Shown here: in pieces, positions 1 through 64,000 of the stretch | How positions within the stretch are numbered: position 1 is the first letter of the stretch | Layout: the number at the start of each line of letters is the position of its first letter | Assembly (NCBI RefSeq): GCF_002775205.1 | Contig: NC_036454.1 | Span: 1,092,382 to 1,156,381, forward strand | DNA: 64,000 bases | Reading direction: 5' to 3' | Origin: Xiphophorus maculatus | Taxonomy: Eukaryota > Chordata > Actinopteri > Cyprinodontiformes > Poeciliidae | Program-made: the position numbers and the translations under genes | Notes under the pieces: model-generated | Databases searched by the model: none | Told to the model about the DNA's origin: nothing | What the model saw: the letters and a program-made list of their open reading frames with translations, nothing else

Positions 1-290
1 TTCAATGTTGAATTACCATCACAAAGGTTGCATGTTTGGTTGAGGTCGACAACTGATGGTGGATCAACTATAAAACAACCATTCAATTCTAGCCAATTAA
101 CATCCATTGATTGAAATGCCACAATTGAATCCAGTGTTTTTCAGCACCGGCACCAGGCACACTGCCCTGCAAGTTTTAGGCATTTCCCTAATTCAGCACA
201 CATGATTTTAATTGACATCTAATTAACAGGGTTTTGCTGAACTGAAAACACGCAGGTCAGTTTGATTGAGGACAAGGTTTGGGAAAGAAC
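1..290. repeat. First copy of a tandem ~314-bp transposon-end repeat
   Basis: This stretch is closely similar to the block that starts at 315. The two copies share the opening motif ttcaatgttgaatta, the segment around gaggtcgacaa, the fragment ttttaggcatttccctaattc and a final block ending gaacta. The offset is 314 bp. The second copy has about 45 extra bases near 416-470. The repeat unit is the left subterminal region of the large DNA transposon, so the transposon end appears duplicated in tandem. The copy is cut by the window edge. Confidence 0.8.
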
Positions 291-305
291 TACCCAGATA
301 GCACA
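291..305 (+). repeat. Left terminal inverted repeat of the DNA transposon
   Basis: The 15-mer tacccagatagcaca is the exact reverse complement of 20161-20175. Beyond it the match becomes loose, but both sides contain variants of attgaat and ttcaatgt. Confidence 0.75.
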
Positions 306-660
306 CGATGTTAATTCAATGTTGAATTATTATCACAAAGGTTTCATGTATGTTTGAGGTCGACAATTGATGGTGGATCAACTATAAAACAACCATTCAA
401 TTCTAGCCAATTAACTAATGTTGAAACTGTGTCATTAAATCAATGATGTTTTGTGGTTAACATCAAATAAATGAAATGCCGCCAACGTCGAGTCCAGTGT
501 GTTTCAGCACTGGTCCTCCAGGCACTACAAGTTTTAGGCATTTCCCTAATTCAGCACACATGATATTAATTGACATCTGATTAACAGGGTTTTGCTGAAC
601 TGAAAACACGCAGGTCAGTTTGATTGAGGACAAGATTTGGGGAAGAACTAGTAATCTAAA
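306..660. repeat. Left subterminal region, second copy of the ~314-bp repeat
   Basis: This block follows the left TIR and repeats 1-290 with an insertion of about 45 bases. It contains no gene. Terminal arrays of this kind are usual transposase-binding regions in large cut-and-paste elements. That role is inferred here. Confidence 0.7.
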
Positions 661-1587
661 TGTTCTAAAAGTGGAGGGGTGTTTCTTACACCCCTCCACT
701 TCACTCTCACATTCTAACCCCCAACCCCTCTCCCTCCACCCTTCACCTCTCACCTGGCTTGTCTACCCCTCAACCTCCCTCCCCCTTTCTACTCTCCTCC
801 TCTCCTCCTTTGACTCCGGGTGAAACTACTTGTATTTTTTGTGAGGGTTACTCACATTATAATTTAAGTAGTATGTGTTGGTAACATTGGGTTGTAATTC
901 TGTCCTGTACATCTTCTTACTTGTCTGTAAATGTTATGACTGACTATGTATGTGTGATATGTTGACACAAAAACACATAGAAGTCACTAAAAGGAGTTAG
1001 GTGGTCCACCTCCCCCATTTCATGACTGGTATGTCCCAACCACATAGCCCCTTTGCAGCAGGATTGGTGCAACCTGTTTCTGAATTTAATTATTCAACCC
1101 CCAGCACTTTTGTGGTAAGTGTGGCCAATCTACCTTGATCTTAACCTATTTATTATAAACCAACTGCATTGTGTTGCGCTTAAGTTGCAGCTTGGTAGGG
1201 AAATAAGCAGTGATGGCATAATTATGTTGAAAAACTAACTTTAAATCAGATTTTGATAACACTAAAGTTGGGTTGTACACTTTGTGAGGTCTCAGGATGC
1301 TTGGTCCTGCTATAGTGAGGCATTTGCTTATGCTGGTATTTTAAAATGAACAGTAACTTTCGCATTATAATAATTGCCTTTCTTGATATGGATCTAATTG
1401 TACAAATATGTTTCGGCTTGTTTCATCTTGCATATTAAAATGCAGCATCTTATTCTGAATCTCTTCATCTCCTTTTTTTATTTTTCCAGCTATATTTAAA
1501 TATAACAGCTTTAAAGAAAGAAGACAATTGTAGGTAAACAGGTGCAGTTTGTCTACATTAGAGTAAAGCACCACCACACTCTTTAAG
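661..1587. other. Non-coding 5' region of the transposon; pyrimidine-rich tract
   Basis: Positions 680-830 are strongly pyrimidine-rich on the plus strand (ctccct and cctctc runs). The rest is AT-rich DNA with no supported gene. It presumably holds the transposase promoter and 5' leader, but no TATA box or initiator can be assigned with confidence. Confidence 0.4.
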
Positions 1588-1990
1588 ATGTCGGCTTCTT
1601 CTCGGGCTAAAAGACGTAGAGTTAACAAATTATTGAAAGAGACAGAGCAGCAAATCCTCACCGAGTATAAGTTAATAGTTAATGCTAATCCAAGGAAGAA
1701 ACAGAAGAAATATCATGTTGCAGCCTCTTGTCAGTGCAGGTTGGATGTACTACCTTGTCAAGATATTTCAGACTTGCCACTAAACAGACGACTAACTATC
1801 AGTGCTGTGAATGAAAATACTGACTTGCCAGGTGAGTCAGAAGCACATTTTGAAAGTATAGTGGAGGATGAGCTTGACAGTGATGACAATAATGATTTGC
1901 TCAGGATAAGTTTAAAGTATTGGGCAACATCCTATTCAATCTCTCTGGTTGCACTGTCATCTTTGCTGTCTATTTTGACAATGTTTCACC

Positions 1991-1994
1991 CTAC
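1991..1994. repeat. 5' target-site duplication of the ERV (CTAC)
   Basis: CTAC directly precedes the 5' LTR and recurs directly after the 3' LTR at 14198-14201. A 4-bp duplication is typical of gammaretroviral integrases. Counting one copy keeps the transposase frame open across the junction. Confidence 0.9.
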
Positions 1995-3034
1995 TGTTAA
2001 GGAAATATGGCTATTTTTGATTGTTTAATATAGTTAAGCTAATGCCATGTGTGTTTAAGTAGATCAACATTCCTATTTGGACAAACTGAGGCAAGCTAAA
2101 CGATCAGAGATAAACATTCTCCTGGCAGGGTTGTAACTTAGAGCAGCAATAAAACACAAAGCTCTTGAAAGGCTTTAAATTAGTAGGCCATAAAGAATAT
2201 CTTCCCCGGCTCACAGGTCAGAGGTCAGGGGTTTCCCAGGAGCTCAGAGCTGCATCTGGAGTTGATCACAACTTAGGAATTTTGGGAACACTTAAGGTTT
2301 AATTTCTGATATACCTTTTAATATTGGTAGTAATAGTGTGTTAGATTAAAGTATATTACCCAAGCTACAAGTACTAATCTAGTAAATCGAATGTATTTGA
2401 AAATGTACTAACTATGACAATATCGGAATCAAAAGAGAATGATTTGAATGTTATGTTTTACAGGTTAAAAAGACTTCTATCTCATTATTGTTTGTGATAA
2501 AGCAAAGGGTCAAATCTTTGGAGAAGCTGACTGCAGAGGAGCAAGATAGGTTTTGTGAAAATAACTTATAACTTTAATAACTAAAATGACTCTTGATATT
2601 TGTCATTAAAACTCAGGGGAAGGTCTAAGTTTTTTTCCAAGGTCGCTCTTGGTTGGTCAAAACAGAGGTACGCCCTATTTGCATATATTAACAAAGAGAA
2701 ACGCCTTCCCTAGAAAAAGGGAATGCGCAACAATAAAATTCAGACAACTGTCCTGTTATGCTTTTAAGCAACAGCTGTCTCCAAAGGATCCTTTGTTCTT
2801 TTTAATTCTTTTGTCTCAGGTAAAGAATGTATTTTTGTACTCTGAAGTTTTCTTGTTAAATTCATACGGTGTTTTCTATTGAATTAAACTCTGTATCTCT
2901 GTGACATCATCGAGCCTCGCCGTCTGTTTTTTCCAGCCGTGACGGCATCCGCTTGCGATCCGGGCTAACAGGAGGAAAAGAGAGCCATGCTTTTTTCAAA
3001 ATTTAAGCTAACCTAATAAATTTCCTCCTTAATA
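1995..3034 (+). repeat. 5' LTR (1040 bp)
   Basis: The LTR starts TGTTAAGGA and ends TCCTTAATA, an imperfect inverted pair, and does not have the usual TG...CA ends. It matches 13158-14197 along its full length; the only difference noticed is C at 3025 against T at 14188. An octamer-like ATTTGCAT lies at 2677-2684 just before TATATTA, and a CRE/ATF-like TGACATCA at 2902-2909. AATAAA occurs at 2732 and at 3015. U3/R/U5 limits cannot be fixed from the sequence alone. Confidence 0.93.
3015..3020 (+). terminator. Candidate poly(A) signal near the LTR 3' end
   Basis: AATAAA stands 15 bases before the end of the LTR. The copy at 14178-14183 in the 3' LTR would serve for proviral transcripts. A second AATAAA at 2732-2737 (and its 3' LTR counterpart) is an alternative. 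Confidence 0.5.
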
Positions 3035-3037
3035 ATT

Positions 3038-3055
3038 TGGGGGCTCGTTCGGTTG
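3038..3055 (+). promoter_or_regulatory. Primer binding site, tRNA-Pro type
   Basis: TGGGGGCTCGTTCGG begins three bases after the LTR. It matches the proline-tRNA primer site of gammaretroviruses at 14 of the first 15 positions and diverges at the last bases. It marks where minus-strand DNA synthesis would start. Confidence 0.85.
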
Positions 3056-3902
3056 CGGATTCTGAGCGAGCGGCTCCGTCACGCGCTGGCCCGGTTCGGC
3101 TCGAACGCTACAGTCGGGTAAGACTCTTTGATTTGTTTCCGTGTCTGCGACACGTGGACGATCGGTGCTGACTGTTTTGGTGTGTGACTACAGGGATGGA
3201 AAACTGCAGATGTATGAAGGTACTTCTAAAAGACTTTGTTGTTAATAGATTTGAATAGACACAGGAACAGAGGACCGTGGCAGGTCCAAGCAGTCGGATT
3301 AACGTTACCGCTGTTATAAGGCTAGGTTTTAAGTGAATTTTTCCTGAAGGCTTATTTCTGTCCCTTCGAAAAAATTGGGAAAGTTTGTGTCTGGGTTGAA
3401 TCACCTTTTCTGTGGTAGAATTAAGGACTAAAAGCAGGTTGAATCACCTTTTCTGTGGTAGAATTAAGGACTAAAAGCAGGTTGAACCACCTTTTCTGTG
3501 GTAGAATTAAGGACTAAAAGCAGGTTGAATCACCTTTTCTGTGGTAGAATTAAGGACTGAGTGCACCCGGGTAAAATGATGCATCTTATATTTTTGTAAC
3601 CGGCGCCGGGTTTATATTTTCTATTTTATTTCCCCCCCTGTTTTTTCTCAAAAACTGTGTTCTGTGTCTATGTGTTTCTCTGTGTTTCTTTGTGTTTCCC
3701 TGTGTGTGGCGATCTGTGCTTGTTGCCGCGACACGAGGCCGTTTGACTGTGCAGAGCTCTGCTTGTGTGTCTGTGTGGCCGTGTGTGTGCGCGTGCGCGA
3801 GTTCGGGCTGGCTGTGTGTTTGAGCGGAGTGTTAAGTTGTTTGAAAAGCGCTGTGTGTGTGCTGATTTGCGTTGTTCCTGCTGTATTTATTCTAATATAA
3901 AT
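3056..3902 (+). other. Retroviral leader: splice donor candidate and 43-bp tandem repeats
   Basis: This 0.85-kb leader contains a good splice donor candidate (cgg|gtaaga, GT at 3118) for env mRNA and four copies of a 43-bp unit at 3395-3558. At 3650-3870 there is a GT-rich tract of TGTGTCTGTG type. An in-frame ATG at 3765 would add 46 low-complexity residues to Gag, but nothing supports its use. Packaging signals are expected here but were not identified. Confidence 0.6.
3395..3558 (+). repeat. Four tandem copies of a 43-bp leader repeat
   Basis: Each unit begins gttgaatcaccttttctgtg and ends actaaaagcag. Copies start at 3395, 3438, 3481 and 3524; the third has gttgaacc and the last is cut at 3558. 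The copies are almost identical, as expected of a recent expansion in the viral leader. Confidence 0.9.
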
Positions 3903-6128
3903 ATGGCAACGGTGTTGCGGAGAGATGACACTGCTCATTCGTATGGTTTAGGTCCGTGGACGACACTACGGGAACAGATTGCTGACTTCATTAATATTTA
4001 TGACAAACAACTTGGTCTGGATTCGCTTCATGTGACGGCGGATGAATTGAAAGACAGGTTGGAAAATGCGGTCAGCATGAACAATGAACTCCTAAGTGCT
4101 GAAAAGCCGTTAGGTTTAATTTTGAATGCCTGTCTAAATCAGGCTTCAGCTGATAGGGATGCGGTGCGTGGTGAACAGGATGGGGCTACTCTGTTTCGCA
4201 GAAAGAAACTAATTAAGAAGTTGGAGAACGTGGAACAGGAGAGACAGTTGTGGGCTAGACTTCTGGTGGGTTGGCAGGGGACGGATCACCTTTATGGAAA
4301 GGGTTCGGTTACGAAGGCTTCGGACTCATTACACGCCCCGGTTGATCTTTCGGGGGTTTCCTCTGACCGGCCGAAACAGAAGTTTAATCCATCTGTTGCT
4401 TCGCTCCCGCCTCCATATAATGACACTAATCCCTCTTGCACGGGGCTGTATCCAGTGTTGGATGTTCGGAGGGGCACAGCGGAATGGGATCTTCTGAGGG
4501 TTCCTCCTCAGAGTTCTTCTGCTCCACTGGCGCGGGAGGATCCCGATTTAATGACGCCATGCCCGGCGTCCCCTCTTGGTGTTCGCTCTGTTTCTGATAG
4601 TCTTCCTATGGCGGATCGGGTTCAACGTGAAAAATTTTGTTTTTCTAGATATCCTTTGGCGACTTCTTCAGGTGTGGCTCAGGTTTCACGTCAGTTCAGC
4701 AGCCCTGCACCTCCCTTAGTCTCTCCCTCAGATGAGGGGGAGCAGGGGGAGGTTCAGTTGAATGTAGATGTGTCACTGGTTGGCCGTCTGGTTGAGGAGC
4801 CCCCACCCATTCGGGGAAACTCAGTGTCTTCTCCTCCTGTTTTGAAAGATGATGTGAAGTTTACCTCCGCACCGATGCAGCTTCGGAGCGGACGTAATCT
4901 GTGTGACATGCAGAGAAGGGATGTTAGTCCCTCCCCTCGTGAGATGAGCACACCACGGAGAGGCGGTGCCACCTCTAATGCTGTTGCTTTTCAGGAACGA
5001 CTTTTAAGTTTAGGCAGGAAATCACAGGGGGGTATGGATGATAGGGACACAGACCTTTCAAATAGATCGGTTCATTCTGAGGCTCTGTCAGCAAGTTCTG
5101 ACAGTTCTTCCCATTATGCTATGCCTTTAATAGTTTCCCACCAAGGACACAGATACAAGCCGTTTTCTTTTGGAGATTTACAGACCCTTATTGAAAAATT
5201 ACCATCTTTGGTGGACGGTGCTACTCCTTGGTTACATGCATTAGAATCACTGACAGGGGGGTTGACCTTAGCATTGGGGGATTTCAGGGCAATTTTGAGT
5301 CGTTCAACAACGACAACAAATTGCCGTGATGTTGAGCTGTCAGCGGGAACTATGCACTGCCCTGATGAGACGCCTCTTACAGCTGTTCTGACTCCTGTGG
5401 GTGCGGCCTTGAGGGATATATTTCCCCCTTTGTCGCTGTCACTTATTCCAAAGTTTTTCTGGGATTCCAAAGAACACCCAAAAGTATTTTTAGATAAAGC
5501 CATAGATATCTGGAGGCGACAGTCTGGGGTTCATCCAGCTGTTGCTACATTAATGAGGGAACATTTTCGTCAAGCTGTTTTAAATGGTGTCCCTACTTCT
5601 GTCGCTGCTTCAATGGGGACAAACCCGGAGTTGAGATCTTGTGACCATGCGAAGTGGGAATTGCATTTGTTGCATAATATGCAGATTTTTCAGGATAAGG
5701 AGAAAGAGAAGGAGAGAGAGCAGGAAGATCTTAAGAATCAATTATTGAAACTTCAAATAGGAGAAGCTAAACAGAAAATTAATCTTGCAAAACAGGAACG
5801 ACAGGAGGTTAGAGCTATGTTGGCAGCTGTTGCACGGGCTCCTCTTCCGGTGTTTCATACTGGTCCTGGTGTGTCAGCTCCACATTTTCGGTCTGGTCTT
5901 CCGGGGTGGCGTGGGGGCAGACGGGGTAGGCCTGCAGTGTCGGTCGCGCGAGGAAGGGGTGGACGCAGAGACAGGTGTTTCTATTGTGGGGAGGAGGGTC
6001 ACTGGGTTCAACAGTGCCCTCACTATATATCAGATGGTGCGTTGCCGGACCTGACATCACAACAAACTCCGAATGCTGCATTGCTTCCGCAGCGCCCGGG
6101 ACAGGTTTCTCAGGCTGGACAATATTGA
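3903..6128 (+). CDS. gag: Retroviral Gag polyprotein
   Basis: The structural polyprotein has 741 codons from ATG 3903 (MATVLRRDD). This start was preferred to the in-frame ATG at 3765 because the upstream part is cysteine- and arginine-rich translation of a GT-repeat leader. A late-domain motif PPPY stands at residues 169-172. A long proline/serine-rich middle region follows. A capsid-like segment spans about 410-590. A charged coiled-coil (KEKEREQEDLKNQLL) covers about 595-645, an Arg-Gly-rich box about 665-690, and one CCHC zinc knuckle (CFYCGEEGHWVQQC, 692-705) gives nucleic-acid binding. No matrix myristoylation glycine is present at position 2 (M-A-T). The frame ends with UGA at 6126-6128 and pol continues in the same frame. 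No breaks are seen. Confidence 0.92.
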   Translation: MATVLRRDDTAHSYGLGPWTTLREQIADFINIYDKQLGLDSLHVTADELKDRLENAVSMNNELLSAEKPLGLILNACLNQASADRDAVRGEQDGATLFRRKKLIKKLENVEQERQLWARLLVGWQGTDHLYGKGSVTKASDSLHAPVDLSGVSSDRPKQKFNPSVASLPPPYNDTNPSCTGLYPVLDVRRGTAEWDLLRVPPQSSSAPLAREDPDLMTPCPASPLGVRSVSDSLPMADRVQREKFCFSRYPLATSSGVAQVSRQFSSPAPPLVSPSDEGEQGEVQLNVDVSLVGRLVEEPPPIRGNSVSSPPVLKDDVKFTSAPMQLRSGRNLCDMQRRDVSPSPREMSTPRRGGATSNAVAFQERLLSLGRKSQGGMDDRDTDLSNRSVHSEALSASSDSSSHYAMPLIVSHQGHRYKPFSFGDLQTLIEKLPSLVDGATPWLHALESLTGGLTLALGDFRAILSRSTTTTNCRDVELSAGTMHCPDETPLTAVLTPVGAALRDIFPPLSLSLIPKFFWDSKEHPKVFLDKAIDIWRRQSGVHPAVATLMREHFRQAVLNGVPTSVAASMGTNPELRSCDHAKWELHLLHNMQIFQDKEKEKEREQEDLKNQLLKLQIGEAKQKINLAKQERQEVRAMLAAVARAPLPVFHTGPGVSAPHFRSGLPGWRGGRRGRPAVSVARGRGGRRDRCFYCGEEGHWVQQCPHYISDGALPDLTSQQTPNAALLPQRPGQVSQAGQY

Positions 6129-9100
6129 CACACCCCGGTGAAGAACCTATGTCAGGGAGCTTTGGCAGATCCCCTGATTGATGTGACAGTGGATGGACAA
6201 ACATTACCATTTTTGGTGGATACAGGGGCAACATATTCCACCATGAATGCTGTCATACCTTCACATAAACTTTCTGATCAGACAATATCAGTGGTTGGTT
6301 TTTCTGGGGTGAAACAGACTCTGCCACTCTCCACGCCTCTGCACACGGCTGTGGGCAGACAGAAAGTGACACATCCTTTTGTATGCTCCCCCTCATCTCC
6401 CGTTAATTTAATAGGGAGAGACTTGTTGATTGCTCTGGGGGCAACTATTTTGTGTGGGCCTGATGGATTACTTGTCACTTTTCCTGATGGATCGTCTCAC
6501 GCCTGTTCTCCGGTTTATACTCATGGACAGTTTTTGCTGCAACAAGCTGAGGAGCAACTGGCTGACATATACTGGGGGCGTATACAGCCGGAAAAGACTG
6601 ACCATGCTGGAATACTATCTTGTTTTCTGCTTTGGAAGCCCTGGATTCAAGCGCTTGCTCCGTATGGTCCGACCCCTGATCTGCCCCATGTTACTTTGTT
6701 TTATGACCGAGACCAGACTGAATGGTTCCAGGAGCAGTTTGAGACACATTTAGCCGGTGTTGACTGGACTGTATTTTCACAGGACATTTATGTGGCACCG
6801 GAGGGGGTGGCTGCAGCTGTTAATCTGACTCAAGATCAGTCGTTTTGGTATAAAATGCAAGACGAAGCTGTTCCACATATTTCTTTGGCTCTCCATCCTG
6901 GCCATCAGGCCATGGAACTAGGGGGCGTGGTAAAGCGCTCCCTGGCGGTTTCAGACTGGCAGGCAACTGTTAATACAGACCTCTTTTTCTCTCCTTCTAC
7001 AAACACCTACAGAATAAAGTGTTCCGCTGTAGATTCTGTAGTTTTGGAACATCTTCAACTTCCTAGGCACCATGGCAGGGAGTTGACTGATCATCCAACT
7101 GCAGCTGCTATGTTGGCTTCTCTGCCTGAATGTCTGTGGGCAACAGGTCCTACAGATGTGGGGCTTGTTGTTGTCACACCTGTCACCTTTGATTTGCGAC
7201 CAGGCCCTCCTATTTGGAGGTCTCAGTATCCTCATAAGCAGGCGGCAGAAGAGGGACTGGCGGAAACAATTGGGGGTCTTCTGGAGGCTGGTGTGTTAGA
7301 ATCTTCCACCTCTTCCTGGAACACTCCTATTTTACCAGTTGAGAAAAAAGGGACGGGTAAATACCGCATGGCACATGATCTCCGGGCGATTAATTCTGTT
7401 TTATTGACCCCTACGGTGCCAGTCCCTAATCCTCATGTTGCATTAACTAACCTTGATCCCTCTCAGACTTGGTTTTCCTGTGTGGACCTTGCTAACGCTT
7501 TCTTTTGTCTCCCATTGGCTGAGGAATGTCGGGACGTGTTTTCTTTCACCTACGGGGGTCAGCAGCTGAGATATACACGTTTGCCTCAGGGTTTTGCTCT
7601 CTCCCCAGGGCTTTTTAATCAGGTTTTGAAACAGCAGTTGGCAGACTGCTCGTTACCAGACGGTGTGACTCTGATTCAGTATGTGGATGACCTCATGCTT
7701 GCAGCGCAGTCGTTGGAGTCTTGCATTGAGGCCACGCGACGTTTACTGTCACACCTTGCTGACAGAGGTTTTAAAGTGAGCAGGTCTAAATTGCAAATTG
7801 CACGGAAGCAGGTTTCTTTCTTGGGGCGGTCTATCACTGCGACTGGCACTCAGATGTCTGCCAGTCACAAATCTGCTATTCTTGATCACCCTAAACCACA
7901 CACGGTGAAAGACATGCTGTCCTTTCTTGGTTTGACTGGATATAGTAGGAACTATGTTCCTAACTATACTGGTTTGACGGACCCTTTACGGGCATTAGTC
8001 AGGGAGCATGGGACTCGTAAGCTCAACCAGGTTTTGACTTGGACTGTGGAGGCGGAAGATGCTTTTATCTCTTTGAAACAGCAATTGGCTGCTGCTGCCC
8101 AGTTGGCTGTCCCAGATTATGCTTCGCCCTTTTATTTGGATGTTTCTGTTACAGAACTGACGGTTAATGCAGTTCTGTTTCAGAAAAAAGGGGGAGACAG
8201 GAGAATCCTCCAATATGTCAGCGCAATGTTGGATCCGATGGAAAAAAGACATCCGACATGTACAAGACATGCAGCAGGTGTGGGAAAAATGATTCAAAAG
8301 ACAGCACACATTGTGATGGGTCATCCATTACAGGTTATGACATCACACAGCGTGGTGGCATATGTGAATTCACAACATTTCACATTAACTACATTGAGAC
8401 AACAAAAACTGAGCAAAATTCTGGAATCACCTAATATAACTTTTGTGCATATCGGAGCGAATATGGCTGACAGGATGCAAGATGGACAGCCACACAACTG
8501 TGATGAATTAGTACTGAAGGAAGAAAAGATAAGACCGGACCTACAAGCTTCTCCTCTAGAAGGTCAAGATGTGAAAAACTTTTATACAGACGGTTGCTGT
8601 TTTAAACATGACACAGACGGTTTGAGAGCAGCATATGCGATAGTGGAAGACTTGGGCAGTGAGTTTCGTGTTTTGAAGGCAGAAAAGCTGCAGGGTGCCC
8701 AATCGGCACAGAGGGCAGAAGTAAAAGCAATGGTCGAAGCACTGAAACTGGCTGAGGGAATGAGGGTGAATCTTTACAGTGATTCAGCTTATGTGGCTAG
8801 CGCTGTACATGTGGAACTTCCTCAGTGGCTCAGAGCAGGATTTTTGACTGCAACACAGAAGCCCATAAAACATGAAACTGAAATGAAAGAATTGGCGGAG
8901 GCATTACTGTTGCCTCAGTCTGTGGCTGTGATTAAATGCAAGGGACATGATCAGAGCAAGACCAGAGTTGCAGCAGGAAACGCAGCCGCGGACGAGGCCG
9001 CTAAGAGGGCAGCGGGATACCTGACATCTCTTGTGATGGTGAGTACTGAACTTGAACAGGTCGAACAAAATCACTTTGAAAAAATTATTTCTCACCAGAA

Positions 9101-10304
9101 AACCGTGTCACCTGAGGAACGATCAGTCTGGAGAGCAAGAGGTGCCGTCTGCAATGAAGGACTCTGGCGGGGACCAAATGGTAAAGTAATTCTTCCTCCA
9201 AATATGAGATTCCAGGTTTTCCAGGAAGCTCACGGACTCGGACATGTGGGTATTGCACAGATGCTAAAAAATCTAGAGCACTGGTGGCATCCATTTTTGA
9301 GAGACATGGTCAAGGAATATGTGAAAACATGTGAAATTTGTGGACAACACAACGCAAAACCAACTATTAGGCCACCAGTGGGACATTTCCCTTGTACTAC
9401 ACAACCGGGTAAGGAAATAATTATTGATTTCACAGACATGATAACACCCGTCAGAGGATACAGGTATGTATTAATGTGCGTGGATGCATACTCGGGCTGG
9501 CCAGAGGCGTGGCCAGCAAAAAAGGAGGACAGCAAAACTGTCATAAAGTGTCTGATCAATCATTACATTCCGACCCATGGATTTCCAGAGAAGGTGAGAT
9601 CAGATAACGGCACTCATTTTAGGAACCAAGATCTGCAGAGAGTGGAGCAGCTGCTTGGATTGAAGCATTCTTTCGGTACAGTATATCATCCTGAGTCACA
9701 AGGCAAGGTTGAGAGGTTGAACCAAACTATCAAACAAAAATTGGCCAAAGTATGTGCACATACCAAATTAAATTGGGTAGATGCCTTGCCTATTGCTTTG
9801 ATGTCTGTTCGAATGTCTATTAATCAAACAACAGGGTTCTCTCCATTCGAGCTCCAGACCGGGCGGATTTTTCCAGGACCTGGGAGTCGCGTACCTGGAT
9901 GGAAAGGTGAACTTGCACATTTATCTCATAAAGATTTCTTTACTGAGTTACAGAGTCTGGCTGCGGAATTTGCAAAATACCAGACGGCACAGGAGCGTCC
10001 AGCTTCAGGACCAGTTCCAGGAATCGACTGGGTGCGCCTGAAGGTCATCAAACGGAAGTGGTCTGAACCTCGCTTCACCGGACCACACCGAGTAGTGGAG
10101 AGGACGTCCCATGCTGTTCGTCTACAAGGGAAAGGAGACACCTGGTTTCATTGGAGTCAGTGCACAGCAGCCGAGGAGCCACAGCGTGCGCTCCGAGACG
10201 TACAAGACGAGCTTCGACTTCAATCTTCGGACGAGGAGCAACGCCAGGCGCTTCCAGGAGGGAGTGTAGCAGGAATTCCTGCCACAACCACTTCAGGTTC
10301 CTGA
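6129..10304 (+). CDS. pol: Retroviral Pol, same frame as gag behind a single UGA
   Basis: The open frame follows the gag UGA directly, so Pol is presumably made by stop-codon readthrough. Residues are counted from the GTG at 6138. Protease: LVDTGATYS, 27-35. Extra domain with HVTL (184) and HISL (247), described separately. Reverse transcriptase: LPQGFALSP about 482-490 and QYVDD 514-518. RNase H: YTDG with D about 817, E861, SDS with D882, and a last D about 952. Integrase: HHCC zinc site H1032, H1036, C1065, C1068, then catalytic D1097, D1156, E1192 with 35 residues between the last two. A GPHRV tail of GPY/F type lies about 1315. All catalytic residues are present and no stop or shift interrupts 1388 codons. 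Activity is likely from sequence but unproven. Confidence 0.95.
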   Translation, partial: HTPVKNLCQGALADPLIDVTVDGQTLPFLVDTGATYSTMNAVIPSHKLSDQTISVVGFSGVKQTLPLSTPLHTAVGRQKVTHPFVCSPSSPVNLIGRDLLIALGATILCGPDGLLVTFPDGSSHACSPVYTHGQFLLQQAEEQLADIYWGRIQPEKTDHAGILSCFLLWKPWIQALAPYGPTPDLPHVTLFYDRDQTEWFQEQFETHLAGVDWTVFSQDIYVAPEGVAAAVNLTQDQSFWYKMQDEAVPHISLALHPGHQAMELGGVVKRSLAVSDWQATVNTDLFFSPSTNTYRIKCSAVDSVVLEHLQLPRHHGRELTDHPTAAAMLASLPECLWATGPTDVGLVVVTPVTFDLRPGPPIWRSQYPHKQAAEEGLAETIGGLLEAGVLESSTSSWNTPILPVEKKGTGKYRMAHDLRAINSVLLTPTVPVPNPHVALTNLDPSQTWFSCVDLANAFFCLPLAEECRDVFSFTYGGQQLRYTRLPQGFALSPGLFNQVLKQQLADCSLPDGVTLIQYVDDLMLAAQSLESCIEATRRLLSHLADRGFKVSRSKLQIARKQVSFLGRSITATGTQMSASHKSAILDHPKPHTVKDMLSFLGLTGYSRNYVPNYTGLTDPLRALVREHGTRKLNQVLTWTVEAEDAFISLKQQLAAAAQLAVPDYASPFYLDVSVTELTVNAVLFQKKGGDRRILQYVSAMLDPMEKRHPTCTRHAAGVGKMIQKTAHIVMGHPLQVMTSHSVVAYVNSQHFTLTTLRQQKLSKILESPNITFVHIGANMADRMQDGQPHNCDELVLKEEKIRPDLQASPLEGQDVKNFYTDGCCFKHDTDGLRAAYAIVEDLGSEFRVLKAEKLQGAQSAQRAEVKAMVEALKLAEGMRVNLYSDSAYVASAVHVELPQWLRAGFLTATQKPIKHETEMKELAEALLLPQSVAVIKCKGHDQSKTRVAAGNAAADEAAKRAAGYLTSLVMVSTELEQVEQNHFEKIISHQKTVSPEERSVWRARGAVCNEGLWRGPNGKVILPPNMRFQVFQEAHGLGHVGIAQMLKNLEHWWHPFLRDMVKEYVKTCEICGQHNAKPTIRPPVGHFPCTTQPGKEIIIDFTDMITPVRGYRYVLMCVDAYSGWPEAWPAKKEDSKTVIKCLINHYIPTHGFPEKVRSDNGTHFRNQDLQRVEQLLGLKHSFGTVYHPESQGKVERLNQTIKQKLAKVCAHTKLNWVDALPIALMSVRMSINQTTGFSPFELQTGRIFPGPGSRVPGWKGELAHLSHKDFFTELQSLAAEFAKYQTAQERPASGPVPGIDWVRLKVIKRKWSEPRFTGPHRVVERTSHAVRLQGKGDTWFHWSQCTAAEEPQRALRDVQDELRLQSSDEEQRQALPGGSVAGIPATTTSGS
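6585..7037 (+). other. Extra Pol domain between protease and RT, 2H-phosphoesterase-like
   Basis: About 150 residues (Pol 150-300) separate the protease from the RT start. They contain two motifs of the form PHxT/S followed by hydrophobic residues: PHVTLFY with H at 6687-6689 (residue 184) and PHISLAL with H at residue 247. Paired HxT/S motifs 60-90 residues apart are the signature of 2H phosphoesterases (LigT, AKAP7, coronavirus ns2 families), which act on 2'-5' or cyclic phosphodiester bonds. The spacing of 63 is at the short end. In other retroviruses dUTPase can occupy this site, but no dUTPase motif is seen. Assignment rests on motifs alone. Confidence 0.5.
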
Positions 10305-10951
10305 AATTCAAAGTTCAAAAGGCTCGGACGGGCATAATAATCCTGTTCCGATGTCCTTACATTGAGGAAGAAGGAGATTTTATACTCTCCTTAAAAACTC
10401 ACTGTTATATTGGCATAATAATCCAATTTTCAGTGAGCAACGGCTGTGAAGGTGGAAACTTGAGGTTTCCAACCGAGGAGGATCAGGCTACAAGAAGATC
10501 CACATTAACTCATTTTATTGCGAGTTTTCGTTTTTGCGAACTTTAAAAAAAACTTTCGTCTTTGCGCGTAATTTTTATTATTTTTTGAAGAAGATTTCAT
10601 ATTTTGTTTTTTACAGACTATCAAAAAAAAAAAAAAAAAAAAGAAGAAAATATTGTATAATTCTTTATCTCTGCATGTTTTTGATTTGTGGCGAGTATTT
10701 TTAAGTTTCCAGAACACTCTTTAGTTAGTGTTATATGCATATCTTAGTCTTATTTTTGCATTTTTTACATTTTGGGGTGTTATGTGTACTGTGTTTTTGA
10801 GTTGCATTATGATAATTGAGTTTATGATTTTTTCATAATTGTAGAATGATAAGTGCCTTTCATGTTTAATTTTACCGGTGAAACTTTGCGGTTAAAAGGT
10901 GAGTATTAAAATTGTTGAATAACGCAGGATTAGATTTGACAGGTTTGCAGG
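10305..10951 (+). other. 650-bp spacer between pol and env
   Basis: In most gammaretroviruses env overlaps the end of pol, whereas here 650 bases separate them. The spacer has an 18-A run at 10623-10640, two cataataatcc motifs (10333 and 10413 regions) and several AG sites near 10924-10950 that could act as the env splice acceptor. No convincing accessory gene is seen. Confidence 0.6.
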
Positions 10952-13037
10952 ATGGGGTTCATCTTAAGATACATGAACTGGGAGCGGAAGTTTTTGCTGG
11001 GTGTGTTTCTTGAACTCAATTTGCTGGGAATGTGGGTTTGCGGAGGATCCACGAGTGGACTCATTTCCTCACAGACACTTAATCTCCGACCGAGTTTTGT
11101 CGAGTGCGGAGTGTCTTGCGGAAATGCGACTGTTCGTGTGGAGCGTTCTTTGAGACCTCCTGTTGATAAGTGCCTCACTAAATATCGTGGGATTGAGTTG
11201 AACTATACTCTGGGTACTGTAACTAATTATCAAATTGATCTGTGTGAGGTAATTCGTCGCTGCTGGTCGACCCCTCAATCCTGGCAGAAGACGTCTGTGT
11301 ATTTGTGTGGTGATCTGACCTTCCAGCGACATTGTATTACTCAGGAAACTGGGATTCGACACTTGTGTCCCACTTGGAAATCGGCCTTCAGATGGGTGGG
11401 ATCAAGTTGGAGTCCACCGTATGCTCATAAATCTGTCACTGAATATGACAAGGTTACCATAAGAAGAGGGACTGTAAGACATTCTCCAGCGACGGGTAAA
11501 AATCCTTTGGTGTTAACCATTTCCTCGATGCACGATGTTTTCTTTAAACAGTATCCGGCAGATTCAGCTGTTTATTTGACTCTAGGTGCTTCAGTGGACG
11601 ATAAAGATCCACTTGGGGTTATTAAAATTAATATGGTCAGACCTGAGGGGGAGGAAGACAGGGATATGGAAATTCCGGATCAGCATGCGGCTAAGATTGA
11701 CTACACAGCAGTTTCACCATTGGACATCATTCAAACAGCGACTGGGTATAGGGAAAAAAAACTTATGGCTGAATTGGATGGTTCAAACGGCTAAGGAAAC
11801 TAATATTGGGAACTGCATTGCATGTGCTACAGCTCGACCTCATTTGTTTACTGAGCCTGCCCCATTACACTTGGGAGATAGTTGGGGTTTTAATTGCATG
11901 CTGAGGTTAACAACTGAGGCAGATCCCGTAAATTGTGATGCGCTTGCCAAAATATATCCACCTATTAATAACTATACTCAGACGGGAACTTTTCTTCCGG
12001 TTAAGGGTAAAGGGTTGTATGTGTGTTTTAATTTTACTCATCTTAAGCCCGATTTCAATCTAGGACAGATTTCTAGTGATTGGTGTAATGTTACTTTGAC
12101 AGCGGCCGGAATCGGGAGTTGGGCAAGAGCTGGACTTTATTATTTTTGTGGGGGTGATAGATTATATGTGCGTATTCCTCCTAAGACTGTTGGAGTATGT
12201 GCCATGACTCGCCTGGCTGTGCCACTTATGGTTGTGGGAGAAAGACTTGATCCTGTAGGACCGGAGCAGGTGCTCACCTTACAGACTCAGAGGCACAAGA
12301 GACAGGTGCGTAATACACGTTTTGATACTGCATTTGATTTGACTACTAATTCTCCCACTTATGTAGATGCCATCGGCGTGCCGAGGGGGGTCCCGGATCA
12401 ATATAAATTGGCGGATCAAATTGCAGCAGGTTTTGAAAATATACCGGTGTTATCAGCTCTTTTTCCTATCACGCCGAATAAAAATATTGATAGGATAAAT
12501 TATGTCCATTATAATCTTTTGAGGCTAGCGAATCTAACCAGGGATGCTGTTGGGGGTTTGAAGGAGCAGTTAGCTCCTACTTCTTTAATGACAATTCAAA
12601 ATCGGATGGCGCTGGACATGCTGTTGGCCGAAAAGGGTGGAGTCTGTTTTATGTTCCAAGAGAGCTGCTGTACTTTCATTCCGAACAATACGGCCCCTGA
12701 TGGATCTGTCACTCGAGCGTTGGAAGGTTTGAGAATTTTGAGTAACACTATGCATGAACATTCAGGTATTGATGGCGGCTTGGACAGGTGGTTCTCTACT
12801 ATGTTTGGTAAATGGAAAGGGATTGTTATGTCATTGTTGGTTTCGGTGGCTACGTTTGTGGCCATAATAGTCACATGCGGATGCTGCTGTGTTCCGTGTA
12901 TACGCTCGCTTATTATTAGGCTTATTGCAGTTTCAATTGAGAAGGGGAGCAGCGGCCCACCACCGCCACCGCCCTATCAGATGCTTTTTAGGGGAGCTGC
13001 TGATGGGGGGGTTGTGGAGCTGGGCGGTTCTATTTGA
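10952..13037 (+). pseudogene. env: Retroviral Env, gamma type, broken by a frame change
   Basis: The surface part starts at ATG 10952 with a hydrophobic leader (LLGVFLELNLLGMWV) and runs 280 codons to a stop at 11794. The rest is open in the next frame (11586-13037), and homology passes from one frame to the other at an 8-A run, 11754-11761. The second part has CIAC, a furin-type site RHKR at 12291-12302, the CX6CC motif (CFMFQESCC) after an immunosuppressive-like QNRMALDMLL segment, a membrane span about 12822-12900, a Cys cluster CGCCCVPC and a tail with PPPY and YQML. No strongly hydrophobic fusion peptide follows RHKR directly, which is unusual. The role would be receptor binding and membrane fusion. 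As read, no full-length Env is encoded. A sequencing error in the A run is possible. Confidence 0.85.
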
Positions 13038-13039
13038 CC

Positions 13040-13049
13040 AGGGGGAATT
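13040..13049 (+). promoter_or_regulatory. Upstream polypurine-tract-like motif
   Basis: agggggaatt follows the env stop by two bases and copies the tract next to the 3' LTR, 109 bases further on. It could be a second plus-strand primer or a relic of duplication. Confidence 0.45.
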
Positions 13050-13148
13050 GGTATTTCATTTAGTATATTACGTAGTTTTAGTTCTTCTATTAGAAGGCAT
13101 AATCGATTTGTTTGTGAGGTCTGATTCCTATAATTCTCAGACCTCAAC

Positions 13149-13157
13149 AGGGGGAAT
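13149..13157 (+). promoter_or_regulatory. Polypurine tract next to the 3' LTR
   Basis: caacagggggaat stands directly before the LTR start TGTTAAGG, in the position where plus-strand synthesis begins in retroviruses. Confidence 0.75.
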
Positions 13158-14197
13158 TGTTAAGGAAATATGGCTATTTTTGATTGTTTAATATAGTTAA
13201 GCTAATGCCATGTGTGTTTAAGTAGATCAACATTCCTATTTGGACAAACTGAGGCAAGCTAAACGATCAGAGATAAACATTCTCCTGGCAGGGTTGTAAC
13301 TTAGAGCAGCAATAAAACACAAAGCTCTTGAAAGGCTTTAAATTAGTAGGCCATAAAGAATATCTTCCCCGGCTCACAGGTCAGAGGTCAGGGGTTTCCC
13401 AGGAGCTCAGAGCTGCATCTGGAGTTGATCACAACTTAGGAATTTTGGGAACACTTAAGGTTTAATTTCTGATATACCTTTTAATATTGGTAGTAATAGT
13501 GTGTTAGATTAAAGTATATTACCCAAGCTACAAGTACTAATCTAGTAAATCGAATGTATTTGAAAATGTACTAACTATGACAATATCGGAATCAAAAGAG
13601 AATGATTTGAATGTTATGTTTTACAGGTTAAAAAGACTTCTATCTCATTATTGTTTGTGATAAAGCAAAGGGTCAAATCTTTGGAGAAGCTGACTGCAGA
13701 GGAGCAAGATAGGTTTTGTGAAAATAACTTATAACTTTAATAACTAAAATGACTCTTGATATTTGTCATTAAAACTCAGGGGAAGGTCTAAGTTTTTTTC
13801 CAAGGTCGCTCTTGGTTGGTCAAAACAGAGGTACGCCCTATTTGCATATATTAACAAAGAGAAACGCCTTCCCTAGAAAAAGGGAATGCGCAACAATAAA
13901 ATTCAGACAACTGTCCTGTTATGCTTTTAAGCAACAGCTGTCTCCAAAGGATCCTTTGTTCTTTTTAATTCTTTTGTCTCAGGTAAAGAATGTATTTTTG
14001 TACTCTGAAGTTTTCTTGTTAAATTCATACGGTGTTTTCTATTGAATTAAACTCTGTATCTCTGTGACATCATCGAGCCTCGCCGTCTGTTTTTTCCAGC
14101 CGTGACGGCATCCGCTTGCGATCCGGGCTAACAGGAGGAAAAGAGAGCCATGCTTTTTTCAAAATTTAAGCTAACCTAATAAATTTCTTCCTTAATA
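13158..14197 (+). repeat. 3' LTR (1040 bp)
   Basis: It is the same length as the 5' LTR and nearly identical (T at 14188 where the 5' copy has C). AATAAA lies at 14178-14183. It is followed directly by the CTAC target copy. Confidence 0.93.
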
Positions 14198-14201
14198 CTA
14201 C
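14198..14201. repeat. 3' target-site duplication of the ERV (CTAC)
   Basis: Matches 1991-1994 and marks the return to transposase coding sequence. Confidence 0.9.
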
Positions 14202-15816
14202 CCTACCAAAAGATGGGAGAACATTGCTTGGAACACCCAGAAATGTGCCCATCACTACAATTCAAGGGGGAGATTATTATCATTTTGGAATAGTCAAAGG
14301 GGTGCTTTCACGGTTGGCATGTTTGTGTGTACCATCAACTATGACTACTATTAATATCCAGTTTAATATAGATGGCTTACCTTTATTTAAAAGTTCCAAA
14401 CTTCAGTTTTGGCCCATACTTGGATGTCTGACATGTGACTACACAAAGTCCCCATTTGTTGTAGGCATTTTTTGTGGTCTAAGCAAGCCAGTGAGTGTTT
14501 TTGAGTACCTGGCTCAGTTTGTCAAAGATCTTCAGAATGTATTGTGTAATGGCATTATTTATAATGGTAAGCAATTTAATGTAGAAATTTCTGCCTTTAT
14601 TTGTGATGCGCCGGCAAGAGCTTATATTAAGCAGGTCAAAGGATTCAATGGCTATTCAGGTTGTGACAAATGCTTTCAGGAGGGTGTATGGATGAATAAA
14701 ATGACATTTCCTGAAACAAAGCATAAACTTAGGACAGACTCCAGTTTCTCTGACATGGTTGATGAGGAACATCACATTGGAAAGAGCCCTTTATCTGGTT
14801 TAGTTAAGATGGTTTCTATGTTTCCACCAGATTACATGCATGTCTGTTGTCTCGGAGTTACAAGGAAAATGCTTCATATATGGTTAAAGGGGAAACATTT
14901 AGCAACAAAGTTTCCTTCCCAAACTGCAGCAGGCATTTCAGATAAACTCCTAAAGCTACGTTTCTACACGCCTTCTGAGTTTAACCGTAAACCAAGGGGA
15001 CTGTCGGAGATAGATCGGTGGAAAGCTACTGAGTTCCGATCCTTCATGTTATATTGGGGTCCTGTTGTTTTGAAGGATTCACTCCCCAGTGAGCTGTATG
15101 ACAATTTTATGTTGTTTTCCGTTGGAATGTACATGTTGCTGTCCCCTAGTATATCTGAGGAAATGTTAGCCTTTGCACAAAAGTTGATGGTTGCTTTTGT
15201 TGAACACTTTGGGGAATTATATGGAAAAGATGAAATTGTGTACAATATACACCAGCTTACTCATTTGGCTGAAGAATACAGGAGGTTCGGCAATCTAGAT
15301 AATATATCAGGATTTCCGTTTGAGAATTGTCTTGGTCAAATTAAGCATCTTCTACGCAAGCCACATCAGACACTACAACAGGTAGTTAAAAGGTTGTCTG
15401 AAACCTCACATGTTGGACCCACATGTTCTAGAGATTATCCAAAGTTGCTTAACATCCACATTGATGGTCCAGTCCCCACACAGTTTATTTCGTCACAACA
15501 GTACAGGAAGGTCTCCACTCATCGGTTTACTTTGTCCACAAAGAAAGGAGACAATTGTGTTGAAGTTGGAGATGGATTTGCATTAATAGAGAATATTATT
15601 AAATCAGAAGAGGATACATATACAATCGTCAGAATGTACGGACACAAACAGCCATATTACATGTATCCCTGTGAATCATCATACATTGGCACATACAAAG
15701 TCAGTGGCTTGAAAGAAAATATAGGGGTAGTTGGACTGGCCTCTATCAAGCGCAAATGCCTTCTCTGTCCAGACATGGATGGTGCCATTGTAATACCACT
15801 ACTTCATTTAGCATAG

Positions 15817-16038
15817 TCATGCTGCCCTGCCAAAGTGCAGTATCTGTAACTGAGATGTATATCATGGCATAAATTACCTAAAAATAACATTTATCTAATT
15901 CTTACCTGTGCAAATAACATGTTTGACTGGCCAAAAACTACAATGTCTGTAGTGCACTTTGGCTTTGAAGAGTGAAATGGGGATGACCTGTAAGGAGATA
16001 TCATGAGTAGTTCTCATTTCATCCCTAGCCCTTCGAAG
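15817..16038. other. Spacer between the two transposon genes
   Basis: Short non-coding stretch after the transposase stop. No AATAAA is seen here. It must hold the promoter of the second gene unless that gene has an upstream exon or shares a transcript. Confidence 0.4.
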
Positions 16039-19000
16039 ATGAGTAGAGAGGCACTGTGATCAGTTGTACAGTTCCCAAATGGTGGGACAGCAGTAGTTCT
16101 AGAGAGCTGGTTTAAAGCTGAGGAACAGACGCTGTTATGGCCCCCAAAACACATAACACTCAAGAAAGCCCTTCGAGACGGAATGCAACCAGACGACAAA
16201 TGGATCACCTATACGGATGTACGAGTCCTCATTACGTGTGGTGAGTAACTGGTGCAACACATGCACAGCTGTTCTACACAGTCGTGCTGTCATGTTATAG
16301 ATAAATCAGCTCAATATTTCCTTCTTTTCAAGTATGTTTATCTATTGGGACATGACATTACAGATGCAAAAGTTTGTTTAGGAGGCTACATTAAACCAAG
16401 TAAACAATATATATAATTATAACAATGCGCTGGTACCTCAGAGGTCCAGCTGAGATGTTTTGTGTATGTAAAATCAGAGAAGACAAATGTGAGGAGGCAA
16501 ATAGTGATTGGCCAGAATGAGATGATGTATGATAGTAGCGCTTCACACAGGTGTGATTGTTCTGTTTTTTGGGAGTTGGGAAGGAGCTGTTAGGGTAGTT
16601 CTGCACTGGACTGCAGACATGCAAATTGGCATTTACCCTCTGCTCTTTACAGAGACCCTTGATGAGGCGAAAAAACGAGAGACAAAATATAACACCACAA
16701 TGTGTCCAACATCTGAAATTGAATCTCATGATGAAGGAGCTATCCGCCAAAAAAGAATATCCAGGTACATTACTAACTTTATCACAGTGATAACTTTCCC
16801 TAGGGCGTTGCAACTAGAAAATAACAACCACTGCTAAAGGGATGGCTCAAAGTGGCCAGAGTGTCCATGTATTCAGACGGTAGCCTTGACTAATAAGTGT
16901 AGTATCTTAACTACAGTTGTAATATTCATATAGTGTATTATCATAATGTTTTGTAGGCCAAATCAGCAGTTTATGCATTCTGATTCTGAAGACCATCAGA
17001 GTAGCAGTGCAAAAAGAAAGCGTTTTGCCAAACCACCTGATGTTGGATGTCCAGGTATTGTTTCCTTTATATTGACACTATGCTCACTTCTACACAGTCA
17101 AAAAAGGAATTACATATAACAGTGTACCAATAAAAGGACATTTTAATTTGATTGAAATTGTGTTTCTTGCTGAAATTGTGTATAGTTTTAGCACTTAGAG
17201 CTAAAACTAATTGTGTATAGTTTTAGCTCTTAATTATTTCCTATTTTTCTTAGTAGATCTTGTTGCTAGCAACTACCAACAATCACTAGCTGATGAAGTT
17301 CTTAATGGTGAGTCGTCAAGCAGTCTCATAAGACTGTGATGTCAAAGCAATGCTTTAAATATAGAGCAGTCAGCTGAATGTAAGTCTCACATTTTCTCAT
17401 ATGGAAGGTTACAGTAATAACCTCACTGCTTTGTGTATTTCCTACTTTGTGTTCAAGCTGAGATGCCAGGTTTTGCTACAGCCCACTGTGTCCAGTACCA
17501 CAAGTTGCAGAATCCACAGCGACAAAGTACAAGTATTGGTATGATACTGTACTCTTTCAGTAATAGTGATGGGTATCTTAGTGATTCTGGCTAATTAGTT
17601 AGTTTGATCAAACATTTAGATTATGTATCTTGTGCTTACACTTGTAAACTATTGCGAAATGTAACTATATCTACAGGGTTGTCTGGATGCAGCTCAAGGC
17701 AGTATAACCATCGCCCTGGTCTCTCACAATGTGCACAAAATAGGCTGCCATTGGATATATCACAGAGTAACCCACTTTACTATATACATATACAGTGATC
17801 TGTGTTGACTAATGAATTCACTTTAGCTAAGTTTTTGCATTTCTTATTCACTTAAAAGCAAACTCCGACCAGAATGATGTATTGGATTCAGCGCCTAATC
17901 AAGGTTTCGAAGGTATCAAGACAGTCATCCAACATTTGTAGACATTTTGTGATCTGAATGTGTGAGGTTGTGTCTATATTTGAACTGTGGTCATTGCTCA
18001 CATCTGTGTGAGCAATGACACCAACTCTTTAAATGCTTTGACACTTATGCATTATTTTTTAAAGGCAAACATAACACAAAGCCCTGACAGTATTTTCGTT
18101 TTGCCATTGTGATCTTGTGTATTCCACTCATCAGAGTTCTCTCCTGATTAGATGCAGAAATGTCCTTATCTATAAAAGATCTGTAGGAAACATTTCACAC
18201 CTAAAGAAAGTCGGTGTCATTTTGGCACCTAACCTTTAAACTTCTGTGCATGACTATTTGTGTTTTGCAGATGCAACCACACAAAGGGCCAGCAATAATG
18301 GGCAGCTTTTGAGAGGCAAGTCTATTGGACATAATGTATTTGTAATGTGTCATTTTCAGGTTATTTTGATGTTGCACTTAAAGATTTTTAATGTTCTCCT
18401 GAAGACCTCGCTATCCATAAGATGACATCGATGCTTGCTGAAGCTCTTGTGATTGTGAAGGATCTATCCAGAGATGTCCAATTCATTAAGAACAATTTGG
18501 CTCAGAGTAACATTACACCAGGTAGCACACAAGGACCAGCAAACCTTGTACTCCCCTTCCAGCTGCCAATTGAAAGTGAAGAAGATTTCAGTAAAGCAGA
18601 GTCATTACTGATTGAAGAGACAGTGCGTCAAAAGATGGTAATTCATTTGAAAGACTGATCAGCATCAATGTAGATTATGTCAGTGTGAGTCTTTTTCTAA
18701 GGGCAAAATGTTAGCTCTTTAGCTACTTGAACACAAATTGTAATCTACAAGTTCTGAACATGTCACAGAGCTTGTAGATGTGCTATTTATGAAACATTTT
18801 GCAATTATTCACATAGATGATTTAAATTTTGACCTAACCCAAATTGGGACCAGGATGGTTAATAACGCTAATATCCATGACCATGAATGAACACTATGGA
18901 GTGGAATATCAGTGCATAAGCATAAATACAGTATCAAAACAAGGTTATGTCTCTGCTGTGTTTTTAATTTACATGATATAATGCTGCTGTGTAATGCTAT

Positions 19001-19487
19001 GCCTTCATGTACTTGTCTCTGATGTAGATTGCTCGACTGGCTCTAGTAGGAGGCACCAATTCAGCCAACATGATAAGAAGAATGTTGACAACTTGTATGA
19101 GAAATGCCCTGGCAAGTCAGTTCAACTGGGCTGGGAAGAAACATAGGCATTCCCAGAGTAAAAAGCCATTCAAGGACACAATCCTGCAAGAGTGCATATT
19201 AGGTGAGCTTCCTCTACTGGAAAAGGGCTTTGACTTTTAATTGTAGGAAATGAGACTGTTGGTGAATCAGAATCTAAACAAAGTGAGGGTAGGGGATAAT
19301 AAGAAATTTTATGTGAGATACCCTCCATCGTAATGATGTTCTTTTGTGTCTTTCAGTTGCTGCTCGTCAATTCGAACCAGGCCTAACTGATCAAAATTAC
19401 AGCGAAACAGTAAAGAAATGGTTTCGCTATGCACCAGACCGGGAGGGAGGCATTGAAAGGCAACCAAAGGGACGGCCAGAAGACTGA
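16039..19487 (+). pseudogene. Spliced DUF4806-type companion gene of the DNA transposon
   Basis: Eleven exons with matching phases are readable: 16039-16240, 16653-16764, 16957-17054, 17257-17307, 17458-17538, 17677-17766, 17859-17912, 18271-18315, 18405-18637, 19028-19202 and 19357-19487. Intron 8 has a GC donor (g|gcaagt). The first exon reads VVQFPNGGTAVVLESWF, of the type seen at the start of such proteins. The last three give LPIESEEDFSKAE, ALVGGTNSANMIRRML, FNWAGKK and VKKWFRYAPDRE, the pattern of a DUF4806 domain (function unknown). The middle exons are small and low in pattern. In the frame from ATG 16039 a TGA interrupts codon 7 (16057-16059), so the gene is dead, or begins elsewhere, or has an upstream exon. 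AATAAA follows about seven bases after the stop. Linkage suggests a transposition accessory role, which is inference. Confidence 0.75.
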
Positions 19488-19554
19488 AATTAAATAAAAT
19501 ATTTAAGCAATGCCATGGTGTTTTTATGTGGTTTATTTCAGGATGATGGTTATG

Positions 19555-20160
19555 ATGGTTGAATAAACATTGATTGAATGCAGAATCAACACAAATGTGC
19601 GTGCAGAACCACGTTCAGATGAAGGTTGAATCAACGTTGATTCCTAACCTATTCAATGTAGAATCAACCGACATATGTGTGCAGAACCACAGTCAGATGA
19701 CTGTCGAAGCAACATTGATTCAATGTAGAATCAAGACAATTCCGGATGCAGATCCACGTTCAGATGAGTGTTGAATCAACATTGATTCAATGTAGAATCA
19801 ACGGAAATATGTGTGCAGAACCACAGTCAAATGAGTATTTAATCAACATTGATTCAATGTAGGATCAACAGAAATCCGGATGCAGATCCACGTTCAGATG
19901 ATGGTTGTCTCAACATTGATATAATGTAGAATCAACATTGGTACATAACTGATTCAATGTACTATCAACACAAATATGCATACAAGTTGACATACAGATG
20001 ATGGTTGAATCAACATTGATATAATGTCAGTTATGGTTGGAACCCTAACGTTGATTCAACATACAAGTCACCGACCACTTTCAATGTTGTTTCAATGTCA
20101 GCGTTCAACGTTGATTCAATGTTTCTGGCTGACATTGATTCAATGTTGTTTCAATCATTC
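19555..20160. repeat. Right subterminal repeat field of the DNA transposon
   Basis: About 90-bp units recur, each with variants of gttgaatcaacattgattc and aatgtagaatcaac, followed by a gcagatccacgttcagatga or gcagaaccacagtcagatga segment. Seven or more copies of ttgattcaatgt or close variants lie between 19570 and 20155. Such arrays in large DNA transposons commonly bind the transposase. Here that is inferred. Confidence 0.85.
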
Positions 20161-20175
20161 TGTGCTATCTGGGTA
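20161..20175 (-). repeat. Right terminal inverted repeat of the DNA transposon
   Basis: The 15-mer tgtgctatctgggta is the exact reverse complement of 291-305. It closes the element directly after a field of subterminal repeats. Confidence 0.75.
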
Positions 20176-20564
20176 CAGTAGGACAAATATTGACTCCCGT
20201 GTATTTCACTGCTCTTCGCTGCATCCTGACTCCGCTCTGTAGGGTTTTTTTTTTATAAAGCCCGAGTTGCAGGTGGGTTTCTTAGAGAGAAGAACATAGT
20301 TATCGGTAGCTGTTGTCGCTCTTTTTTCTTCTGGGCAAAAAGATTCTTATAAACCGACATGCCACCATCGATTATGTTAAATTTGGCAAGCTGTTTTACG
20401 TAGGTGTACATATTAAACCGCAACGTTGTTGACACACAGGTAGAGAAGAAGCAGAGAGACTGTTTAGCCAATCAGAATTCAGAACACAATGCACGATGCA
20501 AATCCGCGAAGCAGCGAGACCGTGAAAGGTGAACCGGGAAATAGCGAGGGTTCACTGTACTCTG
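20176..20564. other. Unassigned intergenic DNA
   Basis: No gene is recognised. A T-run at 20245-20254 and the word cccgagttgcagg are the only notable features. Confidence 0.3.
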
Positions 20565-21110
20565 ATGTTGTTTTGTTACTCTTTTTTTTATTGCAAACAA
20601 AGAACATATGTGAACAACATAGAGCAATAATAATTACAAACAGATACAACATAAATGGGCTTTACAGAACATAGAACAATTATTTTACAATGTCAAAATC
20701 AAATCGGTGCTCGAGGGTTGCAGGTCTTTAAGGGCAGTTATGATTTAATGGCTTTAGCATTTGAGCTGATTTTTAAGGATTCTAAATAGATATTAATAGA
20801 AGATAATAAAATCTGGAAATTAGGTTTTTGTTGTAAATGTTTGGAGGTGTGAATATGATATTTACCATAAATAATAAAAAAGTTGACAACATATAAAAAT
20901 TCTGTTTTGACAAGTTCACATTTCTCCATCCCAAACAAAACATCCTGATCTGTTAAAGTAATATTGAGATTTTTTTGATGAAAAAAAATTGACATATCTC
21001 TCCAGAATATTTTGGTATAATTACAATCCCAAAAAAGATGAACAAGCTTTTCCTCATTATTTTTACAAAAAGTACACATAGGGTCCAAATCCCATTTATA
21101 TCTTTTTTGT
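20565..21110 (-). mobile_element. L1-type LINE, 3' fragment
   Basis: On the minus strand 21088-20738 reads MDPMCTFCKNNEEKLVHLFW followed by DC, the CX2C...HX4C zinc motif that closes the ORF2 protein of fish L1/Tx1 elements, and then 90 more residues to a stop. The T-run at 20581-20589 on the plus strand corresponds to the A-rich tail. The 5' part is missing. Confidence 0.75.
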
Positions 21111-22309
21111 TTTGTTACTCATTCTGCTGCAAGTTGGCTCAATTTTGACGCGCAAGACGTAACCGGTAAAATCCGGTTTAGGATTTTCAAAATAAAAGAT
21201 CCGGAAGTAGTTCATTATTTCTTGCGCGGCCCGGTACCAATTGGTCCGCGGACCGGTTGGGGACCACTGCCCTAGAGGGCTCCGTAGACCGCGGCAATAA
21301 AATATACTGGGGGGTTTTCTTCGAACCTCTTCAAGTTTTACTGCCATAATTTTAGTTGGCATGTTTTATTTTGTATTATTTATATTTTTTGTTATTATGA
21401 CTCTTATTTTGAAAGGTTAAAGTAGGATGTGGAATCCAGCATGTTGCTAGGGAACCAGAGAAAGAAGATGCATGCGATATGAAAGCTTAGCTTTAGCAAG
21501 TGACTGTAAAAGGGTAATTTAAGTTTAAAGAATTAATTTATTAACCTCATTTCTACCTTGAAAGGAAGGCTCAGCCAGCGAGGCTGCATTAAACAATAAA
21601 AAACAACATAAAAAATAAACTTTACATTATATTGGCAAACTAAAAGTAATAACATATAAACATATGTTTATATGTATTTATATCGGTTTTTATGTCGTTA
21701 TTGACACCGTCTCACTTAGGTTTATGTTGTATTTTAGTTCGACGGTGGTGTTGGTGTCAGTGGGTCAAAGTGAAATTGTAACAAGAGCAACTTTAAAGAT
21801 TGACATTAAAGCTGACTTCACACCAGTAGTTCAACAACTCTTTATTGCCAAGAAGAAGAAGAAGAGGTGGAAGTGATATCAAGAATGGGAAGATGGCGCA
21901 GCGTGTGCACCTCCTGTAATCGCCACAATAAAATATGGGTTAATCATTTTTCTGCTGGTTACACATGCAGCAATTAATTGTGGGTAATACACTTCGCCGA
22001 AGCCCGCGTCGTCAAGTCCACCTTTCTGCAGCAAACAGGAAGGGAGGGACGGACCGCTGTCAGTCTCAGACCTTATTTGGAAATAAGAACAAATAATAAT
22101 GAAACTAGAATCAATGAATCAAAACCCAAAACAACCGAAGACCCTAACAGAAAAGGAGAGAAGAAGAGTCTGTCTGCAAACCAAAGAAAAAACACTCCGG
22201 AAGTGAAGGGGGCGCTATTTCCTATATTATCCGTGGTTTCCCGCTTTTATTTTCTTCTGAAATCTGTCATATATGTTCACCTTTAGGAAGGAGTTTCACT
22301 GATTCAAAA
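21111..22309. other. AT-rich intergenic DNA with small repeats
   Basis: No supported gene. A perfect palindrome built on acatataaacatatgtttat lies about 21651-21674. A 109-bp segment at 22087-22195 recurs at 23522-23630 and is listed separately. Confidence 0.35.
22087..22195 (+). repeat. 109-bp direct repeat, copy 1
   Basis: Starts gaacaaataataatgaaact. The same 109 bases occur at 23522-23630 with about four differences. The two copies flank an L1 fragment. Confidence 0.85.
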
Positions 22310-23262
22310 ACCTGTTATTGCATTTATTATATCTAATGTCCACATGCTCAATTTGAATCTTATGGAGTCTTGGAATACAGAAATTAGGTAAATAGTTTTT
22401 AACTGACTGAATGAGGACATTAGTGAAACTATATAAAACTTTTTAATAAATTGTTAGTGAACAATCAGCTCCATATTTCCTGTTAAATTCCTCCAAACTT
22501 AGAATATCACCATTTCCATCCAGTAAATGAGTAATTGACCAGATTTGTTTATTCCACCAATCTTCTAGAAACATAGATCTTCTACACATAGAATGGCTCT
22601 GTTGTTCCACAGTGGAACATTATGAGGCTGAAGTTATTTAAACATAAACTTCCTCTGTAACAAAACCTGTTGGTGGAAATTAGAGAGTTGTAGGAAGTTT
22701 AGATAATTCAAAATCACATTTCAATAACAGCTCAATAGCTCCAACTTTTTGAAATACGAACGACGGTTTAACAAACCAAATAAAATCATCGTTTTTTAAA
22801 AAGGACTGAAGCCATCTAATTTTTAAAGTACCATTCATAATTTAAAAATCGATTGCCTTGATACCACCTTCCTCAAATGTTTTAGCAAATCACTTTTTCT
22901 GATGTAATGGTGCTTGTTTTTCAAAATAAAATTAAAATTTAATCTGTTTTATGATATTTGGAGGGACGGCTAAGGAATATGCAGGAAACGTCAGCCTGTA
23001 TAAGGATTCAGTTTTTGTTAATAAAGTTCTACCAAACAACATCAAGTCTCTTTGAAGCCAAATATTTAAGGTCTTGCCACATTTATCAATGTTGTCTAGT
23101 AAATCTTTTCTAACACTGGTAGCTCTACACTTAGTAATCCACATGCCTAAGTATTTAACTTCATTTTTAACTGGAATATTGGAAATTGAAGAATCAGAAC
23201 AATTATGGATACTCATAATTTCACATTTATTTACATTTAGCTGCAGCCCTGAGGCTGAGAGA
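22310..23262 (-). mobile_element. L1-type LINE fragment (RT thumb and connection region)
   Basis: Minus-strand translation of 23262-22932 gives SASGLQLNVNKCEIM, VKYLGMWITK and LNIWLQRDLMLFGRTLLTK, the conserved pattern downstream of the RT catalytic core in fish L1 ORF2. Further 3' (22930-22310) the match continues but is full of stops and shifts. It is an old truncated copy. Confidence 0.8.
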
Positions 23263-23521
23263 ACAACTTTATTTCCTGTAGAGCTGGAGGAAGGAAGTGG
23301 GGAATGTGGGACACCAACCTCAAACCCTTCAACATGAACGCCCATCTGAAGGACAGGAAGGAGAACCGGAGAACTGGGACCGGGCCGATAACTGGACATA
23401 ATAAAACTAGAGTACTAACTGGACACAAGAAATAAACATAAACTAGAAACAGTAAGAAGTTCTGAATTAAAGTAAAATAATAATTTAAAAAAGGCTGATA
23501 TTATCAAATAAAGACAATGAC

Positions 23522-23630
23522 GAACAAATAATAATGAAACTAGAATCAATGAATCAAAACCCAAAACAACCAAAGATCCTAACAGAAAAGGAGAAAAGAG
23601 GAGTCTGTCTGCAAACCAAAGAAAAAACAC
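23522..23630 (+). repeat. 109-bp direct repeat, copy 2
   Basis: Partner of 22087-22195, with about four substitutions in 109 bases and no length difference. Confidence 0.85.
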
Positions 23631-25019
23631 GACACTTATGAAAATAGAATAATAACCACTCTTTAATTTTAATCTCTGCAGGAACCTGGCACAGTTTTTC
23701 CTACTTAAGACAGAAAACAAGAGTTCAGCTCAGAGTGGATAAACTAGCCAGTTTAATACGGGACTAGTTAGGCGTTGTGGTTAGTTAGGAGGCACTGAGC
23801 GGCTAACGTTGCTAACGTTGTTCCTGTTGATCAAGTGTAAAGTCAATCCCAAAGACCTTCTTGTTGTCCAAATTTGTTCCAGATGAACCATTTATGAATA
23901 AATCCATTTATTCCAGGCCAGTGTTAACAATGACTCCGCCACAGCGTCAAAAACTTGAATGTCCTTCCGGGTTCAACACCTGTCAACTACTTGTCACCTG
24001 TTGGTTCATATACTGGAGCCGACAGCCCCATCTAGTGACCAAAAACCAAAAATACACATATTTGGCTCCGATAGTGGACTTTATTTTGAAAGTTTTACAT
24101 ACAGGAAGTTACAAATGGCGTGCTCATAAGACTAATAAAAAAAACAGTCAATCAGTTAATAAATAACTTGTCAGTGGGCTAATTATTAAATCGAAACATT
24201 CACATTTCACACACTTAATATATTCAATAATCATTGACTAAGGGGCGGAGCCTATGTGCCCCGCCCCTCTCTTGGGCGTGGTTAATATTTGTGTTGCTGG
24301 GGTTCACATTTACAGAAGAAACTGAATGTTTTGAATTCACACCTGCTGTGATGTCAGCACAGCAATGACATCACAGCCTGAAAGTTTGCTTCATTTCCTG
24401 TTTTTTCTGGTTTCTGCTCCAGATTCTTCACCTGCAGCATCAACTTGATCAACATTTCACAACGTCAGTTAGAGGTCAACGAAAATCGGTCCTGAAGGCT
24501 GACTGGCCAGTCAGAGGCTTCTGTGTGCAATCAGTGTGCAATCATCTGCACACTGATTTGGTGAAGTATCCAAAGAGTAATTCTGTCCAATCAGAAGCTG
24601 CCACTTCCTGTTGCAAGATGTCCCGATAGGCTGACAGATGAGCTAAACAAGACGGCTGGTCTGTGCAAATCCTGCCAGACAAAGAGACAGAAATGAGACA
24701 GGAAGTGGCGAGTTTTCTGACCTTCAGGAAACTCGTCACTTCCTGGTGGGATCCAAACTGCTCAACCTTCGTTGTTGTTTCATGAAACCATTTAAGCTTC
24801 AGGCTCCATTTAAAAGGAACTTTGCATTTTAAACCAAGTTCACCTCGACAACAGGAACCGGGCCGTTCCTAGAACCAAGAAACTGAATGTCTTTGTCCGG
24901 TTTGGTCCAACCAGGACAAAGATCTTCCTGGGAAGTTAATCATGTAATATTCGGTTGCTAGCTCCTCTGACTAAGTTGACCTTTAACCTTTGACCTCCAG
25001 CACGAAGAACCGTCCCAGG
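23631..25019. other. 3' flank of fnbp1, including its likely 3' UTR
   Basis: No gene recognised. Transcription of fnbp1 runs leftward into this stretch, so the part nearest 25019 should be 3' UTR. Three short word repeats (gtcacttcctg, aggaagtggc) and a near-palindrome around 24240-24275 (ggggcggagcc...ccgcccc) are seen. Confidence 0.35.
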
Positions 25020-28000
25020 TCACTCGGTACCTTTGGCGCTGCCGTCCAGAAACACCTTGATGTAGGACGTGGGGACGTATCCCTCCTCCTCCAGGTTCCT
25101 GCGGACTCTGGTCCAGCCGTCTCCTTTGTCCTCCTCCACCACAGACAGCAGCTCCCCCTCCACCATCGACAGCGTTCCTTCGTTCTGACCTGCAGGACGA
25201 GTCAGAGCGAACCAGAACCAGCGTCACAAACGCCTGACAGGGAGCAAAGCCCATCAAAAGCTTCCCGTATCGCTGTTTTAGCGGGAAAGTCTGTATTTGG
25301 ATTTTTAGCTGTTTCACCCAGAAAACATCTTTTACTTTTCCTGCCTGGTGAACTTTGACTCAACGGAGGCCAACAATCAACAAACGTTACAGTTTGTCAA
25401 CACCGTCATCAAAATCTGCAATACAGATCAATATATTGATGAAGTCATTAATAATCAAGATCAGCTCCAACCAGCTGGGTTTAAAGGGACTCAGGGTTTC
25501 AGCTGTTTTGCAGTTTTTTTGGCAGTTTGTTGCAGATCTGTGGAGCATTGAAGCTGAATGCTGCTTCTCCTTGTTTCTGTTCTGGTTCTGCTCTGCATCC
25601 AGAACCAGAACCAGAACCAGCAGGTTGATCCAGCAGCAGCAGATCTTTAATCTGTTTCTAAACGACCAACAGTAGATTAAAGTCTCTGAGTGAATGAATA
25701 TAGAACCAGGTGGTGTAGAACTAGATAGTGTAGAACCAGGTGGTGTCTCTATCCTCCTGGTTCTAGTCAGAACTCCAGCAGCAGCGTTCTGGACCGTTGG
25801 GTTGTCAGTCAGACCTGTGAAGACGCTGCTGCAGGAATCAAAACCTGGATGAGTTTCTCTGATCCGAGTCTTTAGTCTCTGGTTCTGGAAATCCCAACTT
25901 CTTTGTTAAAAAGTTGGTAAATTTGTTTCAGTCTGGAAGGATTGTGATTCTGTCAACTGTTAAAAATAAAATTGCAGAAATGATGGTGATGATGACGACG
26001 ATAGTGACTGGCCGGTCCAAACTGAGACGGTACCTTGGAACGGGTACAGAGACTTGCAGGTTCCGATGCTCGGTAGCGGTTCTTCATCATCGAAGTCATC
26101 GTCAAACTCGGAGCTGCGCGACTTGAAGGTGATTTCGGCCGCCTGGTCCTCGGTGTAGCTGCCGTCGGGGCTGAAAGGAGAGCACAGTTCAGCCTGGGCC
26201 GGTCCAGAACCGAGGCAGAGCGGGTCCGTGGATAATGGGTTCCGATCACCTCTCTCTGCTGGCAGGGCTGCGGTTGTTCAGCTGCTTCAGGCTGTTGCTT
26301 CCTGGCGTTGTTGCCTGGGAGTTTAACCCGCAACCTCCGCTCTGCCTCCCGCCACCATGATCAGACAGACCACCGTCCGTCTCCGAGAGCCACACCTGGA
26401 CCCAGAAACACAGCAGAACCCGGTCGGTACCAGAGTAAACTCAGAGAACCGACAGAATGTATTCAGAGTAATCTGGCGGTCCTCTCTGCTCCGCCCACCT
26501 GGCTCCGCCTCAACTCCTCCTCCAGTCGCTGCAGGTTCAGCTTCACTTCCTCCAGTCGAGGCTCCAAACTTCTGGCGTCGCCCATCTGAGGACTTCGTTC
26601 ATAAACCTCCCTCATCTTCAGCAGAGCATCTCTGAAACACAGAACAGTCCCAACGGTCTAGCAGAACCAGAACCTTCCCCAATACAGGTCTGGTAACTAG
26701 TCTTACTTAGTCACCTGTAACTAAGTATGACTAGTTATACTAGTTGAGATGCACCATCTAGTCGACTCGCTGCTGTGACGTTTCATGTCGAGTCGACAGG
26801 TCGCGGTTACTGACAGAGTGATGAGGAACTAGGTGAGTTTGTCTGCTAGTGTGAAACATAAAAATACAAAATAATTTAGCAGTAAAAGTTCTGCAGACTC
26901 CAGCCCAGGTTTCCAGAATGAGGCGTGTCGCGGCGTCGTGGGCAGAGCGGCTCTAGACCTGGACGGTCCCTATGGGTCCCAATGGGACCCAATGGGTTCA
27001 ATCCCCCCAAAGTTTATCAACTCATAAAACCGTTTCTATGACGTCACAGCGACTAGTCGACTCGACTTGTATCAGGTTAACCTCGACTGTTGTTGAACCG
27101 CCACTTTTACCCAGAGTTGAAACTCAGACAATGTTTCAGTGAAACAGGAGCTTCAGTTTTATTGGATATTGTGTTTATATAATTACTTGCCTTTTACCAA
27201 ATACTTGACTCTGATTTGAGTAATTTCTTGGATGGCTACTTTTTATTTTTACTTGAAAAAAATATGTTGAAATAGTACTACTCTGACTGCAGTACTATGA
27301 GTTAGTAGTACTGTGTGTACCCTACGTTGCCCCCTGCCGTCATGTGTTACCTTTGCTCTCGCTCTCTCTGGATCTCCTGGTTGATGCTGTTAATTCGGGC
27401 CAGAAGCTTCTTGCGTCTCTGCTCAGGAGGAAGCTGGCTGCCGTCAGTTACACTGGAACCCTGAACGGAGCGGGAGCAACCGTTAGGAAACGCAGCAGAG
27501 CTTTGAAACTCCAGGATTTAAATGACCAGTGACACACTGACCAGCTTTAGGGACAGCTGTCCAATCAGGAGAGCATGAAAGAAGCAAAACAAATGAGTTA
27601 AACGCTCTGATTTAGCAGAAACATTCGCTCTCTGAGCTTATATACTGTATTTAGATATATAGTACAGACCAAAAGTTTGGACACACCTTTTAATTCAAAG
27701 AGTTTCCTTTATTTTCATGACTATTGACATTGTAGATTCACACTGAAGGCATCAAAACTATGAATAACATGTGGAAATATGAACTAAACAAAAAAGTGTA
27801 AAACAACTGAAAATAGCCCTTATATTCTAGTTTCTTCAAAGTAGCAACCTTTTGCTGTGATTACTGCTTTGCACACACTCTGCATTTTCTTGATGAGCTT
27901 CTAGAGGTCGTCACCTGAAATGGTTTTCACTTCCTAGGTCAACCTGCCCTGTCAGGTTAATAAGTGGGATTCCTTACCTTATAAATAGTCATGAAAATAA

Positions 28001-28609
28001 AGAAAACCCACTGAATTAGAAGGTGTGTCCAAACTTTTGGTCTGTACTGTATGTATAGATATATAAAAGTGACATGCGATGAGGTTCATAGCTCTGACTT
28101 AATCATATTTACAAATATAGACCCCCTGCATGTTATTGTTTATATGAGGAAATTTCGTGCATGTGGACAAAGCTGGAGGGTAAAAAGATGATTCTGCTAC
28201 ATCCAGAGCCGCCGTAGAAAAACCGTTAACTCAAGCGCAGCTACGTTGCCATAGCAACTGACAACAACGTCACAAAAAAACCCACTGATATTCAGTCTGT
28301 TGCAGTGGTTTGGTTTTAGGCTTAATGTTTATTGTGAGATTATTAATAAGTGATTGATGTGGTACGAGGAGAAAATTATAAATATATTGCTGCACTTTAC
28401 TGTATGGCTAGCTCCACGGCTAGCTCCACGGCTAGCTTGCTGTTACTGTCTCTTACTCTGCAGCTGTGGAGTCTCAACGTCTGGGATCATTAAACCCTGA
28501 TGCCCTCCAGGCTGAAGGTTCGGTTGGGTAAAGATGTTTCTCTGGGAGAGAGACCTGATGCAAACCCAGGAGGGGCAAAACTCTGAGGAACAGGTGAGGA
28601 TGATCCATC

Positions 28610-28668
<59 letters not shown>

Positions 28669-31600
28669 CCCTCTCTTCAGGCTTCGGAGACACTGCTTCC
28701 TGGTTCTGGACCCAGAGCTCATGAGGTCACTAAGCCGTTGTGTGATTGGCTCTCTGGAGCCTGTGGGTGGAGACTGGGAGGAGTTGATCACCTCTCCAGG
28801 TGAAGGTGAGGTCGGGGGCGGGGGTGGTGGTTGCCTTGGCGACGACAGGAGATGCAGCAGCTGCAGAGAGACACAAAAGCTTCAGTTCAGGCAACTAGGT
28901 GACCCCCCACCAGGTGACCCCCAAACCGGGTTTAATCCTTTCATTCTCATGTTTTCTTAGAAACCTTCAGGATCTCCCAGAGGAACCGACCGGGTCCAAA
29001 GGTGTGTGTGGGGGGGGTCACCTTGTTTTTCCGTAGGAAGGGCCACAACTTCCTGCTGTGTTTTCGCCCCTCAGCCCGGTTGTCAAGGTAACTGGATTCA
29101 GAGATGCTCCGCCTCATGTTGGCGCTGTAATCTTCAAACTCAACGTCGCCTGGAGGGTCGAAGCCGGATTTATAAACCTCCACCACATGACCGGTGTCCT
29201 GCACACACACACACACACACAGATGATGATCCATGGATCAGCTGCAGCTCTAAAACCCTCCAGGCGTGGGCCTCACCTTCCTGGGCTGGATGCTTTCAGC
29301 GGCGTCCATCATGGCGTCCAGACTGCGGCTCGCCGCAGGAAGGACCTTCCGCTCCGACTCCGCTGCCGAACGCATCGCCTCGGCGATCCGCTCGATACGA
29401 CGCTCCTCCATGTCCTGAATGCGCTGCAACGACCAGACAGAGTCAATCTATGAGCAGAAGGTCTATCAAACACTGAATCTATTACACACAGATCTATAGA
29501 CTGGAATGTAGAATCTATTTATGATAGATCTACTGCTACATTCAGTCAGAAACAAAGACACACATCTAGTCACTTTCTGTGTTTGAGACTTTTATGGCAA
29601 CAACGCTCTGCAGGTCAGAGGTCATCTGTAGGTCAGAGGTCATCTGCAGGTCAGAGGTCGTCTGTAGGTCAGAGTGGCGAAAAGCCAGACGGATTTAAAC
29701 CACTAGAGAATCTAATTGCTGTGGCACCGTTTGGCCTGCAGAGGGCAGCACTGAGACAGTTTTGGGTAAAATCATTTATAATTAAACACGTTTAGATAAA
29801 AATGTGAAAACTGAATCAGAAACATGAAGTTTTGTGAGAACAAACTGTTCTGCAGTTAGTCACATGACCTGAGTAAACTGTAAATGGTCAAATTGAAGTT
29901 AAACTGATTTAAAAGGGTTTCGAGTCACTTTGTTTTGTAATTCAAATTTCATTGATTTTCTGAATATTGTCACACATAAAGTAGAAACACAAACAGAAAA
30001 GGCTGCAGCTGTTACATCATATCAATGTTACAGTCAGTGTTGGGTAGTAATGGATTACATTTTTAAAGTAACTTACCCAACACTGGTTACAGTGTTGATT
30101 CAAAAACAAACAGTAGCTGGAAAAAGTTAGTTGTCCAGAAAAACCAGGAAACTTCGTCCTGATCAGTCAGCCAGAGGCCGGAGTTCTTATGAGTGAGTCC
30201 CGGTCCGAGTCCAGGTCCGTGTCCCTGTCCGCGCCACAGGTCCATGTCCAGGTCCATGTCCAGGTCCGAGTCCCGGTCCATGTCCCAGACCGAGTCCCTG
30301 TCCGCGTCACAGGTCCGAGTCCCGGTCCGTGTCCCAGACCGAGTCCCTGTCCGCGTCACAGGTCCGAGTCCCAGTCCGTGTCCCAGACCGAGTCCCTGTC
30401 CACGTCACAGGTCCATGTCCCGGTCCAGGTCCGTGTCCCAGACCGAGTCCTGGTCCGTGTCCAGGTCCGAGTCCCGGTCCGTGTCCCAACTCAGAACCTC
30501 CAACATTTGAAACCAAAATGGTGAAACCAGAGAACAGACCCTAACCTGCCCACCTCTTTCCTGTGTATTCTGGTAGGTATAATATCTATGTAGTACTTTT
30601 GTATTCTGGTAGGTATAATATCTATGTAGTACTTTATACTGAATACATTTACTTCTGTCACATATTTACCACTGACAGCACATTCAACCATTTTTCTTTT
30701 CTCAAATCTCTCTGCCATAAAAGTTTAGTATTTGACAAATTACTACTCAAATTATAACTTGACAGTTTATTAAACTGAGAGGCAATATGTTGATCAGGTG
30801 GTATTCTAATATAGTTCTATATGTCATTTTCTACAATCGTTTTACATTTTGAGGTAACATAATGTCTCATCTGCAGACATTTCCAAAAATCTGCTCTACC
30901 TTCCAACTTAAATGTAAGTAAGTTTGTTGAAGGACATGAATTGCCCGTCTTTATACAAATCACCAAATCATGCATATACCATGAGAACACACACACACAC
31001 ACACACACACACCTGTGTGAGATTTAGGCATCTCAAATGACAGACAACAGGGTTTAGGATCCAGAAGTCTCTTTTCCTTAGGAACAGATAATTTCTCTAG
31101 TTTTATTCTCACTCTTTTACTTCCCAACAAGAAATGTTTCATCAAATGTTCATAGCTTTAAAATATCAAGTGGAATTGTAATAGGAAGCATCATAAGCAC
31201 ATAGCTACACTGAGGGGCAGTAATCATTTTTATGATGTTAATATTACCCCACAGTGTTAGTTTTATCTTCTCCAACTTTTCACAGTTGAATTTTTGAAAG
31301 AAAATGTAGTGAAGGTAAATCTTCCAAATCCCTCCTGAGTCACTTTGTGCCTTCAGGAATCCACTGAACTGAAAATCTTTGACCAGGTGTGAATGACATG
31401 AAGAGGTTGTCATGGCAACAGACCCACTGTCTGTCACTCCTCAGACACTGGAAGTAAAGGACGCGTGCAAACCGTGAATTTAACAAAAAAAAAAGCAAAT
31501 ACAAAAATGACAATAAATCAGTTTTACAATTTGTTTCCTGTTTAAAATACACAGCTTATTGGCCGTGTCTCGGTAATCCGTCAATCATTTTTCTAATATA

Positions 31601-34600
31601 CAGCCCGACAGGAAGTAAGCCTTTCAAAATAAAACTACATTTCACAATAAAAATGGCCTGAACAAATATCAATCTTCTTAACTAAATAAGATAAAATAAA
31701 AACCAACCCATCATAAAAATAACTAAAATATGTCCTATTTATGGCTCCAACAGAGGATAATGGCTGGATTCAGATTTAGCTCAACCTGCGACCTTCGAGT
31801 CGGCATGGCGTCCATGTTTCTCCTTATTTATCCCAACGCTCGCTGCCAAAGTTTCAGTAAACATAATGAATAACAATGAGAGAACAACCCTGATGGGTCC
31901 CACGTGATCAATTCAAAAAGGATGAGATAGTGAAATTAGCCTTTAGTTCCTTATACTCTATTTTAACCCATTTAGTAAAAAATGGTCCAAATCCAAAATT
32001 TGAGTGAGCTGAGAAGAGACTTTATCAAACGCTTAGGACAGGGGAGCCCAAAGTGGGCCCTGGAGGGCCGACGTCCTGCATGTTTTACTTCCCTCCCTGG
32101 TACCAACAACCTTTCAGCAGGTCAACGTTCTTCTTAGGCCTCTAACGAGCCACCGTTGGATCCAGGTGCGTTAAACCAGGGAGAGATTGAAAGATGCAGG
32201 ATCCCGGCCCTTGAGGACCCACTCTGGGGCCCCTGGCTTAGGAGATGGCAGACACTGGCTCCTCCTTTGACTGGAGGTGTCATTCACACCTGGTCACAGG
32301 TGGAACATTTTCTAATGCTCTCCGAGGAGGAGCGGTTTTCACAAAGCTTGTCTGATTCTGATGAATAACTCCAGGAAGGACTCACAGCCAGAACCTGGGT
32401 TCATATTTTACTGTCCATGTTTAATAAACTAATTGGCCTCTAATTTATCCCAATCTTTTTTTGGAATCAAGGATATTGGAGCTTCATTCAGCTGTCCTCT
32501 CGAAAATCTCTTGATCCACCTTTTGTAACACTGGAGCCAGAGTGACTGTGGGTTAGGGGCCCTAATCTTCTGTAATTGGTGTTTCCAACCCTCTACCTGC
32601 TCCTGAGAGCCTTGGCAGATTGAGTTTAGACAGAAAAACATCACAGTCTCCTTGGTTTGTCCCGTTAAAACACTGAGGATGTATATAATGTTTCATAATA
32701 GTGTTTATGTCATGAAGTGCGGATGTAAGGTGGTGAGGCAGACGCAGGTGGAACCAGGTAGATGAATGATGATGATTTAATGAACATAAAATCCAAAACA
32801 GTCCACAAACACCGGGCAGCACGGCCGAGCGGAAGCCAGGGCTCGACGCCGGTAGCAACCGGTTACACGAAGGGACTAGACGCCACAATGAGACGACAGC
32901 TAGACAGTATGACGCGAACAAACAACAAGGACCCGACAGAGACGCAGACACACAGGTGGCATTAAATACACGGGAGGGTAATCACAGAAACGAGACACAC
33001 CTGGGAACAATCAAGGGGAGGACAGGACAACGAAGAGACTCAAGGACACAGAAAACAATAAATAAATACACAGAAAAACACGGAACATGACAGTTTATGT
33101 CTTTAGCTGAGTTACTAGTTTCTCCTTGTTTAATGGCAGGGATGGTGTTAAAACCATCCTCTGTTTGGGCGTGTCGTGGTGGCGCAGGGGACAGCGCGAC
33201 CCACGCTTGGAGGCCGTGAGTCCTCGACACGGCCGGCGCGGGTTTGATTCCCGGACCCGGCGATATTTGCCGCATGTCTTCCCCTTCCTGTCAGCCTACG
33301 TTCATATAAGAGACACTAGAGCCACAAAAGACCCTGGAGGGGTAAAAAAAAATCCTCTTTTTTAACTTGACTTGCTAATAATTTGCTCGTTTTCTCTCCT
33401 CCCTCCTAGAATGAAGTTTTTATCCATGAAAAGGGAATATTCCACGTTTTTGTTATAAATTTAATTGAACTGAAACTTAAGCCCACAAATATCTCAATAA
33501 AGTAAATAATCATAACACCTGCCAAATTGTTTTCTTTAAGTTTCATTACCAATTGTCAAATTTGACATAAACTCTCTTTTTTCTTCCATGAAGCATATGC
33601 AGTAAGTTTACCCACAGGAACGCCTTAGACAAACCATTCTTCCCTCTGTGTCTTTAACTTGTTTTATCAGTGAAAACTGAATATTTCTCTTAATAAGAAT
33701 AATTACGTCATTGTGAACACTACAGCTGAAATGATTCCTCGATTATTAAAATTCCTCCAGGGAAATTTATCTGCCTCGAAGCTTCATTAAGTTATATTTT
33801 ATTATTCAATGCGCCGTGTTCCGGCCGGGTCGTTATTTGCGTTGCCCAGCGCTCTCACTCCCGCCTGAGTTGTTGATGAAAGCTAAGTGTTGGCAGCATA
33901 AGGTCCAGTTTTCAAGTTCGGCCTGGGAGGATTTTATTGATTCATGATAATGTCCGGGTTTGTGTCATTTTTGGGGGACCAATAAGCATCTTTAAAATGA
34001 CTGGCGCCATGCCTGGAGTACGGCAGCTTTTCTCCTCCCGGAGCTGCTGGTTCAGAGCGAACGGCGGGACCAACCTGCAGGTGTATTTATACAGGTGAGC
34101 GGATAGACTGAACACGGCGGGCGGCTGAGCAGGTGATGGTTACAGTGTAAGTGTAGCTTTACGGACGAACCGGAAAATGTATTTCATATCGTCCCGGTCG
34201 CCACTAACGGATGGCGAAGCTCATCGTGGCGTTACAGAAATGATGCGTTTCTGTGTGTGATGAACGAAGGAGTCAAATCCCGTCGCTAACATGAACATAC
34301 AGCTATAAATGTCTGGGCAAGGTCAGAGTTCAGGTATTAAACTCACTGAAGATGAATACAGAAACCAAAAGCTGGAGCATAGACATTTTTATAAGTGTAT
34401 TTGTGAGCCTGCCTCTTTATTATTAAATTAAATATAATTTCAGATTTCTGTATCACTTTTCTTCAGGTTAACTTGGAAAGTGAGCTGTTATTGTTCCAGG
34501 TTAGTTTTCTAAACAGCAGAAAAGTTTTTGTTAGAGAAGCTCAAATATGAAAAATTGGACTGATGTTGATATGTGATAGTAAAACTGCTGCTAGGTTAGA

Positions 34601-37600
34601 TTTACCAGTATTTTATTTAATCTGATTACTTGATTAATCTTAAGAATAATCGATAGATTACTCGATTACTAAAATATTTGTTTACAACAGACCTAGTGAA
34701 CACCTGAGTGAGAGATATGAAAAATATGTTCAAATATGTTCAATATGTTCTTTTTGGTCCCTCGCTCGGCTGCTTTCGATCAGTTTGTGCCTGTGACTGT
34801 CGCACTTTTAGAGGACGCGGTTGGCCATATTAAGCCATCAGGCTCCCCTCGTGATCCTGTCCCTCCACGATTTTTTAAAGATATCTTATCTAGCATAGGG
34901 CAGCCTGTTCTTGCAATTATAAATAGCAGTCTGTCATCAGGTGTGGTCCCTGCTAGTTTTAAACATGCAGTAGTGCAACCACTGCTTAAAAAACCTGGCC
35001 TTGATCAAACTGTTCTGGCTAATTATCGGCCTATTTCGAAGCTGCCTTTTCTTTCTAAGGTTTTAGAAAAACTTGTGTACTGTCAGCTGTAACAGTTTTT
35101 AGATTACAATGGCATTCTGGAGGTTTTCCAGTCAGGTTTTAAAACTCTTCATAGCACAGAATCTGCTTTAATAAGAGTTTTTAATGACATCCTTCTTTCA
35201 TGTGATTCTGGTAACCATGTTGTTCTGATTTTACTTGACCTAACTGCTGCCTTTGATACAGTAGACCACGACATTTTAATATCACGATTATACCACGTTG
35301 TAGGTATTGGTGGCACTGTTCTTAAATGGTTCAGGTCTTACCTGGAGGAGAGAACAATCTCGGTCAAGATTGGTGACTCTGAATCATCTACTGCTTCAAT
35401 GCCTTATGGCGTCCCACAGGGCTCCATTCTGGGCCCACTGCTTTTCTCTCTTTATTTACTGCCTCTGGGTTCTGTCCTCAGAAAACATGGGATTTCGTTT
35501 CATTGTTACGCTGATGATTGTCAGATTTATTTGCCCCTGAAGCAAAAGGATGTACATTCTATCAAACATCTCCTGGCATGTCTAGGTGATATTAAAGCTT
35601 GGTTGGCCTTGAACTTTTTAAATTTTAATGAAAACAAAACAGAGGTGATGGTGTTTGGACCCAGTGGCTCCTGTGAGTCCTCCTCTGTTGACCTGGGACC
35701 CTTGGAGGTTTATTTTAAACCTGTTATTACAGATCTTGGTTTTAAGGTGGACAGTGATTTTAAATTGGATAGCCAAATCAGAGCCGTGGTTAAGTCCAGC
35801 TTTTATCATTTAAGGCGATTGGCGTCAGTGAAATCTTTTCTTTCCAGGCAGCATTTTGAAACAGTGATCCATGCTTTTATTTCAACTCGATTGGATTACT
35901 GTAACGCACTTTATCTGGGAGTTAGTCAGTCGCTGCTCTCACGTCTGCAGCTAGTACAGAATGCTGCTGCACGACTGCTGACAGGAACTCGAAAGAGGGA
36001 ACACGTGACCCCTGTCCTGGCCTCACTTCACTGGCTGCCGGTATATTTTAGAATTCATTTTAAAATTCTTATGTTTGTTTTTAAATCACTACATAATCTT
36101 GCCCCGGCTTACCTCTCTGAGCTTCTTCACCCATACATACCTTATCGGTCTCTTAGGTCCGCAGATCAGCTGCTTTTGGAGGTACCGAGATCAAGAAGGA
36201 AGCTCAGAGGGGACAGGGCTTTCTCTGTCATGGGCCCCAAATTATGGAACAACTTGCCTTTGCAGGTCAGGGAGGCCCCTTCACTGTCCACTTTTAAAGC
36301 TCGTCTTAAAACCCATCTATTTTATTTGGCTTTTAACTCTAGCGGGATCTAGTTTTAAACTGTATGTTTTTTTTTTTTTTTTTTTTTTTTGTTTTTTTTG
36401 TTTTTTTTTGTTTTTGTTTTTAAACTGTAAGTTTTTATTTTATGTTTTTTTTATTGTTATGTTGTGTTTTGATGTACAGCACTTTGTATCAGCTGTGGTT
36501 GTTTTAAAGTGCTTTATAAATAAAGTTGGTATGGTATGGTATGGTAACCCAACCTGTTTTAAACTTGGACTGTTCCCCCTCATCTTGGAGAAATATTGTG
36601 TCTTTAAATAAGCCAATATTTTGTGCCTTTTGGCTGGATTTCCACATCCAAGATGAGAATTTTCTATATTTTCCAGTCATTATAGATTATAGATTGATGT
36701 ACGTTTTAAACCTGTAACGATATATCTCTGTCCCCTGATCCCCAACCTACTCTGAGTGCATCCATCCAAAAAGAAAACTATTTACATGAGCCATGAACGT
36801 TCCTGTCATGTAAATGAAAAAAAACTATATGAAAAATAAAAAACAACTTAGAACCTACTCTACTGCTGCTGTCTGCGGCAGCTGAAGAGAAAACAGGGAT
36901 AACTAAGAGAAAAACCCCTATGAGGTCGGTGGACTTTCGCTCTGAGAGTCACAGATCTAGAGTCACAGATCTAGAGTCACAGATCTAGAATCACAATGTT
37001 TATGATGACAGAGAGCTCCGCCTCCCGACCGTCGGACCCAGCGTCTCCTATGGGGCCCCTAGGAATGACATCAGTCGGTTGAATTTGGGGTGTCCTCCCC
37101 CTGTTCGTTCTCCAACAGGTGTTCTGTTTATCTGTGCTACCCGTAAATCCGTCCTACCTTGTGGTGATGCGCACATGGATGCTTCGTCACATAGGGTCAC
37201 CCTACCCTAACCCACTGTGGAACCTGTGGAGGTTTGGTTTCATGTGTTTTATTTCAGCGCAGATTACGGTAAGTTTTATTTCATTTATTTTATTCCTGGT
37301 TTTCATTAAGCTGCTGAATTACTTCATGGTTTTATTTTACATGACAGCAGCTTGTAAATATATTTAGAAATGGTTTTAGTTTGCTGTCTGCAAAGTCGTA
37401 AGAAAGTTATTGTTCATCAGGACAAAGTACGTTGTTTTTTGGGCTATTTTGTCCTTATGCTTTAAAATATTTTAGTTTAATTACACTCTTTTTTATGATT
37501 AAACTTTGCTAAACAGAAGTTAGCGATAATAAGTGGGACTGAAGCTGTAATAGCCGTGTAATATTAGTGTATATGAATCATATCCTATCATTTCAGTGAC

Positions 37601-40600
37601 ACATTGTGGCTGCATTTAATAAAGTCTGTCATACAGCAGATTAATGTGCATAAAAGAGTCACACTGATCTGTATTAGTCTTTCATTTAATTCCAATAAAA
37701 ACCTGTTTACGGTTTTATTCTTACTAACCTCTGTATTTAAAATATTTGAACAGGTAGGATATTCTAGTAAAGGATTAGTGCAAACATCTACAGCTTTTCA
37801 TTTTAAACAGGTAGATGTTCAGATGAAGGAAGTGATCTTCTTGTGGTTTCGTCATGGATAGAAATTGTTCCGATGCTAAGCTAACCATAACTGCTTTCTT
37901 CAGAAAAAGTTCACCAGCCTACACTGCTACCACACGTTCAGAGAACGATACCACATAAAAGCGCCTTACCACAGTACAGTCATCTGGTGACATGTTGGGA
38001 ACAGAGCGCCGTTAGCCAGCTGCCATCTTGTCACTTTGAATAAAACCTTCTCTTAAGAAATGGTGCAGGAGTTACATGGAGCTGGCTTCCTCTGACTCTA
38101 CTAATGTTCACGCCCCAGTCCCTCACCTGGTATATAACTGGAACCAGTGTGCGGTAGTGCTGGTGCTGGTCCTGGTTGAACTGGTTCAGACTGGTCACGT
38201 ACTCCTTCCTGGACTCCTCAGCAGCTTGTTGCTTCTGCTGAGCCGCTTGTCGAGCCTGAAGCCAGAAAACATCAACTTCAGCTTTTAACACATTCGTTTC
38301 ATTTCAGAAATCCGACTAATGTGGGTCAGAGAGGAAGACGGCTCTACCTTCAGAGAGCAGCGCTGAGGCAAAACACAGAGAGAGACATCAGGTCAGGAAA
38401 GGAGAAACTAAACTGCTGACTGCTCTGAACTGGAGCAGGTAAAGTGTGAGTAAAACCTTTTCTCCATCCGCCTTGTTGTCCAGCTCGATCCTGTCCGAGA
38501 CGTGCTGAGCGCGCTCCGCCTCCTTGCAGTCTCGCTCAAACCGACGCTTACTCTGAAAAACACCCAGAACGTGGAAACAGTCTCAACCTTTCAGATGTGG
38601 GAACCGTTTCCCTGATGTGCGGCTGTAACAAAAACACCCAGCAACATGGCCGCCATACAGCCGGCACGTTACTGTGGTTCTCCAATGGAGCCCAATCACA
38701 TGCTAACACTCTGCAGCACATGAGCCACTAGGGGGCGTGCTCTCCCCATGAGGAGCAAAGACCTCATGTGCAACTGATCCCTGGTGAGACATGAACCTGC
38801 AGCAGCTTTTCTGGGCCAGAGGCGCCGCTGACCATCAACAGGTAACGCTGTGACGCCTAACCCTACATTATGACGTCACCAGGAGACTCGGAACCATCCA
38901 ATCACTGAACAGATGCTTAGACCAATCAGTGTGCGGATGAGCCAAAACTTTCTTCAGTTGAACGGAAATAGCGCTGAAGTTTTAATCTTTGGACCTAAAG
39001 AGGAACAATCTAGAATTACAGATCTAGAGTCACAGATCTAGAGTCACAATGTTTATTCAACATTTCGTGCAAAGAATATAGAAATGACAAGAGGAGGAGT
39101 TGGAGCGAAATTGCTACTGCAGTTGATAAACCCGGTAACTTTTCAGCTGTTCTTCATTAACGTGACGTAAACAGGTTCTAATGATTTTCATTCAGTCAGG
39201 ACTTTACGCTGACACTAGCCACATGCATTGCAGGTAGATTGTAGTAAAGCATTGATTAATGCCTGGTTTTAAAATTAGTTCACTGAACTTGTAGCCATTA
39301 TTTTGTGCCCATTGTTGGACACCACACGGCAGGAACGAACCCGATCGAACCGTTATACCTAGGATTTCTGTCGGCTAATGTGTGATCTCTGTCAGGTTTT
39401 AAAAATGGACCGACAATCGGCTGACAGCTCTAAGATCTGTCTCTGCGCTGGGCTTTACACTGAGGAAATGAGGTCAGAGGTCAGTGGAGAGCATCGGAGT
39501 TGAGCCTTTTTTCATTCAGTGTCATCAACAGAAAGAGAAAAAGGTCAGAAGAGACGATAATGCCGATAATTAAAATGACGTCAATAGTTTTATCAAACGA
39601 TTAATTGATTTATCGTTTATCTCGACAGGCCTAGCATCAGCATTGTGGGAGGAGCTATATGAATGTGGGAGGAGCTACAGCGGGGTGGTGGGTTTTATTC
39701 TGTTTCACATCTGCAGCAGACACAGGCAGAGCTGCAGCTCATCCAGCACTACCTCTCTGTTGCTATGGTTATGCAAAATAAAAAAGACGTGAGTCAATCT
39801 AGGTTATATATCTATAAATATCAAAAAGCATGATGGAGTCAAACTGTGACAAAGTGAATGAACTGAGATTGCTCAGGAGGGAGGGGTCAAAGGTCACTTA
39901 CAGACTCCAGCTGCTTCCAGGAGCTTTCTATGTGCTGCTGAGCACGGCGGCCATCTTGGAAATGCTGAAATGAGAGAAATTTGTTGGAATGAGAAACGTC
40001 TGCAGGGTTCCTCTGACCCTGAATGGGCCCCTGCTCCATGATCAGAGAGCAGGGTCCAGCAGACACCATCCTGGTGTGGCCCCCGGAGCCCCAGCTCACC
40101 GTCTTCCTCTCGGCCTTCAGCTCCTGCGTGTAGCGCGTCAGGTCGCAGGCGATCTGCGTGTGCAGGCAGTCGGCCAGGTCTTCTCTCTGAGCCGCCATGT
40201 CGTTCAGCTGCTGCAGCGTCGCCGCAAACGCCACACACCAGGTGAACCTGAACGAGCCAATCAGAGCACAGAGCCCGCTTCTGAATGGCCTTTGACCTCC
40301 ACGGGCCAGCAGATTACCAATGTCTAACATGACGGCGCTGACATAAACATGAGAACATCATCCAATAACATCCATGTTTCTTTCAGGTGGAGCCACTGAC
40401 CTGCTGTCGTCTTCTCTGCTCCTCTTCAGGTGGAACTTCTTGGACAGGCTCCTGCAGATGGATGGGGTCAGGGTCAGGGTCAGGGTCAGCATTAGGGTCG
40501 GTGGAGACGCTCAGGGCCCGCTGGATGCGGAGTGCAGGTGAACCTACCTGATCTGCTTGGCGTAGCTCAGCTCGATGTCGGCCCGCTCCTTGACGAACTT

Positions 40601-41029
40601 GGTGTATCGCTCCAGGAAGTCGATCCCCCAGCTGGTGTGTTTCTCCAGGTTATCAAACTGGTCCTGGAACAGCAGAAGAAGAACCACGTTTACTGGTTCA
40701 CCTGCCATCTCACAGCTCAACGCCGCTGCAGTCACCTGACGCCATCCAGGTGAGCAGCCAGTCCTCCTTACCTGGAGCGCCTGCTGCCCCAATGGCCTGG
40801 ATGGATGGCTGTGTGTGGGGGCCCACCGGTCCTCATAGGGACCCACCGGTCCTCACGGGGACCCACCGGTCCTCATAGGGACCCACCGGTCCTCAGAGGG
40901 ACCGAAGGCTAGTCCCCACCAGGGGAAGGAGCGCCAATAGGAGGTCAGAGGTTAGGGTACGAATCCCCACAAAGATAGCCTGACAAACGTGTGTGTGGTT
41001 GTGTGCGTGTGTGTGTGTGTGTGTGTGGT

Positions 41030-41074
<45 letters not shown>

Positions 41075-42262
41075 CTGCTGGTGCAGCTATATAAATAATC
41101 TGCCTTCCTTCAGTCTCATGATGACCTTTAACCCCAACCCTTCAGCATCTAGCTGCATTCCTGGACGGTCTGTCTCCATGATCAGCGTCTAGGTGTCTCT
41201 CTGTTTCACCTGTAGATTCGCTATCAGCAGATCTACAGGTGTATAGATCTATAGACCTGTAGATCTGACTGCAGCTGCTTTTAATTCCAGTCTGCAGGAC
41301 CGGATCTATATGCTCTATTCTATGCTCTAGATACAAAAGACAAACAGGCTTGACGCTGAAGTGACTTTAAATTGTTTTGACAAAAAAACATTAAAATACA
41401 GGAAATTGATTGACATCCATCCTCTGATGTCATCAAAAGTCAGTCCAGAGTGCGGCCATTTTGTTTTAAAGGGAAGTAGATTTGACAATCATCCACATAT
41501 AAATGAAGCCCTGAGGCCAAGCTGCCCCCCCCCCCCCCCCCCCCCAGGCCCCATAATTATTATAGATGAGTTATTATAAAGGCTGTGAAGGAAGTTTTCT
41601 CAGCTCTGTGGTAGCGATGCTAAGGCTCTGTCAGTGAGTCGGAGGATTTCCTGAGTTTGTTCTCATTGGATGTGAATCTTTGAGGTCAGCAGAACCAGAA
41701 CCGCCGGTTCATTTAGGCAGCAGATCAACTTTGGATGTTTTAGTGTCAGGGAACTGCAGAAGCTTTGCTTGTTAACCTGGTTAGCCTGGTTAACCTGGTT
41801 AACCTGGTTAACCTGGCTGGCGCGTCAGATGGAGACATGAAGGTTTAAATCACGTTCCTCTGATTTGATCAACGACCTTAAAGCAGCAGCAGGGGAACAG
41901 CGCCTCCACCTGACGGGGAGGAGGAGCAACAGGACCAGGTGTGTTCGGCCTCTGACCCCAGAGAAGCAAACAGCCGCTGCTGCCCGGGGTTTTGTCTTGC
42001 AGGCTCCGTGCTGGCTTGGAAACCAGTTCGGGTTGAAACTGCAGTCAGGTGCAGGACAGAGCTTCCAGATTATTGATTATTGATCAGGAGATATTTCATC
42101 CCCTAAGCCCGCAGCGCCCCGCATCCTCCATGATGCTGCAGAGCCAGACGCTGTCGTCACCGCCGTGTTGCTATGGCAGACAGAGGCGCGAGGGCCGCTG
42201 CCACGCGCTCATGTGAGAACATGCACACCTACCCACAGCTCGGTGCCCCAGTTGCAGCTCAT
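25020..42262 (-). CDS. fnbp1: Formin-binding protein 1 (FBP17), F-BAR/HR1/SH3 protein
   Basis: Sixteen coding exons, listed 5' to 3' on the minus strand: 42262-42233, 40663-40548, 40451-40401, 40247-40100, 39964-39902, 38552-38457, 38362-38348 (15 bp), 38255-38127, 29423-29277, 29198-29022, 28860-28669, 27460-27351, 26631-26499, 26395-26250, 26170-26034 and 25189-25020. Phases join without a break into 619 codons; human FNBP1 has 617. Exons 1-9 form the F-BAR domain ([10 protein letters not shown], then [20 protein letters not shown] and [18 protein letters not shown]), which bends membranes. [10 protein letters not shown] and a proline/serine linker follow, then the HR1 domain ([23 protein letters not shown]), which binds Cdc42-type GTPases, then [21 protein letters not shown] and an SH3 domain ([24 protein letters not shown]) that recruits N-WASP and dynamin. 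It links endocytosis to actin. The ending KGTE is shorter than usual, and a GT at the last AAAG could allow another 3' exon. Fnbp1l and trip10 are paralogues, but the linker and the RESPDG region fit fnbp1 best. Confidence 0.95.
25440..25890 (-). repeat. L2/CR1-like LINE fragment, copy 1 (fnbp1 intron 15)
   Basis: The minus strand reads [19 protein letters not shown] and [11 protein letters not shown], resembling the C-terminal part of L2/CR1 reverse transcriptases. The same block occurs at 56330-57600, where it contains a huge 15-bp minisatellite; here only two or three units (gtagaactagatagt) are present. Confidence 0.7.
27661..28051. mobile_element. Tc1/mariner-type non-autonomous element (fnbp1 intron 11)
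   Basis: Inverted ends: agtacagaccaaaagtttgg at 27661 onward, and the reverse complement ending ttttggtctgtactgta at 28051. The arms match for about 30 bp (through acacacct). TA dinucleotides lie at both ends. The core of about 330 bp has no transposase frame. The terminus is typical of widespread teleost Tc1-like MITEs. Confidence 0.85.
28614..28666. repeat. (TG)n microsatellite next to an fnbp1 exon
   Basis: About 26 TG units end three bases before the exon 11 donor on the minus strand (28668), so the transcript carries a CA repeat directly after the splice donor. Confidence 0.95.
30187..30490. repeat. Hexamer-based minisatellite (gtccNN family)
   Basis: Units of the type gtccgagtcccg, gtccgtgtccca, gaccgagtccct and gtccgcgtcacag alternate in a higher-order period near 49-50 bp. 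Because units are multiples of 6 bases, several frames stay open on both strands. None is likely to be a gene. It lies in intron 8 of fnbp1. Confidence 0.85.
30563..30636. repeat. Two copies of a 36-bp tandem repeat
   Basis: The unit attctggtaggtataatatc followed by tatgtagtactttt occurs twice in a row in fnbp1 intron 8. Confidence 0.8.
30650..32650 (-). mobile_element. Degenerate L1-type LINE remnant (fnbp1 intron 8)
   Basis: On the minus strand, pieces in shifting frames match the L1 ORF2 order: [19 protein letters not shown] near 32470-32430, a [12 protein letters not shown] stretch near 31240, PLDILKL near 31160 and [15 protein letters not shown] near 31130-31090. Many stops and shifts show age. 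Limits are approximate. Confidence 0.6.
32708..33092. mobile_element. Small TIR element with GTTTA target duplication
   Basis: The 385-bp block starts TGTCATG and ends CATGACA and is flanked on both sides by GTTTA (32703-32707 and 33093-33097). The interior is GC-richer than its surroundings and has no transposase frame. It sits in or beside the L1 remnant. The family was not recognised. Confidence 0.65.
33166..33350 (+). mobile_element. tRNA-derived SINE (fnbp1 intron 8)
   Basis: It has a tRNA-like head with A-box-like gtggtggcgcaggggac and B-box-like gggtttgattcccgg (33240-33254). The body reads tttgccgcatgtcttcccc and ends actagagccacaaaagaccc with an A-rich tail. The same body is found in reverse at 58690-58850. 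Confidence 0.8.
33351..34729. other. fnbp1 intron 8, no recognised feature
   Basis: AT-rich in the main, with a more GC-rich part at 33980-34280. No gene or clear repeat was recognised. Acatttttataag and gattactcgatta words recur weakly. Confidence 0.3.
34730..36546 (+). mobile_element. L2/CR1-type LINE, nearly complete RT, antisense in fnbp1 intron 8
   Basis: One frame from 34736 to 36352 encodes the RT of an L2-like element, interrupted by a single TAA at 35090-35092. Motifs in order: [48 protein letters not shown], the catalytic CYADDCQIY (about 35508), [57 protein letters not shown] and [12 protein letters not shown]-rich tract follows, then the L2-style 3' end cactttgtatcagctgtggt and tataaataaagttggtatgg. 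The 5' endonuclease part is missing. Its reading is antisense to fnbp1 transcription. Confidence 0.9.
36547..38126. other. fnbp1 intron 8, 5' part
   Basis: No gene recognised. A short array of agtcacagatctag units (about 36947-36990) also occurs at 39010-39045 in another fnbp1 intron. Two overlapping gtgcacat words and an AT-rich stretch complete it. Confidence 0.4.
38553..39901. other. fnbp1 intron 5
   Basis: No gene recognised. It contains a second agtcacagatctag array (39010-39045) and a small duplicated gtgggaggagcta motif near 39645-39680. Confidence 0.4.
40664..42232. other. fnbp1 intron 1 with simple repeats
   Basis: It holds four copies of a ~24-bp unit around gacccaccggtcctcatagg (40820-40895), a (GT)n tract with gtggtt breaks (40988-41072), a C-run at 41524-41545 and a ctggttaac array (41777-41815). 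No gene is seen. Confidence 0.6.
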
Positions 42263-42470
42263 GGTTCCGATCTGCAGCGGCTCCGCCTCCCGGTACCGAA
42301 CCTCGTTCAGCGCGACCTGCTGCTGCTGCTGCTGCTGCTGGCTGCGGCGCGCATCCTCCGGACGGAGCGGACCGTCTCCCCGCGCGGCTGTCCGTGGACC
42401 CGTGTCGGTCTCGCGCCGCGCGTCCTCTCAGTGGACTCTGTCGTCACAGAGGGATGCTGAGGCTCGGTGT
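42263..42470 (-). promoter_or_regulatory. GC-rich 5' leader and promoter region of fnbp1
   Basis: Directly upstream of the fnbp1 start codon the sequence becomes CpG-rich (cgcgcggctgtcc, cgcgccgcgcgtcc) and holds a CTG tract of about seven units at 42319-42342 (CAG on the gene strand), likely within the 5' UTR. No TATA box is seen, as is usual for CpG-island promoters. The transcription start cannot be placed. Confidence 0.65.
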
Positions 42471-42779
42471 GGACAAATTCACTTGTTTCAGTGTGGCGCA
42501 TGCGCAGTGACGTCAGTGGTGGGGCGAACAACATGGGACTCCCATGCATATCTACTCTGCTGAGTTCTGTGCAGTTCATGTCAAAGGTCTCCAGGGGTCA
42601 GAGGTCAACACCAGTCATTCATTTTTTAATTTTTTTTATTAAACATTTTGAACAAGTGTACAATATCACGTGGCATTCACCTTGTACACCCACTGATTTC
42701 AGTACAACTCTGAGTCATGTCACCTACAGAAGTTTTCTGATGACTCAGCAGTTGTTGGGTGTATAGGGGATGGAGGGGA

Positions 42780-43717
42780 GGGGGAGTACAGGACACTGGT
42801 GGACGGCTTTGTGGAGTGGTCTGACCAGAATCACCTGAGGCTCAACATTAGTAAGACCAGAGAGATGGTGATTGACTTCAGAAGGAAGAAGATACCTTCA
42901 CGGCCACTAAAGGTCAAAGGGGAAGTGGAGGAGGAGGTGGAGGATTACAAATACCTGGGAGTTGTAATCGGCAACAGACTGGGCTGGGCATCTAACACTG
43001 ATGCTGTGTGCAGGAAGGGGATGAGCAGACTCTATTTTTTAAGGAAGCTGAGATCCTTCAATGTGTGCAGCAAGATGTTGGAGACCTTTTATCACAGTGT
43101 TGTTGCCGGCGCCATCTTCTTTGCTGCTGTGTGTTGGGGAAGCAGCATCAGAGCCAGCGACTCTAATAGACTGGAGAAAATCATCAGGAAAGCTGGCTCT
43201 GTACTGGGACTAAGGCTGGAGTCCCTGGAAACTGTGGTGGAGAGGAGGACACTGAAGAAGGTTCTGTCTATTATGGACAATAAACAGCAGCCTCTCCACC
43301 ACATAGTGGACAGACAGCGGAGCACCTTCTCACATAGGCTGCTCCAGCTCCGCTGTCGTAGGGACAGATACAGGAAATCCTTCCTGCCACAGGCCATCTC
43401 ACTGTACAATAAAAGCTAAATCATTGTTCTGCACTAATCAGTCCAATTTTGCACAACAGCACTGTGGCACACTGCTGTACATATATTTACATATACATAT
43501 CTGCATTTTGAATCTTTGCAAGGACTGCTCTAAGCTGCTTTTATATTGACAGCATTTCATATTTTATTCTTATTTTATTTTGTCTACAACTACTACTCAG
43601 TGGTAGTTGTTATTGTGTCTTGTCTCTATGCTGCTGTAACTGCGAAATAATTTCCCTGTTGGGATGAATAAAGTACTTCTATTCTATTCTATTCTATTCT
43701 ATTCTATTCTATTCTAT
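42780..43717 (+). mobile_element. Non-LTR retrotransposon 3' fragment with ATTCT tail
   Basis: The frame 42799-43419 reads WSDQNHLRLNISKTREMVID, VEDYKYLGVVIGNRLGW, RLYFLRKLRSFNVC and RKSFLPQAISLYN, the C-terminal region of a Rex1/CR1-like RT. The 3' end has tgggatgaataaagtacttc followed by an ATTCT microsatellite (43676-43717). The core RT is lost. Confidence 0.8.
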
Positions 43718-44429
43718 AACTCCATATTAAAAGGAAAAACGGTGTAGATTTTGATTTTTTTATTAACCTTGTAATAGGATGATGTAAACATCAGATTAAT
43801 CTGTAGTCTCAGAAAGGAGATGAAGCTTTGATCACCTTGCCGTCGATCACTGCCATGTGACCTCTGTGAAAGGTCACCTGACCCTGGGATCTGGCTTTGG
43901 TAATCTTGGGCCACAGTTCTTCTCTTGCCAGCCGGTCTTCCTTAATAAAATCTTGAGCAAAACGCAGACCTTGTTCTTTGCACACCTCTGAATCCTTCGT
44001 CACTTTCCAGACTGTGTCTCGACGGCGCCTCCTAGTGGCGCCTCCTGGTGAACTGCAGGATGACCTGACGGTCCGTCCCTCTTCTTTTCTTCCTAATCGG
44101 TGGATTGTATCGATCACATCTCCTATCTGGTCCGCCCACTGTCCTAAGATTCTTGAGAGAAGTTGTTCTGCCTTTTCTCTGAGGTTTTCTCCTTCTTGCT
44201 CTCCAACGGCTTCAGGTTCTTGTATCTTTCAGCCTCCAAGAGTTTTTCTTTCAAATTTGCATTTTCTTTATTCATTGCAGCGAACCTCAGTTCAAGGTTT
44301 TCCATCGTAGATTTACATTCAGCAACGCCGACGGTGTTCTGCTCCACTTGGAGAGTAATGCAGGCAACAAGTCAGAATTTTCTTTTAGCTGTTTTCCAAA
44401 GTCATCAACCTGATATCCAGACTTTTAAT

Positions 44430-45961
44430 CAGTGTTGTATAAAGTACTGAAATCTCAGAGTCAAGTAAAAGTATAAGTACCTCTCCAAAATACGACTTTG
44501 GTAAAAGTCCAAGTCACTGACTGAAATGTTACTTGAGTTAAAGTCTTAAAGTATCTGAAACTTCTTGTACTTAAGTATGGAAAGTACTGTAAAAATGGAT
44601 GTACTCAAGTAATGTAATGAAAAGTACAAGTAAAAAGTAAAACAAAGCAAATGCAGTTTGAATGACATTTTTTATATTTTGGTAAACTTGTCAAATACAC
44701 TTAAAATAATGTACCCAACCAAGTGCAGGCAAAATTAAACCTGCTAATAGATATACCTGCAGGCATCATTTAGTTAAGAACATTAGGTGCTTTACCTATA
44801 GCACAAGGTTAACTTAACCTGCTTTACAACTGAACCAGCTTCTTAGTAAACCCTCCAGGACAGAAAATACAAAGTTTTGTAAGCCTTAAGTTTTCCCTTC
44901 AAGTAAGGTCAGTGCTGAAAATGAGAAAAATAAATAGTACAGAAAATGCGGCCAACATGAAGAAAAAGATCTGTTACGATTACTCTACTTCACAAATCAG
45001 TGAACCAGTCAATGCTACAGTCAGTAGGTGGTGCACACAACTGGTCATTATGCAAAAGAAAAAAAGAATTGGGAGGGAAATGCAGCTTATTGGCATCTGT
45101 AAACCTGGTTTTGAACTTGCATGCCTTTCCTATATTCGTTAAATTTAGTCTAAATTGCTATCGCTATGGCTTCTGTCCCCCTTGAACAGAGGAGTCTAGG
45201 TAGCCTGCTACAGTCAACATTAAGCCTAAGCTAAATACACCACGTATGGAACTGAAACAATGCCAAACAAAGTTCATTTATGGTCAAGATTTTACAATAC
45301 AGTAGTGCCTAGTGACCAAGCTATAGTTACTGAAACAGGAGGATTATAACCATTTCATAAGACGTTACCTCGATGTGTTTCTTCAAGTTGGACGGGGAGT
45401 TTTTGTAAGATAGAATTTCCACATCTTCGGGCAGGAATAACATAAACTGCATGCGGTACGACGAATCTTTAACACCCACGAAAGAGTGTATTGTGTTTAA
45501 ATAAGGCCATGGGCTCTCATCACCAGCTGGTGGTTCCCCTGGAGCCGTGTCCGACGTAGTTGCAGTCGTTGTGGTCTCCGTCTCCTCCTCCATGTGGCTG
45601 CTGCTGATTGCGAGACTTGCTTTGTGTTTAATGGGAGAAGCGAAACAAGTGTATCCTATTGGTGGTGATGAACAAGCCCAGGCAAGCAGGCTATCGACTT
45701 TGTTCGGTAGCCTGCTTGCTACTTGCTAATCAGTAGGTGGGGTCAAAACACTTCGTTTCTCTCTCTCGCTTTTTTGTAACGAGTAACTAAACCACACATT
45801 GAAAATGTATCGGAGTAAAAGTACGCAATTAAGTTCGGAAATATAGTGAAGTAAAAGTGAAAGTCATCAAAAATTTTCATACTCCAGGAAAGTATGAAGT
45901 ACTCCAAAATATACTTAAGTAAAGTAGTGAAGTATTTTTACTTCGTTACTATACAACACTG
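44430..45961. mobile_element. hAT-superfamily element with perfect 8-bp target duplication
   Basis: TIRs cagtgttgtata and its complement ending tatacaacactg bound 1532 bp. CTTTTAAT flanks both sides (44422-44429 and 45962-45969). The termini are rich in aagtac words for several hundred bases, typical of hAT subterminal repeats. Only one transposase exon remains, so the element is an internally deleted, non-autonomous copy. Confidence 0.92.
45369..45593 (-). pseudogene. Remnant first exon of a hAT transposase
   Basis: ATG at 45593 opens MEEETETTTTATTSD, and the exon ends LSYKNSPSNLKKHIE at a splice donor (gag|gtaacg). SYKNSxSNLKKHIE is the end of a BED zinc-finger-like segment found at the start of hAT transposases. 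The first cysteines of the finger appear replaced (MQFMLFLPE). No catalytic exons remain. Confidence 0.7.
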
Positions 45962-46190
45962 CTTTTAATGGCTGCTAAGACGGCAGCTAAGGAGACCTCA
46001 GTCTCAGTGGCTTGTTTTGTAGCAAGTGGGAGTTTGGTTGGAGTTGCATTCAGTTGCCGTCTAATACCGGAGGCATTTCTTGATGTCTCCATCGGTGTTT
46101 CAGCGCTAGCAGCAGGTAGTTATGCATGTTTAGCTTAGCAGCGTTAGCATTCTTCAGACTAGGAAAATCTTTCTCATTAACGGCCGACAT

Positions 46191-47270
46191 CTTTTATAAA
46201 ACTCTTATTTTCCTTCCTTACTCTAGAGTGTGGATGTTCCGGGTCGCCTTGGGGATGAAATGATGAGTAAGGGGCCAGTTTAAGTAACTGGTTTTGGGCT
46301 GAACGGATGGAGCTCAGAATAACACGTGGGCCCATCGCCATCTTGCCGGAAGTCCAACACCAGTCATTCAGTCCAAGTCATGGAAACATCAGGAAACCAG
46401 CAGAGTCATTTCCTCATCCTGACCAGCAGGGGGCGACAAGGAGAGGAAAAACAATCAACCCTTTAACAGGGAGAACCAGAACCGGAACCAGAACCAGGTT
46501 CAGTACCAGCAGCTGTCTGTCTGCCAGACCAACTGGAGAAAAACACACAGAAAACTGATCCAGGAACTCCGAGTCTGGAATCTACACGTCTAGATCTACA
46601 CATCTAGATCTATACGTCTATATCTACACGTTTAGATCTACACGTCTAGATCTACACGTCTAGATCTACACGTCTAGATCTACGCGTCTAGATCTATACG
46701 TCTATATCTACACGTTTAGATCTACACGTCTAGATCTACACGTCTAGATCTACACGTTTAGATCTACACGTCTAGATCTACACGTCTAGATCTACACGTC
46801 TAGATCTACACGTCTAGAGCTCAACCCAGTTGCATGTTTTTCTGTTTTAACTGGATTCAGATGCTTACAATTCAGCAAACATGGACTCGGTGGACTAGGG
46901 GACCAAAGGACTCGGTGGACTAGAGGACTCGGAGGTTTCTCTCCTCGCTGAAGGAAGCTGCGGCTCCCGGATTTTTCTTCTTCCTTGTTGACTTGTTTGG
47001 TGCCCAGGTCCTCTGAGCTGCCAGGTGTTTCACTTCTCCGACTCACCTGGACAAAACAGTGACTCGTTAGCAGTGACTCGTTAGCAGTGACTCGTTAGCA
47101 GTGACTCGTTTCCAGCCGTTGGCCTCTGCAGAGTCGCTGCTGCTGTCCAGATATAAACTTTATAGATTTTCCTCCTGACACTGATGAAATTCAGGAACTC
47201 AGAATCTCGTCTGTATCTTATAAATAATAAACTATTAGTTTATTAACATTAATATTAATATTGTTCTGCA
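46191..47270. other. Intergenic DNA between fnbp1 and med27
   Basis: Apart from the 14-bp minisatellite listed next, one exon-like minus-strand stretch (47046-46792, SRRSETPGSSEDLGTKQVNK) is seen without homology I recognise, preceded by a ccag acceptor-like site. Triple cagtgactcgtta units stand at 47058-47105. Confidence 0.35.
46575..46815. repeat. 14-bp minisatellite (tagatctacacgtc)
   Basis: About 17 units of tagatctacacgtc with cgttta and tatacg variants. Each unit holds an AGATCT palindrome, so the array is nearly self-complementary at unit level. Confidence 0.9.
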
Positions 47271-48935
<1,665 letters not shown>

Positions 48936-49360
48936 TTAGACTTAGACTGACTTTATTGTCATTTTTCATACAGGGTGAATACAGAACGAGATTTCGTTGC
49001 ATACGGCTCAGAACAATGTTTGAGGTTCCAATGTTGTGAGGTTACTCCAGAATAAAATAAAATACAGTATAAAATATGAATATAAATATAAATATAAAAT
49101 ATAAAGTGCAGGACTGACAGTAAAATAGAAGTTATTTAGCTCTGTACATGTGCAAGGTATAAAGTGGAGACCAGTTTTTGAGTGCAGTCCAGTTAAGAGT
49201 TCAGCAGTCTGATGGCAAGTGGGAAAAAGCTGTTTCAAAACCTGATGGACCTGCACCGGATGCTGCAGAACCTCTTTCCAGAGGGCAGCAGGGAAAGAGG
49301 TTCTGCAGCATCCGGTGCAGGTCCACCAGGTTCTGAAACAGCTTTTTCCCACTTGTCTAT
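48936..49360 (-). mobile_element. LINE 3' end in reverse, ending in a long hairpin
   Basis: In reverse, the start reads tgaaaaatgacaataaag, a LINE-like 3' end with a short tail. At 49213-49355 two arms of about 60 bases (caagtgggaaaaagctgttt ... and its reverse complement) face each other across about 13 bases with a few mismatches. The unit gctgcagaacctctttcc is present in both directions. It looks like head-to-head joining of two LINE pieces. Confidence 0.65.
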
Positions 49361-49820
49361 TCTATATTGAAGTTTTAATAGAATAAAATTTGGTCTAACA
49401 ATGATGAAGAGTTAAATTATGATATATTGAATCCTAAATTTAATTCACAAATACTAGATCTGACCTGAATTCTGGATTCACTGACGTAGAAACGTTTCAT
49501 TCACACGTCTGATTTTCCTGATCATCTGCTGGAATCTAAAGGCTTCAGCTTTAAATCTCGGAGATTTCTGTTTTCATGTGCAGGATGGTTTCTGAGTTAA
49601 GCCTTCAGCAGTTCTTCCTTCCCACTGTGGCCACTTGCATGCTGAGGAGGAACCAGCATGGGGTTCTGCCGGTCCGGTCCGGTCCAGTCCGAAACCGAAG
49701 ACAACAAACGACTGGAAGAACCTCGTCCGTCTGTCCAGAAGCCAACGCAGCAAAATAACCACACACAACTGAAAAAAAACTCCAAACTTTATTTACAAAT
49801 AGGAAGTAAACATCGACAGT

Positions 49821-52800
49821 TTACAGACGGCAGGTGTCATGGAACGCCTCCAGGGTCCTAAAGTCCCTCCACGTTGGAGGCAGACCGTCCTGCAGGAACC
49901 GGCCACAGCGCTGACACGAAGACTGGAACAGCTTGATGTAGCTGCGGAGCCACGTCTGTGGACAGACAGGTGAGACAGAGACAAGTGGGACAGACAGGTG
50001 AGACAGAGACAAGTGGGACAGACAGGTGAGACAGAGACGAAAAGCGACTCGCCATGAAGGAGCGAACGACCACGTCGGGCATCTGGGGCAGCTGGTAGTG
50101 CAGCAGGGCTGTTGTAGCATGGTCAGTTACCTAGCAACCACACAACCAATCAGAAAGCTGAACACTCAGAGTTCCTGAACAGAAACATAGAGGAAGGTCA
50201 GTCTTACTTTCTGGAAAACCAGGTACTGAGACTTTGTCCAAATGTCCAGCTGGAACAAAGACACAAGCATTAGCATGGAGGGAACCTTGCTGGGTTACCA
50301 TGGAAACACTGTCCAGGTGAGCCTCACCTTTCCGTCCTCGCTGTAGACATTCTCATTAAAACCTCTGACGACGGTTCTGTCGATGAACAGAGAACGCATC
50401 ACAACGATCGCCTTCAGCACCTTCCCAAGGGTCACCTGAGAACAAGAGAGCTGAGATGGAGACGCCTCCACCCGTTGCCTGGAGACGCCTCCACCCGTTG
50501 CCTGGAGACGCCTCCACCCGTTGCCTGGGCTGTAAGCAGTTCTGACATACCAGCAGCACAGCTGACGTCCCGTTGGGTCTGAAAAGCTCGATGGTCATAT
50601 CCGGAAACATCCTACCGACCCGGGAAATGACATCATCCACATACCTGCACAGGTAGAAGGAAAGGCCTGTAGCAGGTGCAGCTACAGGTGCAGCTGTAGG
50701 TGCAGCTGTAGGTGCAGCTACAGGTGCAGCGTTCGGGGGACCAGGACCCATCAGTAGGACTCACTGGGGCGGCAGCACCAGCGTACTGGGCTGGACTTTG
50801 GGCCGTCTCTTGGCTGAGGCTCCCATCTGATTGGCCGATCGCTTCAGCGACTGCTGGTTCAGCAGACTGGAGGCCAACCCGGCGTGGTACTGCAGCTGAA
50901 ACCAGAACCGGAACAGACATTTGTGTTGCTGCTTGTTGTCATGGCTACAGGATGTTAACAGGCTCAGGTAGGAGCCGGGACATTAAGTACGTAGACAAGG
51001 TGCTGTTGCCATGGCAGCAGCCTGAGTAAAGGCCCGGATGTCCATGGGCAGCTCTATTGGACCGGTGTCCAGTAATGGAATCTTTAACGGGCCCCAGCAG
51101 AACCCGACCTCTGGGTCGGCTGCGTTGGACCAGCTGGACGCCAGAGGGAAAGGCGTGTCACCATGGTAACAGCATCAGGCCGGCGGGCGGGCCTCACCTT
51201 GTTGGACCACTTGTAGGCCTGCAGCAGCTGAGAGTAGAGAGGAGTTTTGTCCTGAACCGGGTCCAAACTCAGCAGCCCGCTGTTATGGAGCGGATGGGAC
51301 TCTGAGGGACGGCCCACCAGGCCGCTGAGACGCTCCAGCTCACTGCGGGACACGAGCAGCACTGGTTACCTAGCAACCAGGGAACCGGGCCCACTGGTCC
51401 CAGTAACTGGTAACCAGGGACCAACACATGACTTCCTGTCACTGCTTTAGCTAACCCATTAGCCATCTGTTAGCGACGTGGTTTCAGGCTACCGCCGGGT
51501 CCAGCAGGATCAGAGTCCGGATCAGGTTCTGGATCGGGTCTTCCCCTAAATTGAATTTTCTGGATAAATCCTAAAGTGCTCATTTTCAGTTGAATAAAGT
51601 TTTAGTAATTCTTCAAGTTGGACTTTTATATCCATGCTTTTATTTTGAAGGAGCACAGCAGTTGTATTTCCTCACATCCTATTTTTTTCCAAATGGATTT
51701 AATTCAAACAACAAACATAAAATAGAGTGGAGAAAAAAATACAAACATAAATACAATATCTAACGAGGTTATGGAACAAAATGTGAAACTTAAGAACTTT
51801 ATAGAAATATCAATTCAAGATAAAATCTTCTAACTTCGGTTTTTGTTTCAGGTGTTTGGAGATGAAACCAGATGTGGTTCGTTTCGAAGTGAGAACGGTG
51901 TTATAGATCAACTGGTGGGAGAGACAGATGTTTGTGTGGGCGTGGCTTTTTAGGACCCCTTTACCGAACCAGGAAGTAAACAATGCGATAAGCTTAAAGA
52001 ACTACAAATCTTTGCAAAAATACTATCCTATTCCGTAAGACCTCGGGAATAACAAATTATAAAGACTTGGTCTAACATGGTATGTTGCCTTTTTTTTTAC
52101 ATTAATCTGCAAAATCACAAAAACAGGTAAATTACACAGAACTTGTCCTGATTTCTGTGTTGCTTCACAGGATGAAACTCGTCAAAGGAAGATCAAAATA
52201 GATCTCGAGATGCCATAAACAGATCTGAAAGCAAAGATTAATCCCTGAAAGCCACATAAATGCTGAAGAGCCATGGGATTAAAAATAAAATTTTTAAAAA
52301 GGTCAACTGTTGTTTTTCCACATCTCCCTCATATTGTATGATATTTCAATTAGATATCCACAGAAACTATAGCAACATCTTTTTAAACACTGTTTTTGTA
52401 ACATGTTATAGTTTATTTCCTAGTTCACTTACAGAAGACATGGCAGATCTATGTGGCAGTGTCATTTCTTCTATATTGTTGATATTTTTTCTCATAATTT
52501 AACTAAATATCTTTATTCTTTTCATCAACCATAAGAGACAACGCTGAAAAAAAAATTGTCTTTTATATTTTTACATGAGAAACGGTTAAAATCTTCATTC
52601 AAACTGAGATTCTGAAAGTGTCACCAGTTAATCCAGGTTTGCCTCTTAAAGCGCAGAGTGTCTGATAGATCAGGATCAATAACAGGTGATTATTGGACTT
52701 CTGTCGGCCGATATAGTTTAGTGGATAAAACGTCGCCGCGGGTACGAGTTCAGTTAACGCTTTCGTCTAATTCACATTTGGACCAGTTTATTTTATTGTC

Positions 52801-55068
52801 TAAAAAAATTATATTCACTTGTGTGGTATATATTCATCCATCCATCCATCTTCTTCCGCTTATCCGAGGTCGGGTCGCGGGGTAGCAGCTTCAGAAGGGA
52901 GGCCCAGACTTTCCTCTCCCCGGCCACTTCTTCCAGTTCCTCCGGGGGAATCCCGAGGCGTTCCCAGGCCAGCCGAGAGACATAGTCCCTCCAGCGTGTC
53001 CTGGGTCTTCCCCGGGGCCTCCTCCCGGTGGGACGTGCCCGGAACACCTCACCAGGGAGGCGTCCAGGAGGCATCCTGACCAGATGCCAGAGCCACCTCA
53101 ACTGGCTCCTCTCGATGTGAAGGAGCAGCGGCTCTACTCTGAGTCCCTCCCGGATGACTGAGCTTCTCACCCTATCTCTAAGGGAGAGCCCAGCCACCCT
53201 ACGGAGAAAACCCATTTCGACCGCTTGTATCCGCGATCTCGTTCTTTCGGTCACGACCCAAAGCTCATGACCATAGATGAGGGTGGGAACGTAGATCGAC
53301 TGGTAAATCGAGAGCTTCTCTTTTTGGCTCAGCTCTCTCTTCACCACGACGGACCGGTACAGCGCCCGCTTGACAGCAGACGCTGCGCCAATCCGCCTGT
53401 CGATCTCCTGCTCCCTTCTTCCCCCATTCGTGAACAAGATCCCGAGATACTTGAACTCCTCCACTTGGGGCAGGACACCCCCCCTGACCCGGAGAAGGCA
53501 CTCTACCCTTTTCCGGCTCAAGACCAAGGCCTCGGATTTGGAGGCACTGATCCCCATCCCGGCCGCTTCACATATATTGGTGATATTTCAATATGTTCTA
53601 GAATATTCCTTCACATGCAAATAATGATTATTGGTTTTGAAGAGATCATAGAGAAAGAGACATTTTCTAATCCATTTATTTATGTTTGTTGCGTTTTGAT
53701 CAGGAAACGACACAGCCACCTAATATTTACAAACATCTGCGTTGAGGACCCCGTTTGACTGTCACTAGTTAATTTCAATGAGGCTCGTTTTGTTTCCCCT
53801 GGTCACCAGCCTGCAAACTGGTTCCCAGTACAGAACACAGACTAATACTGTAGATATGGATCATAATCTGTTGGTGTCTGACAGTAGGATGTAGGAACGT
53901 TTATTATTATCATTTTAGTTTGTCCATTGGGATATTACCACCAACCACAACATTGGCTGTTAACTTTATATCATTCAGATGAGATTTTATTGCAGTATAA
54001 AGTATCAACATTACTTGATATTTCTGTCTCTTTGGACACATAAACACCACAAGCAACACCATCAGGTATGTGATTTAAACTTTATTAAATATGATGACAC
54101 CAACCTCATTGTTTAGCGACACTTCCTGTGTGTAGAGTCGCTAAAACAAAGCAAAGGGTTTAGAACCAGTGCGCTTGTTTTACAGGATCTGAGCCAGAAA
54201 CACTCACCAGTTAATAAAATTTATTTTTCTGATCAGTGCTGGTTACAAAAAGCAGAAACTTTCCACTTAGGTTTATATTGACGCTGTTCATGAGATGAAA
54301 TTAATTTATTCCGGTGAACCTGAATGTGAACGGGATTGCCGTGTTACTCATTGAACTGGTTTTGCTCCAATGTGATGTTTTCGAGGCGAACTGAACGCTG
54401 CTCTGTAGAAACTCGTTTTGAAACATAATTTTCACATTTAACATTAAACATATTTGCTTCAAATTGGGTTTATAGTAAAGTTTAGCAAACGGTTTGTAAC
54501 ACACGTAGCATTTTTCAACAGGCATCAACACAGCCACCTACAATTTAGAAACAGATAATTTAGCCACCAGTTAATCTATAACAACGGGCCGTTGAATCGC
54601 TTTGGACCTGAAACCAGAACCAGAACCAATGACCCAACAGACGCTCCAGGTTCTTCTGCCTGCTTTAAATGTCTTTAGAAGTTTAGTTAGCAGGAGAAAA
54701 TTTCTGGTTTTAAATTTGTTTTGTTTTCGGTGGAACCGGGAATGAGACAAATCTGATCCATCTTATGTCTTTTTTTGAAAAGTCCATGAGAATATTTTCC
54801 CTCCTAACTGGATTATTGGAATATTAATGGACGTAAACGCGGTTTGTGTCCGGAGCGGCTCTTACTTCAGGTCCCGGTTGACGGCCTGCAGGGTGTCCTG
54901 GAACTCGGAGATGAACCGCTTCTCGCGGCCCTCCAGAGTCTCGCGGTTCTTCATTCCGTCCTTCAGCGACTCGAAGACGCGGCTGACGCTGGAGCGGAGC
55001 GCCTGGATGCCGCTAATGGCGTGAGAGAAGGCGTCCAGGTTCACCCCCACGGAGATCGGCTCCGACAT
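49821..55068 (-). CDS. med27: Mediator complex subunit 27
   Basis: Eight coding exons on the minus strand: 55068-54866, 51342-51198, 50895-50765, 50644-50551, 50435-50328, 50249-50208, 50130-50053 and 49955-49821. Phases agree and give 311 codons, the same length as human MED27. Signature stretches: VNLDAFSHAISGIQALRSSV, KDGMKNRETLEGREKRFIS, PLHNSGLLSLDPVQDKTPLY, YVDDVISRVGRMFPDM, FRPNGTSAVLL, LPQMPDVVVRSFM, then the C-terminal CQRCGRFLQDGLPPTWRDF and EAFHDTCRL. The two CxxC-containing residues near the end fit the zinc-binding tail of the family. The protein belongs to the Mediator tail/upper region that links activators to RNA polymerase II in the nucleus. Intron 7 has a GC donor (atg|gcgagt). 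Intron 1 holds an RTE-like LINE. It is head-to-head with ntng2 and upstream of fnbp1 in tandem orientation. Confidence 0.96.
49958..50040. repeat. Tandem ~31-bp repeat in med27 intron 7
   Basis: Three copies of gacaggtgagacagagacaa with gtgggaca between them lie next to the exon 8 acceptor. Confidence 0.8.
50455..50527. repeat. Three copies of a 22-24-bp unit in med27 intron 4
   Basis: The unit ggagacgcctccacccgttg plus cct is repeated three times. A separate 12-bp array (gtgcagctacag/gtgcagctgtag) lies at 50675-50728 in intron 3. Confidence 0.8.
51343..52837. other. med27 intron 1, 3' part
   Basis: No gene recognised. Mostly AT-rich from 51550. The first 200 bases next to exon 2 contain several ggtaacca/ccagggacc words. 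Confidence 0.35.
52838..53557 (-). mobile_element. RTE-like (possibly Rex3) LINE 3' fragment in med27 intron 1
   Basis: One open minus-strand frame of about 240 codons reads LVLSRKRVECLLRV, VEEFKYLGILFTN, VVVKRELSQKEKLSIYQSIY, LIYGHELWVVTERTRSR and RRPRGRPRTRWRDYVSRLAW. This C-terminal region is common in fish non-LTR elements. The 3' tail is GATG repeats (catccatccatc on the plus strand, 52838-52849), as reported for Rex3-type RTE elements. The frame is still open and so fairly young. Confidence 0.8.
53558..54865. other. med27 intron 1, 5' part
   Basis: AT-rich, no gene or clear repeat recognised. Aacagccacctaatatttac and acacagccacctacaattta (53710 and 54528) are short near-repeats. Confidence 0.35.
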
Positions 55069-55845
55069 GTTGCTGCTGCCGCCGGAGAGGCTCGGCTTCT
55101 GCTGCTGCTGCTTCTGGGACTCCGTGGCGCTGCGTCATATTGCACCACTGCCACCATGTGGTAGGGAGGAGGAACTCCACTCAACAGAGACGGATTTTTT
55201 CCTTAAACGCGGTTTGTAGACAATTCAGGACCTGAAACGTGTGAAAAATGATTGTGTAAGAATTTAAGATGTTTTATTATTTTAAATCTAGTCGCTGTTG
55301 ATTAGTTGTTTCCATGTTGTTCTCCTGACAGACTGAAATGTTCTCTAGTTTCCTCAGCAGATTTATGAATATTTCTCTGTAGTTAATCAAATTCTGCTGT
55401 GAACCAATGAGAGCTCAGATGATGTGCTTTCTTCTCATAATTTTCTCCGAATTTTATTGTTTTCTGTGTTGTGGTCTCGTTTCAACCAGGATGTTCGTGT
55501 TGTTGATTGTGCTTCAACTTATTAATATCAATAATCTGTTGAGAAAACAGGAATGTTAGTTAATTTTCATATAATGCGAGTTAAAAAGAAATGAAAGTAA
55601 AGTTTCAGTTTGAATAAAGATTTAAGACTTTTCTGTTTTGATTTCCTTTGTTTCTGAAAACATTTGAAGCGTCAGATATTTGATGAGTTTCATTTTAATG
55701 GGACAGTTTTGATGTTTCAGTTCAAATTAAAACGCAGCAGGAAGTGAAGCTGAGTTCATGGAAACAAAACAGATTCAGGAAACAAGCTGCCCAACAGCAC
55801 TGTAAAAACTGAAAATTCAACATAATAAAGAGAGAGAGAAGGAGG

Positions 55846-55884
<39 letters not shown>

Positions 55885-56329
55885 TTAGTCTTTGGGGTTG
55901 GTAGATTAGAGTCAGAGGCGTCGGGGCGATCGGAGCAGCAGGAGGATTAGAGCCACAAAGTGAGGATGAGGAGGATTAAAGAGGAGGAAGAGTCCAGGAG
56001 GAGATAAAGGGACAGCAGGAGGTGCAGGAGGAGTTGGTACCTGAGAGGAACCGACAGGTGAGTCGATCTGGGAAAAAATGAACCTTTGAGAATTGGACCT
56101 TTACTTTAACTAGACTGATGGTCAGAGGTCAGGGAGTCCAGATGCTCTGGATTCAGGAGCCCGTCGGACCGTTGGTTCTGTTTGACGACGGGTCGGAAAG
56201 ACGGGTTCTGTTGCTCAATCCGTCCAGTTTATTTGTTCAGCAACGAGGCAGGTCAAAGGTCATGACATCCAAAAGACACAAAGTCATAGAAACACAGTCA
56301 GCAACTGGAGCTGATTATTGATCAGATTA
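55069..56329. promoter_or_regulatory. Shared upstream region of med27 and ntng2
   Basis: The two genes point away from each other. The 100 bases next to the med27 start are GC-rich (ctgctgctgctgcttctggg). A GA-run stands at 55845-55882, followed by purine-rich gaggagga sequence to 56040. No TATA box was found. First untranslated exons of ntng2 may lie here (aggtgagtcg near 56057 is a donor-like site). Confidence 0.4.
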
Positions 56330-57600
56330 TTGATTATGTTTCCATAGCAACTCCAACCAGCTTTGTTTAGCCTGAAAGAAGCTCAGGGTTTCAGCAGTTT
56401 TCCAGTTTTCTGGAAGTTTGTTCCAGATCTGTGGAGCATAGAAGCTCAATGCTGCTTCTTCATGTTTGGTTCTGGTTCTGATGTAGAACCAGAACCAGAA
56501 CCAGCAGGTTGATCCAGCAGCAGTGATGTATAAACTACCAATGAAGGACTGTAGAACCGGGTGGTGTAGAACTAGATGATGTAGAACTAGATTATGTAGA
56601 ACTGGGTGATGTAGAACTAGATGATGTAGAACTGGGTGGTGTAGAACTGGGTGGTGTAGAACTAGATGATGTGGAACTGGGTGGTGTAGAACTGGGTGGT
56701 GTAGAACTAGATGGTGTAGAACTAGATGATGTAGAACCGGGTGATGTAGAACCGGGTGGTGTAGAACTAGATGGTGTAGAACTGGGTGGTGTAGAACTGG
56801 GTGGTGTAGAACTAGATGATGTAGAACTGGGTGATGCAGAACTAGATGATGTAGAACTGGGTGGCGTAGAACTGGGTGATGTAGAACTAGATGATGTAGA
56901 ACTAGATGATGTAAAAGTGGGTGGTGTAGAACTAGATGGTGTAGAACTAGATTATGTAGAAGTGGGTGGTGTAGAACTAGATGATGTAGAACCGGGTGAT
57001 GTAGAACCGGGTGGTGTAGAACTGGGTGATGTAGAACCGGGTGGTGTAGAACTAGATGATGTAGAACTGGGTGGTGTAGAACTGGGTGATGTAGAACTAG
57101 ATGATGTAGAACCGGGTGATGTAGAACCGGGTGGTGTAGAACCGGGTGGTGTAGAACTAGATGGTGTAGAACTGGGTGGTGTAGAACTGGGTGATGTAGA
57201 ACTAGATGATGTAGAACCGGGTGATGTAGAACCGGGTGGTGTAGAACTGGGTGATGCAGAACTAGATGGTGTAGAACTGGGTGGTGTAGAACTGGGTGGT
57301 GTAGAACTAGATGGTGTAGAACTGGGTGGTGTAGAACTGGGTGATGCAGAACTAGATGGTGTAGAACTGGGTGATGCAGAACTAGATGGTGTAGAACCGG
57401 GTGGTGTAGAACTAGATGGTGTAGAACTGGGTGGTGCAGAACCAGATGGTGTCTCTATCCTCCTGGTTCTAGTCAGAACTCCAGCAGCAGCGTTCTGGAC
57501 CGTTGGGTTGTCAATCAGACCTGTGAAGACGCTGCTGCAGGAATCAAAGCCTGGATGAGTTTCTCTGATCTGAGTCTTTAGTCTCTGGTTCTGGAAATGT
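56330..57600 (-). repeat. L2/CR1-like LINE fragment, copy 2, with internal minisatellite
   Basis: Both flanks match 25440-25890 closely (gcagatctgtggagca..., agaaccagaaccagcaggtt, gtctctatcctcctggttct). The minus strand again reads [20 protein letters not shown]. Between the flanks the few 15-bp units of the other copy have grown to about 60. Confidence 0.75.
56555..57450. repeat. 15-bp minisatellite, about 60 units
   Basis: Units alternate among gtagaactgggtggt, gtagaactagatgat and gtagaaccgggtgat. As the period is a multiple of three, long open frames exist on both strands, for example VELGGVELDDVEPGDVE on plus and [15 protein letters not shown] on minus. There is no independent sign of coding. 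Confidence 0.95.
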
Positions 57601-57789
57601 CCTGGAGCTGGGAGAAGACCCACTTTGGGACCATGGTTCTGACTGGTTCCGGTTGTTCGGTTTCAGGTCCGTTGTTTTCCTGGCGACCTCTGACCCCAGC
57701 CCATCATGATGACCCGGTCCAGGTAGAGGAGGCGGAGCCTGAGAATGAGGCAGCTGATGAACTTCCTGCCTGACTGACTCAGATGCACC

Positions 57790-60700
57790 ATGCCCCCCCC
57801 CCTGCTCTTCATCATCATCATCATCTCTCCGTCCTCCTCTCAGCCCAGCGGCCCATTGGACGCCTGCAGCCTGGGGGCGGGGCCAGGACGGCAGGCCCTC
57901 CCCTGTCAGCCCCCCCCCACCAACATGAAGGAGTTCATGCAGATCAGAGTCGACCCCCCTGGCATCACCTGTGGAAACCCCCCAGAGAGGTTCTGCACTC
58001 TGGTTGGTACTGCCCTCATCCCCCTTCCTCTGGGTGGTCGGGTTCTAGTGGGGGTCGGGTTCTCCACCAGAGGCCTTCATGGTTCTGGTCAGCAGATGCT
58101 TCTCCAGGGTGGGGGTCCCGCAGCCCCTGAGGGTCCGATGGCCGCGGCCGAAGGAGGAAGGCGGAGTCCCCAGAGAGAACCTGCAGAATGACCTTGTTGC
58201 TAGGCGACAGAGGGGACGTGGGAAACATTTTCTGTTTGGATCTGAAATGAAGTCATGGAATATTCCTTCCTCTGATTAATTTAATCTTTATTTATTATTG
58301 ATACTGGAAGTAGTCAGCCGGGGAGCTCCTGCGGGGCCCGGCGCCAAAGCTTGGACACCACAGAGGCGCCGTGAGTCCCGCTCTCTGGCTAATTGTCCCC
58401 GTGGGACTTTCATGCTTGAATTATTAATAAATGCTATATACACTCAAAAAACCTAAATGTTAATTTATGGGAAAAGGTGGAAAAAGTAAAATAAAATGTT
58501 TTGTTGGCTCAGAAGCAACAGCATCGCCTAGCAACAAGGTCCTCGGTTCAAATCCCTGCAGGCAGTCTCCGGGTGGCTGTCTCTTGTCCCCAGGTCAGTG
58601 TCTCTGCATTGTCCTGTGATGGACAGTTGATCCTCCACATCCTGAGACACGAGCAGACGATGGACGGAGCGGCACGGTTTTATTTTTTAAGGTTTTGTCG
58701 GCTCTAGTGGTTTTTATTCAAAAGTAGTCCGACAGGAAAGAGGATAGTGAGGGCGGGGGAAGACATGCGGCAAATGTCGGCAGGCCGGGAATCGAACCTG
58801 CGACTGAGGTCTCCATACGTTGGTTGTGCTTTGCCCCGAGCCACACATGAGCTGGCCTTGGTTCTGGTTCTGACCCAGTCCGTGGAGTGACAGTTGGCAC
58901 CAGCAGCTTCAGGGATTAGCTCATCAGATTAGAGTCAGTGTTAATCTGCCGGACCAGAGATGACCAGAACCCGTCCATCTGAGCAGAACCCACATGTTGG
59001 GTGGTTCTGCTGACCCACTGGTCCTCCATCTTTCCTCTTTGTATCACTTCGTACCGGTTCTACAACCTACCTCAGTCTGTCTGCAGGGGTGTGAGACTGG
59101 ACCCAACCTGAACCAACTGGACCCAAACTCACCTGACCCAGTGACCTTACCAGAACTGACTGGAACCCACCCAACTGATCCAGTTGGTCCTCTGTCTTTA
59201 AAAACCAGGCTGGTAGTTTGGTAGCAGGAGCTTCCAGGTCTTTTCACAGACTGTGACAGTTGACCCTTGACCCAGAAGTCGTGTCATCTGACTGACTCTG
59301 ACTCTGACAGAGTCAGTCCGACCGGGTCGGACCTAAAGAAGTCCGAGTCCCTGAACCCGTCTTTGCCCTTTCTATAAACAGAAATAATATAACAGAAAGT
59401 TGAAGCTCCTGCACCGGCCCGCCTGATGCCTTGTTGGATGTGTTGGCAGGAGAACCCGTACCTGTGCAGCGACGAGTGCGACGCATCCAGTCCTGACCTG
59501 TCTCACCCTCCTCAGCTGATGGGAGACAGGGAGAGGGGGGGGCTCATCACCTATTGGCAAACCATCACCTGGTCCAGGTATCCTGAGCCCCTACTGGCTA
59601 ACATCACTCTGTCATGGAACAAGAGTCTGGAGGTGGCTGATGACATCATCATTACCTTTGAATACGGGAGACCGACCAGCATGGTGCTGGAGAAATCCAT
59701 GGACAAAGGTAACCTGTCGGCAGTCACTCAGAACAACCAGCCAAGGTTCAGCACCAGGTTCTAGTGAGGATGTCAGAGATAGACAGAAGAACTTTGGGTC
59801 GACACCAGGAAGCAGCTGGTAAATGTTTCCTCTGATACTGAGTTGCTGTTGATGCCGTTTGTCCTGCAGGTGCAACATGGCAGCCATATCAGTACTATGC
59901 TGACGACTGCCTCGAGGCCTTCGGCATGTCACCTAAACAAGTTTCTGACTTGGCGCCGACCAACCTAACCCGGGTCATCTGCACTGAGAAGTACTCCGGC
60001 TGGGTTGGGGCCAAGGTGAGTAACTGGACCTGACTAATGTCTCACTGGGACAATAAAAACTCTGGAAAGTCTTTGAAACTCTGTTGACTCCAAACTGCTC
60101 CAGGAGGAGAAGAACGTGGTGTTTGAGGTGCGAGCCCGATTTGGTGTGTTCGCTGGGCCAAAGCTTATCAACATGGATGCCCTTTACATCCGGATGGAGA
60201 CGATGAAGGGTCTCAGAGACTTCTTCACCTTTTCCAACCTCCGTCTGCGGCTCCTCCGCCCTGCTCTAGGAGGAACCTACGTCCAGAGAGACAACCTACT
60301 AAAGTACTTCTACGCCATTTCCAACATTGATGTACCTGCCAGGTAAGCAAACTCCTGAACTTGCTTACATTTTAGAAACATTTCACGGACGTAAGCTCAC
60401 GGGGAGCAACCCTCAACCAGACGACACATTCTGCACATCTGAAAGTCCTCAGCTATTTTACAAACACATGACCACATGCTGTTAGTGACCAACAACCACA
60501 CCAGACCTCAACGATCAGGTCTGGAGATGTGGTGGGGTTAGGTAGAGTTATGTCCGACCCCGGGGCTGGGGTCAAGTGGGGTCAGGTCCGTGGAGTCCTT
60601 GGACGTGGTGGATCTTCTGAAACTTCAGCAGGTTTTAACAGATGTTGAGTTTTTCACCACCAGGAGGACAGGCAGGTTCCCAGAGAGAAGGGATGTGGTT

Positions 60701-61338
60701 AGGGTCCTGGGTCGGGGTCAGGCCGTCTCTGATTGGTGCTCCACGCTCGTCTGTTCCTCAGGTGCAAATGCAACCTACATGCATCTCGCTGCGTGCTGCG
60801 GCATGCCACTCTACAGTGTGAATGCGAGCACAACACCAGCGGACAGGACTGCCAGCGCTGCAGGGGGGGCTTCAGGTCCCGCAGCTGGAGACCGGGATCC
60901 TACCTGCCCCTGCCCAGAGGCGCCGCCAACACCTGTACGACCCCCCCACACACACTCATACATAGATCCACACCAGGTGACACACAACTCCATCCCTACC
61001 TTTTGTTTCCCAGGTGAAGCAGCAGGAAGCGCGGTTGGTAAGCAGAACTCATCGCCCGTTTCCTCACCTGTCTGCTCCACTGTCAGTGTTGCATCATTTT
61101 TTCCTCATGTTGTTTAAAGGATTCGTCTATTTTATTATTTTTTAATCAATGCAGCTAAACTCACTTTACTTGCCTGTGACTTTCTTTTGTGTGAGATTCC
61201 TGATTCTTCAGCCAATCGGCTGAATGGTTACAGAATCCTGACTTCCCCATGAGAGAAACACCTGAACCTTCATGACGGCTTCTCCTGGGAGTTAGTGCAC
61301 CAGCAGATGGTGGAGTTTAATCTGTCTTAATGGGTCAT

Positions 61339-61415
<77 letters not shown>

Positions 61416-63975
61416 GGTCTTTACTCAACCACCACACCAAGCTTTAGCAGCAGCTTTGCAGGTGGTGCCTGACACGCCGTCAGTAACGACTCAGTCTCAT
61501 TAAAGTTGCATTCTATAACTTTAAAAAAGTTTGTTTTACATGTTTGTTAAAAATGTCGCCATGACGATTTAATAGGAAACATAACCTGAAAAACGGAGTT
61601 CTTCCCATTGCTCCCAGTTCCAACTGCAGAAATACACCACTCAGTCAGAAACAACCAATCAGAGCCAGACGGAGGGTGTTAGTGTTGCCAGTCATCCTCG
61701 TGTACGTGCTGCTCAGACCCTCTGTCTTCCGCTCTGCTTCTCTACAGCTTGTTCACCACAACAGAGCCTGAATGCTGAGGCTAGTTAGCATAGCCGCCTA
61801 TTACAGTGGTTTTCCTGAAACGGTAGGTTGTTTCTGTCTCATGAGCACATTTGCTCACGTACGGTCTGTGTGTCTGGTACGGCAGCAGCACATCCGCGGG
61901 CAAGAAGGCGCTCCAGAGGGTTGTTAGGGCAGCAGAGAGAACCATAGGCTGCCCCCTCCCCACTATGGAACAGATTTACACTTCCAGGCTCCACAAGAAA
62001 GTTTTGGACATTTTAAATGACTCTTCACACCCTGGCCATGGTCTCTTCCAGCTGCTGCCATCAGGCAAGAGATACAGAGCAATAAAAACCAGCATAAATC
62101 GCCTAAAAAACAGTTTTTACCCGATGGCAATCATGGCACTAAATTCAAAGGCATAAGAACTTCTGCTCTTGACACCACTTTGTTAAAAATGTCAATTCTG
62201 TTGCGACACCTCCAGGCGCTGCAACCATCTTCTGATGTCTATTTATTTCTCATTTTGTACTATTTATTTCTTTATCTTTGTATATTATGTATATACACAT
62301 AACCTGCATCTTAACTCGAGTCGAACAAATCTCAATCTGTAATCTGTTGATGACAATGATAATAAATCTTATCTTATCTTATCTTATCTTATCTTATCTT
62401 ATCTTATCTTATCTTATCTTATCTTATCTTATCTTATCTTATCTTATCTTATCTTATCTTATTTAGCAGCGTATACATGAGGATGGTTCACAATGCCGAG
62501 ACCCGCCTCCTGGCTCAGACTGACTGTTTCTTGTCGGTTAATTTCTTCAGACGCCACTAGTAGCTCAGGGAGGATTATCTGTGTAGCGACAGTCTGAACA
62601 AATACATAAAAAAAACTAACATTTTTTAAAATAAAAGTTACAAACTGCAGCTTTAAGCATAAAACATTTAGTTTAGTCACCCATGAAGACAGTTTTCAGT
62701 CATTTTGAACTGAAACCTCTAAGATGCAACAGTGGCAGAGATCAGATGTTAGATGGTTTAGAGTTAGCGGTCAGTGGTCGCTGTAGAGCCGCTACCTCAA
62801 ACCTCTGGACTCTGCTCTCCGTCCAGAAACGTTTGGGTTAGAAAAACATTAGAGGTCAGAAAAGATCTCTGCAGAACACAGACGGGAGCATTATTACATC
62901 TTCTGACAGAACAATCCAGCTGCTGCAGAACCTCAAGCAAGTCCAAGGTCAGGCAAAGAAAGGTGGGAGAAAACATCCATATTTCAGCCGACACCTGGGA
63001 CTTGGAGGAGATTAAGAGTAGCTCAGTGACACCACCCTTTGACTCCACTTCAGACTTCACCTTTTGTGCAGAAATTGGTTTTGTTTCCATGGCGGAGGAA
63101 CTTGGTTCCTCTGGAAACACCTGCACCAATGTGCCGCTGTGCCAGAGGTTAAAATACACAGGCTAACAGGGTTGGTGGTAGAAGTTAGACTGTAAATGAT
63201 TCATATTTCATGAATACAATGGTCACTTTTTACAGATCTTTAAGGGTTTGATGATTCGCAGATTGTTTGTCAGAGAATCTCCTCCAGACTGAGGATTAGC
63301 TGCTGCTCTCTGGGGAAGCTGGAGGCCGACGTCTTCTCCTCAGAGAACCTGATCCGTGTCAAAGGATCAGAGATAAGAGCTCCAAATATAACTGAAAGAA
63401 GTCCATGTGTGAAAGTACATGGTGTCACATGTTGGGGTAATGGCACTATCTCTCTGCTGTTACCTGTACTTGCTGTCATCATCACCTTCTCAGGTGTGAA
63501 AATGACTCCAAGATCAAATTTGGTACAGAAAGAGAAGATAGGGAGAAACTCTGGACCTAAACAGGGACAGAGCGGCTCAGTTCGGCCCACGAACCAACAC
63601 AGTTCCGCTAAATTAAGACAGCAGGATGGAAATGAGACTAGAAAGCTCCCAGTTTAATGTTCTGCAGGGTTCAGCCAGAATTTGTAGAGAACAAAGTCAC
63701 TAAGAGTCGTCACTCTTCTTCTCTGACAGCAGCTTCTGATGGACCAGATGGAGAAGCTGACATCACGACCTCTGCCCCTGACAGCAGCACCAAGCCTGAC
63801 CTGAACGCTGCTGTTTGGACATCGCCCGCTCTGACTGACGATACTTTCGCTGGCAGCCAAACTCTTCCGGACAGAACCGTGTCCAGCTCCTCTACCACCA
63901 CTGACAGCATTTTGTCCATATTTTACTATTCACTGGGTACTTACACAACCACAGGAAGTGCTCTTACTCTACCAG
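57790..63975 (+). CDS. ntng2: Netrin-G2 (GPI-anchored axon guidance protein), 5' part
   Basis: Seven exons are readable, and the gene continues past the window: 57790-58002, 59450-59708, 59870-60015, 60104-60342, 60762-60934, 61014-61037 and 63730-63975. The first gives a signal-like [12 protein letters not shown] and ends [18 protein letters not shown]. Exons 2-4 are the laminin N-terminal domain ([81 protein letters not shown]). Exon 5 is a laminin-EGF module ([35 protein letters not shown]). Exon 6 is an 8-codon insert. Exon 7 is a Ser/Thr-rich linker, as in netrin-G splice variants. Netrin-G2 sits on axons and binds NGL-2 (LRRC4) at synapses. Exon 1 is oddly diverged: the usual TWEFYACQP stretch reads [10 protein letters not shown]. 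Ntng1 is the alternative, but the med27 neighbour favours ntng2. Confidence 0.93.
58500..58665 (+). mobile_element. tRNA-derived SINE-like fragment (ntng2 intron 1)
   Basis: gcatcgcctagcaacaaggt followed by B-box-like cggttcaaatccctg resembles the head of teleost tRNA-type SINEs. The A-box end is diverged. Confidence 0.5.
58690..58850 (-). mobile_element. tRNA-derived SINE, reverse copy (ntng2 intron 1)
   Basis: Minus strand reads B-box gcaggttcgattcccgg, then atttgccgcatgtcttcccc, then cctgtcggactac and actagagccgacaaaacc: the same family as 33166-33350. Confidence 0.8.
61038..61830. other. ntng2 intron 6, first part, with (CA)n
   Basis: A perfect CA microsatellite occupies 61344-61414. 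No exon is recognised. Confidence 0.5.
61831..62461 (+). mobile_element. Non-LTR retrotransposon 3' end with TTATC tail (ntng2 intron 6)
   Basis: The frame 61851-62156 reads [56 protein letters not shown] and [12 protein letters not shown], the last part of a Rex1-like RT. The 3' end gacaatgataataaatctta runs into about 19 TTATC units (62367-62461). Confidence 0.8.
62462..63729. other. ntng2 intron 6, last part
   Basis: An open stretch from about 63496 (after an acceptor-like cttctcag) to 63657 reads [20 protein letters not shown] and is polar, like the Ser/Thr linker, but ends in a stop with no good donor. Otherwise no feature is recognised. Confidence 0.35.
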
Positions 63976-64000
63976 GTGCAGCCAGAAATTCGATTGCCAC

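Follow-up and report, generated by a model that had tools for sequence, protein, structure and literature searches.

CNPase, an enzyme of animals, opens the cyclic phosphates of nucleotides. Extra enzyme domains are known from retroviral polyproteins, as illustrated by the dUTPase of betaretroviruses and non-primate lentiviruses, an enzyme that is unrelated to the 2H domain considered here and occupies a different position, and to our knowledge no Pol-encoded cyclic phosphodiesterase is on record for retroviruses of mammals or birds. For fish, two articles point to earlier records: 2H domains in fish retroviruses (WDSV) are attributed to Mazumder et al. 2002, as cited by PMC9503650, and CNPase-encoding epsilon-like fish ERVs to Basta et al. 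2009, as cited by PMC4977317. With such enzymes already in print, the proposal of the first-pass annotation that a 2H domain in a retroviral Pol was undescribed and a new kind of accessory enzyme had to be abandoned, and the domain reported below is clearly a further well-supported example of enzymes already recorded in fish retroviruses, to which it adds a CNPase-type assignment and an active-site comparison. Compared by description only, the epsilon-like fish ERVs also carry a CNPase-like gene, but PMC4977317 speaks of "additional reading frames", whereas here the domain lies within the pol frame. Term searches within PMC2684134, PMC8672886, PMC7599744, and PMC6001957 turned up no CNPase or phosphodiesterase, and one within PMC3185748 no phosphodiesterase; IMG/VR scans gave no confirmed locus.

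The window, i.e. the whole stretch of 64,000 nucleotides of Xiphophorus maculatus DNA that was analysed, contains a provirus whose LTRs, gag, and pol all lie on the forward strand. Both ends of the provirus are present, with the 5' LTR at 1995..3034 (exact repeat at 1995-3024, the remainder being set from the sequence) and the 3' LTR at 13158..14197, flanked by a CTAC duplication found just before the first (1991-1994) and just after the second (14198-14201). Since the two LTRs are identical at 1,039 of 1,040 bases, the provirus is young or recently inserted. Downstream of the 5' LTR occurs TGGGGGCTCG, which we take to resemble a tRNA-Pro primer site, and the leader separating this LTR from gag holds a 43-base tandem repeat (3394-3558, 3.8 copies, 98% match). 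The gag ORF (3765..6128), which includes a zinc knuckle, ends with a TGA stop at 6126-6128 in the same frame as pol (6138..10304, counted from the first listed start codon). Along pol, Pfam matches delineate a retroviral protease (RVP, 6168..6449, E 1.1e-11), a reverse transcriptase (RVT_1, 7341..7826, E 6.8e-28), an RNase H (PF00075, 8577..9014, in two overlapping pieces with E 1e-13 and 9.7e-5), and an integrase with its zinc-binding and core parts (9195..9692; PF17921, E 5.6e-12, and PF00665, E 5.8e-15). The env region (10952-13037) is covered by two overlapping open frames that are not in the same frame. The first (10952-11794) had no match in Pfam, NCBIfam, or PDB sequences, and the second (11586-13037) has a TLV_coat Pfam match (E 8.1e-8). 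Immediately 3' of the 3' LTR, positions 14224-15816 hold a 530-residue open frame that matched nothing in Pfam at E<=0.01.

Between protease and reverse transcriptase, the stretch 6585-7037 of the forward strand translates open and includes the motifs PHVTL and PHISL, as the first-pass annotation had stated. The two histidines stand 63 residues apart in Pol, at 184 and 247, with codons beginning at 6687 and 6876 (H184-V-T-L at 6687..6698 and H247-I-S-L at 6876..6887). The location outside the standard Pol domains was borne out by the RVP match upstream and the RVT_1 match downstream, while the window's own sequence of the stretch matched no Pfam family at E<=0.1, nor at E<=10. The extent given by the annotation does contain the domain and is slightly short: in the structural model, an additional N-terminal strand begins at about 6558 and the domain ends at about 7064, so that it spans 6558..7064, or about Pol residues 141-309. 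The motif pair by itself is only moderately surprising. Pol has three instances of the pattern Hh[ST]h, at residues 184, 247, and 747, and shuffling produced a pair 45-110 residues apart in 28 of 20,000 randomized domain sequences and in 76 of 3,000 randomized sequences of the complete Pol. The weight falls instead on conservation among relatives and on the predicted fold, which together rule out a chance origin of the pair.

Database searches with the stretch identified 10 Pol-length homologues, all of those with a species name being from fish; the closest among the matches listed was a Xiphophorus hellerii protein with 89% identity across the stretch. A profile, hereafter A1, was built from the window's own copy of the domain and nine of these 10 homologues and recovered a further 44 proteins at E<=1, all of them shorter and in many cases fragmentary. 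Over the resulting 54 proteins (10 Pol-length and 44 shorter), H-x-[ST] was kept at the first motif in 41 of the 42 proteins that span it and at the second in 45 of 45, and it occurred twice in 34 of the 35 spanning both, the lone exception being P0035, in which the first motif is altered or lost. The widespread loss of either histidine in related fish ERVs that would have spoken against a 2H domain was thus not observed. Identity to nine homologues (P0003 left out) was 50-60% in the domain, compared with 70-78% in reverse transcriptase and 61-69% in RNase H, and reached 55-69% in the protease for the seven of the nine that span it. On these sequence comparisons, the domain is evolving faster than the polymerase yet retains its putative active site.

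An AlphaFold model of A1 residues 6-174 adopts a two-lobed 2H fold containing both catalytic motifs, in agreement with the fold first proposed from the motifs. Among the matches listed, the best structural neighbours were CNPases, which ranked above all other rows, with an identity of 11-13% in the structural alignments. In BFVD, the fold was also matched by Q2VF30 (TM 0.81, 27% identity) and by the walleye viruses WEHV-1 (TM 0.68) and WDSV (TM 0.65); these two likewise offer a 2H fold in a fish retrovirus, at 17-18% identity, the matches relating to the extra domain alone. The walleye virus records, Q9WHI8 and A4GTG3, have the same fold and are labelled "Envelope polyprotein"; either this label is wrong or the domain is located elsewhere in these viruses. 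The kinship with 2-5A phosphodiesterases of the ns2 or VP3 type that had been suggested at the outset found no support: the closest matches listed were CNPases, and the coronavirus proteins listed were far weaker (rat coronavirus ORF2, E 0.016, TM 0.43). AKAP7 and VP3 were not among the fold matches listed, a listing that excludes neither. Judged on the model, the sequence comparisons, and the fold matches, assignment of the domain to the CNPase-type 2H fold is close to certain.

At the sequence level, and independently of the structural model, kinship was detected by profile-profile comparison. A profile of 35 ERV domains was aligned by hhalign to a profile of 24 CNPases, less than 80% identical to one another and drawn from 99 catalytic domains (120 proteins listed of 224 found, plus the mouse query). 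The alignment reached a probability of 89.8 and a score of 46.6 over 91 columns (E 1.8e-6, for a one-profile search), above all 200 column-shuffled CNPase profiles (maximum 22.5, mean 14.0) and the reversed profile (15.9), which upholds the 2H kinship proposed earlier. A forced global hhalign alignment was weak (probability 10.4). HMM searches at E<=10 matched 98 of the 99 CNPases and 34 of the 35 ERV domains, although the top scores did not exceed 19.7 and 13.5 bits, respectively. The general 2H model PF13563 was matched by eight of the 10 A1 members (best E 0.014), the CNPase family PF05881 by two (best E 0.057), the unrelated XisH by two (best E 0.072), and a galactoside-binding lectin by one (E 0.16). 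Because the window's own copy of the domain was unmatched by PF05881 at E<=10, and only two of the 10 members matched it weakly, the domain is designated as CNPase-type rather than as a CNPase. Against PDB sequences, the A1 profile returned 16 rows, of which 14 were CNPases, the best E being 0.32 and equalled by a dynein chain; the corresponding single-sequence search gave unrelated rows only (best E 0.97), and an NCBIfam search gave no match. BLASTP of the window stretch against goldfish RICH gave an E of 0.008, although this alignment does not bring the second motifs into register. Overall, the sequence signal is remote, and the predicted fold signal is strong. When the 99 CNPases were ranked with the ERV profile (98 matched), ray-finned fish and frog sequences filled most of the top places and goldfish RICH came 43rd, a ranking that only hints at a donor.

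Compared with vertebrate CNPase and fish RICH (PF05881), in which 79 residues separate the histidines, the viral domain has a spacing of 63 and lacks a counterpart of Arg307 or Val321. It also sits in Pol behind a protease, whereas many CNPases carry PF13671 ahead of PF05881; in place of a kinase-like domain, the protease precedes it. Both catalytic H-x-T/S pairs are retained in the hhalign alignment. Residue roles in CNPase, as described in PMC3290555 and PMC4643303, have Tyr168 contacting the ribose and Phe235 stacking the base. The counterpart of Tyr168, Y10, is a tyrosine in 39 of 39 rows, with a placement that rests on the weak global alignment, and that of Phe235, F53, is F in 39 and Y in three of 42 rows. 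Of 42 rows, 37 have proline at the Pro225 position and 32 at that of Pro226, this copy having threonine and proline, respectively; Gly324 corresponds to G in 46 of 49. At the Arg307 offset, measured from the second histidine, A or V occupies 39 of 44 rows with no R among the types shown, and at the Val321 offset K is found in 45, R in four, and M in one of 50 rows, M being the residue of this copy. Helix alpha7, past the second motif, is a CNPase feature said to be absent in other 2H enzymes (PMC4643303), and the model's secondary structure places a similar helix straight after the strand of the second motif (A1 residues 123-135, 6909..6947). As judged from sequence and model, the domain is probably a working cyclic phosphodiesterase with an altered substrate cleft, and its catalytic competence appears likely.

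Several functions might be envisaged for such a domain. As in coronavirus ns2 or rotavirus VP3, it could cleave 2'-5' oligoadenylates and blunt the OAS/RNase L pathway, given that the superfamily is shared, the H-x-T/S pair is alike, coronavirus proteins occur among the weak fold matches, and other viral 2H proteins have been proposed to target 2-5A (PMC9503650). The nearest folds are CNPases, however, with the coronavirus match as weak as noted above, and some teleosts are reported to have no OAS genes (PMC2852836), which together make this function less likely, and we regard it as quite improbable. The likely target of the chemistry is a 2',3'-cyclic phosphate rather than 2-5A. Similarly improbable is the degradation of a cyclic dinucleotide, e.g., 2'3'-cGAMP, which would weaken STING signalling in the manner of the phage 2H protein Acb1.

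The domain might also lack an enzymatic role and serve in Pol as a spacer or for binding, or act as a decoy related to host CNPase. Substitution at both offsets, Arg307 and Val321, is compatible with this, as is the report that host CNPase binds Gag and inhibits primate lentivirus (HIV) assembly (PMC5434554), a report on which the present finding touches in any case. Yet H-x-[ST] is found twice in nearly all relatives that span both motifs, although the domain at large shares no more than 50-60% of its residues with nine homologues, and a non-enzymatic role seems unlikely. The reading that we prefer, with a probability of roughly 0.6, is that of a CNPase-type 2H domain regularly carried in the Pol of one fish ERV lineage, between protease and reverse transcriptase, and acts on cyclic phosphates.

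Located within Pol and behind the in-frame gag stop, the domain would be expected at the Pol level and in particles. Readthrough of the gag TGA would allow it to be made with Pol and to enter the particle at that level, a packaging that we consider rather probable, and it may then be either released by the protease or retained in Pol. With the CNPase mechanism taken as a model (PMC3290555), the second histidine would activate a water molecule for attack on the 2',3'-cyclic phosphate, and the first would protonate the leaving 3' oxygen, yielding a 2'-phosphate product. By this analogy, a cyclic phosphate is a somewhat favoured substrate, and likely candidates are RNA 2',3'-cyclic phosphate ends or cyclic nucleotides that ribonuclease cleavage leaves behind. 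In conflict systems, such ends are described as products of metal-independent RNases (PMC9503650). The enzyme may alter or clear these ends in the core or in the newly infected cell; RNA ends in the core could be mended or cleared, or host cleavage undone, although any precise benefit to the virus is doubtful. More tentatively, the domain may be a fixed and packaged Pol cyclic phosphodiesterase of a fish retrovirus lineage that acts early on RNA ends, with a cleft changed from that of host CNPase (Arg307 without counterpart; Val321 replaced by K in most members and by M here). With a young provirus whose frame is open across the domain, a high-confidence model, and relatives conserved among several fish, the retroviral use of a cyclic phosphodiesterase becomes a question that can be addressed with one small protein.

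Two further regions of the window deserve mention. A 317-residue open frame at 35399-36352 contains a partial reverse transcriptase (RVT_1, E 3.6e-13) and probably derives from another retroelement. At 56550-57442, a 15-base tandem repeat of 59.5 copies lies within open frames of both strands, and the weak pentapeptide-repeat matches in this region are probably a product of the repeat.
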